Part shown: positions 1 through 64,000 of the stretch, one piece after another | Numbering within the stretch: the first letter of the stretch is position 1 | Layout of the letters: every line of letters starts with the position of its first letter | Origin: Thermoplasmata archaeon | GTDB lineage: Archaea > Thermoplasmatota > Thermoplasmata > Thermoplasmatales > GCA-001856825 | Length of the DNA stretch: 64,000 bases | Reading direction: 5' to 3' | NCBI GenBank assembly: GCA_021797855.1 | Contig: JAJZYX010000001.1 | Coordinates: 124,001-188,000 of the forward strand | Position numbers and translations under genes: made by a program | The notes under the pieces: model-generated | Databases searched by the model: none | Told to the model about the DNA's origin: nothing | What the model saw: the letters and a program-made list of their open reading frames with translations, nothing else

Positions 1-639
1 ATTGACACTGGTAAATTTGACATTACACAACGGGAAGTTGAGATTGGTTCCAGGAAGTTCAGAACAAGGATGTCAACGCTCAGCGACATCTCCCTCTCCA
101 TTGAAAGGGGCCCCCAGATTGTAGTCCCGAAGGATATCAGTCAGATAGGCTTCGATCTTGACCTTCCCTTCTGTAACAAAATGCTTGAAATCGGGGGCGG
201 GGTTGGGGGGTTCTCTATTCTCGCCGTTCACATGTTCAAAGTTAAAGTTGTAAGCTACGAAATTGACAATGAATATTTCGAGATATTCAGGAAAAATATC
301 AGGAGATTCGAGGCGGAGGACAGGATAGAGGCAATAAACAATGACGGGAGGGAGGCAGATGTCAACGCATTCGACGCGATATTCATCGACAACCCTGAAC
401 CGTGGTCCTTCTTGGAAGCAAATTTGCAGGGCAGAAAGAAGGTATCCTCCATACTCCCGACTTACTCGCAGGCGGAGAGGTTTTCGCGTTTCCTATCAAA
501 AAAGGGTTTTTTAGTTAGTGTCCATCAACTCATCGATGTTCCCATAAAAATCAGCGCAATGGGAATGAGACCCGAAACATCATTTCTCTACCACACGGGG
601 TTCATCGTTTCGGGAGTGGGTGAAAATCTAGATGGATGA
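1..639 (+). CDS. trmI: tRNA (adenine-57/58-N1)-methyltransferase, 5' partial
   Basis: The reading frame is open from base 1, so the N-terminal part lies outside the window; an internal ATG at 70 is probably not the start. The visible 212 residues form a Rossmann-type SAM methyltransferase: SAM loop EIGGGVGGFS at about residue 63 of the visible part, a DNPEPW motif (about 130) in the place of the catalytic DxPxPW of TrmI, and the C-terminal RPxxxxxxHTG signature (about 191-200) typical of TrmI. Archaeal TrmI makes m1A at tRNA positions 57/58. The stop overlaps the Taw1 start by 8 nt, suggesting co-translation of two tRNA-modification enzymes. The family assignment is solid; the exact target position is from family knowledge. 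Confidence 0.85.
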   Translation: MDTGKFDITQREVEIGSRKFRTRMSTLSDISLSIERGPQIVVPKDISQIGFDLDLPFCNKMLEIGGGVGGFSILAVHMFKVKVVSYEIDNEYFEIFRKNIRRFEAEDRIEAINNDGREADVNAFDAIFIDNPEPWSFLEANLQGRKKVSSILPTYSQAERFSRFLSKKGFLVSVHQLIDVPIKISAMGMRPETSFLYHTGFIVSGVGENLDG

Positions 640-1570
640 GTTCAAGAAAAGGGCACTGGAAAAGCAGGGCTACAAAATAGTGGGAAACCACTCAGCGGTA
701 AAACTATGCCACTGGGTGAGGCAGGACCTTTACTACAACAGACCTTGCTACAAAAATACGTTCTACGGAATTGAAAGCCATAGGTGCGTCCAGATGACCC
801 CATCTGTAGACTGGTGCTCCGAGAACTGCACCTTCTGCTGGAGATCGCAGGGGTGGGAGGGTGCCAAGATACCTCAGGAAGATGATGCCAAAGAGATATT
901 GGAGGGATCGATTCAGGCACAGAGAATGCTCCTCACGGGATTCAAGGGTGATGCCAGAACGAACATGAAGAAGTGGCTCGATGCACAGCAGCCCAAGCAC
1001 ATGGCCATATCCCTAACGGGGGAACCGACACTTTACGGTAAACTCGACGACCTTCTGCGCGAAGCGAGGCAGAGGCACATTTCCACCTTCGTTGTTACAA
1101 ACGGCACACAACCCGAAGCCCTTGAAAAGTTGAAGGTTATGCCAACACAACTCTACGTCACCGTCGCTGCACCCAACAAGAAACTCTTCGACGAGCTGCT
1201 CAATCCGGTCTACAGGGACGCGTGGGAGAGGCTGAACAGGACCCTGGAGCTCCTCCCCTCCCTGAAAACAAGGACTGTCATTCGCCACACCTTGGTCAAG
1301 GGTTTCAGCCTCGGTTACATAGAGGATTACTATAAGCTCGACAAGAAGGCTGCCCCGGATTTCGTAGAGAACAAGGGGTACGTCCACGTGGGTGGCTCGA
1401 GGGGGAGGCTCACCATTGCAAACATGCCCTCCCACGAGGAGATAAGGGATTTCTCCTTCAGGCTCAATGGGTATCTGAATTACGATTTCGGTGGGGAGAG
1501 GGAAGATTCGAGGATTGTACTCCTCAGCAAGGATAGGAGGAATAACAAAATTGATTTTTCAGCGATCTGA
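632..1570 (+). CDS. taw1: tRNA 4-demethylwyosine synthase Taw1 (TYW1), radical SAM
   Basis: Radical-SAM enzyme of 312 aa that condenses N1-methylguanosine-37 of tRNA-Phe with pyruvate carbons to form the tricyclic 4-demethylwyosine. Two iron-sulfur sites are visible: C62-x3-C66-x2-C69 followed by WR (the radical SAM cluster motif of this family) and C26, C39, C52, the spacing known for the auxiliary cluster of archaeal Taw1. The length fits archaeal members, which lack the flavodoxin domain of eukaryotic TYW1. ATG 632 lies inside the end of trmI. A termination region and the sdh promoter follow. The call is confident; no Taw2 or Taw3 is seen nearby. Confidence 0.95.
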   Translation: MDEFKKRALEKQGYKIVGNHSAVKLCHWVRQDLYYNRPCYKNTFYGIESHRCVQMTPSVDWCSENCTFCWRSQGWEGAKIPQEDDAKEILEGSIQAQRMLLTGFKGDARTNMKKWLDAQQPKHMAISLTGEPTLYGKLDDLLREARQRHISTFVVTNGTQPEALEKLKVMPTQLYVTVAAPNKKLFDELLNPVYRDAWERLNRTLELLPSLKTRTVIRHTLVKGFSLGYIEDYYKLDKKAAPDFVENKGYVHVGGSRGRLTIANMPSHEEIRDFSFRLNGYLNYDFGGEREDSRIVLLSKDRRNNKIDFSAI

Positions 1571-1633
1571 CTGCGGACCCCTTCCTTCCTTAAGACTTTA
1601 GGCAATTTGAAATAATGTTAACTTCTCAAAAAA

Positions 1634-1640
1634 TTTTATA
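1634..1640 (+). promoter_or_regulatory. TATA box of the first sdh operon
   Basis: An ATTTTATAT-like element lies about 38 nt before the ATG at 1676, giving a predicted transcription start near 1664 and a short leader. It is the only clear archaeal TATA box in the 105-nt gap after taw1. Confidence 0.5.
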
Positions 1641-1675
1641 TCTCCTTAAACACTGAACGGACGCAATCAGCACTG

Positions 1676-3400
1676 ATGAGATTTATGAGTTCAGGATATA
1701 TTAAGCAAGAGACGGACGTTCTAATAATCGGGGCAGGAGGGGCTGGCATGAGAGCGGCTATCGCCGCATACGATTCTGGTTCCCGGGTCACGATACTTTC
1801 GAAGTCTCTGCTGGGGAAGGCACATACTGTCATGGCTGAAGGTGGGATCGCAGCTGCCCTCGCAAATGTGGACTCAAAGGACAGTTGGGAGGTCCATTTC
1901 GCTGACACCATGGAGGAAGGTGTTTACATATCGAACTACAGGATGGCAGAGATATTGGCAAAGGAAGCCCCTGACAGGGTTAGGGAGCTGGAAGAGTATG
2001 GAGCCCTCTTTGACAGAACCCCGGATGGTACCATAATGCAGAGAGCGTTCGGCGCACACACCTACAGGAGACTTTGCCATGTAGGAGACAGGACCGGCCT
2101 TGAAATTATAAGGACGCTCGAAGACCAGATACTCCACAGGGACATAAAATTCTTTGATGAATTCTATGTCACAAAACTGCTAAAGGACGGGGAGCGAGTA
2201 GTTGGAGCAATGGGAATAAAGCTAAACACTGGGGAATTCTACGTTTTCAGCTCCAAGGCCGTTATAATAGCAACAGGAGGGTGCGGTAGAATTTATAAAG
2301 TCACGTCCAACTCGTGGGAATCAACAGGTGATGGTCTCGGTCTGGCCTATGAAGTGGGTGCAGAACTGATGGATATGGAGATGATACAGTTCCACCCTAC
2401 CGGAATGGTTTTCCCGCCTGGAGTCAAGGGGTTGTTAGTTACAGAGGGGGTTAGAGGTGAAGGAGGCATACTTCTCAACGCTCAGGGGGAGAGATTCATG
2501 CAGAGATACTCCCCCAAGAAACTTGAACTGGATGCGAGAGACATTGTTGCAAGGGCCAATTACGCTGAGATAATGGCAGGCAGGGGTACACCTCATGGAG
2601 GGGTGTATCTTGATATAACGCACAAGGGTGCGGACTTCATAAAGAAGAAGCTGCCAAGCATGTACAAGCAGTTCATGGACTTCGCTGGAGTCGACATAAC
2701 CAAAGAGAAGATGGAAGTCGCACCCACGGTCCACTATCAGATGGGAGGTATAAGAGTGGATCCAGAGAGCACTGCCACAACCATCCCCGGTCTCTTCGCA
2801 TCTGGCGAGGTAGCAAGCGGTTTGCATGGTGCCAACAGATTGGGAGGCAATTCCCTCGCAGACATACTTGTCTTTGGCAAAAGGAGCGGGGATGGGGCAT
2901 CTGCGTATTCGAAGGGAGTCCCATTCGGCAGGATTGACGAGAAGGAAATAGAGGCTGAGATCGAAAGGGTAAAATCGTTCGTGGGACGGGACGGGCTCAA
3001 TCCCTACACAGTAGCCGAGAGATTAGAAGAAAACATGAGCCAAAACGTTGGAATCATCAGGAATGAAGAAGGCCTCAAAAAGGCACTGTCTACCATTCAG
3101 GAGCTGAAAGAGCTGTCTAAGAAAGTGGCTGTCAATGGGAGCTTGAAATACAACAAGGGACTCCTTCAGGCACTGGAGCTGCCTTCCATGCTCATTGCAG
3201 CTGAGGCTATCGTTAGAGGAGCTCTGGAGAGAAAAGAAAGCAGAGGTGCTCATGCACGGAGCGACTATCCGAAGAAGAATCCTGAAATGAGGAAGAATAT
3301 AATTTACAGAAAAGGAGTGGAAGGGATGATTCTTGAATGGAGACCAGTCCCTGAGATGCCCGAGCAGCTGAAGAAGTTGGTGAAGGAGGAGGAATACTGA
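1676..3400 (+). CDS. sdhA: Succinate dehydrogenase/fumarate reductase flavoprotein SdhA (Sdh1-like operon)
   Basis: Flavoprotein subunit, 574 aa, oxidising succinate to fumarate. It shows the FAD Rossmann motif GAGGAG (19-24), the AHTVMAEGG segment with H50 as the probable covalent FAD attachment site, QFHPTGM and GVRGEGG substrate-loop motifs, and HYQMGG near the active site. It opens a compact operon: the stop TGA overlaps the sdhB ATG, then come an unusual membrane subunit and a tiny membrane protein. A second, different SdhA is encoded 1.7 kb downstream. Whether this copy runs as dehydrogenase or fumarate reductase cannot be told from sequence. ATG 1676 is used; ATG 1685 (M4) is also possible. 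Confidence 0.93.
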   Translation: MRFMSSGYIKQETDVLIIGAGGAGMRAAIAAYDSGSRVTILSKSLLGKAHTVMAEGGIAAALANVDSKDSWEVHFADTMEEGVYISNYRMAEILAKEAPDRVRELEEYGALFDRTPDGTIMQRAFGAHTYRRLCHVGDRTGLEIIRTLEDQILHRDIKFFDEFYVTKLLKDGERVVGAMGIKLNTGEFYVFSSKAVIIATGGCGRIYKVTSNSWESTGDGLGLAYEVGAELMDMEMIQFHPTGMVFPPGVKGLLVTEGVRGEGGILLNAQGERFMQRYSPKKLELDARDIVARANYAEIMAGRGTPHGGVYLDITHKGADFIKKKLPSMYKQFMDFAGVDITKEKMEVAPTVHYQMGGIRVDPESTATTIPGLFASGEVASGLHGANRLGGNSLADILVFGKRSGDGASAYSKGVPFGRIDEKEIEAEIERVKSFVGRDGLNPYTVAERLEENMSQNVGIIRNEEGLKKALSTIQELKELSKKVAVNGSLKYNKGLLQALELPSMLIAAEAIVRGALERKESRGAHARSDYPKKNPEMRKNIIYRKGVEGMILEWRPVPEMPEQLKKLVKEEEY

Positions 3401-4146
3401 TGGATAGTGTGACTGTTAGCGTTTATAGGAGGGATCCAGCAACGGAGAAGGAGGGGAGGTATGTGGACTATGTGGTTCCAAGGGAGGAGGGAATGGTAGT
3501 ACTTGATGCGATGAAGTACATTGAGAGGCACATCGATCCTACCCTTTCTCTCAGATGGAACTGCATGGCGGGGAAGTGTGGCTCTTGTTCAGCAGAAATA
3601 AATAATAAACCATCACTTATGTGCAAGACTAGAATAGATTCGTTAAAGGATGGAAAGATAAAGGTCTCTCCGATTGCCGCATACCCCCTTATAAAGGACC
3701 TTGCTACTGACGTATCGCAGAACTGGGACCTGCTAAAAAGGATACCCCCGTTCACTCCGAGGGAGGGGCTAGAGAGGCCTTGGAGAATCTCTCAGGTGGA
3801 CATTGAGAGGTCCAAGGAATTCAAGAAGTGTATAGAGTGCTTCCTGTGCCAGGATGTCTGCCACGTGATAAGGGAGCACAAGGCAGGATACTTCGGGCCA
3901 AGGCATGTGGTCAAGGCCGCATCCCTGGACATGCATCCTCTGGATTCCCTTGACAGATCCGAATTCATGAACAAGGACGCAGGGTTAGGGTACTGCAACA
4001 TCACAAAGTGCTGCACGGAGGTCTGCCCAGAGGAGATACATATTACAGACAACGCAATAATCCCCGAGAAGGAGAGGGCCGTAAATGCTCAATACGATCC
4101 CATAGCGATATTTCTGAGATCCAGGAGGAAAGGTGGGAAAAGATGA
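3400..4146 (+). CDS. sdhB: Succinate dehydrogenase iron-sulfur subunit SdhB (Sdh1-like operon)
   Basis: Iron-sulfur subunit of 248 aa. The N-terminal ferredoxin domain carries the [2Fe-2S] ligands C55, C60, C63 and C75. The C-terminal domain has C144-x2-C147-x2-C150-x3-C154 and C199-x4-C204-C205-x3-C209-P for the further clusters. The second group has two adjacent cysteines (CCTEVCP) and the first lacks the proline of classical SdhB, so cluster ligation differs in detail from the second SdhB of this window. The CIECFLCQDVCH segment followed by GPRH and MHPLD is like actinobacterial Sdh1/Frd-type proteins as I recall them. The gene overlaps sdhA by 1 nt and the membrane subunit by 4 nt, so the subunits are probably translationally coupled. 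Confidence 0.92.
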   Translation: MDSVTVSVYRRDPATEKEGRYVDYVVPREEGMVVLDAMKYIERHIDPTLSLRWNCMAGKCGSCSAEINNKPSLMCKTRIDSLKDGKIKVSPIAAYPLIKDLATDVSQNWDLLKRIPPFTPREGLERPWRISQVDIERSKEFKKCIECFLCQDVCHVIREHKAGYFGPRHVVKAASLDMHPLDSLDRSEFMNKDAGLGYCNITKCCTEVCPEEIHITDNAIIPEKERAVNAQYDPIAIFLRSRRKGGKR

Positions 4147-4862
4147 AGGCTGCAAACGAGTCTTCGTGGAAGCAGTTGATACCCCCGGAATTCCTCGAAC
4201 CAAACTGGAGGTTCTGGTCCTTTGTCTTCATTTCCATTCTCGGGTCCATACTCATTGTTCTCTATACAGTCCCGGTCTATGACGGACTCACGGACCCTTT
4301 CTACACTCCCACCGTTCTTATCCTTCCTCTGGTGGTCCTCTTCAGGCTTACCTGCTACGCTTACAGAAAGGACTACCACAGGCATCTGTTCAACCACCCT
4401 AACACCTGCGCGGCTGATGTCAGACTGGACTCTGGGAAAAGAGGCTATACCGGTGAGACAGGATTCTTCAGGATAGAGAACGTGCACCGTTACTTCATGT
4501 ACACAGCATGGGGGATACTACCATTCTTCTATTACGATATATACCATTCCATAGTATATACAGGCGCCATTACAGTGAGCCTAGGTACTGTAATACTGAC
4601 GATAAATGCGGTTGCCGTGACAGTATACACATTCTCCTGCCACTCGGTCAGGCACCTGATCGGCGGCTACAGGGACTGCGTGAACTGCCCTGCAAACAGG
4701 AACAGCAAGAATTCGCTCTACAGATTCCAGTCGAGGCTAAACGGTCACCACGAGGCGATAGCCTGGACTAGCCTGATAATGTTCGTCTTTGTGGATTTGT
4801 TCATCAGGGGAATGGTTGCCGGCATAATTCCAAACATTGTTCTCATTCACGGGGTGTTGTGA
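4143..4862 (+). CDS. Sdh1-type membrane anchor with CH-x3-H-x7-C-x2-C cluster (possible membrane Rieske centre)
   Basis: Membrane protein of 239 aa with about five hydrophobic helices (near residues 20-43, 50-67, 107-128, 130-165 and 205-235). It does not look like the small SdhC/SdhD anchors. Helix 4 ends in C166-H167-x3-H171, followed by C179-x2-C182; L69-T-C71-Y and an ENVHRYF segment are also present. This pattern recalls the SdhC-like subunit of mycobacterial Sdh1, in which a membrane-embedded Rieske-type [2Fe-2S] cluster has been described. The homology claim is from memory of that family; two His plus two or three Cys are seen directly. ATG 4143 overlaps the sdhB stop; a longer in-frame reading from 4008 is rejected because it runs inside sdhB. 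Confidence 0.75.
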   Translation: MKAANESSWKQLIPPEFLEPNWRFWSFVFISILGSILIVLYTVPVYDGLTDPFYTPTVLILPLVVLFRLTCYAYRKDYHRHLFNHPNTCAADVRLDSGKRGYTGETGFFRIENVHRYFMYTAWGILPFFYYDIYHSIVYTGAITVSLGTVILTINAVAVTVYTFSCHSVRHLIGGYRDCVNCPANRNSKNSLYRFQSRLNGHHEAIAWTSLIMFVFVDLFIRGMVAGIIPNIVLIHGVL

Positions 4863-4866
4863 CGAT

Positions 4867-5037
4867 ATGATGAAAATTCTACCCTCAAGGTACAGGTACC
4901 CTCTCTTCTTTTTCGGAATACTCCTAATGGAAATGGCGGGCGTACTCTACAAACTCACAGACCTTGGGAAGACAGGTACAGAAGGAATAGTGATAGTGGG
5001 CTTCATCATTTTCGCTTCCTCTATTCTTGTCGCCTAA
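4867..5037 (+). CDS. Small two-helix membrane protein at the end of the first sdh operon
   Basis: A 56-aa protein starting at ATG 4867 (or ATG 4870), 4 nt after the membrane-anchor stop. A short basic N-terminus (KILPSRYRYP) is followed by two hydrophobic segments, about residues 9-26 and 36-56, with LTDLGKTG between them, so it is likely a hairpin in the membrane. Position and spacing suggest an accessory subunit of the first succinate dehydrogenase, comparable to small extra anchors of other complexes. No family was recognised. It is followed directly by a stem-loop. Confidence 0.55.
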   Translation: MMKILPSRYRYPLFFFGILLMEMAGVLYKLTDLGKTGTEGIVIVGFIIFASSILVA

Positions 5038-5042
5038 CCCCT

Positions 5043-5065
5043 CTCCGAATGGATGGCATTCGGAG
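5043..5065 (+). terminator. Perfect 9-bp stem-loop between the two sdh operons
   Basis: CTCCGAATG (5043-5051) pairs perfectly with CATTCGGAG (5057-5065) around a 5-nt loop, 5 nt after the stop of the small membrane gene. No T-run follows, so it may be an RNA-processing or stability element rather than a classical terminator. Confidence 0.5.
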
Positions 5066-5116
5066 GAAATGTCTTTAGGTGTACTAAATTTAATTTAGGG
5101 CCAAAAACTGAGAATT

Positions 5117-5123
5117 TTTATAT
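5117..5123 (+). promoter_or_regulatory. TATA box of the second sdh operon
   Basis: TTTATAT centred at 5120 predicts a transcription start near 5146. This places the TTG at 5141 upstream of the transcript and favours the TTG at 5153 as the sdhA2 start. Confidence 0.55.
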
Positions 5124-5152
5124 CGTCATGCACTCCCTAATTGGAGATCTAT

Positions 5153-6868
5153 TTGGTCGAAATCTTCGATTACGATCTAGTTATTGTAGGGTCAGGACTT
5201 GCGGGTCTTAGGGCTGCCATCGAGGCGGCAAGAACTGGAAATGGGAAGTTGCGCATTGCGATAATCGCAAAGAACCAGCTCATGAGGCCCCATTCGATTT
5301 CCGCGGAGGGTGGTTCTGCAGCAGTGCTGTATACAGAGGAAGGGGATTCATTCGACCTCCACGCCTACGACACGATAAAGGGTTCTGATTATCTTGGTGA
5401 CCAGGATGTGGTTGAATTTTTCGTCAGGCAGTGTCCTGTAGACGTACTAGAGCTTGAACACTGGGGCATACCCTGGGCAAGGAGGGAAGACGGGCGGATT
5501 GCCCAAAGACCCTTCGGCGGTCATTCATACCCCAGGGCAACCTTCGCATCCGACAGGACAGGATTCTATGAGGTGCATACCCTCTATGATACTCTGCTGA
5601 AGTATGGTAATGTGGACAAGTATCATGAGCAGTTCGTATACGATTTCATAATAGAAAACAACAGGTTCAAGGGGGTTATGGCCCTCGACATTCCCACAGG
5701 TCAGATAAGAATATTCAAGGCGAGGGCTGGAATCATCGCCACTGGTGGCTTGGGCAGGCTCTATGGATATACAACCTATTCTCACCTGGTTACAGGAGAC
5801 GGGCTGGCGATCGCTCTAAGGAGAGGAATGAGGCTGAAAGATATTGAATTTATACAATTCCATCCAACCGGCCTAGTTCCTTCGGGCATACTCATAACTG
5901 AGGGCGTTAGGGGGGATGGCGGCATCCTGAGGAACGCCAAAGGTGAAAGGTTTATGGAAAAGTATGCACCCACTAAGAAGGACCTCGCCCCTAGGGACAT
6001 TGTGTCCCGTAGTATGATGACAGAGATTCTTGAAGGGAGAGGGTTCAAAGGTCCGAATGGGCTTGACTACCTTTTGCTTGATTTTTCACCCATAGGTGCG
6101 GAAAAGATCAAGGAAAAGCTTTCACAGGTTAGGGAAATAGGGATGCATTACGTTGGCATAGACCCCCTCGAGTCTCCCCTCCCAGTCAGGCCGGCGGCTC
6201 ACTATACTATGGGAGGGATTGATGTGACCAGGACCGGATTCACTGGGATCACAGGATTGTGGGCTGCTGGGGAGGCTGCCTGCTATTCAGTGCATGGCGC
6301 AAATAGGTTGGGGGCTAACTCCACGAGCGAGTGTATCGTCTTCGGAAAGATTGCCGGAGGGGAATCGGCCAAATGGTTGCTCAAAGACAACGGGATGATT
6401 ACTCTATCAGAAGGTGAAATGAGTTCTGCGGAAGATTTCATCTCCGACGCATACAAGGACAAGGGTGACAACGACCCGTATGAAATAAAGAGGGAACTCT
6501 GGTCTACTATGGATAAGTACGCATACGTTTTCAGGAATGAGAAGGACCTCACAGAAGGGCTGAAGGTCATAAGAGGGTTAATTGAAAGGAGCGGGAAAAT
6601 AAGCATTTCTGAAAAGGGGAATGTGTACAATCAGAACCTAATCTCCACCCTGGAGATGAAGAATCTTGTAGAGCTAGCGGAGGTTGTGGTGTTCTCTGCA
6701 CTTCAAAGGAAAGAGAGCAGAGGTTCCCATTTCAGGACCGACTACCCCAAGAGGGACGACGAAAACTTCCTGAAACACACTATTATCCAGAGGGTGGACG
6801 GTGCACCCCAGATAACCTACCGCCCTGTAACGCTCACCAAATGGAAACCAGAGCCTAGGGTGTACTGA
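5153..6868 (+). CDS. sdhA: Succinate dehydrogenase flavoprotein SdhA (classical SdhACDB operon)
   Basis: Second flavoprotein subunit, 571 aa. Motifs: GSGLAG FAD loop (13-18), RPHSISAEGG with H47 as the likely covalent FAD site, QFHPTG, GVRGDGG and AAHYTMGG. It is clearly diverged from the SdhA at 1676, so this is not a recent duplication. There is no ATG in frame: TTG 5153 is preceded by GGAG at 5143-5146 with a 6-nt spacer and lies a few nt after the predicted transcription start; TTG 5141 is the longer alternative. Order with the following genes is A-C-D-B. Confidence 0.92.
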   Translation: MVEIFDYDLVIVGSGLAGLRAAIEAARTGNGKLRIAIIAKNQLMRPHSISAEGGSAAVLYTEEGDSFDLHAYDTIKGSDYLGDQDVVEFFVRQCPVDVLELEHWGIPWARREDGRIAQRPFGGHSYPRATFASDRTGFYEVHTLYDTLLKYGNVDKYHEQFVYDFIIENNRFKGVMALDIPTGQIRIFKARAGIIATGGLGRLYGYTTYSHLVTGDGLAIALRRGMRLKDIEFIQFHPTGLVPSGILITEGVRGDGGILRNAKGERFMEKYAPTKKDLAPRDIVSRSMMTEILEGRGFKGPNGLDYLLLDFSPIGAEKIKEKLSQVREIGMHYVGIDPLESPLPVRPAAHYTMGGIDVTRTGFTGITGLWAAGEAACYSVHGANRLGANSTSECIVFGKIAGGESAKWLLKDNGMITLSEGEMSSAEDFISDAYKDKGDNDPYEIKRELWSTMDKYAYVFRNEKDLTEGLKVIRGLIERSGKISISEKGNVYNQNLISTLEMKNLVELAEVVVFSALQRKESRGSHFRTDYPKRDDENFLKHTIIQRVDGAPQITYRPVTLTKWKPEPRVY

Positions 6869-6877
6869 GGTGATTAA

Positions 6878-7327
6878 ATGACCATAGAGAACAAAAAGGG
6901 ATGGATTTCCTGGTTCAACCCCTTCAAGTACGGTTCCGATAGATGGATGTTCGCCCTTCACAGACTCACCGGCATTGTGCTTGGACTCTATCTCATAGCC
7001 CATGTGTGGGAGACCTCGAACATACTCAACGGACAAGTGACGTGGAACAAGATCATGGTGGACCTTGATTACCCATTCGGCGTCCACTTCGGACCTTACA
7101 TTCTCTCACTGGTCTTGGTGGCAGCGGTGTACCATGCCTTCAACGGCATAAGGCTCACTATAGTAGAGAACGGGCTGATGCTCCCCAGACCGTACAGACC
7201 GGAATATCCCTACAAGGCGAAATCCCTGAGCGGGCTCAACAACGTGCTCAAAATAGTTCTGGGAATTTTCATGATTGCAGTGAGTGCAATTGGAATCATC
7301 TACATATTTACAGGGGTGATAATATGA
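6878..7327 (+). CDS. sdhC: Succinate dehydrogenase cytochrome b subunit SdhC
   Basis: Membrane anchor of 149 aa with three transmembrane helices. It contains the SdhC signature HRLTG (H28-G32) at the start of helix 1, H42 in the same helix, and H86 in VYHAFNGIRL, the usual haem b ligand region. The gene lies 9 nt after sdhA2 and overlaps sdhD by 4 nt (ATGA). This operon thus has the ordinary two-subunit haem anchor, in contrast to the single five-helix subunit of the upstream sdh operon. Confidence 0.88.
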   Translation: MTIENKKGWISWFNPFKYGSDRWMFALHRLTGIVLGLYLIAHVWETSNILNGQVTWNKIMVDLDYPFGVHFGPYILSLVLVAAVYHAFNGIRLTIVENGLMLPRPYRPEYPYKAKSLSGLNNVLKIVLGIFMIAVSAIGIIYIFTGVII

Positions 7328-7725
7328 GGGAGTCTCAGATAATGTTCCTTCAATATATGACTGGCCTCCTTATCCTGGTTTTCGGGTCATTTCACTTCCT
7401 TCTGATAAGCGTCCTTTCCCCGAGCCCCCAGAAGGTGCTGTACATTTACAGCGGCATCAATGCGTCGCACATCCTTGTGGGAGGGACTTTATATTACACC
7501 TGGGTCAAGGCAGTCTACTCATCCCTCATCTGGGGGTCCGTTTTCGAGCTGCTTCTCACCTTCCTCGTTTATCATGTGTTCAACGGTTTCAGGGTGATCC
7601 TGTCGGAGATTATTCCTGGTGGAAGAGCTGAAAAGGCTATCACTTATATTCTCTTTATAGCGGGGCTCATAGTTTTCATCTGGGGGACCAGAACTGTTGT
7701 CATAGGACTTGGAGGAGGCTTCTAA
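7324..7725 (+). CDS. sdhD: Succinate dehydrogenase membrane anchor SdhD
   Basis: Anchor protein of 133 aa with three predicted transmembrane helices and a YHVFNGFRV motif in helix 2 that parallels the SdhC sequence and supplies a candidate haem-ligand His. ATG 7324 overlaps the sdhC stop. The stop is followed after 1 nt by the sdhB2 ATG. Together SdhC and SdhD should bind haem b and the quinone. Confidence 0.85.
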   Translation: MRESQIMFLQYMTGLLILVFGSFHFLLISVLSPSPQKVLYIYSGINASHILVGGTLYYTWVKAVYSSLIWGSVFELLLTFLVYHVFNGFRVILSEIIPGGRAEKAITYILFIAGLIVFIWGTRTVVIGLGGGF

Positions 7726-7726
7726 A

Positions 7727-8530
7727 ATGGAACAGCTTATCCTTAAGGATTTCGGTGAGGTCGTCAAGACCGTGACTTTCAGGGTAAGACGGTACGACCC
7801 GGAGAAGGATGATGCGCCTAGGTATGAAGAGTACAGGGTTCCCGTTCAGAAAGGAATGACTGTCCTGGACGGGATTTTGTACATAAAGGAACATATAGAT
7901 CATACTCTTTCCGCACGCTATTCCTGCAGGATGGGTATCTGCGGATCGTGCGGCATGATTATAAACGGGAAGGAGAGGCTTGCTTGCCAGACGCAGATAC
8001 TTGAGCTGGGCAAGGATCTGATAAAGGTAGACCCGATGGGGAATTACGAGGTCGTTAAGGACCTCGTTCCTGATCTTTCCAAATTGTTCAGGAATCATCA
8101 GAACGTCAAGCCCTTTATAATCAGGGATGAGGAGGAACCCAAGGGGGAATACCTCCAGACTCCTGGACAGAGGGAAAGGTATGCAATGTTCACAGATTGT
8201 ATCCTGTGCGGCCTCTGTCTCTCTGCCTGCCCGACAAGCGCGTCTGATGAGCTCTACCTAGGACCGCAGGCACTGGCACAGGGGTTCAGGTACATAGCAG
8301 ACAACAGGGACCTTGGATTCGAGGAGAGACTGAATGTTCTTGACTCAAAGCATGGAGTATGGAGATGCCACTTCTCCGGCGCGTGCTCCGAGGTCTGCCC
8401 TAAGGGAGTAGACCCAGCGCTGGCAATACAGCTGCTGCGACAAGTGATGACAACAAACGTCTTCGTAAGGTTCAAACAGAAGGGGACGGAAACAGGCCCC
8501 GAAAGAAAGTCTGTTTCAGGTGTGTCGTGA
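7727..8530 (+). CDS. sdhB: Succinate dehydrogenase iron-sulfur subunit SdhB (classical operon)
   Basis: Iron-sulfur subunit, 267 aa, with the full classical set: [2Fe-2S] C67, C72, C75, C87; [4Fe-4S] C158-x2-C161-x2-C164-x3-C168-P; and C214-x5-C220-x3-C224-P-K-G of the [3Fe-4S] region. ATG 7727 is chosen over an upstream TTG at 7709 because GGAGG at 7711-7716 gives a good ribosome-binding site and the TTG lies inside sdhD. It is the last gene of the operon, with about 60 nt to the complex I operon. Confidence 0.93.
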   Translation: MEQLILKDFGEVVKTVTFRVRRYDPEKDDAPRYEEYRVPVQKGMTVLDGILYIKEHIDHTLSARYSCRMGICGSCGMIINGKERLACQTQILELGKDLIKVDPMGNYEVVKDLVPDLSKLFRNHQNVKPFIIRDEEEPKGEYLQTPGQRERYAMFTDCILCGLCLSACPTSASDELYLGPQALAQGFRYIADNRDLGFEERLNVLDSKHGVWRCHFSGACSEVCPKGVDPALAIQLLRQVMTTNVFVRFKQKGTETGPERKSVSGVS

Positions 8531-8561
8531 TGCCCTTATTCTATTCGAGGGCGGAAACAAA

Positions 8562-8577
8562 TTATAAATTTAATAAA
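8562..8577 (+). promoter_or_regulatory. AT-rich promoter region of the nuo operon
   Basis: TTATAAATTTAATAAA contains two overlapping TATA-like elements 20-35 nt before nuoA, so the transcript would begin at or just before the gene. A GGAG at 8586-8589 follows. A weak 5-bp hairpin (8532-8536/8548-8552) lies between sdhB2 and this promoter. Confidence 0.5.
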
Positions 8578-8597
8578 TCACTAAAGGAGAGATGAGC

Positions 8598-8963
8598 ATG
8601 ACCCCTGAACTGGCTGCCCTCGCTCTGGCAGTCGTAATTGTACCTATAATTGTTGCCATACTTCTCGGAACGGCGCATCACTTTTCCCCGAAGAAATACG
8701 GAAGGTACACACACGACAACTACGAGTGTGGTGAAGTTTCCGCTGGCGACTTCCAATCCCCCCTCCCGCTGCAGTACTTCTTCTACATAATGGCATTCGT
8801 GGTTTTTGATGTGGATTTCATTCTTCTCCTACCGTGGGCTGGATCGGTCAAGGCTCTGGGAGCAGGGATATTCCTTGATGTCGTCCTTTTCATAGCAATA
8901 ATGCTTGGAGGCCTGCTATACGCATCCAAGAAAGGATACATGAGGTGGTCAAGTGTCGGATAG
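8598..8963 (+). CDS. nuoA: Complex I subunit NuoA
   Basis: Membrane subunit of 121 aa with three transmembrane helices and the NuoA motifs YECG (Y-E-C-G after helix 1) and [15 protein letters not shown], which form the short helices and acidic residues near the quinone channel. ATG 8598 has GGAG 8 nt upstream; ATG 8592, two codons earlier, is the alternative but is only 2 nt from the GGAG. First gene of a 12-gene complex I operon with nearly all genes overlapping or within a few nt. Confidence 0.9.
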
Positions 8964-9411
8964 CATTCTAGTTACCTCTCTCGAAGAGGCGCTAAAGTGG
9001 GGAACAGGGAAGTCACTCTGGCCTTTCACGTTCGGATTGGCCTGCTGCGCCATAGAGATGATGAGCGCAATGGGTTCCGACTATGACTGGGCAAGGTTTG
9101 GATCTGATATCTTCAGGGATTCCCCACGACACTCAGACCTGATGATAGTTTCTGGAACAGTGACGAAGAAGATGGCTCCAAGGATAAGGAGGCTCTACGA
9201 CCAGATGGCCTTTCCAAAGTTCGTTATCTCCATGGGTGCGTGTGCATCCGCCGGAGGACCGTACGTTAGGGGGTACTCTGTCGTCGATGGGGTTGACCAG
9301 GTGGTACCTGTGGACGTTTACGTCTACGGATGCCCGCCCAGACCTGAGGCCCTGATACAGGCGCTCAAAATGCTTCAGGATAGGATAGTCTCGGGAAGGG
9401 TGAGACATTGA
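8953..9411 (+). CDS. nuoB: Complex I subunit NuoB (N2 cluster)
   Basis: Peripheral-arm subunit of 152 aa that holds the terminal [4Fe-4S] cluster N2. All four ligands are visible: the tandem C31-C32 in [11 protein letters not shown]97 in MGACASAGG and C127 in YGCPPRPE. The start is GTG 8953, inside the end of nuoA, with GAGGTGG just upstream. The stop overlaps nuoC. Confidence 0.93.
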
Positions 9412-9863
9412 TACCGATAGAAAGCGAGTCCTCCACCAAGAACGGTATCAAGGTAGTATACGTTGCAAAGGAAAACATCCTTCCGTTTCTTTCCGAAAAG
9501 AAACAAGAGGGTTACGATACCCTGCTGATGATTAGCGGGGTTGACTACAGGGATCATCTTGAAGTTCTTTATCACCTTCTTTCCTCAACAAACAATTCGA
9601 GACTTATAGTGAAGACGAAGACCGACGGGGAGGTGGATTCAGTAACATCCCTCTGGAAGGGGGCAGACTGGCATGAGAGGGAGACGTGGGACCTCGTCGG
9701 GATAAGGTTCAAAAACCATCCAAATCTGAAGAGAATACTCCTTGCCGAGGGTTGGGTGGGACATCCTCTCCGTAAGGATTATCCCATGGCGAAGAAACAG
9801 TACGTCAACCTTGCAGACAACGGGGAAGATACCGTTTCGTTCGACAAGATGGAGGGATACTGA
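9408..9863 (+). CDS. nuoC: Complex I subunit NuoC (30 kDa)
   Basis: Subunit of 151 aa matching the 30-kDa family: [16 protein letters not shown], then [10 protein letters not shown] near the C-terminus, the usual link to NuoD. It is encoded separately from nuoD. Start TTG 9408 overlaps the nuoB stop. The N-terminal portion is shorter than in bacteria. Confidence 0.9.
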
Positions 9864-9864
9864 A

Positions 9865-10971
9865 ATGGAAGACAAGGTGATAGAGGTCAATTTCGGGCCT
9901 CAACATCCCTCCACACACGGTGTGCTGAGGATCAAGGTAAAGCTGGATGGGGAGATCATAGTTGATGCCCAGCCGGTCATAGGCTATCTGCACAGGAACG
10001 CAGAGAAACTGGCAGAAATGGGTGGGTACCCAAAAGGCATGATCTATATCGACAGGCTCGACTACGTCGCTGCTCTTAACATGGAGCTGGGATACGTCTT
10101 AGCGGTTGAGAGCCTTATGGACGTTCAGGTTCCGGAGAGGGCCCAGTGGATAAGGATGATGATGGTGGAGCTCAACAGGGAGGCCTCGCATCTCATATGG
10201 CTCGGGACGCACGGCCTTGACATGGGGATGCTCACCCCCTTCTTCTACTGCTTCAGGGAAAGGGAGAGGATACTCAGGATATTTGACGAGATTACCGGAA
10301 GCAGGCTTCTGTACAATTACTTTGCAATTGGGGGGGTATACTCTGACATTACCCCCAAGGCAATGGATATGATACGGGAATGGACTGAAGACTTCATCCC
10401 AAAGCTGGAAGAGATACAGTCCATCCTAGGAAAGAGCTACATATACGTCAGCAGGACCAAAGGCGTGGGGGTACTGACCAGGGAGGATGTCCTCTCCTAC
10501 GGGGTTACCGGACCGATGCAAAGGGCCTCGGGAATAAATAGGGATGTCAGGAAAGACTCCCCTTATCTTTACTACGATAAGATAAACTTCGACGTTCCGA
10601 CGAGAACCGAGGGGGATGTGTACGCCAGGTTCCTCGTTAGGATAGAAGAGATGAGGCAGAGCGCCAGGATCGTAAGGCAGATACTTGACAAACTTCCCGC
10701 GGGGGACCATTACAACAAGAAATATTCCAAGCCTATGCTCGTAAGGCTGAAGGCGACCGGGGAAGCCTATGTTCCAACGGAATCCCCAAAGGGGGAATTC
10801 GGAATACACCTGATAGGGGACGGGTCTTCAATCCCTTACAGGGTTAGGATAAGGAGCCCGAGTTTCGCAAACCTGTCTTCAATCCCGACCATGCTCAAGG
10901 GGTACAAGATAGCTGACCTCACAGCAGCAGTCAGTTCAATTGACCCTGTGTTCGGGGAGGTGGATAGATGA
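9865..10971 (+). CDS. nuoD: Complex I subunit NuoD (49 kDa)
   Basis: Quinone-binding subunit of 368 aa related to the large subunit of [NiFe] hydrogenases. NFGPQHPSTHGVLR at the N-terminus and IGYLHRNAEKL are diagnostic; the hydrogenase nickel cysteines are absent, as in complex I. ATG 9865 follows nuoC by 1 nt; an in-frame ATG at 9742 lies within nuoC and would add sequence that is not NuoD-like. The stop overlaps nuoH. Confidence 0.94.
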   Translation: MEDKVIEVNFGPQHPSTHGVLRIKVKLDGEIIVDAQPVIGYLHRNAEKLAEMGGYPKGMIYIDRLDYVAALNMELGYVLAVESLMDVQVPERAQWIRMMMVELNREASHLIWLGTHGLDMGMLTPFFYCFRERERILRIFDEITGSRLLYNYFAIGGVYSDITPKAMDMIREWTEDFIPKLEEIQSILGKSYIYVSRTKGVGVLTREDVLSYGVTGPMQRASGINRDVRKDSPYLYYDKINFDVPTRTEGDVYARFLVRIEEMRQSARIVRQILDKLPAGDHYNKKYSKPMLVRLKATGEAYVPTESPKGEFGIHLIGDGSSIPYRVRIRSPSFANLSSIPTMLKGYKIADLTAAVSSIDPVFGEVDR

Positions 10972-12047
10972 ACCTGTTCTTCTTCCTCATGAGCATTCTC
11001 TATGGAATAGTAAAGTTCCTCCACATAAACTTCACAACCTTCGTTCTCAACGGATATCCGGTTGGGCTTTGGGTTGCATATCTCATAGTTGCCGTCGTGG
11101 AAGTCCTCCTGGTTTTTGCTCTGTCTATGGTGACGGTTATCATAATAATCTACGTCTTCAGGAAGTACATGGCGGATGCACAGAACAGGATCGGCCCCAA
11201 CAGGGTCGGACCGTGGGGTACCCTCCAGCTCATAGCGGATGTGTTCAAGCTCATCCAGAAGCAGGACATCATACCAACGACAGCCGACAGGACCGCCTAT
11301 AAAGTAGCACCATATATCGTGTTCACCCCGGTAGTACTGGGCTTCATACTGATTCCTTTCGGCAACGTTTCCATCCTGAACCTCATGGTTGTCAATTTCA
11401 ACTACACCATCCTCTTCCTTGTAGCGTTCATGACTGTAGCTCCCGTCGGGGAGATAATAGGGGGACTGGCATCTCACAACAAATTCTCGTTATATGGTGC
11501 CCTCAGGTCGGCTGCCCAGGACATGGGGTTCGAAGTCCCCATGCTCATATCCCTCATTTCCGTCATCGTTCTTGCAGGCAGTTACAACGCAAACGAAATC
11601 GTCACTGCGCAGAAGTATATACCTTTCATAATACCGGAGATACTGGGATTTCTGGTATTCTTCCTGGCTATGATAGGGAGGCAGTCGATACCTCCTTTCG
11701 ACCTGCCTGAGAGCGGAAGCGAACTTGTCAGCGGATTTTCAACAGAATACAGCGGCATGAGATATGGTATCTTCTACATGGGCAACTTTGGCTTCATGGC
11801 CCTCTCGGCCTTCGTCGTCGCTGTAGTTTACCTTGGGGGCTGGGAGGGACCCATTTTCCCAGGTACGGTATGGCTGATAATCAAGGGGGCGGTGTTCATA
11901 TTCATTTTCCTGCTCACCTGGATATCCCTCGGGAGGGTGAGGATAGACCAACTTCTGCAGCTCGGGTGGAAATACCTACTGCCTCTCAGTATCCTAAACC
12001 TGCTCATCAGCGCAGGGATAGCAATCTATTTTGGGGGGGTGTTTTGA
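10968..12047 (+). CDS. nuoH: Complex I subunit NuoH
   Basis: Membrane subunit of 359 aa with about eight helices at the junction of peripheral and membrane arms. NuoH motifs are clear: AQNRIGPNRVGPWG(TL) and the acidic cytoplasmic loop PPFDLPESGSELVSGF, which lines the quinone chamber. ATG 10968 overlaps the nuoD stop by 4 nt. The reading frame continues after the TGA, without a further stop, directly into nuoI. Confidence 0.94.
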   Translation: MNLFFFLMSILYGIVKFLHINFTTFVLNGYPVGLWVAYLIVAVVEVLLVFALSMVTVIIIIYVFRKYMADAQNRIGPNRVGPWGTLQLIADVFKLIQKQDIIPTTADRTAYKVAPYIVFTPVVLGFILIPFGNVSILNLMVVNFNYTILFLVAFMTVAPVGEIIGGLASHNKFSLYGALRSAAQDMGFEVPMLISLISVIVLAGSYNANEIVTAQKYIPFIIPEILGFLVFFLAMIGRQSIPPFDLPESGSELVSGFSTEYSGMRYGIFYMGNFGFMALSAFVVAVVYLGGWEGPIFPGTVWLIIKGAVFIFIFLLTWISLGRVRIDQLLQLGWKYLLPLSILNLLISAGIAIYFGGVF

Positions 12048-12107
12048 ACGACTGACTCAGAAAAGATCCCGGGGCCACTTCAGGGCATTTCTGGGGTTAT
12101 AAAAGGG

Positions 12108-12521
12108 ATGTGGACAGTCTTCCTCGAAGGCTTCAGACCTAAGGTGACGAGGCAGGTGCCGGAGGAAAAGCTGGAATATCCTTCGCGGACAACGGGGAGG
12201 GTGTTCCTGAACCTAGAGACGTGCATAGGATGCACACTTTGCGAGCAAATTTGCCCTAACGGAACGATAAGAATGGTAGACTTCCACCACGACAAGACCG
12301 CAGAATTCGAGAAGAAGTATCCCAACAAGAGGGAGATTTACCCCAGCGTGGACGTATCCACCTGCATACACTGCAATCTCTGCGAGGAAATATGCCCAAC
12401 GGGTGCCATAACCCTCGAACCAGAGGTTGAGGAAGTACACTTCATAAGGAAGAACACGAGATACACGCCGGAGCAACTTGGAAAGAGGGAAGTTGAACTT
12501 TGGGGGGAGGGGAGGGAATGA
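12108..12521 (+). CDS. nuoI: Complex I subunit NuoI (2 x [4Fe-4S])
   Basis: Ferredoxin-like subunit, 137 aa from ATG 12108, with two classical clusters: C39-x2-C42-x2-C45-x3-C49-P and C86-x2-C89-x2-C92-x3-C96-P. The start is uncertain: the same frame is open back to the nuoH stop (12047) and encodes LQGISGVIKG just before the ATG, which reads like the amphipathic NuoI N-terminal helix, but no ATG, GTG or TTG is present there. A shortened protein, a rare start codon (for example ATT 12087) or read-through are alternatives. Confidence 0.9.
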   Translation: MWTVFLEGFRPKVTRQVPEEKLEYPSRTTGRVFLNLETCIGCTLCEQICPNGTIRMVDFHHDKTAEFEKKYPNKREIYPSVDVSTCIHCNLCEEICPTGAITLEPEVEEVHFIRKNTRYTPEQLGKREVELWGEGRE

Positions 12522-12760
12522 TCATCTTCTACATACTTTCAATTGCCGCGATAGCATCAGCGGCCCTCGCGGCCTCAACAAAGAACCTGTTACATTCCAC
12601 CCTATGGCTTACCTTCCTTGTGATTGATGTGGCTGGAATTTTCTTCTATCTGGAAGACTTCTTCATTTCTGCCGTCCAGGTACTCGTATATGCTGGTGCC
12701 ATAATCACCCTGATTCTGACATCGGTCATGCTTTCAAGGAGGTATCAAGATGAGGAATAA
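12518..12760 (+). CDS. nuoJ1: Complex I subunit NuoJ, N-terminal half (NuoJ1)
   Basis: An 80-aa protein with three transmembrane helices corresponding to the first part of NuoJ; AVQVLVYAGAIITLILTSVM is the conserved NuoJ helix 3 with its pi-bulge Tyr-Ala-Gly-Ala. GGAGG lies just before ATG 12518, which overlaps the nuoI stop. The rest of NuoJ is encoded by the next gene, so nuoJ is split, a condition known from several archaea. Confidence 0.87.
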   Translation: MIIFYILSIAAIASAALAASTKNLLHSTLWLTFLVIDVAGIFFYLEDFFISAVQVLVYAGAIITLILTSVMLSRRYQDEE

Positions 12761-12986
12761 ATTTGCGATAGCGATGTCCTTCATCCTGTTCCTCATCATG
12801 ATCACTTTCATACAGCCTTCAGTATTCCCTCATGGAATTGTTCCGGTTAACACGGGCTCACCTGGAGGGACGGGAATAACGCAGATGCTGTTCTCCTATT
12901 ATATCCTTCCATTTGAGGTCGTCACGTTTCTCCTGGTTGCAGCGATGTTGGGCGCAATGTACCTTGGCCAGAGGGGTGAGAGATGA
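12750..12986 (+). CDS. nuoJ2: Complex I subunit NuoJ, C-terminal half (NuoJ2)
   Basis: A 78-aa protein with two helices. Its end, FEVVTFLLVAAMLGAMYLG, matches the last helix of NuoJ. It overlaps nuoJ1 by 11 nt in another frame and nuoK by 4 nt. The overlap with different frames argues for a genuine gene split rather than a sequencing frameshift, since both halves have their own start codons. Confidence 0.82.
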   Translation: MRNKFAIAMSFILFLIMITFIQPSVFPHGIVPVNTGSPGGTGITQMLFSYYILPFEVVTFLLVAAMLGAMYLGQRGER

Positions 12987-13315
12987 TGGATGTCAGTTCG
13001 ATCATATATGCACCAATGAACGTGGGTGCGGTGGAATTCCTGTCAATAGCGATAATCGCAATCGGAATCTACTCCTTCCTGAGCTCAAGAACAGTTGTGA
13101 AGGCACTGATATCTGTTGAGATAATGATAAATGCAGGCCTGATAAATCTCATAGCGGCCTCAAGCTACTATGGTAATTCTGGTGGCGCGAACATGACGCT
13201 CTTCGTCCTGGTGGTTGCAGCTGCGGAGACTGTGGTAGGCATGGCGCTGTTTGTTGCCGTATTCCGGAGGAAGGGGTCTGCAGGACTTGATATTATGAAG
13301 CTCCTGAGGTGGTAA
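12983..13315 (+). CDS. nuoK: Complex I subunit NuoK
   Basis: Small antiporter-like subunit, 110 aa, three helices. It carries the conserved acidic residues of helix 2 and 3: VKALISVEIMINAGLINL and AAAETVVGMALFVAVFRR, matching the NuoK/MrpC family. ATG 12983 (or the next codon, ATG 12986) overlaps nuoJ2. Confidence 0.92.
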   Translation: MMDVSSIIYAPMNVGAVEFLSIAIIAIGIYSFLSSRTVVKALISVEIMINAGLINLIAASSYYGNSGGANMTLFVLVVAAAETVVGMALFVAVFRRKGSAGLDIMKLLRW

Positions 13316-13316
13316 G

Positions 13317-15206
13317 ATGGATATCCCCACTATTTTTGCAATCCTCATATTTGGCCTTCCTCTAGCTGGATTCCCTTTCGTCATTGCTATCGGCTACATC
13401 AGGAAGAACTATTCCATGTACCTCGGTACTTCGCTGGTATTCCTGTCGTTCCTGATTTCACTCTTCGTCTTCTTCAATTACACGATTAAAGGGGTCGTAA
13501 TACAGTACAACTTCAACTGGTTCCCTTCACCTACCCTGCCCGCTATAGTTCCCCTCGGCATCTATGCGGACCACCTGGCAATGATCATGACCCTCATGGT
13601 CTCGTTCGTTGGATTCCTAATCATCCTGTTTTCAGTAGGTTACATGAAGGAGGATCCGAACAGACACGTATTCTTCGGGGAGATGGTGCTGTTCACCTCC
13701 TCCATGCTTGGCCTTGTCCTAGCTTCATCACTGCTTATGCTCTTCATATTCTGGGAGCTTGTTGGTCTCTGCTCCTATCTTCTCATTGGGTTCTGGTACT
13801 ACAAGCCGAACGCAGCCTCGGCGGCTAAAAAGGCATTCATCGTAACAAGGGTTGGGGACGTATTCTTCATCGCTGGCATCGGGGCGGCAATCTTCTACTC
13901 CTCGGGGAGCGCGATTTCAATAACAGGTCTCAGCGCGATTCACCTGGAGTGGCAGAGAACTATAGTATCCCTCCTTCTTTTCGGAGGGGCGATAGGCAAG
14001 AGCGCGCAGTTCCCCCTGCACGTCTGGATACCGGATGCTATGGAGGGTCCGACCACTGTATCAGCCCTGATTCATGCGGCGACAATGGTGACTGCCGGCG
14101 TCTACCTCATAGCCAGGGTGTACTCCGTTGATATTGACATTCTTACCACCACTTCCCTCACCGTCATCCTGTACGTCGGGATTGTCACAATCATCCTTTC
14201 AGGGCTCATTGGATTGGTCGTAAACGACATAAAGAGAATCCTGGCCTACTCAACAATAGGTCAGATCGGATACATGGTCGCCGCACTCGGCCTGGGACTC
14301 GGGGCAACAAGCATTGGTCTCTCCATATACCAGCTGGAGGCACACGCATTCTTCAAGGCTCTTCTGTTCCTGGCTGCCGGCTCAATCCTCCACGCAGTCA
14401 TGAATGTCAGGGACATAAACAAGATGGGGGGCCTCTGGAGGAAGATGCCGATAACTGTAACCTCAATGTTGGTGGGAGCCCTTGCACTTTCCGGGTTCCC
14501 TGGGTTCGCGGGCTTCTTCAGCAAGGACAGTATAATTACTGCAAGCTACGGAGTCTCAATATTCGCATGGTCCCTGCTCGCCATAGGAGGATTCCTCACG
14601 ACTCTCTATGCATTCAGGCTATTTTTCAAGGTTGCGATTGGAAAACCAAGGAGCCACGCGGCTGAACAGGCTCACGAGTCAGGATGGGTGATGCTGATCC
14701 CCATAGTAACGCTTGCAATCTTCAGCATCATATTCGGCATATTCCAGCAGGGTTTCTACAATTTTGTAGAAAACAGACAGGTGAGCGGAGTGTTTGGGAT
14801 AGCCCAGCTGTCCACCACGGACCTTATTCCTGTCATTCTAATGCTCACAGGGTTGGCCGCCTCGTACTACGTCTGGGGGAGGAAATCGAGCATACCAACG
14901 AAGGTGGCCAATGGTGCCAGGGATTTCTACCTTCTCGTCAAGAACAAGTTCTTTCTGGATGTCTTTTACACCAACGTGATAGCGGAGAGAGGCGTCCTCG
15001 GGCTTTCAGCTGTGTCAGACGGCTTTGAGAGAAGGGCGATAGGAGGTCTTGTGGATTCTTCCGGCAGGCTATTCCAGAATTCTGGTAAGTTACTCAGGAA
15101 GATCCAGACAGGCCTTGCTAGGCAGTACGCACTGCTTATCCTGATCGGTCTTGTGCTCGCTCTTCTGCTGCTCAGGATATTCATTCTCATGGGGGTGATA
15201 CATTGA
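13317..15206 (+). CDS. nuoL: Complex I antiporter subunit NuoL
   Basis: Large proton-pumping subunit of 629 aa with about 16 helices. FWELVGLCSYLLIGFW, the AFIVTRVGD segment, LHVWIPDAMEGPTTVSALIHA and HAFFKALLFLAAG are the classical NuoL motifs with the helix-5 Glu, channel Lys residues and HxxxK. The C-terminal section ends with a terminal helix as expected for the lateral arm. It starts 1 nt after nuoK and overlaps nuoM by 4 nt. Confidence 0.94.
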   Translation: MDIPTIFAILIFGLPLAGFPFVIAIGYIRKNYSMYLGTSLVFLSFLISLFVFFNYTIKGVVIQYNFNWFPSPTLPAIVPLGIYADHLAMIMTLMVSFVGFLIILFSVGYMKEDPNRHVFFGEMVLFTSSMLGLVLASSLLMLFIFWELVGLCSYLLIGFWYYKPNAASAAKKAFIVTRVGDVFFIAGIGAAIFYSSGSAISITGLSAIHLEWQRTIVSLLLFGGAIGKSAQFPLHVWIPDAMEGPTTVSALIHAATMVTAGVYLIARVYSVDIDILTTTSLTVILYVGIVTIILSGLIGLVVNDIKRILAYSTIGQIGYMVAALGLGLGATSIGLSIYQLEAHAFFKALLFLAAGSILHAVMNVRDINKMGGLWRKMPITVTSMLVGALALSGFPGFAGFFSKDSIITASYGVSIFAWSLLAIGGFLTTLYAFRLFFKVAIGKPRSHAAEQAHESGWVMLIPIVTLAIFSIIFGIFQQGFYNFVENRQVSGVFGIAQLSTTDLIPVILMLTGLAASYYVWGRKSSIPTKVANGARDFYLLVKNKFFLDVFYTNVIAERGVLGLSAVSDGFERRAIGGLVDSSGRLFQNSGKLLRKIQTGLARQYALLILIGLVLALLLLRIFILMGVIH

Positions 15207-16654
15207 TCTTCCAGTTCAGCTATCTGCTCCTTTCCCTTGCACTGTTGATGGTCGTTTCTATTGCGCTGCGGGGTCGAGCGGCGAGATACCTGACATTCCT
15301 CTTTTCCATACTGGTTTTCACTTTCGTCGTCTCAAACAACATGACAATGACTAACTTCAGCTACGGGTCGCTCTCCATATTGACACTTTCGTTCCAGCTA
15401 AACTTCGTCAGCTCCGTCCTCCTCATCCTAATTTCTTTCGTGGGAATATACATACCCCTAAGGTTCAAATCTCCCCCCGGGTTCTACATTCTCCTCCAGT
15501 TCCTCCTCTTCTCCCTCACCGGCATATTCACGACCAGAGATTTCATCCTCTTTTACATATTCTGGGAAATGGTTCTGATACCATCATTCTTCGTCATAGG
15601 AATCTGGGGAGGAGGAAACAAGAACTATGCAGCCATGAAATTCTTCATCTACACGCACGTAGGGTCCGTCTTCATGCTTCTGGGGATATTCACCATGTAC
15701 TTTTCAGAAGGCGCCGTGAACTTTTCCATGGCAACCCTGATATCAGGGATGAGTTCCATCCCGGTCGCATACCAGTCCTTCATAATCTTCGGATTCCTAT
15801 TTGCATTCCTAATAAAGCTGCCTTCGATTCCACTGCATTCATGGTTGCCGGATGCATACGTGGAGGCGCCGTATGAAGGTACGGTTTTCATATCCTCCCT
15901 CCTTTCTAAGATGGGAGCATTTGGACTGCTTGTCATATTCTCTCCCATCTTCATGGCGTCCTCATTCTCCGGTAATCCGTCCGTTCCGATCGCGATAGTA
16001 GCGCTTGGAGTCTTCTCACTCATATATTCCGCCCTGGTTGCCCTTTACCAGAAGGATATCAAGAGGATGATGAGCTACACAAGCATAGGCCACATGTCTT
16101 TCATAACAATCGCTGTCGGAGGCTTCCTTTACCTGAACGGATCTGACCAGCTTGCTTCCCAGCTGCTTTATTACGGGGCCGTTTTCCAGCTTATATCCCA
16201 CGGGATAATAATTGCCCTGATATTCTCTCTCATTGGCACCTTGGAAGGGGCCGCCGGGACAAGGGACGTAATGTCCCTGGGGGGCCTTGGGAGAAAGTTG
16301 CCATTCCTGTCATTCCTAATACTCGCTGCATTCCTGGCTTCGGTGGCGATACCAGGCTTCTCTGGTTTCGTAGGAGAAATCTCTATCCTGCTTGGAAGCT
16401 ATGCTGTCCTCAAGTACTATCTCATTTTCGTTCTTGCAGGTGTTGTCCTTACGGCATCTTATCACGTTTTTGCCCTTCAGAGAACAATATTCGGTCCCTA
16501 CAATGAGTTCCTGGGGAACATAACGGCCAGGAAGGGGGAGCTTATTGCAGCTGTCCTTCCGCTGGCTATAATATTCTTCCTTGGAATTTATCCGGGGGTT
16601 TTGTTCCACCTGTTCAACATTCATGCAATCCAGTACCTGGGAGGTGGAAAGTGA
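15203..16654 (+). CDS. nuoM: Complex I antiporter subunit NuoM
   Basis: Antiporter-type subunit of 483 aa, about 14 helices. FWEMVLIPSFFVIG carries the helix-5 Glu, and LIKLPSIPLHSWLPDAYVEAP contains the channel Lys and the conserved PLHxWLPDA signature; LAFLASVAIPGFSGFVGE is typical of the C-terminal half. The start is TTG 15203 overlapping the nuoL stop (TTGA). Confidence 0.94.
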   Translation: MIFQFSYLLLSLALLMVVSIALRGRAARYLTFLFSILVFTFVVSNNMTMTNFSYGSLSILTLSFQLNFVSSVLLILISFVGIYIPLRFKSPPGFYILLQFLLFSLTGIFTTRDFILFYIFWEMVLIPSFFVIGIWGGGNKNYAAMKFFIYTHVGSVFMLLGIFTMYFSEGAVNFSMATLISGMSSIPVAYQSFIIFGFLFAFLIKLPSIPLHSWLPDAYVEAPYEGTVFISSLLSKMGAFGLLVIFSPIFMASSFSGNPSVPIAIVALGVFSLIYSALVALYQKDIKRMMSYTSIGHMSFITIAVGGFLYLNGSDQLASQLLYYGAVFQLISHGIIIALIFSLIGTLEGAAGTRDVMSLGGLGRKLPFLSFLILAAFLASVAIPGFSGFVGEISILLGSYAVLKYYLIFVLAGVVLTASYHVFALQRTIFGPYNEFLGNITARKGELIAAVLPLAIIFFLGIYPGVLFHLFNIHAIQYLGGGK

Positions 16655-18063
16655 TGTCAATCTTTGGTAATTATGACTATCTCTGGAACGTGTTCATCCT
16701 ATTCTTGGGGGCGTTTCTGGCACTCTTTTCAAGCACGGTCACCGAGAGGAGATCAATGATGGTGATTATTGGCTCGGCAACCGTAGTCGTTTCTCTGATA
16801 TTCACCCTGCTGGTGAATTATCCAGGCATACAGGTCGGAAGCCGCATCTTCCTTTCCGGATTCTCGAAACTCTTCTTCATAGCCATCCTGATACCTGGCC
16901 TCCTTTCGGTAATAGGAATGTCGAAGAATCCCGAAACTCCGAGGCCGGGCCTCATGATCTTCGTGTTCCTCATATCCCTAGGCTTTATGCTGCTTGCAAT
17001 ATCCACCTATAACCTCCTGTTCATATTTGTTGCATTTGAGGGGGTGTCGATTCCGACGTATGTGCTTGCCGCTTACGGCAAATCAAACTCGGAACTTGAG
17101 GCTGCGATAAAGTATTTCGTTATAGGTGCATTTTCCACCGGACTCATCATCTTTGGAATATCATTATACTACGTTTCCACCGGTAGCCTGGATCTGGGGG
17201 CGGTGGCAGGATTCCACAACGTTTACTTCCTCGCCATGGGGCTCCTTGTCTTCGGATTCGGGTTCAAACTTGCAGTTTTCCCCCTCCACGGGTGGGCGAT
17301 CGACACATATACCGGAACTTCTAACCCAGTCTCTTCTTACCTCAGCACGAGCTCAAAGATCATGACCCTCGTAGTCCTCTTTAACCTCTTCTTCACATCT
17401 CCACTATTCTTTGGCTACTTGAAGGTGGTCTTTGCCATCATCGCCATTCTTACCATGACTTTCGGCAACGTTGTTGCAATATCCCAGAACAACGTGAAGA
17501 GGATGCTTGCATATTCCTCCATAGCCCAGGCCGGTTACCTTTCCATAGTATTCCTGGTGGCAGGAACTGCAGCGGTCACACTTGCAGCCATCAGCCTTTT
17601 CATGTATGCGCTGGCTTACGGATTTATGAAGGCGGGTTCTTTCCTTGCCTTGGAGGGCTTGGGAAACTATGACATAGATGGGTTCTCCGGAATGTGGAAA
17701 AAAAGCCATGCATTCGCCGTTTCGTTCTCGATACTCCTCCTATCACTTGCAGGTTTCCCAGGCACTCTGGGCTTCATCGGCAAATACTTCCTCTTCCTTT
17801 CCGTTCTCTCCACAGGAACGCCCCTCGCATATCTGGTTGTAATAGTTTCTGTAATAAACTCGGTTGTTTCGTTCTACTACTACGGACGGGTCATAATGTA
17901 CATGTTCTGGAAGGAAGGAACTGGTGAGAAGGTGAGGGACAACTACATCCTTTACGCATCTGCATTCCTGACGGTCCTGTTCGGAGTGCTTTATTTCCTC
18001 GTATACTCGTACGCCCAATCCGTCCTTCCCGCTCTAGCCACATACCTTTCGGGGGGGTTGTAG
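16654..18063 (+). CDS. nuoN: Complex I antiporter subunit NuoN
   Basis: Antiporter-type subunit of 469 aa, about 14 helices. FVAFEGVSIPTYVLAAY carries the helix-5 Glu; FKLAVFPLHGWAIDTYTG and NNVKRMLAYSSIAQAGY are the usual NuoN motifs. ATG 16654 lies 7 nt behind GAGGTG; GTG 16651 immediately before it is an alternative. The stop TAG directly abuts the next ATG, so two more genes belong to the transcript. Confidence 0.93.
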   Translation: MSIFGNYDYLWNVFILFLGAFLALFSSTVTERRSMMVIIGSATVVVSLIFTLLVNYPGIQVGSRIFLSGFSKLFFIAILIPGLLSVIGMSKNPETPRPGLMIFVFLISLGFMLLAISTYNLLFIFVAFEGVSIPTYVLAAYGKSNSELEAAIKYFVIGAFSTGLIIFGISLYYVSTGSLDLGAVAGFHNVYFLAMGLLVFGFGFKLAVFPLHGWAIDTYTGTSNPVSSYLSTSSKIMTLVVLFNLFFTSPLFFGYLKVVFAIIAILTMTFGNVVAISQNNVKRMLAYSSIAQAGYLSIVFLVAGTAAVTLAAISLFMYALAYGFMKAGSFLALEGLGNYDIDGFSGMWKKSHAFAVSFSILLLSLAGFPGTLGFIGKYFLFLSVLSTGTPLAYLVVIVSVINSVVSFYYYGRVIMYMFWKEGTGEKVRDNYILYASAFLTVLFGVLYFLVYSYAQSVLPALATYLSGGL

Positions 18064-18363
18064 ATGTTGGAACTGGCCTATTTTCAGATGTACGAGACTG
18101 AAATGATCGGGGGAGAGGTTGCCAGGGCAGTTCATTTCCTGGAAAGGGCCTCGAAGGGCAAGGGGTTTTACTCTGAGATTTCTAAAATTCTCTTGAATGC
18201 AGTGAGGCAGCACAAGGAGCCGGAGGCCGTGAAGGATGAAATCCTAAAGGTGGAAGGCGACCAGAAGGAGAAGCTGGCGATATACCTTCGCTTCCTCTAT
18301 TCAATAAATAGATACGATGTCGCGTACCCGAAGTACGATTCGAAGAGGTGCGATGACAGATGA
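18064..18363 (+). CDS. Uncharacterised soluble protein encoded directly behind nuoN
   Basis: A 99-aa protein, start codon immediately after the nuoN stop. It is charged, has no signal peptide or transmembrane segment and looks largely helical: helix-like stretches at about 12-32, 36-50, 54-68 and 70-84, with a basic Lys-Arg-Asp tail. No family is recognised. Its 4-nt overlap with the next gene and lack of spacing from nuoN make it a candidate accessory or assembly factor of the NuoEFG-less complex I, but this rests on position only. Confidence 0.65.
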   Translation: MLELAYFQMYETEMIGGEVARAVHFLERASKGKGFYSEISKILLNAVRQHKEPEAVKDEILKVEGDQKEKLAIYLRFLYSINRYDVAYPKYDSKRCDDR

Positions 18364-18569
18364 CAGAAGATCACGAGTTGCTGCGCGAGCTCAAGAGATA
18401 TGGCGAGGAGATAATATTCTCCGAGGAGAGGAAAAGGATGATGCTGCTGAGCGAACTATGGGACAATTCAAAGTCAAAGCTGATGGAAGATATATCAAAA
18501 AAATACGGGATAGACAGCAGGCAAAAATTTCAGGAGTTCAAGGAAAAGTACAATCTCACCGACTATTGA
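18360..18569 (+). CDS. Uncharacterised small charged protein, last gene of the nuo transcript
   Basis: A 69-aa protein rich in Glu and Lys, predicted helical, without cysteines or membrane segments. ATG 18360 overlaps the preceding stop (ATGA). The last 14 nt overlap the 3' end of a zinc-ribbon gene on the other strand. A longer reading frame in another phase across 18317-18700 is a shadow. No function is assigned; the operon position suggests a link to complex I. Confidence 0.6.
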   Translation: MTEDHELLRELKRYGEEIIFSEERKRMMLLSELWDNSKSKLMEDISKKYGIDSRQKFQEFKEKYNLTDY

Positions 18570-18756
18570 ATGTTTCAAGTGGCCTTACGTTCTTATCGCA
18601 GCTAATCTTCCTCGCTGCCTTCATGTTGCTTTCCATCCAGGTATCAAGATCGCTCTCGCCTCTGAGCCTTATTCTCCTGATCTCCCAGAGACAGTTGTAA
18701 CAGTATAATCCAGAAACAACGACGCTACCGCATATCAGACAGTGGGAAGAAGCCAT
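18556..18756 (-). CDS. Small zinc-ribbon protein
   Basis: A 66-aa protein with C6-x2-C9 and C19-x2-C22, a compact zinc-ribbon knuckle pair, followed by an Arg/Lys-rich helical tail. Its ATG at 18756 lies about 27 nt from the centre of a TATA element, so it fits a leaderless gene. The end overlaps the end of the nuo transcript by 14 nt (tail to tail). A nucleic-acid- or protein-binding role is likely from the fold only; no named family was recognised. Confidence 0.6.
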   Translation of the reverse strand: MASSHCLICGSVVVSGLYCYNCLWEIRRIRLRGESDLDTWMESNMKAARKISCDKNVRPLETFNSR

Positions 18757-18775
18757 TGAATGTGAAAAATTTTCC

Positions 18776-18788
18776 GTTAATAAATTTT
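18776..18788 (-). promoter_or_regulatory. TATA region of the zinc-ribbon gene
   Basis: On the minus strand the AAAATTTATTAAC stretch is centred about 26 nt before the ATG at 18756, giving a leaderless transcript. Confidence 0.45.
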
Positions 18789-18855
18789 GTCTATTTTCCT
18801 TGGGAATTTGAGCGGGCGATCTTCAATCGTTAGATCAAACTTTCGAATGTGCGTC

Positions 18856-19416
18856 TCATAGATCCCTCTCCCCCCATCTCCTTATAAGGTTGTTCTCCAC
18901 GCCCAGGATATCGAGAACCCTGGAAGTCACAAATTTGTAGAGATCGTCCATGCTTTTTGGAAGATGGTAGAAACCTGGACTGGCAGGGAGGATGTAGGCA
19001 CCCGCCTCCGAGAGGGAAAGGAGATTCCTGAGGTGCACTGTGCTTAGCGGCATCTCCCTGAAAACGATTATGAGTTTCCTTCGCTCCTTGAGGGATATTG
19101 AGGCTACCCTGGTCACAAGATTATCAGAAATGCCTGCAGCGATCTTGCCAACAGTGTTCATCGAAGCAGGAGCTATTATGAATGCATCAAACCTATGGGA
19201 GCCAGATGCTACAGGAGAGCTGAAATTGTTATCGTCATATGTTTCATCGGCATAGCGATTCAACTCCTTTTCGCTGAACTTTCCGCCGATTTCATACTTC
19301 GCCACATCAATTGCACCTTTTGAAAGAAGTAAGACCCTCTTAGGAGGGAGATTCTTCAGGATATCAACACCGTAAGCTATCCCCGAAGCCCCGGTAATTG
19401 CCAGTACGTATTCCAT
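18856..19416 (-). CDS. ubiX: Flavin prenyltransferase UbiX
   Basis: A 186-aa protein of the UbiX/Pad1 family, which joins a dimethylallyl unit to FMN to make prenylated FMN, cofactor of UbiD-type decarboxylases. The N-terminal ITGASG loop, SSPVASGS, PASMNTVGKIAAGISDNL and REMPLSTVHLRN are all present and correspond to the FMN- and prenyl-phosphate-binding loops. It lies 19 nt downstream of the polyprenyl synthase on the same strand. No UbiD partner is in the window. A role in quinone synthesis is an inference from these neighbours and from the UbiA gene at 45.4 kb. Confidence 0.92.
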   Translation of the reverse strand: MEYVLAITGASGIAYGVDILKNLPPKRVLLLSKGAIDVAKYEIGGKFSEKELNRYADETYDDNNFSSPVASGSHRFDAFIIAPASMNTVGKIAAGISDNLVTRVASISLKERRKLIIVFREMPLSTVHLRNLLSLSEAGAYILPASPGFYHLPKSMDDLYKFVTSRVLDILGVENNLIRRWGERDL

Positions 19417-19435
19417 AAGTTAGCATTAGGAGAAG

Positions 19436-20335
19436 CTATAGAAATTTTCTTAGGTCAGACTCGCTAAAATAGGTAGAGATTATCTTTTTTATGTAATTCA
19501 CCTTCTCGAACGCAGAGAGTTCCTGGATTGCTTCATTTACTTCCTTCGTCATCATCCTTATTGATTTCTCAACCGCATCAATTTTACTCATTCCCTCTCT
19601 CTCGAACACTGAAACAATGTTTGGCCTGTTAAACTTCTTGTCGTCATTTCCAGGTCTCTTTCCTAGTTCATAGGAGCCTATGGAATTGATCACATCATCC
19701 CTTATCTGGAATGCAATTCCCAGGTGCTCTCCTGCACTAAGAAGACCCCCTATGACGTTATCCCCCATTTTCTCGCTAATTGCCGCTATACCAATTGATG
19801 TGGAAATCAGTGAGGCTGTCTTCTTCTTTGCAATTTCCAGATAATTCTTGAGCGTCATATCGACCCTTTTTCTTTGGGTGCAGAAATCCATTGACTCGCC
19901 GTCACACATTAGGAATGCTGATTCCGCTATCTTTTTCACCACATCTTCCCCGTATGCGGAAGAGAGAGCCACGGCCCTCGCTATGAGAGCATCGCCCGCA
20001 AGAATCGCATTTTCAGTACCGTACTTCTTGTGGACCGTCTCTACCCCCCTTCTCATCTCGTCCTTGTCTATGATGTCGTCGTGAATCAGGGAAGAAATGT
20101 GGAGGTATTCTATAGCGATCGCAAGGTTGACAAATTTCAAGGAGTTGAGGCCCACAGACTCGGCCCCGACGAATACAAGGGTAGGTCTAAGCAGCTTCCC
20201 GTTGATATTAAGTAAATGGAAGGTTGCCTTTTCAAGGTTAGGGCTGGAGAATTTCCAGTAAAATTTTCCACTTAGGTCGTTCTTTACCTCCTGAAGAGCA
20301 ACCGTTGAATTTTCGCTGATATGAAGCATATTCAT
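19436..20335 (-). CDS. Trans-polyprenyl diphosphate synthase (GGPP-type or longer)
   Basis: A 299-aa prenyl-chain elongating enzyme. KLLRPTL precedes the first aspartate-rich motif D86-D87-I-I-D90; the second region reads QIRDDVIN, with Asn in place of the last Asp. The fifth residue before the first Asp is Ser (S81), a small residue, which by the usual rule excludes a farnesyl-only product and points to geranylgeranyl or longer chains for ether lipids or a quinone tail. It is upstream of ubiX in an apparent operon. Start ATG 20335; ATG 20329 is also possible. Confidence 0.9.
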   Translation of the reverse strand: MNMLHISENSTVALQEVKNDLSGKFYWKFSSPNLEKATFHLLNINGKLLRPTLVFVGAESVGLNSLKFVNLAIAIEYLHISSLIHDDIIDKDEMRRGVETVHKKYGTENAILAGDALIARAVALSSAYGEDVVKKIAESAFLMCDGESMDFCTQRKRVDMTLKNYLEIAKKKTASLISTSIGIAAISEKMGDNVIGGLLSAGEHLGIAFQIRDDVINSIGSYELGKRPGNDDKKFNRPNIVSVFEREGMSKIDAVEKSIRMMTKEVNEAIQELSAFEKVNYIKKIISTYFSESDLRKFL

Positions 20336-20396
20336 AGCTATTCCTTTATCACAACAAAATAGTTAAATATTGTCTGATTAGGTGTCTGAATCCTCA

Positions 20397-21191
20397 ATGG
20401 AAGTTGAAGTTAAAAAACTTGAGGGATGGTTCGAAAAACAGAGGCTCATGAAGATCCTGAAGAGCGACTACGATAACTTCTACATGCTCTTCGACCTAGA
20501 TAACTTCAATTTCCTGCTTGGGAACAGTTCATTTTTATATGTCAAGACGAATAATGAGATCACTGGAGTTCTGCTGAACTACTATCATTCTACTGGTATC
20601 AAGGACATTTGGGTGTACGGAGATAACGGATCAGTCAAGACGCTACTGTCCTATGTTGACAAGAGCACGTCTGTCATACATCTTAGATTCAACAACAACC
20701 TTGAATTATTCAAGGATGCACCTAACATTTACGGGGAGTACTGCATGGTACACGAGAGACCCCGTGGAAAACGTGACGAAAATGTGAAGCTACTGACGCA
20801 GGACAGGTATGTGCAATATGGGAAGCTGATGTCACAGTGGGAAAACACAAGATTTAAAACTATGGACCTTGAGGAGTTCAGGGGCCTCCTCAATTACAGC
20901 ACTGTTTTTGGTTACTTCGTTGGAGAAGAGCTAGTAAGTGCAGCCACTCTAGGTGCTGTATGGAAGGACTGGTTTGTAATCTCGTCGGTTTTCACAGACC
21001 CTGCGCACAGAAACAAGGGATACGCCCAGAAGCTCATATCGTCAATGCTGGACCAGTACAGTAATCTAGATAAGGCCATACTCTTCGTAAACAAGAACAA
21101 TGCGCCTGCGATCAGGGCATATTCAAAATTGGGATTCAAACTGTTCTCTGAAGACCTTTGGGTGGATTACGGGACAGGCCTGGTGCCCTGA
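20397..21191 (+). CDS. GNAT-family N-acetyltransferase
   Basis: A 264-aa protein. The C-terminal part has the GNAT acetyl-CoA site: FVISSVFTDPAHRNKGYAQKL, with the R/Q-x-x-G-x-A/G loop (RNKGYA), then FVNKNNAPAIRAYSKLGF, the typical beta5-alpha4 end. The N-terminal half is a diverged GNAT-like or FR47-like region. ATG 20397 is preferred to GTG 20382 because a TTAAATAT element near 20366 puts the transcript start near 20392. The substrate is unknown. The end overlaps the Ta0938-like gene on the other strand by 25 nt. Confidence 0.8.
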   Translation: MEVEVKKLEGWFEKQRLMKILKSDYDNFYMLFDLDNFNFLLGNSSFLYVKTNNEITGVLLNYYHSTGIKDIWVYGDNGSVKTLLSYVDKSTSVIHLRFNNNLELFKDAPNIYGEYCMVHERPRGKRDENVKLLTQDRYVQYGKLMSQWENTRFKTMDLEEFRGLLNYSTVFGYFVGEELVSAATLGAVWKDWFVISSVFTDPAHRNKGYAQKLISSMLDQYSNLDKAILFVNKNNAPAIRAYSKLGFKLFSEDLWVDYGTGLVP

Positions 21192-21478
21192 CCCTTTACT
21201 CTGAATTCCGTTATCCTTCCATCTTCGTGCCTGAAGAAATATTCCAGTCTGCTGTTCCCGCTGGTGGCGACACATTCCCTCCCTTTCGAATAATTACCGC
21301 TAATAGATACTGAATCGACCTTCTTCCATCCAGTTTCCTTCTCCACTCTTTTGATCATATTTTCGAATGCGTCCGCACAGATGGAACAGCAGAAAAACAT
21401 GTTATCACCCTCAATCTCTCTCCAGTAGTCGCCCCACGTCGCATCGCAGAGAGCACAGCCATCATAGTTCCTTTTCAT
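21167..21478 (-). CDS. Ta0938-like zinc-binding protein
   Basis: A 103-aa protein with C8-x2-C11, C30-C31 and C34 in an arrangement expected for a treble-clef/zinc-ribbon site; CALCDATWG and FFCCSICADAFENM are the core motifs. I recognise it as resembling Thermoplasma Ta0938, a structurally studied protein of unknown function. ATG 21478 is chosen, with GAGGGGGAG upstream; a start at 21505 would lie deeper in the upstream gene. It overlaps that gene by 17 nt, so the two are translated from one transcript. Confidence 0.72.
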   Translation of the reverse strand: MKRNYDGCALCDATWGDYWREIEGDNMFFCCSICADAFENMIKRVEKETGWKKVDSVSISGNYSKGRECVATSGNSRLEYFFRHEDGRITEFRVKGQGTRPVP

Positions 21479-22358
21479 ACATTCTCCCCCTCTCATATCT
21501 GGCATTTAGATAATCGTAAAAATAGTCCGCGGACCTCAGGAAATATGACTGAACTTCTGTTCCCATTTCATATTCCGTAGCGTATTTGTCAATCAACCGG
21601 AGCGCATCACCTGAATGGTACTGGTCTGCATAGTAACCGGCCATCAGAAACCTCGCAGTCTCCTTAGAAACCTCACCTTCAAGTATCTCGTGCCTGAAAT
21701 ATGCATATTTGGCCCCGTACTGTTTCACATTCCTATCTGCGATAAGTTCCAGGGAATGCATAGAAACCATTGCATCGAGCCAGTGTGCTGAACTGCTTAC
21801 TTTATTCAAGAAATTTAGTTCTTTAACTGTCGCAGGAAGTGGGTGGGAGGAGATTACCCTATCCCTCTTAAGCCCTACAGACTCACCCATCCTGAGTAGG
21901 AGTTCGAAGTGCGGCGGCTGGCCATTTAGCCCGAAATATTCCTCTGAAATATTGTCAAATTCGAACTTTTGTACCTCGAAGAAATCGGTCCGTGCGATGA
22001 TAAACGCACAAGACTTGACCCATTGTTGCAGGAAGTGATAGTGTTCTGTAACGTATCCCATTATGGTGTACTTGGTCGGATGCTGCATTTCCAAAACAAA
22101 TATGTTTGGGTTATCAGAAAAGAACCGTTCTACAAACCTCTTCTTTATCCACGCGGATAACCCTCCAGAAGAGGCGTCGTAGTATTCTTCAAGTTTCTTG
22201 GTCAGGATGTCTAACGGAACTCTTTCTTTTGATATTTCGCGATTCAGCCACATAATGTGTTTGGAGTCGCTAATCTTGGCCTTCGAGTAGAAGTGTGATG
22301 ACATAGTGGAAATTTCATTGTCTGGAAACTCTTCTTCACATACAGGGCAAATATTCAT
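21462..22358 (-). CDS. Zinc-finger protein with a haem-oxygenase/TENA/PqqC-like helical domain
   Basis: A 298-aa protein. The N-terminus has C4-x2-C7 and H22, a likely partial zinc finger. Residues about 95-290 look like the all-helical PqqC/TenA/haem-oxygenase-like fold: YVTEHYHFLQQWVKSCAFIIAR (trimmed core E105, H108), a HFELLLRMGESVGL stretch (E152), HSLELIAD (E204), YFRHE (H223) and DQYH (D245, H248). These could ligate a di-iron site, but the clean HxxxDxxH of the oxidase subfamily is not present, so the enzymatic role is open. It forms a transcription unit with the Ta0938-like gene and has an AT-rich promoter near 22390. Confidence 0.62.
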   Translation of the reverse strand: MNICPVCEEEFPDNEISTMSSHFYSKAKISDSKHIMWLNREISKERVPLDILTKKLEEYYDASSGGLSAWIKKRFVERFFSDNPNIFVLEMQHPTKYTIMGYVTEHYHFLQQWVKSCAFIIARTDFFEVQKFEFDNISEEYFGLNGQPPHFELLLRMGESVGLKRDRVISSHPLPATVKELNFLNKVSSSAHWLDAMVSMHSLELIADRNVKQYGAKYAYFRHEILEGEVSKETARFLMAGYYADQYHSGDALRLIDKYATEYEMGTEVQSYFLRSADYFYDYLNARYERGRMYEKEL

Positions 22359-22460
22359 GCAAGGTTTCAGAGGTAAGTCAATTAATAAATTTGTCGTCTC
22401 TCTGAAATTTACCTAGGGGTATTCGATTGCTTGCTTTATTTCTAGTTGAATAATAAATGG

Positions 22461-22469
22461 AAATATATT
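22461..22469 (+). promoter_or_regulatory. TATA box of tRNA-Leu
   Basis: AAATATATT lies 39-47 nt before the mature tRNA, leaving a short 5' leader for RNase P. Confidence 0.45.
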
Positions 22470-22507
22470 CATGGAAGACGTTAAATCCTTACATTCATCA
22501 ACATCTA

Positions 22508-22592
22508 GCGGAGGTTGCCGAGCCAGGTCAAAGGTGGCAGATTTAGGGTCTGCTCCCGAAGGGGTTCGCCGGTTCGAATCCGGCCCTCCGCA
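22508..22592 (+). tRNA. tRNA-Leu (anticodon TAG)
   Basis: Cloverleaf of 85 nt: acceptor GCGGAGG pairs with CCTCCGC followed by A73; anticodon stem GCAGA/TCTGC closes the loop TTTAGGG with anticodon TAG; a long variable arm (class II, TCCCGAAGGGG region) and the T arm GCCGG-TTCGAAT-CCGGC are present. No intron and no encoded CCA are seen. Confidence 0.97.
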
Positions 22593-22805
22593 CTGTAGCC
22601 TATAGATCGATGGTAGACTGCATTTATTTATCCTTTACTCAGGTCAGCCTGAAGTTTAGAGAATACCCTTCATTGACGAGCTTAAAATAGGACCTAACTG
22701 TTTCTTCTAATCTAACGCGACAACTGCAAGGGAAGTGGAAGAACTTAGGACAAATTCCTCCTTAAATCTAGGGGAAACTCGGCTTTAACGAGAAGAACGG
22801 GAGCC

Positions 22806-23315
22806 TCATTTAGTAATGTACTGATCCTCCTCCGCTAAATTAATTGCATTTGAGTAGTCAAAATCTTTAATCACGCTATAAATTTGCCTCGTATCAGTCC
22901 TCTCAATCTCATTTATGTTATATAGCCTGTCAAGTATGGATAGGTACTCTGTTCTATTTTTGTAGACGGCAAATACTATGAAATCTATGTCCCCACTTAC
23001 GTTATAGACTGAAAGAATTCCTGGAAGGCTCCTCAGTTTCTCTCCAAGATTCTCAACGTAATTAAGCCCGTATTTGCCCCTCACAAGGATAACTACGGGG
23101 TAGTCTAGGTTGCATCTTTCCAGATTCAATGAAGCCTTTACTCCGCTCACCATCCCGCTCTTAACGAGGAGTTTTCTTCGCTTGCTTATTGCAGATGCTG
23201 AAAATATACCAATCTTCTTTCCAAGTTGAGAATTTGTCTGCGATGCATCAGTTGTAAGCTGCTTTAACAATCTTATGTCAAATTTGTCTAGCTGTCTTCT
23301 TATGTGAGCCTTCAT
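22806..23315 (-). CDS. Lrp/AsnC-family transcription regulator
   Basis: A 169-aa protein with an N-terminal helix-turn-helix (LGKKIGIFSASAISKRRKLL region) and a C-terminal Lrp ligand-binding/oligomerisation domain containing GDIDFIVFAV. The start is set at ATG 23315: a TATATATTTAAG box centred near 23338 would put the transcript start at about 23312, so the ATG at 23333 would not be transcribed. It is divergent from the APC permease and HisD genes and is a good candidate for their regulator. About 210 nt between tRNA-Leu and this gene show nothing recognisable. Confidence 0.87.
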   Translation of the reverse strand: MKAHIRRQLDKFDIRLLKQLTTDASQTNSQLGKKIGIFSASAISKRRKLLVKSGMVSGVKASLNLERCNLDYPVVILVRGKYGLNYVENLGEKLRSLPGILSVYNVSGDIDFIVFAVYKNRTEYLSILDRLYNINEIERTDTRQIYSVIKDFDYSNAINLAEEDQYITK

Positions 23316-23427
23316 AGGAACATGATTATTCATATATATTTAAGTCTAGGTAATTTTCTTTCCAAAAATCTTAGATTGATGACTGTAAATTTCCTAAACA
23401 CGTGATTTCAGAAACTTCTAAACACTC

Positions 23428-23434
23428 TTATATA
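23428..23434 (+). promoter_or_regulatory. TATA box of the permease-hisD unit
   Basis: TTATATA is centred 27 nt before the permease ATG at 23458, predicting a leaderless transcript. Confidence 0.6.
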
Positions 23435-23457
23435 GTACTTCTATCATCTCAACTCTC

Positions 23458-24876
23458 ATGGTTGTTGAAGATTCTCAACCACGTCTCAAAAGCAACGTCG
23501 GGGGCCTCTGGCTGGGTGTTTTTCAGAGCTTATCTTTTGTTGCCCCTGCTGCTACTGCAGCTTCATTCTATGTTGTTGAAGCAGGAATCCTTGGAGCTTC
23601 TCTGCCAATTACATACGTGATAGCCGTCATTGGAGTGCTGTCTGCCATGTACATGAACTACTCATTCTCCAAGAGAATGTCCCATGCGGGTGGGTATTAT
23701 GCATATGTCTCCAAGGGTTTCGGGCCTAGGTTTGGAATTTTTACGTCCTGGTTGTACTTCTTTAATTTGATCGGCGCAGTGAGCGGCTTCTCGATACTAT
23801 TCTTCGCCGGGGTCCTGTGGCCTATCGTACCTGGACTCTCTTCTAATCCATTTGGATGGATTCCCTTGATGTTCATTCCATTCCTTGTTATTACCCTGTT
23901 ACTTCTGAGCGGCCTGAAACCCTCTCTATTTTACACAATGATTGGTGGGGTACTTGAAGTGGTATTTCTGGTCGTCATCTCGTTAATAATAATCGTGAAG
24001 GTCGGACCTTCAAACACCTTTGTTCCATTCACTTTCACAGGACATAGCTTCAGTCAGATTGGACTTGCTACTGTATATGCCATTCTAGGTTATGTTGGAG
24101 TGGGTTCAGTCATAACTTTGTCGGAGGAAATGAAGCAACCAAAAAAGACAGTTCCGAAAGCCATTCTTGTGGCAATCGGTATGTCAGCGGCGGCTTATAT
24201 AATTAGCACCTACGCCTTTACGGTTGGCTGGGGCATTAACAACATGGGGAACTTTGCGTCAACCTCAAATCCTGGTTTCGTAGTCGTTGAACGGTATGGA
24301 GGGCCTATAGCGCTTATAATCTTCACAATTCTGACTCTTAACAGTTTCATATCCAACGGTATTGCAGAAGGGAACGCACTGAGCAGAACAGGATTTGCAA
24401 TGGCTAGGGATTCGATAGTGTTCCCGAAGAGCCTGGCCATGGTTGGAAAGAAGACAGGCGCCCCGGTCAGAGTGATTGCCGTAGAGATGGTCATCGTACT
24501 GATAATAGCACTCGTCGGAGGACTAATTTGGGGGCCATTTACTGCTGCAGCTGTGATAGCCACGATGAACGGAGCATCACTCTACTTCGTCCATATTCTG
24601 GCAAACTTCTCTCTTCCAGTATGGGGAAAGAGATCTCTTAAGATGAAGGTCAAGCAGTTGCTTCCATTTGCGGTATTCCCCCTAGTTGCTACTTTCGTCT
24701 ATGCATTCGCAATCTACGGAGTCTTCATTCCGCTACCGTCCTACCCGCTTAATATATCGTCATACTGGGTAATCGCCATTGTTGTGACGGGCATAATCTT
24801 AGCAATAGCCATAGGAAGGAGAAAAACAAAGGAGGACCTAGATAAGGTCGGACAAGAGGCAGGGACATTCGAATGA
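23458..24876 (+). CDS. APC-superfamily amino acid permease
   Basis: A 472-aa integral membrane protein with about 12 helices. The N-terminal LWLGVFQSLSFVAPAATAAS segment contains the unwound helix-1 substrate site typical of APC transporters, and SEEMKQPKKTVPKAIL after helix 6 is the conserved loop of the family. The substrate is an amino acid or amine by family. It lies 7 nt upstream of hisD in the same transcript and opposite an Lrp regulator, which suggests uptake of the compound handled by the HisD enzyme. Confidence 0.87.
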   Translation: MVVEDSQPRLKSNVGGLWLGVFQSLSFVAPAATAASFYVVEAGILGASLPITYVIAVIGVLSAMYMNYSFSKRMSHAGGYYAYVSKGFGPRFGIFTSWLYFFNLIGAVSGFSILFFAGVLWPIVPGLSSNPFGWIPLMFIPFLVITLLLLSGLKPSLFYTMIGGVLEVVFLVVISLIIIVKVGPSNTFVPFTFTGHSFSQIGLATVYAILGYVGVGSVITLSEEMKQPKKTVPKAILVAIGMSAAAYIISTYAFTVGWGINNMGNFASTSNPGFVVVERYGGPIALIIFTILTLNSFISNGIAEGNALSRTGFAMARDSIVFPKSLAMVGKKTGAPVRVIAVEMVIVLIIALVGGLIWGPFTAAAVIATMNGASLYFVHILANFSLPVWGKRSLKMKVKQLLPFAVFPLVATFVYAFAIYGVFIPLPSYPLNISSYWVIAIVVTGIILAIAIGRRKTKEDLDKVGQEAGTFE

Positions 24877-24883
24877 TAGGCGG

Positions 24884-26182
24884 ATGATACAGATGAGTTG
24901 CAGGATAATGAAGGAAGAAAGCCAGGAAACTGAATTTGAAGAGTCTGAATTACTGAGACTGGTTTCTGAAGTGATAGCCGAAGTTAGGAAAGGCGGGGAT
25001 GAAGCAATCAGGAAATTCACAGCCAAATTTGATGGCGTGGAAATAAAATCAGCAAAGATGGATAACAGTGAGATAGAGTCGCTGGTAAGGCTGGTACCTA
25101 ATGACGTAAGGGAGTTGATAGACACAAACATATCCAGGATCAGGAGGTTTGCAGAATTTCAGCTCTCAATGTACAGAGACATGGAATTACAGGTGGACGA
25201 TGGTGGTACAATCCTCGGGCAGAAGGTGATTCCAATAGACGCAGTGGGTGTTTACGTACCGGGAGGAAGGTTTCCGCTTCTTTCATCCGCCTTGATGGGG
25301 ATCGTGCCAGCCAAAGTGGCGGGAGTAAAGCGAATTGTGGCTGCAACCCCACCTGGCATTGGCAAACCAAATCCGGCTGTGGTCTATGGCATTGTAAAGG
25401 CTGGAGCTACCGAGATATTAAAGGTTGGTGGAATCCAGGCAATTGCAGCGATGGCCTACGGTACTGAAACTATAAAAAAAGTAGACAAGGTAATAGGTCC
25501 AGGAAATAAATATGTTAACCAGGCAAAGCGAGCTGTTTTCGGCAAAGTAGGCATAGACCTCCTCGCCGGTCCTAGTGAGGTTCTTGTCATTGCGGATGAT
25601 ACGGCTGATGCGGTAAAGGTACTCTACGATCTTCTTGCACAGGCAGAACACGATATTGCTGCTAGAAGCTGCTTAGTCACAACTTCTAAGAAACTGGCAG
25701 AATATGCTGTAAAAAATATGGATGAATTTATTTATACTCTTCTTACGAAGGAGATACTCAAAGTTTCTTGGAATAATAAGGGGTCAGTTGTCCTTTGCGA
25801 TACTATAGAAGAGGCAGTAGAGTACTCAAACTCCTATGCTCCTGAACATCTTGAACTTCACCTCTCGGCAGAGAACGGGAAGATCGCCTTCCAGACCCTC
25901 AGGAATTATGGTTCCCTCTTCCTTAACGATAGCACACCTGTGGTATTTTCTGACAAATTAATAGGGACAAACCACACGTTGCCAACAAACGGGGCAGCTA
26001 AATACACAGGGGGACTATCCGTTGGTTCTTTCTTGAAGATCCTAACCTATCAGAAAGTCACAGGTTCCAAGGCATTGGAAAACCTTGCAAAGAGAGCTTA
26101 CAAACAAAGCACAATCGAAGGTCTCGCAGGTCATGCAAAATCAGCCTCTCTGAGACTTCGTGAAAGTGAAACGATGCCATAA
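24884..26182 (+). CDS. hisD: Histidinol dehydrogenase-family protein
   Basis: A 432-aa zinc-dependent alcohol/aldehyde dehydrogenase family protein. Zinc ligands of HisD are all present: Q253 and H256 in AQAEHDIAAR, D357 in SDKLIGTNH, and H417 in LAGHAKS. The catalytic Glu-His pair is E321-H322 in YAPEHLELH. Biosynthetic HisD converts histidinol to histidine in two NAD-dependent steps. No other his gene lies nearby; pairing with a permease and an Lrp regulator suggests a catabolic role on histidinol or a related amino alcohol, as some HisD homologues have. Start ATG 24884; ATG 24893 is possible. Confidence 0.85.
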   Translation: MIQMSCRIMKEESQETEFEESELLRLVSEVIAEVRKGGDEAIRKFTAKFDGVEIKSAKMDNSEIESLVRLVPNDVRELIDTNISRIRRFAEFQLSMYRDMELQVDDGGTILGQKVIPIDAVGVYVPGGRFPLLSSALMGIVPAKVAGVKRIVAATPPGIGKPNPAVVYGIVKAGATEILKVGGIQAIAAMAYGTETIKKVDKVIGPGNKYVNQAKRAVFGKVGIDLLAGPSEVLVIADDTADAVKVLYDLLAQAEHDIAARSCLVTTSKKLAEYAVKNMDEFIYTLLTKEILKVSWNNKGSVVLCDTIEEAVEYSNSYAPEHLELHLSAENGKIAFQTLRNYGSLFLNDSTPVVFSDKLIGTNHTLPTNGAAKYTGGLSVGSFLKILTYQKVTGSKALENLAKRAYKQSTIEGLAGHAKSASLRLRESETMP

Positions 26183-26329
26183 TTTTCCCTAGCAGGCTTG
26201 TATCCTTCCATGAGTCTCCGGACTTTCCAGGAATTATTGGTAGCAAGTACATTCACGATTAAATTTACAGTTAACGCTGACCCCACAGGCGTAATTTGCT
26301 ACTAGCGACTTACCCAAGAGTGGGAATCC

Positions 26330-26335
26330 TTATAT
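26330..26335 (+). promoter_or_regulatory. TATA box of the 173-aa hypothetical gene
   Basis: TTATAT is centred about 25 nt before ATG 26357, predicting a leaderless transcript. This supports the following otherwise unrecognised gene. Confidence 0.5.
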
Positions 26336-26356
26336 GCAGATTTCTTAGGAGGAGGT

Positions 26357-26878
26357 ATGTCTTTAGAAGAGTTAATTGAGTCAATTTCCACGAGAAGAAA
26401 GGATTCTGCTGACGGCTCTGAAGTAGTCTATAACCTGACTGAGGGCATCGACTTTTCGAAACCAGTTGAAGTTGCCAAAGCCCTTGCCGAGACATTATTC
26501 AGGAATGATGTAGATAACTGGTTCAAATCCGAGGGGGGTCGTATAATTTTTAACCCGAAATACAAAGTGAAGATATTACTCACCGAAGAGCACAATAAAT
26601 TGATGTCCAGGATCGTCCAAGAATTTTTATCCGACATCAAGAAATATGATATAAGCGATAAGTTTGCGAAAGAAGTGAGGGACATTGCAACGAATGAGGT
26701 AAAACTTCAGAAGGCAATGGGAATAGCGGCTCTAGGTTCCTTTTTTAACAAGCACTTCGAGAAGAAAGACTATAAGGTTGAGATTGAAGACCAGCTCTTT
26801 ACCCAGATGCTTGGCTACTTAGAGATAAAGACTCCTAGCGGTTCAGACCTGATTGACTGGGACAGATTGCCAATATGA
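26357..26878 (+). CDS. Uncharacterised protein (173 aa)
   Basis: A soluble protein with no signal peptide, no membrane segment and no cysteine. It is mostly charged helical sequence: helices are likely around 20-70 and 80-140, and a LKTPSGSDLIDWDRLP-like tail ends the protein. It has its own TATA box at the correct distance. I do not recognise a family. Conserved-gene status is inferred from its length, codon use similar to its neighbours and promoter; a function is not offered. Confidence 0.6.
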   Translation: MSLEELIESISTRRKDSADGSEVVYNLTEGIDFSKPVEVAKALAETLFRNDVDNWFKSEGGRIIFNPKYKVKILLTEEHNKLMSRIVQEFLSDIKKYDISDKFAKEVRDIATNEVKLQKAMGIAALGSFFNKHFEKKDYKVEIEDQLFTQMLGYLEIKTPSGSDLIDWDRLPI

Positions 26879-26998
26879 TAGTACCACATTGAATCAGGCT
26901 AAATTTGCATCTACTGAGATTCTTGGGTATACTTCACCTCACAAGAAGGTTATAGGTGGATGAGAAAACAAACGTTCTAGCTGATGAAAGCAAAAAAC

Positions 26999-27655
26999 TT
27001 ATCCCAACAGTTTTGACACTTCAGAAAGACTTTTAACGGAATGACCCAATCTTATACCGGCTGGCGCTGGATCATTGTATCTATTTACCCAGACTGTTCT
27101 AAATCCCAAATTCGAGGCAGGTATAATATCATGATAGATGCTCCCTGCAACGTGAATAACATCTGTATTGTCAATATTGAATTTCTTCAACATTCGCAAC
27201 CAATGTGAAGGAGAGGGTTTATAGGACCCCACTTCGTCTGCAGTAACATAACCATCCACTTCAAGGTGGGCATTTCTAACCGTTTCATCTAGAAGGTCCC
27301 TGTCGACGTTCGAAAGAATTACTCTCCTCACTCCTATTGAACCTAGATACTTGAGCGTCTGGACGGTGTCATTGAACGGTGGCCACTTGCCAATACTCAT
27401 TGAGAAGCTTATTGCATCCTCCTCTGTTGGACTGAGACCTAGTTTGTGGGACAGCTCAAGAAACGTTGACGCAAGGATGTTCCTGTAGGAAGAATAGTTA
27501 TGTTCATTTCTTGCTTCCAGAGAAACATATGAGTTGAAAATGTCTATACCAATATCGTTTTTGAATTTAGCGTACTTTTCAAAGTTAGTTTCTATTCCCT
27601 TCTTCCAGTCTATAAGGGTACCGTAGCAATCAAACGATAACCATTTGGCCCGCAT
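26999..27655 (-). CDS. HAD-superfamily hydrolase (haloacid dehalogenase-like)
   Basis: A 218-aa protein with HAD motif I FDCYGTLID (nucleophile D9), motif II ILSNVD, motif III lysine in SYKPSPSHW and motif IV around HVAGSIYHDI. DCYGTLIDW at the start is the form found in type II haloacid dehalogenases and related phosphatases. The ATG is leaderless behind a CATAAATAC element near 27682. The substrate is unknown; it is convergent with the 173-aa hypothetical gene. Confidence 0.85.
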   Translation of the reverse strand: MRAKWLSFDCYGTLIDWKKGIETNFEKYAKFKNDIGIDIFNSYVSLEARNEHNYSSYRNILASTFLELSHKLGLSPTEEDAISFSMSIGKWPPFNDTVQTLKYLGSIGVRRVILSNVDRDLLDETVRNAHLEVDGYVTADEVGSYKPSPSHWLRMLKKFNIDNTDVIHVAGSIYHDIIPASNLGFRTVWVNRYNDPAPAGIRLGHSVKSLSEVSKLLG

Positions 27656-27809
27656 TTCAACATAACCAGAGTAATTTTAGTATTTATGACCTTTTCATTT
27701 TATCTCCTGCGGTTCCACCAGGTTATTCCATAAAAAGGTCCTTAGATGACAAAGATGCCAAAAATGAAAAGATAGTAAATAAAAGAAAAAATGAATTATG
27801 TTGCTAATT

Positions 27810-29423
27810 TCAGGACGTCGTATCCTGTATTCTCTTGAAGTATTTGCTACCCTTTACTCCTGAATAGACCCCGATGTAGTAGAAGACTATTGTAACAAGG
27901 ATGAAGATGATCGTGTCGTATGGGAAAGGTATTAGATTTATTCCGCCAAATGACGTACTGCTGAAGTGTGAATATATTACCACGAATATCAGGAAAATTG
28001 GGAGATATGCACCGTAGAGGTACGCCTTTCCGCTGACTTTGTTATGCCTGTTGTAAAGAATCACGAATACAACTCCTGCCAGGTCCAGTGGGACAACCAG
28101 CTCAATCGCCGAAAATCCTGACCAGAATACCATCAGGTTCGTGACTATGAAAGCTATTGGAGCGAGTATAGAGACGGCAGGAAGTTTGAATGGTCTATGT
28201 ACATTTGGTGCAGTTTTCCTAAATACTGCTAGGCTGATAGCTCCGGGAGAATAGGAGATCAAGAATGCATCTACCATCAGGCCGATTATTGTTGCCAATG
28301 ATCTACCCAACGCAACCAGAACCAAGGAAACTATGAATACCAGTATCACAGAATAGACTGGAACTCCGCGATGGCTTACGTAGCCAATAAAATTCGGGAA
28401 ATATTTGTCCTCTTTGCCGAGGATCTGCCCTACTCTGGCAGCTCCGCCATAATAGATGATCCCGTCCTTGAAAGTGGCAATGAGGGCAACTACTATCGAC
28501 ACCACAACAATAGCTGGAAGCGCAAGTGCCTGTGCCTCCGATGCATAAGGAGACCCGTTGCCATAAAACGCACCCCAGTTGGTGACACCTAGAGCAGTAA
28601 AGTTCGCAGCCCCCACGAACACGAATGCCAGTACCGCATATATTATTCCGGAGATGACTATGGAAAGAACCACAGCCAAGGGAATGCTCCTCCCAGGGTT
28701 CTTGACTTCTTCAGCATAGTCGATAGGCTGCCTGAACCCTCCGTAACCGAAGACCGTGAACGTTATTGCGGTAAAGAAACCCACCGCACCAAAAGGCGCG
28801 AGTCCTCCGTATGCAGATGATGTGAACGTCCCTGCATGGAAGAAAAATCCAAGCCCTATGACAACTACAGCTATCAGAACTATAGTAAGCACCGTCAGCC
28901 AGTTGTTAATTGCACCCATATGCTTTATCCTGAGCAGATTGATGAGGAATACCGCTACTAGTACCACCTCAGATACAATTATACCAAGAGTTGTGAGAAG
29001 ACCGTTCACATAAAGGGCAGGGTAATAGAAGCTTGCATATTCAACAACAGCAAACACTATTACTGGTGATACCAGAAGGTAACCCACGAACGAAGACCAT
29101 CCGTTGATTGCGCCTACCAACGGGCCGTTGCTTCTCGATGGATAGAAAGCTACCCCACCCGCCTTTGGCCATGCCGTTCCCAGTTCAGCGTATACGAGAC
29201 CAACGGGAATCAGCATAGCCATTGCCGCAAACCACGAAAGGATACCTATAGGCCCGGCGAATGCTACGGTGTACACTGGCGCATAAGCAACAGCAGGACC
29301 AAGGATTGCACCGAGAGCGAGAAAAACAACGCTCCAAGTACCCAAGTCTTTTCTGTACCCCCTCTTTGTAGTTGTTTCTTCCGAATGCTCAGATTTGGTT
29401 GCTTCTAAATCTTGTCCTCCCAT
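27810..29423 (-). CDS. APC-superfamily amino acid permease
   Basis: A 537-aa membrane protein with about 12-14 helices. The N-terminus is a charged tail of about 25 residues, then VFLALGAILGPAVAYAPVY (helix 1 substrate region), YAEEVKNPGRSIPLAVVLS (family loop) and GRSLATIIGLMVDAF. ATG 29423 has GAGGTG 5 nt upstream. It differs strongly from the permease at 23.5 kb. It is a single-gene unit with a 200-nt AT-rich divergent spacer to the MTHFR-like gene. Confidence 0.87.
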   Translation of the reverse strand: MGGQDLEATKSEHSEETTTKRGYRKDLGTWSVVFLALGAILGPAVAYAPVYTVAFAGPIGILSWFAAMAMLIPVGLVYAELGTAWPKAGGVAFYPSRSNGPLVGAINGWSSFVGYLLVSPVIVFAVVEYASFYYPALYVNGLLTTLGIIVSEVVLVAVFLINLLRIKHMGAINNWLTVLTIVLIAVVVIGLGFFFHAGTFTSSAYGGLAPFGAVGFFTAITFTVFGYGGFRQPIDYAEEVKNPGRSIPLAVVLSIVISGIIYAVLAFVFVGAANFTALGVTNWGAFYGNGSPYASEAQALALPAIVVVSIVVALIATFKDGIIYYGGAARVGQILGKEDKYFPNFIGYVSHRGVPVYSVILVFIVSLVLVALGRSLATIIGLMVDAFLISYSPGAISLAVFRKTAPNVHRPFKLPAVSILAPIAFIVTNLMVFWSGFSAIELVVPLDLAGVVFVILYNRHNKVSGKAYLYGAYLPIFLIFVVIYSHFSSTSFGGINLIPFPYDTIIFILVTIVFYYIGVYSGVKGSKYFKRIQDTTS

Positions 29424-29625
29424 TTTTTCACCTCTTCTTTTTATCCTTCTAAAAAAAGAATTAAATCACATAAATTCACGCCTATTTATACTTATTTGTG
29501 AACGAACTAAATACATTGAACTAAGCAGTTAACGTGTTGCCATTCTTTTAGAAATCTAATTACTTATTATTTGCGTACAACTTATCAAAATTGTTTTAAA
29601 TCGGTTACGATATACGGATTCTCCA

Positions 29626-30633
29626 ATGGCGAAAGATAGCATCAAATTCAAGAGCGTCCTTTCTAAGAAACCGCTGATATTTACCGCTATCCCTCTCCGC
29701 GATAGCAAGACAGGAGATCCGGCTCACGATGAGAAGATAATCAGAAACTTAAAATTAAGGGAGGAAGAATTGGGAAATGCATTGAAAAATGCTCCAAGAC
29801 TTAACGCTGTTAGCGTTCCTGAGCTTGTCGAGGAAAATCACGAAGGTAAGCCAAGATACAACAGTATTTATACCAGGGCCCTAGCAAGAGGGACGGCAGA
29901 CATAGTTGGGGTAGATGCGATAGTGAACAAGGTTGTTGCCCACATAGAGAATTATGAGAAGTTTGTGGATTGGATCAAGGAGACACACTCCCTTGGTATA
30001 AGTAATATGATATTCGTAGGGGGTAATACAAGACATCACAGATATCCCGGACCAAGTGTATCAGAGGCAAACCTCATCGCCCGAAGGCTATGGACAAAAT
30101 TCCATCAGGAAGACGTTACAATTGGTAACATATCCCTCCCAGAACGCAAGGAGGAGGCAAAGAGAATGCTGTTCAAGACCTTGTCTGGGACGGAATTCTT
30201 TACAACACAACTCCTCTTCGACAGTGAACAAGCGATAAACCTGCTGGGAGATTATGACAGGCAATGCAAGGTTGCTGGTATAAGGCCTGCCACTATTTTA
30301 CTGAGTTTCGGTCCAATACGAAGCACAGCAGATCTTAACCTCCTCGACTTCCTGGCTGTAGAGCTTCCGGACAGGGCTAAGGAGTATATACTAGAACCGA
30401 ACAACCTCGCAGAATCATCAAGGAGGTCCATTATAAATTCACTGAGAGTTTACAGCGAGATCGTGTCTTTCGTCGAGGAAGGAAAAGTTAGCGTTCCACT
30501 TGGCGTTAATGTCGAACAGCTAACCAAATCTAATCTACAATCGTCAATCGCAATGCTCGGGAATTTTGAAAAGGTGATCGACCTCAGTGCCTCTGACGTA
30601 CAAGATTTCCTTAGGAAGATCGAAAAGGCATAG
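29626..30633 (+). CDS. Methylenetetrahydrofolate reductase-like TIM-barrel protein
   Basis: A 335-aa protein. SVPELVEENHEGKPRY near residue 65, MIFVGGNTRHHRYPGPSV, IGNISLPERKEEAKRML and TGTEFFTTQLLFD-like sequence (LSGTEFFTTQLLFD) follow the order and spacing of MetF-type flavin-dependent methylenetetrahydrofolate reductases, where the phrase FxTTQ sits at the flavin/folate site. It is a diverged, archaeal MTHFR relative; whether it uses FAD and which pterin it binds is unknown. A TTTTAAAT element centred near 29598 places the transcript start at the ATG. Two hairpins follow the stop. Confidence 0.7.
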   Translation: MAKDSIKFKSVLSKKPLIFTAIPLRDSKTGDPAHDEKIIRNLKLREEELGNALKNAPRLNAVSVPELVEENHEGKPRYNSIYTRALARGTADIVGVDAIVNKVVAHIENYEKFVDWIKETHSLGISNMIFVGGNTRHHRYPGPSVSEANLIARRLWTKFHQEDVTIGNISLPERKEEAKRMLFKTLSGTEFFTTQLLFDSEQAINLLGDYDRQCKVAGIRPATILLSFGPIRSTADLNLLDFLAVELPDRAKEYILEPNNLAESSRRSIINSLRVYSEIVSFVEEGKVSVPLGVNVEQLTKSNLQSSIAMLGNFEKVIDLSASDVQDFLRKIEKA

Positions 30634-30635
30634 TC

Positions 30636-30691
30636 ATCGGATTCGACAGATTCCGATATGTTCAAATCGAAATATTGCTGCATTTGAACAT
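30636..30691 (+). terminator. Two adjacent hairpins in a convergent spacer
   Basis: ATCGGA/TCCGAT (30636-30641/30652-30657) is followed at once by a perfect 10-bp pair ATGTTCAAAT/ATTTGAACAT (30658-30667/30682-30691, 14-nt loop). They lie 2-58 nt after the MTHFR-like stop and about 65 nt beyond the end of the opposing gene, so they may act on both transcripts. Confidence 0.45.
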
Positions 30692-30757
30692 TCTTCGGTT
30701 CTCTTGGGGGCCATCAGTCGAGGGATTGACCCATTAGCTCCAAAGCATGTACTGCTT

Positions 30758-31087
30758 TCACATATTCCTATGAACCTCTGCTTTGAGAGCTTCCTCAATC
30801 CCGGTGTTCATATCTACTCTTTCTACTGATATTTTAAGACTGTTGAGATTGCGTTCCATCCGCGGGTTGAGATTAGAGCAAATCACCCTTTCAACCTTGT
30901 TGTCGGTAAACATCTTCAGGAGTCTGCCGTGGCCGGCCTGATCGTCAGAATTTTCGCTATGAGGATTGTCTACTAGCTTCCTCTCAGCAACCCTTCCATT
31001 TTCTATTCGTATCAGCATAAATTTTTTGGACCTGCCAAAGTGTTCAGAAACGGTAACTCCATCATCGGTAGGGATTCCGACTATCAA
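30758..31087 (-). CDS. NifX/NifB-like (dinitrogenase iron-molybdenum cofactor) family protein
   Basis: A 109-aa protein of the NifX/NifY/NafY-like family. IVGIPTDDGVTVSEHFGRSKKF is the family hallmark, with the H in EHFGR, and VERVICSNLNPRMERNL in the centre. Such proteins in archaea without nitrogenase may bind iron-sulfur or molybdenum species; the function here is unknown. The start is TTG 31087, the only start codon before the conserved first strand. No nitrogenase or Mo genes are adjacent. Confidence 0.8.
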   Translation of the reverse strand: MIVGIPTDDGVTVSEHFGRSKKFMLIRIENGRVAERKLVDNPHSENSDDQAGHGRLLKMFTDNKVERVICSNLNPRMERNLNSLKISVERVDMNTGIEEALKAEVHRNM

Positions 31088-31233
31088 AGTAGATCACTCC
31101 TATCCACCATTAATTTGAGATGGATAACCATTTCCCTTTATCTGCTATTTCTTCACGGTGGTGATATTTTTTATTTCTTAAGCAAGTGAGCTTCTTGGAA
31201 GCGACACTGATGAAGGATCGCAATTCGGGAAAT

Positions 31234-31243
31234 TTTTTATAAA
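31234..31243 (+). promoter_or_regulatory. TATA box of the SDR gene
   Basis: TTTTTATAAA is centred about 25 nt before ATG 31263, predicting a leaderless transcript. Confidence 0.55.
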
Positions 31244-31262
31244 GCGCTTTCCTAGGTTTTTT

Positions 31263-32051
31263 ATGAGAGGTCTCGAAGGGAAGGTTGCCCTTGTTACAGC
31301 TGCAAGCTCTGGTATAGGCAAAGGAGTTGCAAAGGTTCTCGCCTCTGAGGGATGCAGGGTTCATATATCATCAAGAGATGAATCAAGACTAAATGATGCA
31401 GCAAACCAGATTAAAACGGAGACGGGTCGACATGTGGAAACAACTCCGTGTGACCTGACCAAACCAGAGGACGTAAGGAGACTCATTAATGAGGTCCGGA
31501 AAAAATCTGGAAGCCTGGATTTCCTGATCATAAACTATGGGGACCCAAAGGTGGCTCCATTCCTAGATATCACTGACGATGACTGGGATTCAAGCATCAA
31601 TATGTTTCTGAAGAGCACCGTTGCTATGGTTAAAAGCACTATTCCCGAAATGATCGCAAAAGGGGAGGGTAGAGTGATTTTCATTACCTCTCTTACAACG
31701 AAGCAGCCTCTTGAGAATTTTGCTATATCTGCCTCCCTGAGAGCAGCTGTTGTAAGTCTTTCAAAGGTACTATCAATCGAATACGCTGAAAAAGGGCTCA
31801 CCTTCAACAGTATATCCCAAGGCTACATTATGACGCCAAGACTCGAGAATATAGCGAAGAGGAACGCGGAGATGTCAAGAATCTCATTGGAGCAGGCATA
31901 TGACGCCATAAGGAGAACGATCCCCGCAAAGAGGTTCGGCACCCCAGAGGAAATTGGCTATCTTGTGTCATTTCTCTGTTCTAGCGACGCTGGTTACATA
32001 AACGGAACCAATATACAGGTCGACGGGGGATTCGTGAAATTTCCCTACTAG
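31263..32051 (+). CDS. Short-chain dehydrogenase/reductase with altered catalytic motif
   Basis: A 262-aa classical-size SDR with the NAD(P) loop TAASSGIGKG (12-21), CDLTKPED after strand 4, catalytic-position S143, and the C-terminal INGTNIQVDGG. The YxxxK motif is missing: the aligned segment reads FAISASLRAAV, giving S156 and R160 in the Tyr and Lys positions. This SxxxR variant is seen in a subgroup of SDRs annotated as FabG-like. The nucleotide could be bound, but the usual Tyr acid/base chemistry would not work. It is near a cyclase, ALDH and aldolase on the same strand, each with its own promoter. Confidence 0.85.
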   Translation: MRGLEGKVALVTAASSGIGKGVAKVLASEGCRVHISSRDESRLNDAANQIKTETGRHVETTPCDLTKPEDVRRLINEVRKKSGSLDFLIINYGDPKVAPFLDITDDDWDSSINMFLKSTVAMVKSTIPEMIAKGEGRVIFITSLTTKQPLENFAISASLRAAVVSLSKVLSIEYAEKGLTFNSISQGYIMTPRLENIAKRNAEMSRISLEQAYDAIRRTIPAKRFGTPEEIGYLVSFLCSSDAGYINGTNIQVDGGFVKFPY

Positions 32052-32158
32052 GTCTGCCTGGCCAAAGGAAGGGCAATTTGATATTTCTTTCTTTCAAACT
32101 CCTCCCAGAGATATATCCAAAAGAAAGTCATTAATACAAATTCCTTATAATCACAACT

Positions 32159-32812
32159 ATGGAGATTAAAAAAATCTTCGATTTATCAACCCCGTTGAAA
32201 ACATACATGCCCATCTGGCCCAGCAATCCACTTGTCAATATAGTGCCAGTAGGAACCGCTGCGAGGGACGGCTACACCGTAGAGACCTTTTCTGCTGCGA
32301 CACACTCAGGTACACATATAGATTCTCCGTACCATATGTTGGAGAACGGAATGAGCGTCGATGAGATTCCACTTTCTCAGCTCATAGGAGAGGGCTACGT
32401 GATTAGACCTGAGCTGGACGGACCGGAAATAACTGTTGACAAATTCGAGAAGAAGTGGAAGACCGAATATGATCATAAAATCATCCTTATTCATACTGGC
32501 TGGGACAAGAAGCGGGCCTACTCAAAGGAGTTTCAATTTGACTTCCCTGGACTAGCGTATGATACAGTAGAATTCATGATAAAACACCATCCGAATGTTA
32601 TAGGGATCGATACCCTTGGAATTGAGCCGTATGCACATTCAGATTTCAAAGTCCACAAGCAATTGCTCGCCCACAACATTGCTTTCATAGAAGACGTTGC
32701 AGGCCTTGATCAACTGACAGAAGGAAAGAAGTATCTAATAGCAGCACTTCCCATCAAAATATATCGTGGAAGCGGAGCAATGGCGAGAGTTGTTGCGATG
32801 GAAGTGTCGTGA
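32159..32812 (+). CDS. Cyclase/kynurenine formamidase-like metal hydrolase
   Basis: A 217-aa protein of the cyclase family (kynurenine formamidase KynB, isatin hydrolase and others). The metal-binding signature HSGTHIDSPYH (H49, H53, D55, H59) and the opening DLSTPLKTYMPIWPSNP are diagnostic. It hydrolyses amide or lactam bonds in the family; no other tryptophan-catabolic gene is nearby, so the substrate is unknown. A TTAATAC element sits about 27 nt before the ATG, consistent with a leaderless gene. Confidence 0.87.
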   Translation: MEIKKIFDLSTPLKTYMPIWPSNPLVNIVPVGTAARDGYTVETFSAATHSGTHIDSPYHMLENGMSVDEIPLSQLIGEGYVIRPELDGPEITVDKFEKKWKTEYDHKIILIHTGWDKKRAYSKEFQFDFPGLAYDTVEFMIKHHPNVIGIDTLGIEPYAHSDFKVHKQLLAHNIAFIEDVAGLDQLTEGKKYLIAALPIKIYRGSGAMARVVAMEVS

Positions 32813-32947
32813 GAAGGCAGAGAACGTTAGTACTGTATTAAGAGGACAAGATAGCTATCGGAAGACTTTCCGAGCCGTAGTGCCGTACTAGTTTAGGTTG
32901 TTCTATTGGAATCAGGCAACCTATTAATCGAAGGAATATCTTAGGGT

Positions 32948-34318
32948 ATGATTGTCAGAAATAAGTTCTCGGGCGACCAATTTGTAGAGCTGAAAGATAC
33001 AACCTTGGAAGGCGCAAAGATTGTACTGGACAACGCAAAGAAAGCTTTCAGGAAGATGAGGGATCTCCCGTCGTTCGAAAGATATGAAGCACTGTTCAAG
33101 GTTTCAAATGAGCTGGAGAAGAGGAGGGAAGAGCTAGCTAAGATCATTTCCATAGAAGCCGGGAAGCCGATTAAATACTCAAGAGGAGAAGCCAGGCGGG
33201 CTTCTATTACCATGCTGTTCTCTGCAGAGGAATCCAAGAGAATTTATGGCGAAACGATACCTATGGACGTTGAATCAAGGGGAAAAAACAGGTTTGCCTA
33301 CTATAATAGGGTACCAATCGGTCCAGTGTTCTCTATTACACCATTCAACGATCCTCTGAACTTGGTTGCACATAAAGTCGGACCCGCGCTGGCCGCCGGT
33401 AACTCTATCATAAACAAACCAGCATCACTTACCCCCTACTCCGGATACATCCTGAATGAGATCGTCAACAATTCGGGGCTCCCAGAGAATGCGATGCAGA
33501 CAGTCATTGGACCAGGAGGTGGAGAGGTGTCGAACTTCTTCCTTGCTTCAGATGAAATCAAGAAGGTCACTTTCACCGGTGGCGTGGAAGCTGCTGACAG
33601 GCTAATAAAGAGGGGGGGTATTAAGAAATATTCGATGGAGCTTGGGAGCAATTCTCCTGTTATAGTCTGGAAAGACGCTGATTTGGATCAGGCAAGCGAT
33701 GCCATCGTCGATGCGGCAATGGAATCTCAGGGGCAGAACTGCATTCATTCCCAGAGAATACTGATACACGAAGACGTATTCAGGCAGCTATCATCCATGT
33801 TAGTGGAAAGGGTGGCTAAACTCAAGGTTGGGGACCCGCTTGACGACTCAACGGATGTTGGCCCGATGATAGCCGAAGGAGAGGCAGTTAGGGTCGAGAA
33901 GGAAGTTAATAATGCAGTGTCTAATGGTGCGAAAGTCCTAATTGGAGGTAAAAGGGATGGAAAGTTCTACCTTCCCACGCTTATAACTGACGTGAAGCAC
34001 AACCTAGGACTCTGGCACAACGAGATATTTGGCCCTGTTTCTATACTTCAGCCCATTCATAATTTTGAAGAGGCGATCAGCATGGCAAATGATGTTCCAT
34101 ATGGGCTACAAGCTGGAATCTACACACACAACCTTGACCTTGCTATTAAGGCGACACAGGAGTTAGACTTCGGTGCAGTCCTGATTAATGATACTTCAGA
34201 TTTCAGGGTTGATGTAATGCCATTCGGAGGAATGAAGCTGAGTGGGCTGGGAAGAGAGGGAATAAGGTTCGCAATTGAAGAGATGACTGAAATCAAGCTC
34301 GCAATATTCAAAAAGTGA
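32948..34318 (+). CDS. Aldehyde dehydrogenase
   Basis: NAD(P)-dependent ALDH of 456 aa with general base E231 in MELGSNSP and nucleophile C265 in SQGQNCIHSQR; their spacing of 34 residues is standard. SITPFNDPLN and NEIFGPVS motifs are present. It is like the glyceraldehyde/lactaldehyde-type ALDHs of Thermoplasmatales and is shorter at the N-terminus than the other ALDHs here. In Thermoplasma such enzymes serve the non-phosphorylative Entner-Doudoroff pathway; assigning that here is an inference. It precedes an HpcH/HpaI aldolase by 100 nt. Confidence 0.88.
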   Translation: MIVRNKFSGDQFVELKDTTLEGAKIVLDNAKKAFRKMRDLPSFERYEALFKVSNELEKRREELAKIISIEAGKPIKYSRGEARRASITMLFSAEESKRIYGETIPMDVESRGKNRFAYYNRVPIGPVFSITPFNDPLNLVAHKVGPALAAGNSIINKPASLTPYSGYILNEIVNNSGLPENAMQTVIGPGGGEVSNFFLASDEIKKVTFTGGVEAADRLIKRGGIKKYSMELGSNSPVIVWKDADLDQASDAIVDAAMESQGQNCIHSQRILIHEDVFRQLSSMLVERVAKLKVGDPLDDSTDVGPMIAEGEAVRVEKEVNNAVSNGAKVLIGGKRDGKFYLPTLITDVKHNLGLWHNEIFGPVSILQPIHNFEEAISMANDVPYGLQAGIYTHNLDLAIKATQELDFGAVLINDTSDFRVDVMPFGGMKLSGLGREGIRFAIEEMTEIKLAIFKK

Positions 34319-34421
34319 GGCAGAGATAACTGCGTTGTCGTAGGCTTCTGGACGTGACTTAAAAGGTCATTAACTTGGCGGTAATTACAAAGATATTAGA
34401 CCTCGCTTTCTATTTATTATA

Positions 34422-35228
34422 ATGAAACACTACGACTTCTTGAAAAAACTCAAGGAATCCAGATTTCTCCTCGCACCATTAATCAGTATTACAGACCCGT
34501 CCATATCAGAAATGATTGCCTCGATTGGTCCCGACTTCCTCATTGCTGACATGGAACATTCTGCCATTGGAATAAATGACCTTCAGAATATTCAAATGGC
34601 GGCTAAACCTCTGGAGGTCGTAGCCAGGATAAGGGGACTGGAAAAGAATGAGATTAAAAAGGTACTGGACACCGGCGTTGCAGGAATAATCATACCCGGC
34701 ATCGAAACGGTTGAGGAAACGGCAGAGGCTGTAGGTTACTCAAAGGTTCCACCACTGGGGGTGAGAGGCGTCGGACCTGGCAGGGCATCAGGATACGGCT
34801 ACGCCTTTTCCAATTATGTAAAAGAAGCGAATAAACAGGTAGTGATAATTCAAATTGAAACCAAGAAGGCACTAGACAACCTTTCCGAAATCCTTTCCGT
34901 CCCAGGTATAGATGGATGTTTCATAGGGCCAGTAGACCTGACGACTGCACTCGGCACTGACTTCTCATGGACCAACCAATTATTCCTCTCAGCTGTCGAC
35001 AAAATTCTGACCGAATCGCGAGCGAGGGGTCTGGTGACAGGTATTTATTTCCCCCTAGCAAACGGAAACCCAGAGCCAATCATCGCCCGCGGATTCAACT
35101 TCATAATGTACGGGACTGATAGGGAGGCGATTCAGCTGGAGTACAGGAACTCCCTCGACAGTTTTAGGAGCAAGTCTAATGCCCTGACTCTAGGAACAGA
35201 CTTAATGCGTCAAGTCCGCGGTCGATAG
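34422..35228 (+). CDS. HpcH/HpaI-family aldolase (2-oxo-3-deoxy acid aldolase-like)
   Basis: A 268-aa metal-dependent class II aldolase of the citrate lyase/HpcH family. LIADMEHSAIGINDLQN (with the conserved D-x-E-H), VVARIRG, IIPGIETVEE, IQIETKKALDN (metal Glu) and GCFIGPVDLTTALG (metal Asp) are all present. Such enzymes cleave 2-oxo-3-deoxy acids to pyruvate and an aldehyde, and the ALDH just upstream could oxidise that aldehyde. The last 53 nt overlap the aminotransferase gene on the opposite strand. Confidence 0.87.
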   Translation: MKHYDFLKKLKESRFLLAPLISITDPSISEMIASIGPDFLIADMEHSAIGINDLQNIQMAAKPLEVVARIRGLEKNEIKKVLDTGVAGIIIPGIETVEETAEAVGYSKVPPLGVRGVGPGRASGYGYAFSNYVKEANKQVVIIQIETKKALDNLSEILSVPGIDGCFIGPVDLTTALGTDFSWTNQLFLSAVDKILTESRARGLVTGIYFPLANGNPEPIIARGFNFIMYGTDREAIQLEYRNSLDSFRSKSNALTLGTDLMRQVRGR

Positions 35229-36315
35229 ATTCTAGCGATCCTGAGAATGATATGCGAATATGCCCTTCACCTGCCGTACCAAATGCTGTGCCGGGCAGAA
35301 CAGCCACATGATGTTTCTCAAGAAGCTCTCTGGCTAAATCCTCCGATTTAATTTTGAGTCCATAATTGGGAAATGCATAGAAAGCCCCCTCTATGGGGTA
35401 CGTCTTTACCCCCCTTATCCTTGCAAGCTTGCCTTCCACGTGCTCTTTCTTCTTCCTGAAGTCCTCCCTGAATTCATTGATGAAGGTATCTCCATTTCTA
35501 AGCGCGAAAGCAGAAGCTCTTTGGATAAACGGCGGAGAACAAGTATAAGTGTGTTCTATCACCCTAGCCATCCTTGACACGATTTCCTCGCTGCCCACTG
35601 TATAACCGGCCCTCCAGCCGGTCATGGAATAACTTTTCGAGAGAGAGAATATCGTTGTCACTAGATCCGGATGCCCTTCTATAGATCCTACGGAAAAGTG
35701 TTCCTTCCCATAGACAATGTCTTCGTACGCCTCATCACTTATTATCCTAATCCCCTTTGATCTACACGCCTCGTAGAGTTCTTCTAAATCTTTCCTGTCG
35801 ATGACCCTTCCGGTTGGGTTGCCAGGAGTGTTGATCATAACAGCCGCCGTCTTATCGTCCAAAAGGGAGATGACTTTGGATACGTCAAAAGAGAGGTCAT
35901 CATTTAAAGCATATTTAATCGGCGTTAAGCCCGCAAGGAGGGCGGGCTCAGTGTAGAAATACCCTGGATTTGGGAGTAGAATTTTTGGTCTATTTCCAGC
36001 CATGGCCATCATTATCGCGTAAACGCTCTGTTTGGCCGTAATGAAGATGGTATTCCTAATTGATGCATCGATCTTATTTTTCCTTCTCACCTTTTCTACT
36101 ATAGCTTCTCTCACTTCCTGTATTCCGTAGGAGGAGGTGTAATGCGTCTCACCCTCTACCATGCTCCTGTAAGCTACTTCGATTATTTCCTTCGGAGTAT
36201 TGTACAACGGTTCACCGATTGCCAGGGATGTTACCTTTTCACCCCTTGCCAACTTCTGTAGTACCAGGTTTACAACTTCAAGTGATGGTGAACCTTCCAA
36301 TTCACTTATGAACAT
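35176..36315 (-). CDS. PLP-dependent aminotransferase, class I/II
   Basis: A 379-aa fold-type I aminotransferase of the AspC/AlaT family. NTPGNPTG (162-169), ISDEAY with D194 and Y197, the PLP lysine K227 in SLSKSYSMTGWR, and the substrate arginine near the C-terminus (HIRISF) are visible. A leaderless start at ATG 36315 is backed by a TATA box. It overlaps the aldolase gene tail to tail by 53 nt. The amino acid specificity cannot be read from sequence. Confidence 0.9.
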   Translation of the reverse strand: MFISELEGSPSLEVVNLVLQKLARGEKVTSLAIGEPLYNTPKEIIEVAYRSMVEGETHYTSSYGIQEVREAIVEKVRRKNKIDASIRNTIFITAKQSVYAIMMAMAGNRPKILLPNPGYFYTEPALLAGLTPIKYALNDDLSFDVSKVISLLDDKTAAVMINTPGNPTGRVIDRKDLEELYEACRSKGIRIISDEAYEDIVYGKEHFSVGSIEGHPDLVTTIFSLSKSYSMTGWRAGYTVGSEEIVSRMARVIEHTYTCSPPFIQRASAFALRNGDTFINEFREDFRKKKEHVEGKLARIRGVKTYPIEGAFYAFPNYGLKIKSEDLARELLEKHHVAVLPGTAFGTAGEGHIRISFSGSLESIDRGLDALSLFLESGH

Positions 36316-36333
36316 ATGAACAAATTCAGAGCA

Positions 36334-36343
36334 GATATAAAAG
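36334..36343 (-). promoter_or_regulatory. TATA box of the aminotransferase at 35-36 kb
   Basis: On the minus strand CTTTTATATC is centred about 24 nt before ATG 36315. Confidence 0.5.
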
Positions 36344-36457
36344 GAATGTTCTGAGTTTCCCTGTGTCTAAGTTCTTTTGGGATATTGTTCTTTATTTTGG
36401 TAAACCTAACGGCTATGGATACGAAAAATTCTTAATGTGAATAGATGTTTCATTCCC

Positions 36458-36823
36458 ATGGTAGAATTAAAGAAACTAGCCTGGAACGATGTAAAGCTTG
36501 AAGAACTCTCTGAAGGGCTCTCCAGGAAGCTCATCTACGGCGACAAGGTAATGGCAGCAGAGGTGAGACTCAAGAAGGGTGTGGTTGTGCCGGAGCATCA
36601 CCACGAAAGTGAGCAGCTTACATGGATAGTGAAGGGAGAGTTGCTTTTTGAGATTGACGGAAAAAAAATATCGGTAAAAGAGGGTGAGGTGTTAGTGATA
36701 CCTTCTAATAAGCCCCACAAGGCTACTGCCGTCAAGGACACCATTGACATGGACCTATTCAGCCCTATCAGGGTTGATTGGCTGACAGGGAATGATCAGT
36801 ACCTAAGGGGGAAGAAATCCTAA
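36458..36823 (+). CDS. Cupin-domain protein
   Basis: A 121-aa single-domain cupin. Motif 1 is PEHHHESEQLTWIVKGELLFEI-like (H-H-H-x3-Q form, metal-site histidines) and motif 2 is the GEVLVIPSNKPHKATA stretch with a further His. Small cupins of this kind bind a metal and act as isomerases, oxygenases or sensors; no substrate is suggested. The start is ATG 36458; an in-frame ATG at 36437 is a weaker alternative. It overlaps the OsmC gene tail to tail by 4 nt. Confidence 0.82.
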   Translation: MVELKKLAWNDVKLEELSEGLSRKLIYGDKVMAAEVRLKKGVVVPEHHHESEQLTWIVKGELLFEIDGKKISVKEGEVLVIPSNKPHKATAVKDTIDMDLFSPIRVDWLTGNDQYLRGKKS

Positions 36824-37302
36824 ACCTGCGTTACCTCTGTCTTTACACCATGTGAAACTATGTAGAACGCAGGACACCTGCTGGAGTCCTTTATCACATC
36901 TCTAATGTCCCTGTCAGCTTCCACTTCTATTTTTAGCTCTTTCGCTAGCGGAAAGTCACTTGGGTGCAGCATTGGCCCTACATCGTAGAAGAGGTGTCCC
37001 TTCAGCTTCAACTTTTTCAGCTTTACACCTTTTAGCGATGCCGTAAGCACTATAGTGGATGCATAGCAAGACAGAACACCAAGCATGAGGTAGTTAAGGG
37101 GACTAGCGTACACTCCCCTTCCACCTAGTACTGAAGGTTCATCTACTCCCATCGTGAAAGTTGCCATATTGGATGACAGAGTGGCAGTGAACATCGGACT
37201 ACCGTCAAAATGGAATTCTCCTTCTATATGCTTTTCGAGGGGGAAATGTCCTCCATCCGCTTCCACTTTTTTCTGTGTTTCCCTCACTATGCTTAGGTCC
37301 AA
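36820..37302 (-). CDS. OsmC/Ohr-family protein
   Basis: A 160-aa protein with the OsmC fold: GRGVYASPLNYLMLGVLSCYASTIVL contains the conserved helix and the peroxidatic-type Cys (LSCYAS), and a second part DSSRCPAFYIVSHGVKTEV carries the second Cys position (SRCPA). OsmC proteins detoxify organic hydroperoxides through this Cys pair. The start is TTG 37302. It is a single-gene unit. Confidence 0.83.
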   Translation of the reverse strand: MDLSIVRETQKKVEADGGHFPLEKHIEGEFHFDGSPMFTATLSSNMATFTMGVDEPSVLGGRGVYASPLNYLMLGVLSCYASTIVLTASLKGVKLKKLKLKGHLFYDVGPMLHPSDFPLAKELKIEVEADRDIRDVIKDSSRCPAFYIVSHGVKTEVTQV

Positions 37303-37393
37303 ATTATTGAAAATTTCTGGCGTAAGGCCTCACCTATTATAGACTATCCTTCGATATATAAAGTTTGGTTTGAAACTTCAAAAAGCTATCGTC

Positions 37394-38605
37394 TTAGGGT
37401 TGCTTTTTGTTCTCTCTTAAGAACCTTCCTAGCCGCTTCATTCCCTCTTCCACAATCTCGTCAGAGGTTGCATACGATATCCTGATATGATTCCTTCCAG
37501 ATTCTCCAAAGAGATGACCTGGCATAACTCCTACCTTGTATTCCCTGAGAACCCCGGAAGATACCTCTTTACCAGTCATGCCCGAACGGGAAACGTCTAT
37601 CCATCCGTAGAATGCCCCTTCTGGAGGTTCTATGCTCATTACGTCATGGAATTCATTAACGTACTTAAGGACCAAAGACCTTCTTCTTGTCCAGGTTTCA
37701 ACCATTTTCCTAACATATTCCTTGGACCTTTGATTAGTCAAAGCTTCTATGGCCGCATGTTGAGCTACGCTTCCGGGGCATACGACAGTATATCCTAGCA
37801 GAGACCTCATCTTTTCTGCAAGCTCCCTATTGGACGCTGCAAAGCCGATTCTCCAACCCATCATTGCGTATCCTTTGGAGAGGCCGTTAACCGTCACAGT
37901 CCTTTCCCTCATGCCAGAAAGCGATGCCATACTTATGTGTCTGTTATTGCCATAAAGTATCTTCTCGTAAATTTCATCAGAAATTATTGTAAGATTATTT
38001 CTCTCTGCGACTCCCGCAATCCCTTCTAATTCTTCCCTTGAAAGAACATGACCTGTGGGATTGGAGGGCGAGTTCACTATCATAACCTTAGTGCGCTTAG
38101 TTACCATTTTCTCGATATCTTCAGGTGCCAGTCTGAACCCTTCATCCTTTCTTTGTGGAACTCTGACCGCCCTCGCACCGGCAAGTCCGGTAAGGATCGG
38201 GTAATGGAACCACGCTGGATCTGGAATCAGGATTTCGTCGTCCCTGTCGGCCAGCGCGAACAGTAGTAGAAATATGGATGGAGAACTGCCCGGAGAAACT
38301 ACAATTTCATCCGGGTCATAGGATAAGTTATTGTCCTCCCGAAGTTTTTTAGAAATAGCTTCTCGCAGTGGAAGTATTCCATTGGAGGCAGTGTAATGGG
38401 TGAAGTTTGAGTCCATTGCTCTCCGGGCGGCAAGGTTTACAAAATCTGCAGTTGGAAAATCAGGTTCACCCGCCGTCAGTGGAATCACATCTTTTGGAAG
38501 CCCCAGTGCAAGCTTGAATACTTCATCGTCTATGTTCACCGCACGTTCGGAGAGGGAGATTCCAGGTTTCCGGGAGATTTTAGGATTTTCAACCGTTTTT
38601 TCCAT
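37394..38605 (-). CDS. PLP-dependent aminotransferase, class I/II
   Basis: A 403-aa aminotransferase. SPSNPTG (179-185), ISDEIY with D210 and Y213, and PLP lysine K244 in NGLSKGYAMMGWR are seen. It has the N-terminal AGEPDFPT motif of aspartate/tyrosine-type enzymes of archaea. ATG 38605 is chosen over ATG 38635 because the TATA element (minus-strand TATTTATTAT centred at 38645) predicts a transcript start near 38619, and GGTGG precedes it. It is distinct from the aminotransferase 1.1 kb away. Confidence 0.88.
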   Translation of the reverse strand: MEKTVENPKISRKPGISLSERAVNIDDEVFKLALGLPKDVIPLTAGEPDFPTADFVNLAARRAMDSNFTHYTASNGILPLREAISKKLREDNNLSYDPDEIVVSPGSSPSIFLLLFALADRDDEILIPDPAWFHYPILTGLAGARAVRVPQRKDEGFRLAPEDIEKMVTKRTKVMIVNSPSNPTGHVLSREELEGIAGVAERNNLTIISDEIYEKILYGNNRHISMASLSGMRERTVTVNGLSKGYAMMGWRIGFAASNRELAEKMRSLLGYTVVCPGSVAQHAAIEALTNQRSKEYVRKMVETWTRRRSLVLKYVNEFHDVMSIEPPEGAFYGWIDVSRSGMTGKEVSSGVLREYKVGVMPGHLFGESGRNHIRISYATSDEIVEEGMKRLGRFLRENKKQP

Positions 38606-38640
38606 TTGAACCACCGGCCTACGCACAAACATCAAATTCT

Positions 38641-38959
38641 ATAATAAATATCCATGCAACTCCTGACGGACAAAGTTGCTAGGAGAGTGCCATTTGATGA
38701 CCTCCAAGACTGCCAAAATAGCCTAAATGTAGCATGTATTGGCCCAAACTAAAAAAAGGAAAAAGGATTGTTATAATTGGGAATTCCATTTCATTGTTTT
38801 CTATAAAGAGGATTAAGGTTCATCATGATTAAATTTCATTGCTAGTCTGAAATTTCGTAAATAACCTACTAATGCAGATGCATCGAAAGGCATTAAAGCA
38901 TGCAGTAAGGTTGATTGTTAAAAATTTAGTCAATCGATTCTTCGTCTTGAATAATTTTA
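38641..38959. other. Non-coding spacer of about 320 nt
   Basis: This AT-rich stretch lies between the aminotransferase promoter (TATA at 38641-38650, minus strand) and the end of the homoserine dehydrogenase gene. I see no open reading frame with a plausible start, tRNA or strong hairpin. A weak GATTG/CAATC pair and T-rich minus-strand runs at 38915-38960 may end the hom transcript. Confidence 0.5.
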
Positions 38960-39922
38960 TTATTTCGCCCCTTTCGTTATTGTAACAAGGTCTGTCAAGA
39001 CCGCTTGGGCTGTTTGTACTTTTCCAGCGCCAGGTCCCGCGCTGAAAATTTTACCAAGAGTATCGGTATCAATCTCGATTGCATTCGTGACTCCGCTAAC
39101 CCCGGAGAGGATATCGTTTCTTTCTAGTTTGAGCGGTTTTACATAGATACTTTGCTCGTCGGCATAGGCAATAAGCTTTGTTTTCTCTTTTGCCTGTTCC
39201 GGCGTTACGTCTCTTATCCCTTTTATTTTGACGTCGCTGAATTCGTGCTTCCATCCAAGTATATGAGAAATGATCGTTACTTTTGCCGCCGCATCCAACC
39301 CGTCGACATCGTTTGTGGGATCAGCTTCGGCATATCCAAGTTCCTGTGCCTCCCTTAGGGCCGATGAGAAACTCTTCCCGTTCTCCATGGAGGTGAGAAT
39401 ATAGTTGGTGGTTCCGTTCATGATTCCCCGCACGCTCCTTACCTCAGCTCCTGGAACCAATTCTAGGAGGTTGTATGAAGGTGTCCCGGCCATTACAGTC
39501 CCCTTCATTAAAAATTTAACATGATTCTTGTTTGCAAGAGTGACTAATTCCTTATACTTGAGAGCAGGTGGGCCTTTGTTCGTAGTTATAACGTGCTTCC
39601 CTAGTTGGAGTGCTGTCTTGATATGAGAGTACGCAGGTTCTGCGGTCTTTAGGTCTAGCCAGGTGAACTCGCATACTATGTCTGCATCTGATTCTTTTAT
39701 AACTGAGAGAACATCCTCCTTCGGAAAAATCTTTCCTCCTTCAACTTCCTTTATAACGTCATTTCCAGGGTTCTTTATGTAACCATACTTCATGTCGACA
39801 ATCTCATTAATAGATACGTTGTTTAGACTGAGGACGTTCCTCTTCCTATATAATAATTCAAAGAAACCTTTCCCAACGGTACCAAATCCTATTACGAGAA
39901 CTTTCATTTGGCTAGAGGTCAT
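38960..39922 (-). CDS. hom: Homoserine dehydrogenase
   Basis: A 320-aa NAD(P)-dependent enzyme of the aspartate pathway, converting aspartate semialdehyde to homoserine. GFGTVGKGF at the N-terminus binds the cofactor; VITTNKGPPALKYKEL, GIMNGTTNYIL and the substrate-site AEADPTNDVDGLDAAAK are diagnostic. There is no ACT regulatory domain, as in short archaeal forms. Start ATG 39922 is at the position expected for a leaderless transcript from a TTTAATTAT box centred near 39947; ATG 39907 is an alternative. Confidence 0.94.
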   Translation of the reverse strand: MTSSQMKVLVIGFGTVGKGFFELLYRKRNVLSLNNVSINEIVDMKYGYIKNPGNDVIKEVEGGKIFPKEDVLSVIKESDADIVCEFTWLDLKTAEPAYSHIKTALQLGKHVITTNKGPPALKYKELVTLANKNHVKFLMKGTVMAGTPSYNLLELVPGAEVRSVRGIMNGTTNYILTSMENGKSFSSALREAQELGYAEADPTNDVDGLDAAAKVTIISHILGWKHEFSDVKIKGIRDVTPEQAKEKTKLIAYADEQSIYVKPLKLERNDILSGVSGVTNAIEIDTDTLGKIFSAGPGAGKVQTAQAVLTDLVTITKGAK

Positions 39923-40044
39923 GTGAAAATATCGGTTGCGGATAATTAAATGTTCTGGTAATCGGTTTCATTTCAATTATGAAAGGACTTCTGTTATGCC
40001 TATAAAATCACTCCATCACTTTAAGATTTCAGGCAACCTTGCAT

Positions 40045-40926
40045 TCATCCAAACTTCTCCAACCAGAATTTTGCTATTTCCTCTCTTGTTGCTATCCACA
40101 CCTTAGGCTTGTCTTTAACATACTTCAGAAACCTTTCCAGGGCATATATCCTGCCTGGTCTTCCGATTACCCTCACGTGGAATGCTGCTGACATCATTTT
40201 TGATCTGTTAGTTGATTCCCTGTACAACACGTCAAAGGAGTCCTTCAGGTACGTATAAAAATCCCTTCCGATTGAAAATCTGTTAATTGGATTCTGAAAG
40301 TGAAAATCATTGGCATCCGGAGTATACGGTACTATTAGCATTCCGGTGTTTTTTTCGAAGTAAGGTATATCGTCAGCGTACGAATCAGAATCGTAGATGA
40401 AATTCTTGAACTCCTTCAGGAGCCTCAAGGTATTTTGACTTGGTTCCCTGGCATAGAACCCAACGGGCTTTCTACCTGTCACTTCTTCTATTACCTGAAC
40501 TGATTTCCTGATCTCTTCCCTCTCCTCATCTGGATTCAGTTTGTAAAGCTCCGTCCATGAGTAGCCATGATCACAAATTTCATGAGACCCTTCAATTATG
40601 GCCTTAGCCGCTTCCCTATTTGATTGCAAAGCTCTGGCCGTTGCAAAGAAAGTTGCCCTGACCCTGTACTTCCTGAGGAGATCCAGTATCCTCCAAATAC
40701 CGACCCTCTGTCCATATTCATACACCGATTCCATTCCAACATCCCTCACTTTGATATCCACCGGACCAAATTCCCCAATACTCTCAATCATGCCGTCCGT
40801 TTCCACTGAATGCTCGCTTCCTTCCTCATAATTAAACACCAAGGAGAGAGCAAATCTCTGTCCTCCCGGCCAGGTGAATCGTGGAGGCTTGTAACCGTAC
40901 CCCACAAAATCCCTTTGACTGGTCAT
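40045..40926 (-). CDS. Polysaccharide deacetylase-family protein, PuuE (allantoinase)-like
   Basis: A 293-aa protein with the NodB-type fold. RDFVGYGYKPP then WPGGQRFALSLVFNYEEGSE at the N-terminus is the typical opening of the PuuE/allantoinase-like branch. ATFFATARAL, the EICDHGYSW motif with its His, and FYAREPSQNTLRLL follow. Some of this branch hydrolyse allantoin, others N-acetyl groups; no purine-degradation gene is present. ATG 40926 is preferred to 40944 because the family sequence begins there. Confidence 0.82.
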   Translation of the reverse strand: MTSQRDFVGYGYKPPRFTWPGGQRFALSLVFNYEEGSEHSVETDGMIESIGEFGPVDIKVRDVGMESVYEYGQRVGIWRILDLLRKYRVRATFFATARALQSNREAAKAIIEGSHEICDHGYSWTELYKLNPDEEREEIRKSVQVIEEVTGRKPVGFYAREPSQNTLRLLKEFKNFIYDSDSYADDIPYFEKNTGMLIVPYTPDANDFHFQNPINRFSIGRDFYTYLKDSFDVLYRESTNRSKMMSAAFHVRVIGRPGRIYALERFLKYVKDKPKVWIATREEIAKFWLEKFG

Positions 40927-41107
40927 ATGAATACAGATGAACACCTTTCAGAAAAAACTATCCCCAAAATTTACGAGGTAAGGAATAGTTTATTTCAGAG
41001 AAAGGATGTTACACGTTACGTCTCTAACTGTCTGTAATTACACTTCATTAATAAGCCCGTTTCAAGAGTCCGATACTCAGATTACATTCATCTGCAACTT
41101 CCAACTT

Positions 41108-42478
41108 TTACAATTTCTTAAGTTCCTGTATCAGCTTTGAGATCGACTCCTGGGCATCCCCATAAAGCATCTTCGTCTTTTCCATGTAGAAGAGGTCATT
41201 CTCTATGCCTGCAAATCCCTTTCCAGACCCTCTCTTCAGCACAATTACATTCTTTGACTTATCAACATCAAGGATTGGCATTCCATAGAGGGGCGTCCCC
41301 TGAATTCTGGCTGCTGGATTGACAACGTCATTAGCTCCAATTACCAGCGATACATCCACATCCTGAAATGCTCTGTTTGCTTCCTCCCTGTCCATAAGTA
41401 AGTCGTATGGCACTCCTGCCTCAGCAAGCAGTACATTCATATGACCCGGCATTCTCCCTGCTACAGGATGTATCGCGAAGAACACCTTAATCCCCTTGGA
41501 AATCAGCATATCGGTCAGGTCCCTGACCTTGAACTGCGCTTGAGCAGAAGCCATGCCGAAACCTGGGACAATCGCTACTGTGGATGAGTATGCAAGCATA
41601 ATGGCTACGTCTTCACTACTTATTGGTTTAAGATTGCCAGAAATTGCCCTATTTTCTTCCTGCGGTTTTCCAAATCCACCAGCGAGGATGGCACCCACAG
41701 ATCTGTTCATGGCAGAAGCCATTGCAACTGTCAGGATTGTCCCAGCTGCACCTACAAGTATACCTGCGACAACCATAGCGTAATTGGAAATTGCAAAGCC
41801 TTCCAGGCCAACTGCGATTCCTGTCATTGCATTATATAGTGAGATTAGGACCGGCATATCTGCCCCACCAATCGGCAGGGCCATGAGGAAACCATAGGCA
41901 ATGGTCAGAGCGAAGAAAGGAATGAGAGATGATCGGTATGATACTATTGCACTGCTGTGCACCAAGAAGAGGACACCAAAGAGGATACCAACTGCCATAA
42001 CTACTATATTCAATACCTGCTGCAAAAAGAAAGTGATTGGTTTCTGCCTCATCCAGCCTTGTAGTTTGAGGAAAGCGATAGTGCTGCCTGCTATGGAAAC
42101 GTTACCTATTATCGCTCCAACCAAGGCGACAATTATATTGAAGGATGAGTTCCCAACCTTTATGAGCTCAATCGCAGCTATTGTGGATGCTGCACCAGCG
42201 CCCATGCCGTTGTAAATTGCTACCATTTGAGGCATATCCACTATTGCGACTTTCCTCGCTGCAACGTACCCTATGACAGCCCCGATAAGTATAGCTGGGA
42301 AAATAAGGATCAAATTTGATATGCCAGGGACGAAGAATGTTGCACCTATGGAAAAGGCCATCGCTATGCCTGCCCAGAGAATTCCGCTTCTGGCAGTTGC
42401 AGGATTGCCCATTCTGATGAGACCAAAAACAAACGCAGCGATTGTCAGCACATATATGGGCTGCGTGATGTCAATCAC
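41108..42478 (-). CDS. pntB: NAD(P) transhydrogenase subunit beta PntB
   Basis: A 456-aa protein with about nine transmembrane helices in the first 260 residues and a NADP-binding domain III. GGADMPVLISLYNAMTG is the proton-channel helix motif, VPGFGMASAQAQFKVRDL begins domain III, and HPVAGRMPGHMNVLLAEAGVPYD and IGANDVVNPAA are signature NADP-binding loops. The enzyme couples hydride transfer between NADH and NADP to the proton gradient. The GTG start overlaps the preceding gene by 4 nt. Confidence 0.95.
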   Translation of the reverse strand: MIDITQPIYVLTIAAFVFGLIRMGNPATARSGILWAGIAMAFSIGATFFVPGISNLILIFPAILIGAVIGYVAARKVAIVDMPQMVAIYNGMGAGAASTIAAIELIKVGNSSFNIIVALVGAIIGNVSIAGSTIAFLKLQGWMRQKPITFFLQQVLNIVVMAVGILFGVLFLVHSSAIVSYRSSLIPFFALTIAYGFLMALPIGGADMPVLISLYNAMTGIAVGLEGFAISNYAMVVAGILVGAAGTILTVAMASAMNRSVGAILAGGFGKPQEENRAISGNLKPISSEDVAIMLAYSSTVAIVPGFGMASAQAQFKVRDLTDMLISKGIKVFFAIHPVAGRMPGHMNVLLAEAGVPYDLLMDREEANRAFQDVDVSLVIGANDVVNPAARIQGTPLYGMPILDVDKSKNVIVLKRGSGKGFAGIENDLFYMEKTKMLYGDAQESISKLIQELKKL

Positions 42479-42768
42479 TTCCCTCCCTCCTTCTTCTTGA
42501 ACATGGCAAGCATCCTTTCGGTCACTACGTAACCTCCTACGACGTTGAGGGTTGCCATCACCACCCCTACGAATCCGATAACTCTCTCAACGTCATTAGT
42601 AGCATATCCTAGCGCAAGTATTGCTCCCACTAAAACGATGCCGTGAATAAAATTTGAACCTGACATTAGCGGTGTGTGAAGAATGACAGGGACATGGCTT
42701 ATCACCTCATATCCCACGAATACCGCCAGGAGTATTATGTAGAGCCAAGCCCAGTCGGTAATTATCAT
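42475..42768 (-). CDS. pntA2: NAD(P) transhydrogenase alpha-2 subunit (membrane part of PntA)
   Basis: A 97-aa protein with three transmembrane helices, equal to the C-terminal membrane region of PntA. Its motif GYEVISHVPVILHTPLMSGSN is characteristic. PntA is thus encoded by two genes, as in several bacteria and archaea. It overlaps pntA1 (4 nt) and pntB (4 nt). Confidence 0.9.
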   Translation of the reverse strand: MIITDWAWLYIILLAVFVGYEVISHVPVILHTPLMSGSNFIHGIVLVGAILALGYATNDVERVIGFVGVVMATLNVVGGYVVTERMLAMFKKKEGGK

Positions 42769-43907
42769 TTCTTGTCACCCTCCTTGAGAAGAGGAGCGTA
42801 TGTCAAACGCCCGTCCGTGCAGACCAAACAGGCAGAAAGAAGGTCATCACCGGACGGATCAGCTAATTTCCCGTCCTTATCAATCATTATTGAAAGGAAT
42901 GACAAAACGTTCCTCGAAAACATCTGACTCGCGTTTATTGGGGCATCTGAAGGTGGATTTACCAGTCCTATTATTTTGACCCCATTGTAATTTACTATAT
43001 TCCCCCTTTGAGTAAGTTCACAGTTGCCACCTGAGTCCGCCATAGCATCCACTATTATGCTACCGGCTTTCATTTTTTTCACTGCATCAGCGCTGATAAC
43101 AAGTGGTGCCTTCTTGCCAGGGACTCCAGCGGTCGTTATTACAACATCTGAAGAAATGATAGCAGATTCCAGCATATCCTTCTCCTTTTTCTTCTCTTCT
43201 TCAGTGAGCTCCCTCGCATAACCACCTGCCCCTTCTGCATTCAGTCCTACCTCTATGAACTTCGCTCCTAAACTCCTGACATCATCACCAGCTGCCCTCC
43301 TCACATCATATGCTGAGACGGACGCTCCAAGTCTTTTGGCTGTTGCAACTGCCATAAGTCCCGCAACGCCCGCGCCAATCACCAGCACATTAGCTGGCTT
43401 TACTGTACCTGCTGCCGTGGTTAGCATTGGCATGAGCCTGGGGGAATGATACGCTCCAACGATTGCAGCCCTGTATCCAGTAACGGCAGACTGCGAAGAG
43501 AGGACATCCATTGATTGGGCGCGAGTGGTTCTTGGGAGGAGCTCCAGTGAATATGTTCTGATTCTCCTTTGAACCAGCTTATCTACTATCTCCCTAAATC
43601 TCAGTGGAAATATCTGTCCAACCAGGATTGAATCCGGAGGGATGATGTCTAGATCCTGTGGGTCAGGTCTTCCCAACATTACAATCACATTAGCATGCGA
43701 AAGTATCTCTCCCCTATCTCTCAAAATGTTGCACCCTGCAGATTGGTACTCCAAATCGGAGTACCCGCACCTGACACCCGCCCCCGTTTGTACCAGTATT
43801 CCAACGTTCCTGGATAGAAGCTTCTTGGCATCCTCAGGCACCATTGCGACCCTGTTCTCGCTGTCCGATGCTTCGTTAAGAATTCCAACCTGTATTGGCA
43901 AATTCAC
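42765..43907 (-). CDS. pntA1: NAD(P) transhydrogenase alpha-1 subunit (NAD-binding part of PntA)
   Basis: A 380-aa soluble NAD-binding domain I, related to alanine dehydrogenase. RVAMVPEDAKKL, GAGVRCGYSDLEY, LSSQSAVTGYRAAIVGA and the Rossmann sequence VIGAGVAGLMAVATAKRLGA are visible; AYDVRRAAGDDVRSLGAKFIE and the loop IVVDAMADSGGNCE complete the family pattern. It opens the pnt operon, whose start GTG 43907 follows a CTTATTATG-like element about 28 nt upstream. Confidence 0.94.
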   Translation of the reverse strand: MNLPIQVGILNEASDSENRVAMVPEDAKKLLSRNVGILVQTGAGVRCGYSDLEYQSAGCNILRDRGEILSHANVIVMLGRPDPQDLDIIPPDSILVGQIFPLRFREIVDKLVQRRIRTYSLELLPRTTRAQSMDVLSSQSAVTGYRAAIVGAYHSPRLMPMLTTAAGTVKPANVLVIGAGVAGLMAVATAKRLGASVSAYDVRRAAGDDVRSLGAKFIEVGLNAEGAGGYARELTEEEKKKEKDMLESAIISSDVVITTAGVPGKKAPLVISADAVKKMKAGSIIVDAMADSGGNCELTQRGNIVNYNGVKIIGLVNPPSDAPINASQMFSRNVLSFLSIMIDKDGKLADPSGDDLLSACLVCTDGRLTYAPLLKEGDKK

Positions 43908-44031
43908 CGACCTAGGCGTGAATAAATGTTCATAATAAGTAACTATCGTTTCTATTTAGCATTAATTTCGGAACAAAATCCCACTGATATTATGTTGGGC
44001 CAGATATGTCTACGCCATTTCTGACGTTGAA

Positions 44032-44937
44032 TTACTTATCCACCTTCAGCAGGTCGCTTAATGCATCCAAGAAATCGGGGTACTTGAACTGGAAACCCAG
44101 CTCTAAGAGTCTTTTAGGCAAAACCTTTTGACTGCTGAACACCGAATATCTGCCCCCTTCTCCAAGAAGAATACCGGTAGCCCTTGGTCCAACCTTTACC
44201 CTTGCTTTCCTGCCAATCTGATTGGCTATGAGTTGCATCATCCCTTCCATCTTTAAAGGGCTAGGCGAGACAGCGTTGTAAACCCCTTCGAATCCTTTGC
44301 TGGTCATAAAGATGATCGAATATACCGCATCCTCTACGTGAATCCAGGATTTCCAAGCTGATTTTCCTTTTGTGTCGAATGAAATGCCATTCCTTGCACC
44401 TCTAATCAACTGAGCGAATGCACCTCCATCTTTTCCCATGACGACCCCAAATCTGGGAATAAGAAGCTTGACGTTTTTGTCCAATTTCCTCGCTTCGTCT
44501 TCCCACTTGATGCACAAAGAAGCTAGAAAATCGTTACCGGGACCGGAATCTTCGTCCGCCGTTCCATCGTCGAGATCACCGTAGTACCCTACTGCTGATG
44601 CGTTGACAAAATACTTCGGTTTTGTCACGGCAGAATTGATTGCCCTGACGAGCATTGCTGTGCTATCTACCCTTGATTTAATTATCTCTTCTTTATATGA
44701 CTCGCTCCACCTTTTATCGATGCTGGCACCTGAAAGGTTGACTATTAAGTCATAGTTTTCTATCTCTTTTGCTAACGCCCTTACCTCGCTATGGTCCCTC
44801 CACGAAATCTGCTTGTACTGCCCGTTACTGGCGGAGCTCCTGGTTAGCAATGTCACTTCCCCTCCGCTATCAACTATCCCCTTTGCCAGATGCCTCCCGA
44901 TGAACCCAGTCCCACCAGCGATGAGTACTCTAATCAT
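44032..44937 (-). CDS. NAD-dependent epimerase/dehydratase-like protein (TIGR01777-type)
   Basis: A 301-aa extended SDR. IAGGTGFIGRHLAK is the nucleotide loop, and the SGASIDKRWSESYKEEIIKSRVDST segment, SAVGYYGD, KSAWKSWIHVEDAV and NAVSPSPLKM are typical of the SulA/YfcH-like family (named for Bacillus and E. coli members), whose activity is not well defined. ATG 44937 is chosen; GTG 44964 is a longer alternative. It lies 50 nt downstream of the 98-aa gene on the same strand and may share its transcript. Confidence 0.85.
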   Translation of the reverse strand: MIRVLIAGGTGFIGRHLAKGIVDSGGEVTLLTRSSASNGQYKQISWRDHSEVRALAKEIENYDLIVNLSGASIDKRWSESYKEEIIKSRVDSTAMLVRAINSAVTKPKYFVNASAVGYYGDLDDGTADEDSGPGNDFLASLCIKWEDEARKLDKNVKLLIPRFGVVMGKDGGAFAQLIRGARNGISFDTKGKSAWKSWIHVEDAVYSIIFMTSKGFEGVYNAVSPSPLKMEGMMQLIANQIGRKARVKVGPRATGILLGEGGRYSVFSSQKVLPKRLLELGFQFKYPDFLDALSDLLKVDK

Positions 44938-44987
44938 ATTCCCGCTCGCTTTAACTATTTCCACTAACGAATATGCAACAATAAACC

Positions 44988-45284
44988 TTACGCGGCCGCC
45001 GTTACGGTAAATTTCGTCGGCGATGCACCCTGAGGAAGAAGCGGGTCAACTATGATTCTGAAAGGTATTCCACTTTTCTGGCAGAATGCATCAATTTCGT
45101 AGACTCTAACATCCATTATCTTGTCTGCCACCTTCTTTTTTGTTACGAAGGTGTTGTAGTAAATTGATGATGTGTCTTCCTGTATTTTCCCATTCTCTTC
45201 GTACTCAACTTTTACAGTATAGCTGTGATTCAGGTCGCAGATCGGGCACTTCAACATTGAGACCTTCATTTCTAGTTCTGACAT
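44988..45284 (-). CDS. Uncharacterised small protein with CPIC motif
   Basis: A 98-aa protein. C13-x2-C16 with H20 nearby forms a possible half zinc site; a further Cys lies in IDAFCQKSG. The rest is beta-rich (YTVKVEYEENG, RVYEIDAFC). No family is recognised. An AT-rich element at 45303-45310 (minus-strand TAAATATA) points to a transcript start near 45280, so M6 (45269) may be the real start. It may be co-transcribed with the epimerase-like gene. Confidence 0.55.
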   Translation of the reverse strand: MSELEMKVSMLKCPICDLNHSYTVKVEYEENGKIQEDTSSIYYNTFVTKKKVADKIMDVRVYEIDAFCQKSGIPFRIIVDPLLPQGASPTKFTVTAAA

Positions 45285-45405
45285 ACATCCTGATTATATC
45301 ATTATATTTACGAATTTTTTCCAGCTACGGAAAATAGGCGTAAGCCCGATTTATCCATATGAGTGATTTATTAGCAAAGGATCATTATCTATTAAAGGGA
45401 CTAGA

Positions 45406-46302
45406 ATGAACCTGCGACACCAATTCACAAAGCTGACGGATATAGCTTCTAGGGGAGGAAAAGTCCCGCCCATGTACCTTTTCCTGACATTCATTCTCCC
45501 GGGATTCGTCTTTTCCTTCTCAAAATCAGGGCAATTGAATTATCTTCCATTCATTCTTGCCTCCGTCGCGATCATGCCGCTAATGGCCGCTACAAACCTG
45601 TTTGACGACTACTTTGACTACGCGAGGGGAATTGACAAACCTGATTCACCTAATACCCTCTACAGGAAACATCCGGTGTTTCACTATGGCGTCAGCACTC
45701 GATACCTGTTGACATGGGCAATAGTATTTTCTGTCGTTTATCTGGCTTCCATATTCCTTATATCTCTTAGATATGGGATTGTTCTGAATACCTTTGGTGT
45801 CATTGGATTTCTCCTGGGTTACTTCTATACTGGGCCGCCAATAGGTTATAAATACTTGGGTCTTGGAGAGGTAGGGGTGTTTTTCTCATCTGTCGCCGCC
45901 GGCGAGCTTATAGCTATTGCTACGCTGGGACATTTTTACTCCCAATCAGTCCCTTTTCTCATTCCTTTTTCACTTCTAATTTCCCTCATCCTCTTTCTCG
46001 GGAATTACAGGGACATGGAATGTGACAAAGGCTCTGGCACAAGGACCATGGCAGTTCTACTGGGTGAAAGATACTCAAGGTGGTTTGCAGTTTCTATATT
46101 CAGTGCTTTCTACCTTTCTGTTGTCGCCCTCTATTTCCTTAAAATTTACAATGTACTTTCTCTCCTCGACCTCCTGGCATCCCCCTTTGCCTACCTGATG
46201 TTAGCGAGATGGCCTCATGTGGAGAGAACCTCCCTAGAAAAATTCGCCGGGCCTTACGTCTTTGCGATTCTCTTCCTACTCGCTATACTTCTATCCTTTT
46301 AG
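45406..46302 (+). CDS. UbiA-family prenyltransferase
   Basis: A 298-aa integral membrane protein with about nine helices. The two aspartate-rich motifs are NLFDDYFDYARGID (64-77) and YRDMECDKGSG. Enzymes of this family attach polyprenyl groups to aromatic or lipid acceptors, for example the menaquinone or heme side chain or archaeol synthesis. The ND/DxxxD pattern with NLFDD suggests a MenA-like or quinone-type member. Together with UbiX and the polyprenyl synthase at 19 kb it fits a quinone pathway feeding the respiratory complexes. Confidence 0.87.
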   Translation: MNLRHQFTKLTDIASRGGKVPPMYLFLTFILPGFVFSFSKSGQLNYLPFILASVAIMPLMAATNLFDDYFDYARGIDKPDSPNTLYRKHPVFHYGVSTRYLLTWAIVFSVVYLASIFLISLRYGIVLNTFGVIGFLLGYFYTGPPIGYKYLGLGEVGVFFSSVAAGELIAIATLGHFYSQSVPFLIPFSLLISLILFLGNYRDMECDKGSGTRTMAVLLGERYSRWFAVSIFSAFYLSVVALYFLKIYNVLSLLDLLASPFAYLMLARWPHVERTSLEKFAGPYVFAILFLLAILLSF

Positions 46303-46332
46303 TCACTCCTCTTTTTCAACTCACAGGTAAGA

Positions 46333-46356
46333 AATCGTTAAATCGTTAAAGCGTTC
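46333..46356 (+). repeat. Three 8-bp tandem repeats in an Lrp promoter
   Basis: AATCGTTA occurs twice in tandem (46333-46340, 46341-46348) followed by the related AAGCGTTC (46349-46356), ending 16 nt before the ATG of the regulator gene. The TTAAA-containing unit may also serve as TATA element, so a repressor bound there would block transcription. Confidence 0.45.
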
Positions 46357-46371
46357 TACAAGTTGACAGCT

Positions 46372-46827
46372 ATGGATGAGTTCGACAAGCGAATTTTAAG
46401 ACTACTCAGGGAGGACGCAACTCTTTCACTTAAAGAGATCGGGAAGAGAGTTGGGCTCTACTCCCCGTCTGCAATTAGCAAGAGAATAGAACTTCTCAGG
46501 ATGAATGGGTACATAAAGAAAATATCCGCCTCCATCGACTACTCCAAACTGGGTTACTCCTTTGTGACCCTCACTTTTATAAGGGGGAAGTATGGAGGGA
46601 ATTATAAGGACGTTATTGCGGAGAAACTTAAGAAAATCCCAGGGATAGTATCCGTGTATTTCCTCCTCGGAGACATTGACTTCGTTATTGAGACTGTATC
46701 AAAGAGCAAAGATGAATACTCGAAGATACTGGACAGGATATCTTCCATTGCCGAAATAGAGAGATCAGACACCAGGACAGTTCTCCAGACCTACAGGGAG
46801 ATGGATTTTGGATCAGTGGAGGTTTGA
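46372..46827 (+). CDS. Lrp/AsnC-family transcription regulator
   Basis: A 151-aa protein: helix-turn-helix in LKEIGKRVGLYSPSAISKRIELL, then an Lrp-type C-terminal domain with GDIDFVIETVSKSKDEY. The start ATG 46372 is favoured over TTG 46363 because DEFDKRILRLL is the usual family beginning. It is similar to the regulator at 22.8 kb. It ends 3 nt before the divergent-tail ALDH gene and may regulate the neighbouring ALDH or the downstream opposing operon. Confidence 0.88.
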   Translation: MDEFDKRILRLLREDATLSLKEIGKRVGLYSPSAISKRIELLRMNGYIKKISASIDYSKLGYSFVTLTFIRGKYGGNYKDVIAEKLKKIPGIVSVYFLLGDIDFVIETVSKSKDEYSKILDRISSIAEIERSDTRTVLQTYREMDFGSVEV

Positions 46828-46830
46828 GCA

Positions 46831-48315
46831 CTATTTCTCGCCGTAAACTTGGTAGTACCAGCTCTTCCTCGCTGCTCCGGTAAGGTCAACGTAAACATGC
46901 TTCAGCGTCGTGAATTCCTCTAAAGAGTACCTTGAGGTGGATGCCCCGAATCCTGAGCCTTTCATGGGGGACCACGGCATCTCCGATGGGATAGGTACGT
47001 GGTCATTAATCCAGACGGTTCCGAACCTGAGATCTCTGGCCGCCATCATTGCCGTCCTCACATCCTTGGTCCAGACAGAAGACCCAAGACCGTAGATGAC
47101 GTCATTCGCCTTTTCTATTACTTCCTCATAACCCTTGAATTTAAGAATGACTGAGACTGGGCCAAATATCTCTTCCTGTACTATCCTGGCCTTGTTGTCT
47201 TCTGTACCAATGAGTACCGGCCTAATGAAGAATCCAGATTTAAATTCCTGTTCTCCCCCATCGTAGAGGACCTCCCCCTCATTCTTTCCCACTTCTACAT
47301 AACCCCTTACCCTCTTCAGCTGTTCAGAAGATATGAGAGGTCCGAGGTCAGTGTCTCTCTTAGTGGGGTCTCCAACTTTAATTTTCTTAATCTTCTCTAT
47401 GTACATTTTCCTGAATTTCTCGTAAACGCTTTCCTGAACGTATATCCTGGTTGCCGCGGAGCAATCCTGACCGTTATTAACGAAGCTTCCCACCACTGCT
47501 CCCTCAGTCGCTGCATCAATGTCCGCATCGTTGAAGACTATGAACGGAGCTTTCCCACCAAGCTCTAGGGAAAGTCTCTTCACTGTTCCGGAGGCAATGC
47601 TGGAAATTCTTCTCCCTACCTCGTTTGATCCAGTGAAGGCGACCATGTCCACCTTAGGATTGGTGGCAATCTCCTCGCCCACCGTACTTCCTGGACCGGT
47701 CACAACATTGAAGACCCCCTTCGGTATCCCTGCCTCCTTGACAGCATTCGCAAGTTCAAGTGTCGAGAGAGGGGTATAGGTCGCTGGTTTGACCACAACA
47801 GTATTCCCTGCAGCTATCGCTGGTATCGCACGCCATGCAACCATCATTAGAGGGTAATTCCATGGTGTTATAGCACCAACCACTCCTACAGGCTCGCGGC
47901 GAAGGATACTCGTCCCCTCTGTGACATACTCCTTTGCAGCCACTCCATCGATAATCCTCGCTGCTCCCGCGAAGAATCTCAGGTTGTCTATGGTGTAAGC
48001 AACATCGTAGTCAACCACCTGCTTGACGGGTTTCCCAGTGTTTGCCAGTTCGGTTTCACCGAATTTTATTATGTCCTCTTCCAGAAATCTACTCAGCTTA
48101 AGTATCGCCTCCGCTCTTGAGGCGGGGGAAAGCCTTGGCCATTCCCCCTTGTCGAATGCTTCCCTAGCAGCATCGATGGCTGCCCTTGCATCCTCCACTC
48201 CTCCCTTTTGGACCTTCGCAATAGTCTCCTCGTTCGCGGGATTTATGACGTTCTCTTCTTCTTCTCTGCTTGATTTAACCCACTCATTATTGATGAAAAG
48301 TCCATACGTTTTCAT
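46831..48315 (-). CDS. Aldehyde dehydrogenase (betaine/gamma-aminobutyraldehyde dehydrogenase-like)
   Basis: A 494-aa NAD-dependent ALDH. INPANEETIAKV begins the fold; VGAITPWNYPLMM, the base in SLELGGKAP, and the nucleophile Cys in NNGQDCSAATR are seen, with the C-terminal YSLEEFTTLKHVYVD of amino-aldehyde dehydrogenases. That last motif favours amino-aldehyde substrates such as 4-aminobutanal. ATG 48315 is chosen behind a minus-strand AATTTTATC element at about 48348 that predicts a transcript start near 48321. It is the first enzyme of the catabolic island. Confidence 0.88.
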   Translation of the reverse strand: MKTYGLFINNEWVKSSREEEENVINPANEETIAKVQKGGVEDARAAIDAAREAFDKGEWPRLSPASRAEAILKLSRFLEEDIIKFGETELANTGKPVKQVVDYDVAYTIDNLRFFAGAARIIDGVAAKEYVTEGTSILRREPVGVVGAITPWNYPLMMVAWRAIPAIAAGNTVVVKPATYTPLSTLELANAVKEAGIPKGVFNVVTGPGSTVGEEIATNPKVDMVAFTGSNEVGRRISSIASGTVKRLSLELGGKAPFIVFNDADIDAATEGAVVGSFVNNGQDCSAATRIYVQESVYEKFRKMYIEKIKKIKVGDPTKRDTDLGPLISSEQLKRVRGYVEVGKNEGEVLYDGGEQEFKSGFFIRPVLIGTEDNKARIVQEEIFGPVSVILKFKGYEEVIEKANDVIYGLGSSVWTKDVRTAMMAARDLRFGTVWINDHVPIPSEMPWSPMKGSGFGASTSRYSLEEFTTLKHVYVDLTGAARKSWYYQVYGEK

Positions 48316-48408
48316 TTCACTAATGCCATGGTTCACCAAAAGATAAAATTTCTCAATTCTTTCTTACCTCCAGGAACAGGTTCCCCCGGGGAAACTTACA
48401 TCCGGATT

Positions 48409-49398
48409 TCATCGCCCTATTCCGGCCTTTCTTTCGCCCATGTAATCGTAGAGCCAGCACTTTACCGCGCCCTTGCCGTAGCTGAAATATGGAGGGGTCT
48501 TTTCGCAGGCAGAGAATCGTTTAGAACAGGAATTTTTATAGATACAGCCTTCTCCGCTCGGTTCCCCTGATACCTTCTCCTCAGAAAATTCGGAGGATGA
48601 GGAGAACGAAATGTTTGCCTCTATCAGGTCTGAGGTGTAAGGATGCCTCGGATTCTCGAATATTTCTTCCGTGCTTCCTTGTTCCAAAATTTCACCGTAA
48701 TAGAGTACAGCCACTCTGTCAGTCATGTACTTTATAACGTTAAGATCGTGGGTTATGAATATGTAACTGATCGATAGCTCTCTCTTCAGTCTTGTCAAGA
48801 GGTTCAGGATTTGGGCTTGGATAGAGACATCCAACGAACTTGTAGGCTCATCAAGAACCAGTATTTTCTTTCCGCCTATCAGCGTTCTCGCCAAACTCAC
48901 TCTCTGTTTTTCACCACCGCTCAGTTCTGGTGGATATGAATCTAACTTACTGGCCGGTAGTTCTACAAGATTAGCCGCCTCGACTATCTTTTCTTTCCTC
49001 TGCTCGTCGCTCATTTTTCCTTTGGCTATAATACCCTCGGAAATAATATCGGAGACTGTTACCCTAGGATTAAGACTCCCAACCGGGTCCTGAAAGACTA
49101 TACCAATGGTCTTTCTCAGGAGAAGTAAGTCCTCCTTCTTCGTGTAATCGATACGCCTTCCATAAAGCTTTACGTAGCTTTCCTTCGGCCTGTAGATCCC
49201 TACTAGTGTTCTTGCCAGTGTGGTCTTGCCTGACCCAGTCTCCCCCACGATTCCGAAAGTCTCCCCTTCCTTTATGGAAAATGTGACCCCGTTTAGAACC
49301 CTCTTCCACTTCCTCCTGCTTCCACCATGACCTATCACTTTCCCCTTCACTCTGAATTGAATGGTCAGATTTTCTACCTCAAGGATAGGTTCAGTCAT
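48409..49398 (-). CDS. Peptide ABC transporter ATP-binding protein (OppF/DppF-type)
   Basis: A 329-aa ABC ATPase. Walker A GETGSGKTT (52-60), Q-loop VFQDPVGSLNPR, signature LSGGEKQRVSLARTL and Walker B ILVLDEPTSSLD are complete. The C-terminal oligopeptide-transporter domain has GCIYKNSCSKRFSACEKTPPY and a final CWLYD, giving the four Cys pattern associated with an iron-sulfur site in this family. It overlaps oppD by 8 nt and is third in an operon with a saccharopine-dehydrogenase-like gene and OppD. Confidence 0.9.
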   Translation of the reverse strand: MTEPILEVENLTIQFRVKGKVIGHGGSRRKWKRVLNGVTFSIKEGETFGIVGETGSGKTTLARTLVGIYRPKESYVKLYGRRIDYTKKEDLLLLRKTIGIVFQDPVGSLNPRVTVSDIISEGIIAKGKMSDEQRKEKIVEAANLVELPASKLDSYPPELSGGEKQRVSLARTLIGGKKILVLDEPTSSLDVSIQAQILNLLTRLKRELSISYIFITHDLNVIKYMTDRVAVLYYGEILEQGSTEEIFENPRHPYTSDLIEANISFSSSSEFSEEKVSGEPSGEGCIYKNSCSKRFSACEKTPPYFSYGKGAVKCWLYDYMGERKAGIGR

Positions 49399-50389
49399 AA
49401 AGCCAGCACGCTACCTCTCTCGATCCGTCTCTCACCTTCAGCTCTGGTACCTTTTCCTTACATATATCCATTGCCTTTGGACAGCGCGTATTGAAAGCGC
49501 AACCCTTAGGAAGATGTCTGAGGTCAGGGGGTGATCCAGAAGATACCTTCAGTTCGCCAGAACTGGAATAACCTTCAGGGATGGAATTCCTAAGCATAGC
49601 GGTATAAGGATGTAGCGGGGAATGCAAGACATCGGCCATCTTTCCACTTTCTACCGTCCTCCCCGCATACATCACATATATTCTATCGCACATATTTGCA
49701 GCAACTGCTAGGTCGTGGGTAATAAGAAGAATGCTGGAAAATACTTCCCTTTTAAGATTCATTATAAGGTTTATGATCTTCCTCTGAATTATCAGGTCCA
49801 GGCCTGTAGTTGGCTCATCAAGAATGAGTAGGTTGGGCTTCTGGACAAGTACCATCGCTATAGATACTCTCTGCCTCATTCCTCCAGAAAGTTGATGCGG
49901 ATATGCGCTCAATACAGTGTCAACATCCCTTATCATAACTTCATTCAGAGACTTTCTTATAATTTCCTCTTTCTCCTTCTTATCCTTCGTAGGGCTCCCG
50001 ATGTTCACTGCCTCTTCCATCTGATCGTGAACGGAATAGACGGGGTTTAACGATGTCAGCGGCTCCTGGAAGATCATATTGATCCCCTTTCCTCTGAAAT
50101 TATAATTATTGTCTCTTTGGGGGTATATCTCTTTGCCATCGAACAGTATGGTCCCCTTTGTGATTCTAGCCGGCGGGATATCCAGAACACCAACGATTGC
50201 TTGAGCGAGGGTAGATTTTCCGGAACCGCTTTCCCCAACAATTCCGACGACCTCTTCCTTTCCTATAGTTATTGAAACGTCTTTCAGTACCTCTACGCTT
50301 CTATCTATCGTCTCGAAATTTACAGAAAGTCCGCGGACTTCTAGGAGGGATGAATTCAACGGGACTCTACTAGAAATCTGGATTGCCAT
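49391..50389 (-). CDS. Peptide ABC transporter ATP-binding protein (OppD/DppD-type)
   Basis: A 332-aa ABC ATPase: Walker A GESGSGKST, Q-loop MIFQEPLTSLNPVYSV, signature LSGGMRQRVSIAMVL, Walker B LLILDEPTTGLD. The C-terminal region has GCAFNTRCPKAMDICKE and a final ACWLYD, again the four-Cys pattern of Opp/Dpp ATPases. ATG 50389 is preferred to TTG 50413, which lies inside the upstream gene. The cognate binding protein and permeases are not adjacent but 6-10 kb away on the plus strand. Confidence 0.9.
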   Translation of the reverse strand: MAIQISSRVPLNSSLLEVRGLSVNFETIDRSVEVLKDVSITIGKEEVVGIVGESGSGKSTLAQAIVGVLDIPPARITKGTILFDGKEIYPQRDNNYNFRGKGINMIFQEPLTSLNPVYSVHDQMEEAVNIGSPTKDKKEKEEIIRKSLNEVMIRDVDTVLSAYPHQLSGGMRQRVSIAMVLVQKPNLLILDEPTTGLDLIIQRKIINLIMNLKREVFSSILLITHDLAVAANMCDRIYVMYAGRTVESGKMADVLHSPLHPYTAMLRNSIPEGYSSSGELKVSSGSPPDLRHLPKGCAFNTRCPKAMDICKEKVPELKVRDGSREVACWLYD

Positions 50390-50399
50390 ATTAAGTATT

Positions 50400-51551
50400 T
50401 CAGTTTGAGTCAAAACTTTCCTCAGACCTGATCTTTATATCCCTCTTTCCTAGTTCTGCGAAGAATGGTTTCACAGGCACTATCTGTTCTGGAGGTTTTA
50501 CCCCTTTACCCTTGATCACACCTCCCATGATCATCTGCGCAGCTATGGACCCAGGGACGCCAACCTCCTTTTGAGATGCCGAAACCCTCCACCTTTCATC
50601 ATATTTGAAGTACGCCCTAACTTCAACCCTCTTTGGTCTTCCCTCATCAGTACCCTTTGCAGTCACAACACTCATTTCAAAGTCTTTTACCTGCGTGCCC
50701 TCAGGGGGAGAAAACATTCCCTGAGATTTCAGATATTCGAACAGGAAGTCCCTCGGTGCAATTTCAAGCCCTCCAACGTTTACCTTGTCCTTTCTCCCAA
50801 AACCTATGTCAGTCAGAAACTTGAGCTTCTCTATGTCCGCACTACCTTCCTTCCATTCCACATACTTAATACCCTTTTCTGCGAAACTGGAAGGAAGAGT
50901 GGCTATCTCAGAATGAATTGACCTAAAGATCTTTGCCTTCCCTACCTCCCAGCCAAAATCAAACTCTTCCATGTTGCAAAATGGGTCAGATTCAACTATC
51001 CCTCCGTCGAAATGTACTGATTTCATCGTCAGTTCATCGAAAAGCGTAGCAGGTGACCAAGTAAAGAACAGCTTGGGATAGTTTGTCTTATCCACCCAAC
51101 CATCCCTAATAACTATTTCATCAACCTTGTCAAGCTTGCTCACCGCGTAGCTTGCCATTATATTAGTTATCCCAGGTTGCGCGCCCATCCCGACAATCGC
51201 TAGCAGTCCTGCATCCTTGAATTCCTGGTCTAGAGCCAGTTGCTCAAGTGTCACCTTGTATAACCCTCCAAAATCCAGATAGTTTGTCTTTGCCTCCAGG
51301 GCGGCTCTCATTATCTTCACATTGTGATAATATTGCACCGCGTTTATTACAACATCTGCACCCTTGAGGATTCTTACCAGCGCTTCCTTATCATTTACAT
51401 CAACCTTAGAGTATCTGACTCTAGGATCATTGAAATCAAGATTTTTTACAACGTCCCCAACTATTATTTCATCAATTTTATTATTATCAATTAAATCAAA
51501 AACCGCACATCTGCCGGTCAAACCCATTCCACCCAGTACTATAGCCTTCAC
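50400..51551 (-). CDS. Saccharopine dehydrogenase-family oxidoreductase
   Basis: A 383-aa enzyme with N-terminal Rossmann loop LGGMGLTGRCAVFDL and a GADVVINAVQYYHNV region, then the central YLDFGGLYKV and MGAQPGITNIMA, typical of saccharopine reductase and lysine 6-dehydrogenase-like proteins. A reaction on lysine or another amino acid fits the catabolic neighbours, but the substrate cannot be read. The start is GTG 51551, leaderless behind the TTTATATTAA element. It heads the operon with OppD and OppF, which ties amino acid breakdown to peptide uptake. Confidence 0.8.
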   Translation of the reverse strand: MKAIVLGGMGLTGRCAVFDLIDNNKIDEIIVGDVVKNLDFNDPRVRYSKVDVNDKEALVRILKGADVVINAVQYYHNVKIMRAALEAKTNYLDFGGLYKVTLEQLALDQEFKDAGLLAIVGMGAQPGITNIMASYAVSKLDKVDEIVIRDGWVDKTNYPKLFFTWSPATLFDELTMKSVHFDGGIVESDPFCNMEEFDFGWEVGKAKIFRSIHSEIATLPSSFAEKGIKYVEWKEGSADIEKLKFLTDIGFGRKDKVNVGGLEIAPRDFLFEYLKSQGMFSPPEGTQVKDFEMSVVTAKGTDEGRPKRVEVRAYFKYDERWRVSASQKEVGVPGSIAAQMIMGGVIKGKGVKPPEQIVPVKPFFAELGKRDIKIRSEESFDSN

Positions 51552-51556
51552 GTAGC

Positions 51557-51578
51557 TATATTAATATAGATTAATATA
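51557..51578 (-). promoter_or_regulatory. Palindrome and 10-bp-spaced direct repeat at a divergent promoter
   Basis: TATATTAATATA (51557-51568) is a perfect palindrome. ATTAATATA occurs at 51560-51568 and 51570-51578, one helix turn apart. They cover the TATA box (TTTATATTAA, minus strand) and the region to the GTG start, a likely operator for the OppDF operon. Confidence 0.45.
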
Positions 51579-51687
51579 AACGTTTTCCTTCTCATTAAAA
51601 AAATTGTAAACAAATGAATTATATTTTGAAAAATTTTAAAGAAAATCGAGCCTGGGAAAAAATAATATACCCCACCAGAATATCAAG

Positions 51688-51697
51688 CCGTATACGG
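51688..51697 (+). promoter_or_regulatory. 10-bp palindrome at the predicted start of the GSA-AT-like transcript
   Basis: CCGTATACGG is perfectly symmetric and lies between an AATAATATAC TATA-like element (51660-51670) and ATG 51708, at about the transcript start near 51691. Confidence 0.4.
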
Positions 51698-51707
51698 TTG
51701 TGAAATT

Positions 51708-53084
51708 ATGCAATCTGAGGATGAAACTCATAATGATGTTATAGGAATTTCAGGAAAAGTCAAGAATTATGATACGAGGAGATCGTACAATCTTTTCAAG
51801 AAGACAAAGAAACTGATCCCATCTGGGGCTAGTTCGTTGATGAGAACGAGTTCCTGGGATGACTATCCCATTTTCATGAGTAGGGCAAAGGGAACTAGAA
51901 TGTGGGACGTGGATGGGAACGAATACATAGACTTCCTTATGGCTTTTGGACCCCTTATAAACGGGCACGCTCATGAAAAAATAACGGCTGCAGTTAGGAA
52001 ATACATAAAGAACGGAGACATATATGGTACTCCGAATGAGCTGGAATATAAACTGGCGAAAGAATTCAAGAAATTCGTTAAAACTCAAGATATGGTCATT
52101 TTTGCCTTGAGTGGAACAGATGCCACATTCAACGCACTCAGGATAGCCAGGGCAGCCACTGGAAAGGATATGATTCTTAAGTTTGAGGGGCATTATCACG
52201 GGCTGCATGATTATGGGGCAGTGTCAGTTGAAGCACCTCCACCGGTTGCGGGGTTAAAATGGTTTCCGAAATCCCTCCCCTATTCAGCGGGAATTCCACA
52301 AGGAGTTATGGATACCGTAGTTGTTTCAAACTGGAACGATCTCGAGGGTCTATCGAAGATCCTGCGGATCAGGGGGAATGAGATAGCTGCTATTATAATG
52401 GAACCCATAATGGCCAATTCTACCTTGGTGTCTCCTGAGCCCGGATATCTCAAGGGCGTAAGGGAGCTAGCAGATGAATACAATATCCTCCTCATATTTG
52501 ATGAAGTAATAACAGGATTCAGGGTGAGCGAGGGTGGAGCCCAAAAGCTTTACGGGGTAACTCCTGATCTTTCGTCCTGGGCCAAGTCCCTCAGCAACGG
52601 TTACCCGATATCTGCAATTTCAGGAAAGAAGGAATACATGGAGCTTATAGGAAATGGGGTAGGTTATGGAGGAACATATTTCGGAGTACCCATTTCCCTC
52701 ACAGCCTCAATTGCAAATCTCAAGCTCCTAGAAGCAAACGATTTCGCAGGATACAGTATGCTCGGCCGGCTGACCAGGAAGATGGCCCGCGGGATCGAGG
52801 AGATTGCAGACGATCTGGATGAGCCCATATTTGTCAATTACGAGACGGGACTTCTTACATTCGTTTTCACGGAGCAAAAGCAGATAACAAACTACAGGGA
52901 CAGCATAATCATGGATTGGAACAAATACAAGGGAGTTCAGAAGAGGATGCTGCAGAAGGGGATATACTATCACCCAGATGGCGCCGAAAGGATACCCCTA
53001 TCGATGGTGCATACCGAAGCCGATATAGATACATTCCTAACAGCACTGCGGGAATCAATTAAAGAATACAACAGAGAGAACTAA
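51708..53084 (+). CDS. Class III aminotransferase, GSA-aminomutase-like
   Basis: A 458-aa PLP enzyme. GTDATFNALRIARAATGKD (140-152), GHYHG, D265 in IFDEVITGF and PLP lysine K293 in SWAKSLSNGYP are visible. Its sequence resembles glutamate-1-semialdehyde aminomutase and related beta-amino acid aminotransferases. No heme gene is adjacent; in this catabolic context an aminotransferase acting on an omega- or beta-amino acid is more likely. It is divergent from the OppDF operon. Confidence 0.87.
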   Translation: MQSEDETHNDVIGISGKVKNYDTRRSYNLFKKTKKLIPSGASSLMRTSSWDDYPIFMSRAKGTRMWDVDGNEYIDFLMAFGPLINGHAHEKITAAVRKYIKNGDIYGTPNELEYKLAKEFKKFVKTQDMVIFALSGTDATFNALRIARAATGKDMILKFEGHYHGLHDYGAVSVEAPPPVAGLKWFPKSLPYSAGIPQGVMDTVVVSNWNDLEGLSKILRIRGNEIAAIIMEPIMANSTLVSPEPGYLKGVRELADEYNILLIFDEVITGFRVSEGGAQKLYGVTPDLSSWAKSLSNGYPISAISGKKEYMELIGNGVGYGGTYFGVPISLTASIANLKLLEANDFAGYSMLGRLTRKMARGIEEIADDLDEPIFVNYETGLLTFVFTEQKQITNYRDSIIMDWNKYKGVQKRMLQKGIYYHPDGAERIPLSMVHTEADIDTFLTALRESIKEYNREN

Positions 53085-53296
53085 ACGCCTCCGATTCAGG
53101 GAAGCCCTGCCACTTCCGGTTGATATCTCGTAGGCTTTTTGGCAATTTACAGTACTGAGCTCTTCCTCGCAATCTTCCATTGCGCAAGGTGTCATAGAGC
53201 TGCAAAGCAGACTCCGTCCTTTGAATGCATGATAATTCAAGCATATATTTTTAGAATACTACAAGAATTGAAATACTTCGTCTAAATATAATCATT

Positions 53297-54655
53297 ATGT
53301 CTGAGAAAAATTCCAAGGATGTTGTGGATGCTGGTAAAATTTGCACAGACCTGACATACGGAACTTGGAGGAGGCAGAGAGGATGGTCCCCTCTTACAGT
53401 TGTGAGCGCAAAAGAATCATATTTCACTGATTCCCTAGGGCGTAATTATCTAGATTTTTCGTCCCAGCTCATGTGTTCCAATCTCGGGCATGGGAACGAA
53501 ATGATCAGACGGGCTATAAACGACCAGCTAAGTCGTTTAGAATACGTCCAGCCTGGGTACGCTACTGAAATTAGGGCGCAGGTAGCTCTCCTTCTGAGGG
53601 ATATACTTCCACGTTCCCTAACAAAATACTTCTTTGGCTCCTCTGGAACTGAGGCAAATGAAGCAGCAATAAAGACAGTAAGAATGTTCTTTCAGAAAGA
53701 GAGGAAAACTAAGATCATTTCAAACTATAATTCATACCACGGATCCACCTCTGGGAGCATAACTCTCACGGGTGATTTCAGAAGGATTCCTGTCGACACA
53801 TACTACTCTGTACCAGGAATCGTTCATTCTATCCCTCCTTATTGCTACAGGTGTCCGCTGAATCTGAAGTTTCCAGAATGCAATCTTGCCTGCGCTGATT
53901 ACAATCAGTATCTTATCAAAAACGAAGGAAACGTAGGGGGGATGATTTTAGAGCCAGTTACAGGGACTAACGGAGTTATAGTTCCCCCCGAAGGCTATCT
54001 AAAGAGAATACGGGAAATAACCCTTGAGAATGATGTCATTCTAATCGCTGACGAAGTAATGAGTGGCTGGGGGAGGACGGGCAAGTGGTTTGCGGTTGAG
54101 AACTGGAATATCCAGCCTGATATCCTGACTACAGCCAAGGGAATTACAGCTGCGTATCTTCCCCTTTCCCTTATGGCTACCTCGGAGAGAATCGCCGATT
54201 ATTTCGAGGAGAATTACTTCGCACATGGTCACACCTATGAAGCCCATCCAGTGGCCCTGGCAGCAGCAAAGGCTGCAATAGGGGAGTACAAGGAAAAGAA
54301 CCTGATCGAGAAATCTAGAGAAATGGGTAAGAAACTCTCAGCGAGGCTTGACGAGATCAAGGAAAGACACAAATCCGTCGGGGACGTTAGGAGCATCGGA
54401 TTGTTTGGAGCAGTCGAGATAGTTAAAAACAGGGAGAGGAAGATTCCTTTCAATTCCTATGACGACAAACTGGCCGGGAAACCCCTTGTTACTGACAGGG
54501 TAGCGAGATATGCAATGGAGCATGGTGTGTACATAAATAACTGGCTAAATCACTTCATAATTGCACCTCCTCTGATAATTTCGGAAGAGGACCTGGGAAG
54601 AGGGCTGGAAGTTCTGGATGATTCCCTGAGTATATCCGACAGCGAGGTGATTTAA
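53297..54655 (+). CDS. Class III aminotransferase (omega-amino acid type)
   Basis: A 452-aa PLP enzyme with GSSGTEANEAAIK, D252 in IADEVMSGWGRTG and K281 in TTAKGITAAY. The segment CYRCPLNLKFPECNLACA has C183, C186, C195 and C199, also known in this subgroup of class III aminotransferases (taurine/omega-amino acid:pyruvate type). It is followed directly by an ALDH: the ALDH ATG abuts the stop TAA. This pairing suggests that the product aldehyde is oxidised by the neighbour. Confidence 0.87.
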   Translation: MSEKNSKDVVDAGKICTDLTYGTWRRQRGWSPLTVVSAKESYFTDSLGRNYLDFSSQLMCSNLGHGNEMIRRAINDQLSRLEYVQPGYATEIRAQVALLLRDILPRSLTKYFFGSSGTEANEAAIKTVRMFFQKERKTKIISNYNSYHGSTSGSITLTGDFRRIPVDTYYSVPGIVHSIPPYCYRCPLNLKFPECNLACADYNQYLIKNEGNVGGMILEPVTGTNGVIVPPEGYLKRIREITLENDVILIADEVMSGWGRTGKWFAVENWNIQPDILTTAKGITAAYLPLSLMATSERIADYFEENYFAHGHTYEAHPVALAAAKAAIGEYKEKNLIEKSREMGKKLSARLDEIKERHKSVGDVRSIGLFGAVEIVKNRERKIPFNSYDDKLAGKPLVTDRVARYAMEHGVYINNWLNHFIIAPPLIISEEDLGRGLEVLDDSLSISDSEVI

Positions 54656-56104
54656 ATGAAGTCTGTAATGAATTTCGTTGACGGACAATTTCTTGCAGGT
54701 AAGGGGGAGGAAAAATACGACGTATTCAACCCAGCTTTCGGAGAAAGAATAGCCTCCGTCAGGGAAGCGAGGAGAGAAGAAGTGGATCGGGCAGTAGATA
54801 TTGCCGTTGATGCCCAGACAAGGTGGCAGCGCGTACCTATTTCTGATAAAATCAAGATTCTGTTCAAGCTTGAGAACCTAATGTGGAACAATTTGGAGCA
54901 GATTGCAGAAGTCACCACCATAGAGCACGGGAAGACGTTTGAAGAATCGAAGGGGGACGTTGTGAGGGCGATCCAGAACGTTGAGTCAGCGGCAGCGTCC
55001 AGTTACCATATTATGGGAAGGAACAACAGGCAGATAGCAAATGGGATTGACGAAGAGCTTATAAGGGTGCCGCTTGGGGTGTTTGCAGTGATTTCCCCCT
55101 TCAACTTCCCCGTTATGATTCCATTCTGGTTCTTTCCTTATGCGGTGACTCTTGGGAATACAGTCATTATCAAGCCCTCGGAGAAGACGCCCATGAGCAT
55201 GGAATTTGTTATGAAACTTGTGAAGGACGCTGGATATCCTGACGGTGTCATTCAACTTGTTAATGGGGGGAGAGAAGCTGTCGACTACATCCTTGATAAC
55301 AAGAAAATTGCAGGAGTGAGTTTCGTTGGGTCCACGCCTGTAGCTGAATACGTTTACAAGAAGTGTACCTCGTCCAGAAAGAGAGTCCAGTGCGGAGCAT
55401 CGGCAAAAAACTTTGTACTTGTCATGCCCGATGCAGACCTCAAGGTAAACATCGGAAATATCATTGGGTCGTTCTATGGTAATGCCGGGGAGCGATGTCT
55501 GGCCGGATCGGTGCTTGTAACACTTCCCGACAACCATGACAAAGTACTGAAATTATTTACCAAGGTTGCATCTACACTGAAGCTGGGATATGGAATGGAT
55601 AAATCAACTGACATGGGACCCCTGATCAGGAGGGATCATCTCCAGCGGGTAGAGGGGTACATTGAAACGGCGGTGGAAGAAGGTGGGAAAGTAATTCTGG
55701 ATGGGAGAAAGATCAGACCTAAGAGGTATCCTAATGGATTCTTTCTTGGACCGACAGTTGTTGATGAAGTAACAGAGGACATGAAGGTGATGAATGAAGA
55801 GATATTCGGTCCAGTTGCTTCTGTTTATACGGCAAATTCCTTCGAAGAGGCGCTGCAAGTAATAAATTCCAGTAAATATGGCAATGCATCTTCAATCTAC
55901 ACTACTTCAGGCAAATTCGCAAAGGAATTCTCTGAAGGAGTGAGTGCTGGTAACATAGGAATAAATGTTGGAGTTGCTGCCCCAATTGCTTTCTACCCAT
56001 TTGCTGGCATGAAGGATTCGTTTTTCGGAGACCTTCACCCACAGGGGGGTGAAGACAGCACATTCTTCTTCACCGAAAGGAAGGTGATCATAACCAGGTG
56101 GTGA
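54656..56104 (+). CDS. CoA-acylating methylmalonate/malonate semialdehyde dehydrogenase-like ALDH
   Basis: An ALDH of 482 aa. VFNPAFGERIASV starts the fold; NAGERCLAGSV carries nucleophile C281. The Glu base of ordinary ALDHs is absent: the segment reads QCGASAKNFVLVMPDAD, as in the methylmalonate-semialdehyde dehydrogenase (MmsA/IolA) group, which is CoA-dependent and lacks this Glu. With the two aminotransferases, a beta-amino acid route from beta-alanine or aminoisobutyrate to acetyl- or propionyl-CoA is plausible, but the specificity is inferred. Confidence 0.87.
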   Translation: MKSVMNFVDGQFLAGKGEEKYDVFNPAFGERIASVREARREEVDRAVDIAVDAQTRWQRVPISDKIKILFKLENLMWNNLEQIAEVTTIEHGKTFEESKGDVVRAIQNVESAAASSYHIMGRNNRQIANGIDEELIRVPLGVFAVISPFNFPVMIPFWFFPYAVTLGNTVIIKPSEKTPMSMEFVMKLVKDAGYPDGVIQLVNGGREAVDYILDNKKIAGVSFVGSTPVAEYVYKKCTSSRKRVQCGASAKNFVLVMPDADLKVNIGNIIGSFYGNAGERCLAGSVLVTLPDNHDKVLKLFTKVASTLKLGYGMDKSTDMGPLIRRDHLQRVEGYIETAVEEGGKVILDGRKIRPKRYPNGFFLGPTVVDEVTEDMKVMNEEIFGPVASVYTANSFEEALQVINSSKYGNASSIYTTSGKFAKEFSEGVSAGNIGINVGVAAPIAFYPFAGMKDSFFGDLHPQGGEDSTFFFTERKVIITRW

Positions 56105-56193
56105 CCCCGTCCATCATTAAAATTTCTAACTTATCCGTATCCTTTATGGAAAATTTAGCAAATAATGCATCTATTCTGAGACATTGAGACAGC

Positions 56194-56233
56194 AAACTTT
56201 AAATTAGGTAATTCTTTGCATTGTTTGAAGTTT
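56194..56233 (+). promoter_or_regulatory. Near-perfect inverted repeat flanking the peptide-binding protein promoter
   Basis: AAACTTTAAA (56194-56203) and TTTGAAGTTT (56224-56233) pair with one G-U type mismatch across a 20-nt spacer; the first arm is the TATA-like element and the second ends 2 nt before ATG 56236. It could be an operator or a 5' hairpin. Confidence 0.35.
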
Positions 56234-56235
56234 AA

Positions 56236-58047
56236 ATGAGGCGGTCTATTATAGTGGTTATTGTAGTTGTGATTGCAGTAATACTAATTGTTTCCACTGT
56301 TGCGGTCATCGAGAAAAACAAGAAGAGCACCCCAAATACCCTTGTGGTTGAAGAAGCGGAATACCCGGACACTTTTGACCCGGCGGCCACTTTCACGACA
56401 CCAGGATGGGAGATAATGGATCAAGTGTACCAGGGATTGGTTGCACCCAATGGGACAAGTGAAACAACCTTCCTTCCAGTCCTTGCGACTAACTGGAGCG
56501 TTTCTTCCAACGGTATGAGCTACACCTTTAATCTGAGGCACAATGTGACTTTTACTAATGGGGATCCGTTTAATGCCTATGTTATGTGGTTCTCTCTCTA
56601 CAGGTCCATTCTGATGAACCAAGCCCCTGAATTTATTCTTGGACAAAACATGGCTTCTAACAACACCGCTACGAACAATACATTCAACGTCACCGCATCC
56701 ATCCTGAATTCAATAAATTACAAGGACCCCAATGCTTCCTCCCTTTCGGTTATGACAAACCCCAATCAGTCTGTTCAGGTCGTCAACGAATATCGGATCG
56801 TGCTGCATCTCGGTTATGGATATAACGGTTACATGCCATACAACGCTTTTTTGATGACTCTCACTACTCCTATGGCAATGGCGGTTGACCCGAGCGTAGT
56901 AGAGGCAAACGGAGGAGTTGTTGCAGGTTCAACTAACCAGTATATGTCAACAAACGCGATAGGAACGGGGTTCTACATGATAAGCTCAGTTGTACCTGGG
57001 CAAAGCATCACCCTTGAGGAGAACCCTCATTACTGGGGGGATAACCTCTCCTCTGCTCAGCTGAATGAGGCAATAAGCCCTCCCCACATCAAATACATCG
57101 TAATACAGTATAAGCCGACTTCCGCAATAATATCAGATCTCAAAGGAGGCAAGGCGCAGATTGCGGAAGCACCTGTTACGGATTATTCTACGCTGAAGAA
57201 TATATCAGGGATAACCGTTAAGATGCTTCCGATTCAGTTCGGCTCGTCGCAGAGTTCATTCTTCGTCTATATGGACCAGATATCAAATTATCCATTCCAG
57301 AACATAGACGTGAGAAAGGCAGTCACTTACGCCATAAATTATACGGGCATAATCAAGTCTGTTTACGGGGGTTACGCGCAGCAGTGGATTGGGCCTGTCC
57401 CACCAGGATTCCCATACTACAACCAGACTATCGCAAACCTCGCATTCTACTCCTACAATCCAGTAAAGGCTGCTGAATACCTCCATGACGCAGGTTACAG
57501 GGCAATCCTCCCCAATGGAACTATCCTACCGGGAAATCCATTTCCAAAGTTCAACTTCCTGTACGAATCCGACTCAACGTCCCAGACATCAGCCGCTCAG
57601 ATCATCGGGCAAAACCTAGCTGCAATTGGCATTAACGTCACTCTCGCAGGACTTCCCGGGAATACTTACACAGCCATAGTCTACGGCTATGCCACGAATA
57701 CCACCCAGTATCCAATAGGACTCAACTATTACACAGAAGACTATTCTGCATCGATAGATTACGTCTCTGCCCTGGCAGACGGTTATTACAACGGCACTTC
57801 AGATTATTACAATTCGACCGTCTTCAACTGGACCGTCAACGCCAGCACTTCATTCAACAATAACTCAATCATACAGAACCTCACGTATATCACAAACGCG
57901 ATGTATGAGAACTATACAATGGCCTGGCTATACGTTCCATATTTCCTGAGCATCAACGCCAACGATGTCACGGGGATGATACCCAACACGGCCGGTTCTG
58001 GGGCAGGTTACTTCATGTACTACAATACCGTGCAGTATACATCCTAG
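56236..58047 (+). CDS. Extracellular solute-binding protein family 5 (peptide ABC transporter)
   Basis: A 603-aa protein with an N-terminal hydrophobic anchor (RRSIIVVIVVVIAVILIVST, residues 2-21) then EKNKKS and the family 5 domain: LVVEEAEYPDTFDPA, FNLRHNVTFTNGDPFNA, GTGFYMISSVVPGQSI and VRKAVTYAINY are typical. It is rich in Asn, Thr and Tyr, as expected for a secreted, likely glycosylated archaeal binding protein. No lipobox Cys is seen; the helix anchors it. It starts an operon with two permeases. Confidence 0.9.
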   Translation: MRRSIIVVIVVVIAVILIVSTVAVIEKNKKSTPNTLVVEEAEYPDTFDPAATFTTPGWEIMDQVYQGLVAPNGTSETTFLPVLATNWSVSSNGMSYTFNLRHNVTFTNGDPFNAYVMWFSLYRSILMNQAPEFILGQNMASNNTATNNTFNVTASILNSINYKDPNASSLSVMTNPNQSVQVVNEYRIVLHLGYGYNGYMPYNAFLMTLTTPMAMAVDPSVVEANGGVVAGSTNQYMSTNAIGTGFYMISSVVPGQSITLEENPHYWGDNLSSAQLNEAISPPHIKYIVIQYKPTSAIISDLKGGKAQIAEAPVTDYSTLKNISGITVKMLPIQFGSSQSSFFVYMDQISNYPFQNIDVRKAVTYAINYTGIIKSVYGGYAQQWIGPVPPGFPYYNQTIANLAFYSYNPVKAAEYLHDAGYRAILPNGTILPGNPFPKFNFLYESDSTSQTSAAQIIGQNLAAIGINVTLAGLPGNTYTAIVYGYATNTTQYPIGLNYYTEDYSASIDYVSALADGYYNGTSDYYNSTVFNWTVNASTSFNNNSIIQNLTYITNAMYENYTMAWLYVPYFLSINANDVTGMIPNTAGSGAGYFMYYNTVQYTS

Positions 58048-58056
58048 GGTGATGTA

Positions 58057-59088
58057 TTGGAGGGGAGGCGGGAGTTATTATACTTCATCCTAAGAAGGAT
58101 AGGGGTATCTGTACTGGTAATTCTCGGCACTATTTTTATCGTTTTTCTTATTTCCCATTTTCTAAGCCCCGATCCTGCAGCACTCTGGGCTGGTCCAAAG
58201 GCCAGACCATCAACCATCGCATCTGTTATAAGAAGATACAGACTTAATGATCCTTTTTGGGTACAGCTGTTCTATTTCGTTAAGGATTTCTTCACAGGGA
58301 ATTTCGGTACAGACCCTATTTCAGGCCAATCTATAAGCGCTGAAATTTTTTTCTATCTTCCAAACACCATTGAACTAGTTCTTACGTCTCTGGTAATAAT
58401 CATCATAAGCGGTATCGGTCTTGGTTACATCGCGGCGGTGAACTTCGGGACACGAAAGGACGCCTTTATCAGGGTTCTCTACACAGGAGCCTGGGCATCC
58501 CCGACATTTCTCGTAAGTATTCTGGCGATAATGATATTCACATCCTACATCCCCATTTTCCCATCGGGTGGAATGTATTCCCCAATACTCAATCCGCCAA
58601 GGATTACGGGGTTCTACATACTTGATTCTCTCATAACACTTCACTTTGGGGATTTTGTGGACGAGGTCTATCACATCATTCTTCCTGCTCTTACCCTGGC
58701 TTTCCTAAACTTCGGCATAGTCACGAGGATAAGCAGGAACGGGATTCTAGGAGTGAAGTGGTTGCCTTACGTAAAATCTGCGAAGGCGAGGGGACTCAAT
58801 GAAAAGCACATAAACAGGCATCACATCCTCAGAAACGGGCTCGTAGAGAGCAATACCGTCATAGCCGTCATGTTTGGATGGCTAATGACGGGAGACGTCA
58901 TAGTCGAAGAGATTTTCGCCTGGCCCGGGATAGGTAAATTTGCATATTCCACCATTGTCAGTGACGACTACCCTGTCCTAATATTCATTGTTATAACTTT
59001 CACCATCTTGGTCATTCTGGCGAACCTCATAGCTGATATCATGTATGCCTTTCTGGACCCAAGGATTAGACTTGGTGGTGAGGAATGA
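58057..59088 (+). CDS. Peptide ABC transporter permease (OppB/DppB-type)
   Basis: A 343-aa permease with about six helices. The N-terminal segment FILRRIGVSVLVILGTIFIVFLISHF is characteristic, and the EAA-like loop YVKSAKARGLNEKHI-NRHHILRNGL before the last helices contacts the ATPase. The start is TTG 58057; an ATG in frame is absent and the TTG is followed by a conserved basic start (GRRELLYFILRR). It overlaps the next gene by 4 nt. Confidence 0.92.
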   Translation: MEGRRELLYFILRRIGVSVLVILGTIFIVFLISHFLSPDPAALWAGPKARPSTIASVIRRYRLNDPFWVQLFYFVKDFFTGNFGTDPISGQSISAEIFFYLPNTIELVLTSLVIIIISGIGLGYIAAVNFGTRKDAFIRVLYTGAWASPTFLVSILAIMIFTSYIPIFPSGGMYSPILNPPRITGFYILDSLITLHFGDFVDEVYHIILPALTLAFLNFGIVTRISRNGILGVKWLPYVKSAKARGLNEKHINRHHILRNGLVESNTVIAVMFGWLMTGDVIVEEIFAWPGIGKFAYSTIVSDDYPVLIFIVITFTILVILANLIADIMYAFLDPRIRLGGEE

Positions 59089-60011
59089 ATCCGCTGCTGA
59101 AAAGATCACTGAAGATAATCATGGGCAACAGACTTTCAGCCACTGGGTTCTTCATAATCCTCGTATTCGTGGTTATAGCTATAGCATATACCATCTTCGG
59201 GAATCATATCGTCCCCTACAACCCCCTCAAGATCAACCTCGGTGACGTAAATGCCCCACCCAGTTACTCACACTTATTTGGCACGGACCAGCTTGGAAGG
59301 GACATCTTCTCCAGGGTCATCGCTGCCATACCGATAGACATTGGGCTTTCGATTTTCATCGTGCTGGTTTCTGCAATCCTTGGCCTCTTTCTGGGAACAA
59401 TCGCAGGGTATTTCAGAGGGATATTCGAGGAAATAATAATGAGGCTGACCGACCTCTTCTTCGCATTCCCTCCACTGGTAATGTCCCTGGCCATAGCTGC
59501 CACGCTGGGGCATAGCTTGATAAATGCCGCGTTCTCCGTTATATTTGTCTGGTGGCCGCCATACGTGAGACTGGTAAGGAGCAGCACATTGCAGGTATCC
59601 TCCAGCGATTTTATAACCATGTATAAAGTGCTGAACACAAAATTCTCCAAGATACTCTTCAAAGGGATACTCCCTAATATCATGACTACCCTGCTAGTAT
59701 ATGCGACTATGGACGTTGGCACTGCCATGCTAACCCTGTCCACGTTAGGCTTCCTAAACATAGGCATCCCTGTATATCAGCCTGAGCTTGGCATAATGTC
59801 CTCTGTTCTCACCACAAACCTGTACCTTGATCCTCTGGAGGGCCTAATCCCTGCGGTATTCCTATTCGTGATGGTCATGGGGTTCAGTCTGATGGGTGAG
59901 GGGATGGCTGAAGTAATAGACCCCAACATAAGGTCTCACCTGTTTTCAAGGAGGAGGAGGCTTGAAGAGATGAAGAAAGCCGCAGAAAACAGAGCAAAAG
60001 CAACGAATTAG
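59085..60011 (+). CDS. Peptide ABC transporter permease (OppC/DppC-type)
   Basis: A 308-aa permease. GTDQLGRDIFSRVIAA at about residue 68 is the hallmark of the OppC/DppC family; the EAA loop lies in the FITMYKVLNTKFSKILFKGILPN segment. About six helices. ATG 59085 overlaps the upstream permease, and the last 4 nt overlap the signal peptidase gene on the opposite strand. With the binding protein it needs the OppDF ATPases from the operon at 48.4-50.4 kb. Confidence 0.92.
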   Translation: MNPLLKRSLKIIMGNRLSATGFFIILVFVVIAIAYTIFGNHIVPYNPLKINLGDVNAPPSYSHLFGTDQLGRDIFSRVIAAIPIDIGLSIFIVLVSAILGLFLGTIAGYFRGIFEEIIMRLTDLFFAFPPLVMSLAIAATLGHSLINAAFSVIFVWWPPYVRLVRSSTLQVSSSDFITMYKVLNTKFSKILFKGILPNIMTTLLVYATMDVGTAMLTLSTLGFLNIGIPVYQPELGIMSSVLTTNLYLDPLEGLIPAVFLFVMVMGFSLMGEGMAEVIDPNIRSHLFSRRRRLEEMKKAAENRAKATN

Positions 60012-60799
60012 ATTTCAGATTTCCCTCTCTTCTTTCTGACTACCTGAGAAGGTATTGGCGCCAGTACTAGTATAACTACTAGGACAATGATTAGAACCAT
60101 CACTTCGTTGCTTGTTTCAGGGATGTAGCCCCTGTCTTTCGTACCCCAGACCTTCAGTACCCCAATGATTGGCAGGTATCCTATCGCATAACCTACGACC
60201 TGTGACTGGTTTACGAGGCTATTGTCTATGCCTGTATTCTGGTCAGCAGCCATAGTGAAATTCCCGGATGAACCCAGATCCGCAAAATTGTGATCTCCCA
60301 TCGTCACAAATCCGGTCGTCCCTTCATACTGGGAGAGATCCACTATAAGGTTCTTGTGCGTGTATCCAACGTCATAAATGTAGACGTCCGGCCCCCTGAT
60401 CGTCAGCCAAGCTGGATTATCGTTCCCATATAGGATCGGGCTTGACCCATTCCACCCTTCAACGTAGAACATAGCCCTATGAATGACCAGTTCCCCAAGA
60501 AGGAAGTTCCGGTACACTATGACATTTCCATAATCACCGTAAGTCTTTGGCCCGCCATCTTCCCTGGCAACCAGATAAGTCTGGATGTCCTCAAAGGAGT
60601 TTGCCTTCTTCACTGCCACAATATCCCCTGTGTTTATGACCCCAAACACGAAGTTGTTCCCGTGCTGCATTGAACTTGATTCCACAATCACAGCAGGAGG
60701 CCAGTTTCCAGTATAGAAAAATAGCGAGGAGAATATTATCACTATAACTAAAGCTACAGCCACTAAACTTAATACCTCTCCTCTCACCGCAGGACTCAC
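60008..60799 (-). CDS. Signal peptidase I, archaeal (S26B)
   Basis: A 263-aa membrane peptidase with an N-terminal helix (about 9-28) and a second helix near the C-terminus (about 231-252). Archaeal-type residues are S43 in ESSSMQHG, H107 in LVIHRAM and D169 in TMGDHNFADLG, the Ser/His/Asp set that replaces the bacterial Ser/Lys dyad. It removes signal peptides from secreted proteins and may process the neighbouring binding protein. Start GTG 60799. It converges with the OppC gene. Confidence 0.9.
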   Translation of the reverse strand: MSPAVRGEVLSLVAVALVIVIIFSSLFFYTGNWPPAVIVESSSMQHGNNFVFGVINTGDIVAVKKANSFEDIQTYLVAREDGGPKTYGDYGNVIVYRNFLLGELVIHRAMFYVEGWNGSSPILYGNDNPAWLTIRGPDVYIYDVGYTHKNLIVDLSQYEGTTGFVTMGDHNFADLGSSGNFTMAADQNTGIDNSLVNQSQVVGYAIGYLPIIGVLKVWGTKDRGYIPETSNEVMVLIIVLVVILVLAPIPSQVVRKKRGKSEI

Positions 60800-60868
60800 T
60801 TTTGGCTTAAACGAAAGATGATTAAATCATTTGCTGTGGATATGAGTGGTGAGGCGATGGAAAAAGTT

Positions 60869-60889
60869 CAATAAGATAATATTTTATTG
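60869..60889 (+). promoter_or_regulatory. 21-bp near-perfect palindrome over an Lrp promoter
   Basis: CAATAAGATAATATTTTATTG has 9 of 10 base pairs matching around its centre at 60879. It lies 24-44 nt before ATG 60913, over the TATA element region, and so is a candidate autoregulatory operator of the following Lrp-type gene. Confidence 0.5.
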
Positions 60890-60912
60890 GTTATCGTTAT
60901 ATTGAGGCGACG

Positions 60913-61407
60913 ATGAAGACTGAAAAAAATACACTGAACGATCTCAACAGTCTTGACAGGAAGATATTACTGGCGATATTTGACAGCAGGGAAACCAATC
61001 TGAGCATCATATCCAAAAAAGTCGGTGTTTCTAAATCTACAGTTCACAACAGGCTAAAAAAGATGAAGCAGAACAACTTCCTGAAAGGGGTTATACCTCT
61101 CATAAACCAGGCTAATCTTGATAGGAGCATAACAGCTATATCCCTCATTAATGCAAAATACGGCCCTGAATACGGTGAGGCAATAGGGTCCAGGATATCG
61201 AAGATTAAAGGGGTCTGGGCCGTGTATTTTGTCCTAGGAAGCATAGATTTCGTAGCCTTGATCCGTGCAAAGGACAAGGCGGAACTTGGGAGTATCGTCA
61301 ACGAGCTATCCAAGACTCCTGGAGTGGAGAGAAGTGAAACAATCATGGCCCTCAATACGGCTAAGGAAGATTTCCCCGAATCGCTCAAGCTAATAATAAG
61401 GGGTTGA
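60913..61407 (+). CDS. Lrp/AsnC-family transcription regulator
   Basis: A 164-aa regulator: a helix-turn-helix in ISKKVGVSKSTVHNRLKKM and an Lrp C-terminal domain with the FVLGSIDFVALIRAKDKAELG stretch. A palindromic site overlaps its promoter. It lies just upstream of the aminotransferase/ALDH pair and is the obvious candidate regulator of that operon and of the transporter operon. It is a third Lrp-type gene in the window. Confidence 0.88.
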   Translation: MKTEKNTLNDLNSLDRKILLAIFDSRETNLSIISKKVGVSKSTVHNRLKKMKQNNFLKGVIPLINQANLDRSITAISLINAKYGPEYGEAIGSRISKIKGVWAVYFVLGSIDFVALIRAKDKAELGSIVNELSKTPGVERSETIMALNTAKEDFPESLKLIIRG

Positions 61408-61523
61408 TGCACTAAAGATTCTCGATTTTTTTAAAAATGAAGAAATTTTTTCTCTGATTCACCGTCCCGTAAGGACTAATCCACCATTAATATACCAGTT
61501 TTCAATAATCTTGGCGATTTGTA

Positions 61524-62900
61524 ATGACAGTTCTAGCACAAGGCAGGCTGAGCGTGGAGATTGCTCCATTGCTGAAGACTAAGATACCAGGTCCAAGGTC
61601 TCTGGAACTTCTGGAGACCCAAAACAGGTATGAGACTTCTAGTAGATCCTATACCTCCTTCTTCAACTTTGCTGTAGACTATGGGAAGGGTTCGACTATA
61701 GTGGATGTAGATGGTAACACTTTCATTGACTGGTTTGGAGGGGTGTCAGTGATGAACCTGGGACATGGCCATCCGGCAGTGGTCAACGCACTCAGGAGCC
61801 AACTAGAAAAGATTACTCATATAACGGAAATTCCTACCGAGGCAAGGATTGGCTACCTGAAGACACTGAACTCTGTCCTTCCCGGTAAAATGAGAGATAA
61901 TTCTAAAGTGCTCATGACAGTTACGGGAGCCGACGCTTGCGAGGCTGCGGTGTCCTTGGCGAGGTACGTGTCTAAGAAACAGACCATAATTGCATTCACC
62001 GGTTCCTACCACGGGATTGCCGGGGGAATAGTCGGGGCAACATCCAATTACCATTACAGGGACTACGCAGGATACCCAGCTCAGAATTATGTATACGCCC
62101 CCTATCCCTACCCGTACAGATTCAGGAGGAGTTCCGAAGGGGAAGACATATCAAAAGAAGTGATTGCAGGTATAAGGGAAATGATTACAGACCCGGATTC
62201 TGGAGTCCCTCCGGTAGGGGGGATAATTGTTGAGCCAATACAGGGTGAGGGAGGCTATATAGTACCGCCTGACGATTTCCTTCCGATGCTAAGGGAAGTA
62301 TGCGATGAGTTTTCCATCCCTCTCATAGTGGATGAAGTGCAGAGCGGGATTGGTAGGACCGGCAAATTGTGGGCAACGGAACATCAAGGTGTGACACCAG
62401 ACATCATGTGCATCTCCAAGAGCATAGGTGGAGGAATACCAATTTCCTCGGTAGTGTACCGGAAGGAATATGACAATCTCCCCAAAGCGTTCCACCTCGG
62501 AACTTACAGAGGTAATCCCCTCGGACTGGCGGCCGGAAAAGTGATCCTCGACATAGTAAAGGAAGAACAATTCCTGGAAAGGGTTAGGTCGAAGGGAAGA
62601 TATTTGATGAAGAGGTTTGAGGAGATCAAGAACAGGTCGAAAGTTATAGGGGAGGTACGCGGGAAAGGGTACATGATCGCCAACGAGATCGTGAGCGATA
62701 AACAGAAAAAGACGCCTGGGACTGAGTTGGCCGGAAAGGTTAGAGAAAGAATGTTCAGGAATGGCGTTCTTATGCATACATGCGGTCACTATGGAAACGT
62801 CATGAGATTTATGGCCCCATTGACAATAGAGGATGATCTCCTTGATAAAGGTCTGTCCATATTCGAAGAATCAGTGAGGGAGGCGGAAGCTGGATTATGA
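61524..62900 (+). CDS. Class III aminotransferase (4-aminobutyrate aminotransferase-like)
   Basis: A 458-aa PLP enzyme with MTVTGADACEAAVSLAR, SYHGIAGG, D270 in IVDEVQSGIGRTGK and PLP lysine K299 in ISKSIGGG. DEVQSGIGRTGK and GNPLGLAAG are the GabT/ornithine aminotransferase-like motifs. It overlaps the following ALDH by 4 nt (ATGA), so the pair is translated together. A TTAATATA box (61487-61494) gives a transcript start near 61517. Confidence 0.88.
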   Translation: MTVLAQGRLSVEIAPLLKTKIPGPRSLELLETQNRYETSSRSYTSFFNFAVDYGKGSTIVDVDGNTFIDWFGGVSVMNLGHGHPAVVNALRSQLEKITHITEIPTEARIGYLKTLNSVLPGKMRDNSKVLMTVTGADACEAAVSLARYVSKKQTIIAFTGSYHGIAGGIVGATSNYHYRDYAGYPAQNYVYAPYPYPYRFRRSSEGEDISKEVIAGIREMITDPDSGVPPVGGIIVEPIQGEGGYIVPPDDFLPMLREVCDEFSIPLIVDEVQSGIGRTGKLWATEHQGVTPDIMCISKSIGGGIPISSVVYRKEYDNLPKAFHLGTYRGNPLGLAAGKVILDIVKEEQFLERVRSKGRYLMKRFEEIKNRSKVIGEVRGKGYMIANEIVSDKQKKTPGTELAGKVRERMFRNGVLMHTCGHYGNVMRFMAPLTIEDDLLDKGLSIFEESVREAEAGL

Positions 62901-64000
62901 ACAGTATTATTACGAGAGACCCTTTCACGGGAAAGATCCTTGAAACTTTCAAGAGCGATACATCCGAGGAGGCGCTTCGTAAGATAAGTCAGACAAGGCA
63001 TGCCCAGAGAGAATGGAAGAAGAATCTCGATGACAGGATAGCCCATTTTAGGGATGTCGTCAAGCCTAATTTTGAGAAGAATCGTGAAGAGCTTGCTTCC
63101 TTGATGACCAGAGAAATGGGAAAGCCCATCTCCCAGAGTTTATCTGAGATACAGAAAACAGTTAGGCTTATTGACTATCTGGTAGAGAATGCCACTTCCA
63201 TCTATTCTGCGGAAGAAATAAAGACAGAAGCTTCAAGGAGTTATGTGAGATTTGACCCACTTGGAGTTGTGATGTGCATTGAACCCTGGAACTTTCCTCT
63301 TTGGCAGGTAGCAAGAGCAGCCTTCCCTGCAATGATTGCGGGAAATGGCGTCGTATTGAAACATGCCAGTATAGTGACAGGTGTGTCCCTTAAAATACAG
63401 GAACTTATCGATTCCCCTGCATTTCGAAGCCTCATAGTCGATGGAAAGACAGCGATGTCTCTTATAAAATACGTTGATGGAGTTGCGTTCACAGGGTCCA
63501 CTCCGGTAGGTGCTGGTATCGCTGCAGAGGCCGGCAAAGAACTCAAGAAGGTCGTAATGGAGCTCGGAGGGTCTGATCCATTCATCGTGTTGGAATCTGC
63601 AGATTTAAAAAATGCCGCAAAGGCTGCAACAGTTGGAAGACTACAGAACAACGGCCAGAGCTGCATAGCATCCAAGAGGTTTCTGGTACAGGAAGAGATT
63701 TACGACGAGTTCAAGGAACTTATAAGAGAGGAGTTCTCCAGAGTCAATATAGGTGATCCAAGCAAGAAGGAAACATATCTTGGCCCTCTATCCTCCGAGG
63801 AACAAAAGAAAACTGTCGAAGGGCAGATTGCGTTCCTAAAATCAAGAGGGCAGGTCTATTACCTTGGGGAAGGGGAAGGCAACATCATTCCCCCTATTCT
63901 GGCGGAAACAGATGAAAACTATCAGGAGGAGATATTTGGACCTGTTGCCGTGCTCCGGAAATTCAAGGGAAAAGATGAAGCCATCAGTATAGCTAACGAA
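62897..64000 (+). CDS. Succinate-semialdehyde dehydrogenase-like ALDH, 3' partial
   Basis: The ORF begins at ATG 62897, overlapping the aminotransferase stop, and is open to the end of the window (368 codons visible). IITRDPFTGKILET, CIEPWNFPLWQV, the base in VMELGGSDP and the nucleophile Cys in NNGQSCIASKRF mark it as a GabD-like ALDH (SSADH group). With the GabT-like enzyme upstream it suggests a GABA-to-succinate route; succinate would then feed the succinate dehydrogenases of the window. The C-terminus lies outside. Confidence 0.87.
   Translation, partial: MNSIITRDPFTGKILETFKSDTSEEALRKISQTRHAQREWKKNLDDRIAHFRDVVKPNFEKNREELASLMTREMGKPISQSLSEIQKTVRLIDYLVENATSIYSAEEIKTEASRSYVRFDPLGVVMCIEPWNFPLWQVARAAFPAMIAGNGVVLKHASIVTGVSLKIQELIDSPAFRSLIVDGKTAMSLIKYVDGVAFTGSTPVGAGIAAEAGKELKKVVMELGGSDPFIVLESADLKNAAKAATVGRLQNNGQSCIASKRFLVQEEIYDEFKELIREEFSRVNIGDPSKKETYLGPLSSEEQKKTVEGQIAFLKSRGQVYYLGEGEGNIIPPILAETDENYQEEIFGPVAVLRKFKGKDEAISIANE

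Follow-up and report, generated by a model that had tools for sequence, protein, structure and literature searches.

The closest described relative of the locus analyzed here is Sdh1 of Mycobacterium smegmatis, a class F complex II whose structure was reported with a membrane Rieske-type cluster (PMC10238741). Among the solved structures we searched, mycobacterial Sdh1 is the only complex II that carries a centre of this type in the membrane. As for archaea, complex II of A-, E- and Gplasma was described in 2013, in work on archaea from acid mine drainage, as 'missing SdhD', its SdhC annotation being of low confidence (PMC3750248), and the marine group II archaea were described with a canonical complex II (PMC6336850).

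The operon under study occupies positions 1676-4862 of the window (the whole stretch of 64,000 nucleotides that was analyzed), on the forward strand. It consists of sdhA (1676..3400), encoding an FAD subunit of 574 aa with the FAD-linking His in GKAHTVMAEGG, sdhB (3400..4146, 248 aa) and sdhC (4143..4862, 239 aa), which encodes the sole membrane subunit, with five long helices. These genes are followed by a small gene (4867..5037) for a protein of 56 aa with two predicted membrane helices, a candidate fourth subunit, and then, directly 3' and on the same strand, by a classical SDH operon (5141..8530) in the order A-C-D-B. The latter is made up of a classical sdhA (5141-6868; NF004724, 840 bits against a cut-off of 826), two anchor genes that both match Sdh_cyt, sdhC (6878-7327) and sdhD (7324-7725), and, as its last gene, sdhB (7709-8530). 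A first-pass annotation of the window had proposed an Sdh1-like complex next to a classical enzyme, with a Rieske-type cluster in its membrane subunit; the adjacent classical enzyme is there as it described. The source assembly measures 0.89 Mb, is 52% complete and holds one copy of the 239-aa SdhC. Upstream, at 70-1570, the SDH operon is adjoined by genes for a methyltransferase and a TYW1-type radical SAM protein (wyosine synthesis), a linkage that none of the compared loci outside the window's family shows; the Cuniculiplasma locus could not be placed by its neighbouring genes, the upstream methyltransferase/TYW1 pair being confined to that one family in this comparison.

The assignment of the operon to class F begins with its membrane subunit. 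A phmmer search of the PDB with SdhC returned a single match up to E=10, 7d6v_C (E=9e-25, far beyond chance), and a profile built from 62 relatives matched the same chain at 1e-88. This chain, 7D6V chain C, is the membrane-anchoring subunit of M. smegmatis Sdh1, a class F complex II (PDB 7D6V/7D6X). SdhC was further modelled with AlphaFold2 on a 62-sequence alignment (pLDDT 78.1, pTM 0.75; this model superseded an earlier run with 15 sequences, pLDDT 68.6), and a Foldseek search with the model again recovered 7d6v_C (E=1.5e-7, TM 0.60, rmsd 7.4, a moderate overlap) and no other match at E <= 0.001. The model is weak in loops, with pLDDT below 50 at residues 81-88 and 100-104, and places long membrane helices at 22-40, 57-83, 111-138, 147-165 and 203-225. 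The five helices that had been read from the letters were recovered by structure prediction.

Searches of Pfam and NCBIfam gave no matching model for SdhC. Two other identities were considered for this protein and rejected: that of a class A/B haem anchor of the Sdh_cyt type, given the absence of a Pfam match for SdhC and the matches of both anchors of the neighbouring operon, and that of a Rieske-domain protein of the bc1 or Rieske ferredoxin type, as it has neither a Rieske family match in Pfam or NCBIfam nor the C-x-H...C-x2-H motif of soluble-type Rieske proteins.

The two soluble subunits were assigned from their family matches and their relatives. SdhB matched NF009052/PRK12386 with 320 bits, above the curated cut-off of 256, which none of 14 control genomes reached (three archaeal controls scored below it). 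All 12 of its Cys are invariant in 87 of 87 relatives, and by homology the cluster ligands were assigned as C55/C60/C63/C75 for the putative [2Fe-2S] centre, C144/C147/C150/C209 for the [4Fe-4S] centre and C154/C199/C205 for the [3Fe-4S] centre. A further Cys, C204, lies just ahead of the third predicted [3Fe-4S] ligand (CNITKCCTEVCP) and is itself invariant in 87/87 class F SdhB sequences. For SdhA the best NCBIfam match was NF005866/PRK07803, at 772 bits and hence below the curated cut-off of 819, alongside Pfam matches to FAD_binding_2 and Succ_DH_flav_C, and in a tree this subunit clusters with bacterial class F. A Glu (in AEGG) beside the FAD-linking His occurs in both SdhA proteins of the window (1676-3400 and 5141-6868) and in 139/139 extracted class F sequences. 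Taken together, the matches of SdhC and the Sdh1-type SdhB support the reading of 1676-4862 as an archaeal Sdh1-like (class F) complex II beside a classical enzyme, in agreement with the first-pass annotation.

We then turn to the residues that could hold a cluster in SdhC. Conservation was assessed in 159 distinct SdhC core sequences from many phyla, M. smegmatis included, which were collected by protein or profile searches of whole genomes and by pattern scans of contigs. Strictly invariant Cys and His were only five, each in 159/159 sequences: C71 in helix 2 (4353..4355), C89 in cytoplasmic loop 2 (4407..4409), H115 at the start of helix 3 (4485..4487), C166 at the end of helix 4 (4638..4640) and H203 at the start of helix 5 (4749..4751), all on the + strand; the contig patterns contained C71 or C166-H167-x3-H171, and so in that part of the sample the conservation of those residues is inflated and that of C89, H115 and H203 is unbiased. 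A Rieske-type centre requires a pair each of Cys and His. No His other than H115 and H203 is invariant, and so these would most likely be the His ligands, with the two Cys drawn from C71, C89 and C166; on this count, the five residues suffice for a putative [2Fe-2S] centre of the Rieske type at the cytoplasmic face. As to their side of the membrane, the extramembrane positive charges of SdhC are confined to its N-terminus and to loops 2 and 4, and by the positive-inside rule this would put the invariant residues at the cytoplasmic side, beside SdhB.

The ligand set originally proposed for the cluster was a different one, namely C166, H167 and H171 together with C179 and C182. The reading frame of 239 aa at 4143-4862, C166-H167-x3-H171 and C179-x2-C182 are all present exactly as claimed, these residues do lie near the membrane face, and the CxxC is found in 12/12 Thermoplasmatales rows of our tree. 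Conservation in an alignment had been named by the first-pass annotation as the test of this set, and in the 159 sequences C179 and C182 failed it: C166 held throughout, H167 is His in 157/159 (Asn in two Planctomycetota sequences) and H171 in 156/159 (Tyr or Ser in three sequences of the Chloroflexota sample), and C179 and C182 are present in 66/159 and 62/159, respectively, being missing from 93-97 of the 159 sequences and from M. smegmatis Sdh1. Given the poor conservation of C179 and C182 and the exceptions at H167 and H171, that ligand set was rejected and we regard it as very improbable; the idea of a cluster stands, with other ligands. Most likely these are H115 and H203 with two of C71, C89 and C166, and not C179/C182, with the near-invariant H171 as a less likely candidate. 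The invariant C71, C89, H115 and H203 and the gene at 4867-5037 had gone without mention in the first-pass annotation.

Invariant His could also be read as haem ligands. Class A/B haem anchors use His on helices, and the His of SdhC are likewise placed on helices, so that they might carry a b-type haem as in those anchors, with no cluster at all. Against this, SdhC matches none of the haem-anchor families of Pfam and NCBIfam, its invariant His are accompanied by three invariant Cys, and the solved homologue was described as a Rieske enzyme (PMC10238741), which together make a haem in place of the cluster highly unlikely. The Rieske-type centre remains the preferred reading.

The loop-4 pair C179-x2-C182 (4677..4688, + strand) is then best described as a subfamily motif, not as Rieske ligands. 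One suggestion for it is a second metal or disulfide site, existing besides the Rieske-type cluster in a subfamily that covers all Thermoplasmatales. Such a site would fit the largely two-state distribution of loop-4 Cys in the 159 cores (an exact CxxC pair in 63, no Cys in 76, one in 18 and three in 2) and the 6 changes of the CxxC on an 80-row tree, the motif being missing from the sequences of M. smegmatis and Streptomyces. It is weakened by the SdhC model, which is weak at loop 4, and by the failure to identify a partner residue that co-varies with the CxxC; in SdhB in particular there is no co-varying Cys, since every Cys of that subunit is invariant. A second site of this kind is possible but less likely than not.

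Having characterized the three subunits, we examined the small gene that follows sdhC. A profile built from 12 sequences was searched against 117 genomes of the order and matched in 56, the same 56 that hold a class F sdhC, and in all 56 the small gene sits directly 3' of sdhC and shares its strand, the two matches being 14-45 nt apart. It was found in 0/61 genomes of the order that are without class F sdhC. Its length within the genus is always 56 aa, its variation falls mostly on third codon positions (26, 20 and 52 for the three positions), and within the genus dN is about 0.16-0.23 against a dS that is mostly above 1, demonstrating that the gene is under purifying selection. The protein, which contains an R/K-Y-P-x-F motif and two hydrophobic stretches, matches no Pfam or NCBIfam family above cut-off and has no equivalent among the class F loci compared from bacteria and other Thermoplasmatota.

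On a plain reading, the small protein would be an accessory subunit or a dedicated assembly factor. Small membrane proteins can act as assembly factors, and such a role is conceivable for this one; an unrelated neighbour, on the other hand, would hardly follow sdhC so closely, with 56/56 genomes on one side and 61/61 on the other. To the alternatives to a subunit, namely an assembly factor or a neighbour unrelated to the complex, we assign together a sizeable minority chance, and continue with the small protein as a probable subunit.

The order of the genes and their distribution set the Thermoplasmatales loci apart. The order is A-B-C in 12/12 Thermoplasmatales class F loci and C-A-B in bacteria and in the other Thermoplasmatota (reduced to C-A or a lone C where the contig ends). 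Class F was counted in 105/293 genomes of Thermoplasmatota, 28/149 of Acidobacteriota, 35/151 of Chloroflexota and 36/199 of Actinomycetota, that is, 18-36% per phylum, with thresholds and queries that differ between phyla. A pattern scan of contigs gave at least 80 matches, the 80 listed being bacterial, and a plasmid search gave three matches, likewise all bacterial. In a concatenated A+B+C tree, obtained by a quick tree search and with skewed composition in eight rows, the Thermoplasmatales (support 100) fall among Chloroflexota and one Actinomycetota clade, apart from the other Thermoplasmatota, and forcing all archaeal rows together gave a tree 129 log-likelihood units worse (AU p = 1.7e-6). 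Because of this separation and the AU test, it is likely that Thermoplasmatota gained class F from bacteria at least two times. The other Thermoplasmatota loci, a separately acquired class F with the order C-A-B, lie near Myxococcota, Acidobacteriota and Marinimicrobia-type sequences.

Where genomes of the window's family have class F, its operon adjoins the classical one. Across the order the pairing is not general: of the 56 genomes with class F, 37 gave no classical SdhA scoring like that of the neighbouring enzyme, among them a single-contig genome rated 99% complete, and in these 37, class F must therefore serve as complex II, if any does. A few loci of Chloroflexota and Actinomycetota also have class F beside a classical-type SDH/FRD. 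A broader account, by which the class F of Thermoplasmatales is a four-subunit enzyme, gained separately from bacteria, with reordered genes and a CxxC that may hold an extra metal or redox site, that replaced the haem enzyme in many genera, is one we consider possible, its chances falling just short of even.

To summarize the mechanism we propose, it is quite probable that the operon encodes a class F succinate:quinone oxidoreductase with a Rieske-type [2Fe-2S] centre in SdhC. Succinate would be oxidized by SdhA on its covalent FAD, from which electrons would pass along the three Fe-S centres in SdhB to the putative Rieske-type [2Fe-2S] cluster, held by SdhC at the cytoplasmic membrane side, and on to quinone; in Thermoplasmatales the complex would probably also include the two-helix protein of 56-67 aa encoded just 3' of sdhC. 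This reading is backed by homology, the operon, residue invariance, the helix layout, positive-inside topology and the co-occurrence and purifying selection of the small gene, and from these we infer cluster binding, the electron path, the direction of the reaction and the place of the small protein as a subunit.

The presence of these invariant residues in archaea restricts the choice of candidate ligands and indicates that this design crossed domains at least twice. It also provides acidophilic archaea with no complex II found other than class F, and the small gene that accompanies sdhC makes a concrete candidate for a new subunit. The 'missing SdhD' of A-, E- and Gplasma would be explained by the one-protein anchor of class F, which suggests a link between their complex II and this class. 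Furthermore, some of the Thermoplasmatota families with class F may be marine group II.

Compared with class A complex II, for which two b haems were described (PMC10238741) and which is represented by M. smegmatis Sdh2 and, in general kind, by the operon at 5141-8530, the class F enzyme shares the reaction and homologous SdhA and SdhB subunits, whereas class A has two Sdh_cyt anchors, with no family match in common with class F SdhC. The class F operons of Acidobacteriota, Chloroflexota, Actinomycetota, Myxococcota, Planctomycetota and others have the same three genes and the same invariant residues, and the bacterial ones differ in their C-A-B order and in having no match to the small protein in the loci compared. 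Relative to M. smegmatis Sdh1 itself, the archaeal locus has a single membrane subunit that is homologous (36% identity across the aligned part), an Sdh1-type SdhB, an SdhA that is probably of this type, and the five invariant residues, which correspond to C114, C132, H155, C206 and H240 in the count of 7D6V chain C. It differs from the mycobacterial enzyme in having the loop-4 CxxC, in its A-B-C order as against the C-A-B of the bacterial loci compared, and in adding the small two-helix protein and a tandem classical SDH. SdhC is an archaeal member of class F, and the new element of this locus is the rearranged operon with its co-occurring small gene.

Follow-up and report, generated by a model that had tools for sequence, protein, structure and literature searches.

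Throughout a wide range of archaea, the gene of a zinc-finger protein with a haem-oxygenase fold (zfHO) is followed directly, and on the same strand, by a gene of the Ta0938 family, and the two almost certainly form one functional unit. The pair was found in a stretch of 64,000 nucleotides of DNA from a Thermoplasmata archaeon (the window), where its features are distributed as given in the table. What is new about it is that known protein families form one conserved module, extended in one clade by a small unnamed protein, with a variant of the metal site of the HO-like dimetal oxidases (HDOs).

Table. Positions in the window of the zfHO/Ta0938 gene pair, its domains and its predicted or conserved sites
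Feature	Position	Strand	Details and basis
zfHO (zinc finger + haem-oxygenase-fold protein)	21462..22358	minus	298 aa; PF16293, PF03070, PF14518
Ta0938-family gene	21167..21478	minus	103 aa from ATG 21478; PF11494, translation
zfHO/Ta0938 overlap	21462..21478	minus	17 nt, read from sequence
N-terminal C2H2 zinc finger of zfHO	22179..22358	minus	residues 1-60; PF16293
Haem-oxygenase-fold domain of zfHO	21492..22100	minus	residues 87-289; PF03070 and fold matches
Predicted metal-ligand stretch of zfHO	21615..21941	minus	E140, H150, H201, E204, D245, H248
Ta0938 cysteine site	21377..21457	minus	C17, C20, C39, C40, C43, counted from ATG 21505

An earlier, sequence-only reading of the window had placed the pair at 21167-22358 with an overlap of 17 nt; the range is exact, and the overlap holds for a Ta0938 start at ATG 21478. 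An alternative in-frame ATG of the Ta0938 gene at 21505 would extend the overlap to 44 nt; the start at 21478 is supported, since the open frames of relatives (e.g., at loci L007, L008 and L011) begin at the equivalent Met. When counted from ATG 21478, the five cysteines of the Ta0938 protein are residues 8, 11, 30, 31 and 34. At its other end the Ta0938 gene overlaps a GNAT gene (20382-21191) by 25 nt, tail to tail. In Pfam, zfHO matches zf-C2H2_9 (PF16293) with E 4e-20 and 71.9 bits at a curated cut-off of 29, in keeping with the N-terminal zinc finger noticed before, as well as TENA_THI-4/PQQC (PF03070; E 2e-25) and, also above the cut-off, Haem_oxygenas_2 (PF14518; E 2e-14). The partner protein of the window matches PF11494 with E 2.5e-42 and 143.6 bits against a cut-off of 27.

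With respect to the distribution of the pair, zfHO lies directly before the Ta0938 gene on the same strand in 31 of 31 Ta0938-positive genomes out of 200 sampled evenly across the class, a count that includes the window's own genome, requires Ta0938 to exceed the cut-off and leaves aside G019, which has a Ta0938 match below the cut-off and no enzyme match. In a pattern scan of GTDB contigs based on alignment A3, a Ta0938 frame was found directly downstream of the enzyme at 80/80 loci, these being the best 80 of 107 relatives; the gap between the two profile matches ranges from -34 to +69 nt, and adjacency was outside the scan patterns. By record title, the 80 loci come from Thermoplasmata, Sulfolobales, Caldisphaera, Nitrososphaerales, Bathyarchaeota and others. 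In a sample of 59 genomes of the order Sulfolobales, the pair is present in 5/5 Ta0938-positive genomes, one of which (G200) is the sample centre and was picked for having the pair, and a second Ta0938 copy in G260 has no adjoining enzyme. Because the genes are same-strand neighbours in all of these Ta0938-positive genomes and scan loci, chance adjacency is excluded, and because they are neighbours repeatedly in distantly related archaea, they very probably act as one unit; the suspicion that they are coupled, and not scattered in relatives, is thereby confirmed.

Seen from the side of the enzyme, 39 genomes of the class sample contain an enzyme match, and in 8 of them Ta0938 does not exceed the cut-off, the enzyme matches being ligand-poor paralogues in G143 and G166, a fused remnant in G073, and partial matches (E 6e-6 to 9e-4) in G182, G186, G032, G108 and G193. 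The pair is also missing from some close relatives: among the four genomes sampled from one genus (g5), two have it (G082 and G138) and two do not (G043 and G075), and it is therefore dispensable in at least one genus. A search of viral contigs found no relative, and a viral origin was set aside.

The partner protein is of the same family as Ta0938 of Thermoplasma acidophilum and has the same five cysteines; the NMR structure of the latter (2fqh, PF11494), which was solved alone and without a partner, matches the protein of the window with E 4.8e-22. The cysteine-rich site that had been pointed out consists of C17, C20, C39, C40 and C43, which are invariant in all 27 aligned members and at all 80 loci. 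A model of the TRASH domain, which is the domain of metal chaperones and sensors such as CopM and CopT, is matched weakly by 21 of the 27 members (E up to 0.1; best E 4e-4). CopM and similar TRASH proteins have been proposed as metal chaperones in these archaea (PMC3595675). Ta0938 differs from CopM and CopT, however, in that the protein of the window scores below the TRASH cut-off (20.8 against 27 bits), in its added C-terminal beta half and in its gene context. The structural model of Ta0938 (pLDDT 78) has a helix after the cysteine site and a beta C-terminal half, and a fold search with it gave nothing under E 0.3, which carries little weight, 2fqh not being among the matches listed either.

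Ta0938 may possibly be a metal loader rather than a structural or redox subunit. An equally tentative alternative is that it is a zinc-bound structural or electron-transfer subunit and no loader, and that the pair is a stable hetero-oligomer, for which it speaks that invariant cysteine sites are typical of structural zinc as well and that the model folds as a beta domain in its C-terminal half; against this, the weak TRASH similarity leans to metal handling, and nothing in these observations is decisive.

As to the enzyme, structure prediction (AlphaFold2, pLDDT 94.9) and fold comparison place zfHO in the haem-oxygenase fold, as the supposed likeness to PqqC and TenA had implied. The best match of the fold search is SSO2700 of Saccharolobus solfataricus (PDB 4lqx; Z 39.7, rmsd 2.0 over 295 residues at 45% identity), which is also the sequence relative of zfHO in the PDB (E 2e-83); SSO2700 and Ta0939 have the same build of a zinc finger and a haem-oxygenase-fold domain, and 4lqx differs in being known by structure only. 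It is followed by TenA, CADD, PqqC, HrmI and UndA at Z 19-22 (TenA 2gm8 22.3; CADD 1rcw 21.8 over 207 residues, rmsd 2.4; PqqC 20.6; HrmI 19.6; UndA 19.3). When the family profile A1 is compared with the PDB, the best matches after 4lqx are 1rcw (E 2.5e-9), 8va9 (E 3.9e-9) and NePabS 9pj4 (E 2.9e-8), all of them HDO-type p-aminobenzoate synthases, and PqqC reaches only E 0.02; this nearness to the HDOs rests on the family profile, since phmmer, when given only the window protein, puts PqqC (E 0.0015) before CADD (E 0.039) and since structure ties TenA with CADD. The CADD model TIGR04305 is matched by 24 of 28 family members (best E 1.2e-13), the window protein remaining below its cut-off with 27.2 against 200 bits.

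PqqC and TenA have the fold in common with zfHO (Z 20-22), but by the tests applied zfHO is neither of the two. An assignment as PqqC was rejected, the window protein scoring far under the cut-off of the PqqC equivalog TIGR02111 (16.3 against 240 bits). Thiaminase II (TenA) has a catalytic Cys, and in the enzyme domain of zfHO no Cys is conserved at 72 or more of the 80 loci, C4 and C7 of the zinc finger being the only ones to reach this number; a thiaminase route is therefore unlikely, and zfHO as a TenA thiaminase II was dropped. Of the earlier suggestion of an oxidase or hydrolase, the oxidase part is favoured, because the nearest characterised relatives by profile are O2-activating enzymes of the HDO type, and the hydrolase part finds no support, given the missing Cys.

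HDOs have a ligand make-up of three His and three carboxylates according to two papers (PMC13108848, PMC11965152). By profile alignment to 1rcw and 9pj4, residues E140, H150, E204, D245 and H248 of zfHO occupy ligand positions of the HDOs, five out of six; at the remaining one, the first His of the alpha-3 motif HxxxDxxH, zfHO has Gly241. In CADD the metal ligands are numbered 81, 88, 142, 174, 178 and 181. With five of the six canonical positions occupied, zfHO would work like an HDO and yet is not filed as a canonical member; it has the fold and most ligand positions of CADD, NePabS, UndA, HrmI and others, but is unlike them in the Gly at the first alpha-3 His, the extra zinc finger, the dedicated cysteine-rich partner and its archaeal origin.

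An invariant histidine, H201, is located one turn before E204 and could replace the HDO His missing at Gly241. NePabS, however, has a His at the equivalent position too and keeps the canonical one beside it, so that H201 may also belong to the second shell, and the predicted site may hold one metal or none. The candidate ligands that had been suspected are part of a larger conserved set: E105, H106, E133, N136, E140, H150, H201, E204, D245 and H248 are found at 80/80 loci as well as in all seven of the fingerless rows that were inspected (see below), where the 80/80 counts of E105, H106, H201 and E204 are in part due to selection because the two scan patterns, a match to either of which was enough, contained E105/H106 and H201/E204, whereas E133, E140, H150, D245 and H248 were outside both. 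Of the His columns conserved at 72 or more of the 80 loci, only H106, H150, H201 and H248 are kept in the fingerless clade.

It is likely that a metal is bound at the predicted site; that the site is dimetal and O2-activating would seem about evenly balanced. Metal-independent chemistry in the same pocket, i.e. PqqC-like cofactorless oxidation or ligand binding with the conserved acidic residues and histidines serving in general acid-base catalysis, is rather unlikely: PqqC indeed has the same fold and is the best characterised match of the window protein alone, but its equivalog model scores far too low, as given above, and five HDO-aligned ligand residues are kept across two deeply split clades.

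A clade of paralogues bears on the relation between partner and site. In four genomes (G122, G133, G143 and G166) there is a zfHO paralogue without an adjoining Ta0938, and all four copies form one clade (support 100/100), G122 and G133 having a normal pair beside the paralogue. These copies retain C4, C7, H22 and H34 of the finger as well as E105 and E133, and H106, N136, H150, H201 and D245 are lost in 4/4 of them, H248 in three and E140 in two, E204 being Asp in three. The missing partner and the lost site hence coincide in this clade, perhaps as a single event, since all four paralogues constitute one clade.

The likely ligands of the zinc finger are also conserved, with C4 and C7 present at 79/80 loci and H22 and H34 at 80/80. 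PF16293 is matched 33 times in the class sample, in 30 cases by frames of the enzyme's length and place and in the other three in G179, G083 and G073. In G179 (family f25) the enzyme is fingerless and the finger is encoded by a separate gene of 60 aa, the ATG of which overlaps the Ta0938 stop. G083 belongs to the same family; its finger sits at a contig end and its Ta0938 reaches the end of a different contig, an arrangement that agrees with the gene order of G179 without showing it. In family f13, three members (G021, G101 and G127) have the pair but lack a PF16293 match. Enzymes to which no finger is fused make up a clade of their own, separated from the others by a deep split (support 100/100), and as these also have the pair, the pairing is old.

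In addition to Ta0938, an unnamed gene of about 70 aa was found by profile search on the same strand just upstream of the enzyme at 35 of the 80 loci, the profile having been built from a 15-locus family of same-strand upstream frames that does not overlap the pair. These 35 loci fall in one clade of 36 in the tree of the 80 enzymes (support 96/93), and at the 36th (L075) the contig starts within the enzyme gene. Of the 200 genomes of the class sample, five have this small gene (G044, G073, G117, G181 and G197), which adjoins the enzyme in all five, the enzyme in G073 being the fused remnant. Two cysteines three residues apart are found in 34 of the 35 rows of alignment A4, the exception being the frame-broken row of L121, which is partly out of frame as the gene is split over two frames there. 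The two-cysteine protein had no convincing match in Pfam, NCBIfam or the PDB, and its gene was not found in the window or in the window's genome, which is 52% complete.

Clustering of neighbouring frames of at least 90 aa showed only the pair in common, the two-cysteine gene being shorter than that; frames overlapping the pair were rejected as neighbour families because they are shadows. Other neighbours are limited to clades, such as a dehydrogenase-like family at no more than 11 of the 80 loci and at scattered places, and the genes that flank the pair in the window (GNAT, polyprenyl synthase, UbiX-like) are common to 7 or 8 loci. Flavin reductase-, extradiol dioxygenase- and amidohydrolase-like neighbours, named by sequence reading, occur at only two (G238 and G248) of seven Sulfolobales-type loci and at none of the 80 scan loci. 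The pattern of neighbours also bears on the idea that the protein is a regulator, in which the zinc finger would bind nucleic acid and the haem-oxygenase-fold domain would sense a ligand or metal. This is improbable, because the finger, though of the C2H2 type, is a single one and is absent from some f13 and f25 enzymes that retain the putative site, and no target-like gene is common to the loci, where only the two-cysteine gene recurs, in one clade.

Still less probable is that zfHO is an archaeal p-aminobenzoate (pABA) synthase which provides pABA for folate-like cofactors in the manner of CADD and NePabS, whose own Tyr and Lys side chains are the source of it: the nearest characterised relatives by profile and the TIGR04305 matches in 24/28 members would agree with this, as would Y102, which is present at 80/80 loci and by hand count falls on the equivalent of NePabS Tyr41, a residue named essential (PMC11965152), and the gcvT-, pdxT- and glyA-like frames (names by sequence reading) beyond the pair at 7/80 loci, but there is no column with Lys at 72 or more of the 80 loci, and the fingerless clade has Leu or Val instead of Y102, which disfavours a self-sacrificing synthesis. 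Furthermore, the window protein is far from the TIGR04305 cut-off, the pair is absent from some close relatives, and the gcvT/glyA neighbours, which are confined to one group, lie on the other strand.

The reading that we prefer, with somewhat less than even confidence, is that the pair would be a metal-dependent multi-part enzyme, probably O2-activating, with Ta0938 as a metal-handling partner. In the mechanism that we infer, the helical core of zfHO would hold a metal site formed by E140, H150, E204, D245 and H248, the metals most likely being two iron (or iron/manganese) ions and H201 plausibly standing in for the His missing at Gly241; once reduced, this site would activate O2, with a small molecule or a macromolecular residue as the target of oxidation. 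Ta0938 would bind metal via its five invariant cysteines in a TRASH-like finger and most likely dock on zfHO, where it would load the metal site or protect it; the N-terminal zinc finger would be a docking or recognition module, and the small two-cysteine protein would join the unit in one clade.

An association with terminal oxidases leans in the same direction. COX1 or cytochrome bd is present in 29 of 31 genomes with the pair, compared with 56 of the 169 remaining genomes (Fisher p 1e-10), or, by a hand tally at the level of genera, in 18/20 against 10/58; this is only a leaning, since the clades are not independent and the comparison is confounded by phylogeny. COX1 is also present in six of seven genomes outside the class, by record title, that were reached via the scan loci, and two genomes with the pair (G044 and G117, each 94% complete) have neither COX1 nor bd.

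More doubtful is the wider proposal that zfHO represents an archaeal branch of O2-activating dimetal enzymes of the haem-oxygenase fold with rewired ligands and an assembly kit of its own. The rewired ligand set of such a branch would have its third His not on helix alpha-3 but one turn ahead of a ligand Glu, and its kit would consist of a zinc-finger module, a metal-loading protein that resembles TRASH proteins and, in one clade, the two-cysteine protein. In that case zfHO would be the first HDO-like enzyme known to us with dedicated partner proteins of such kind.

The pair had been suggested to be an undescribed enzyme, which does not hold for its parts, as both families are in Pfam, relatives have been solved (4lqx and 2fqh), and Ta0938 and Ta0939 ('PQQC') stand consecutively in a list, within a paper of 2007, of proteins mainly common to Thermoplasmata and Sulfolobus (PMC1852104); it holds for the joint module. 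That paper was the only one that a literature search, with most subscription papers outside its scope, found for Ta0938 and Ta0939, no paper was found for 4lqx or SSO2700, a search for a zinc-finger TenA protein or for PqqC-like proteins with Sulfolobus found none either, and a multi-term search gave no title on these proteins among the matches listed. According to a 2026 review, the HDOs are a superfamily found in bacterial species, their metal clusters are labile and about a dozen of them have been characterised; the word 'archaea' is absent from the review's main text (PMC13108848).

If the proposal is true, an archaeal assembly kit would explain how labile metal sites stay filled in these archaea. 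The module spans Thermoplasmatota, Sulfolobales and Nitrososphaerota and includes a partner that, in one clade, is missing where the ligands are lost; it hence gives a concrete test of metal-site assembly, in a system of small proteins for which template structures exist. It would also provide a shared function for two orphan structural entries, and with it comes an unnamed family of small proteins that accompanies them.

Just upstream of the haem-oxygenase-fold enzyme lies, at locus L098 (see table) and at 34 other loci that all belong to one clade of the enzyme, a gene of an unnamed family of about 70 amino acids with two cysteines, for which no convincing match was found in Pfam, NCBIfam or the PDB. 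Among the 200 Thermoplasmata genomes of the class sample, this family occurs only together with the enzyme (5/5).

In one of these five genomes, G073, it is retained with one cysteine missing, and there it stands beside a single frame of 293 residues that joins the zinc finger, a part of the enzyme and the C-terminal half of the Ta0938 protein. Most of the predicted metal-ligand positions are missing from the enzyme part, as are the five invariant cysteines from the Ta0938 part; the frame is either what remains of the genes after a fusion or an error of the assembly.

Within the Sulfolobales-order sample (59 genomes), G260 has Ta0938 twice: once in the pair and once more about 7.7 kb away, where no enzyme adjoins it. 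In G217, a short enzyme fragment with an internal stop is probably a decayed copy, and a search of this genome for Ta0938 gave no match.

In the window, the Ta0938 gene overlaps tail to tail by 25 nt with a GNAT gene, and at this overlap its product has a short C-terminal extension that is absent from most aligned relatives.

Coordinates of features in the window and at loci of relatives
Feature	Position	Setting	Remark
tRNA-Leu	window 22508-22593	directly upstream of pair, opposite strand	anticodon TAG
Cys-rich small frame	window 18556-18756	adjoins UbiX-like gene	66 aa; weak double-zinc-ribbon match (E 0.07)
GNAT gene	window 20382-21191	convergent with Ta0938 gene	
Ta0938/GNAT overlap	window 21167-21191		
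Small two-Cys gene	L098:7759-7974		
Fused frame	L148:1080-1958	G073	
Second Ta0938 copy	L151:1739-1999	G260	
Enzyme fragment	G217:C2:215067-215279		

In the tree, the enzymes of G082 and G138 (loci L055 and L056), two genomes of the window's order, do not group with the rest of that order but branch next to the rows from Sulfolobales, as if the enzyme had been transferred between lineages; support for this fork is only 80/83.
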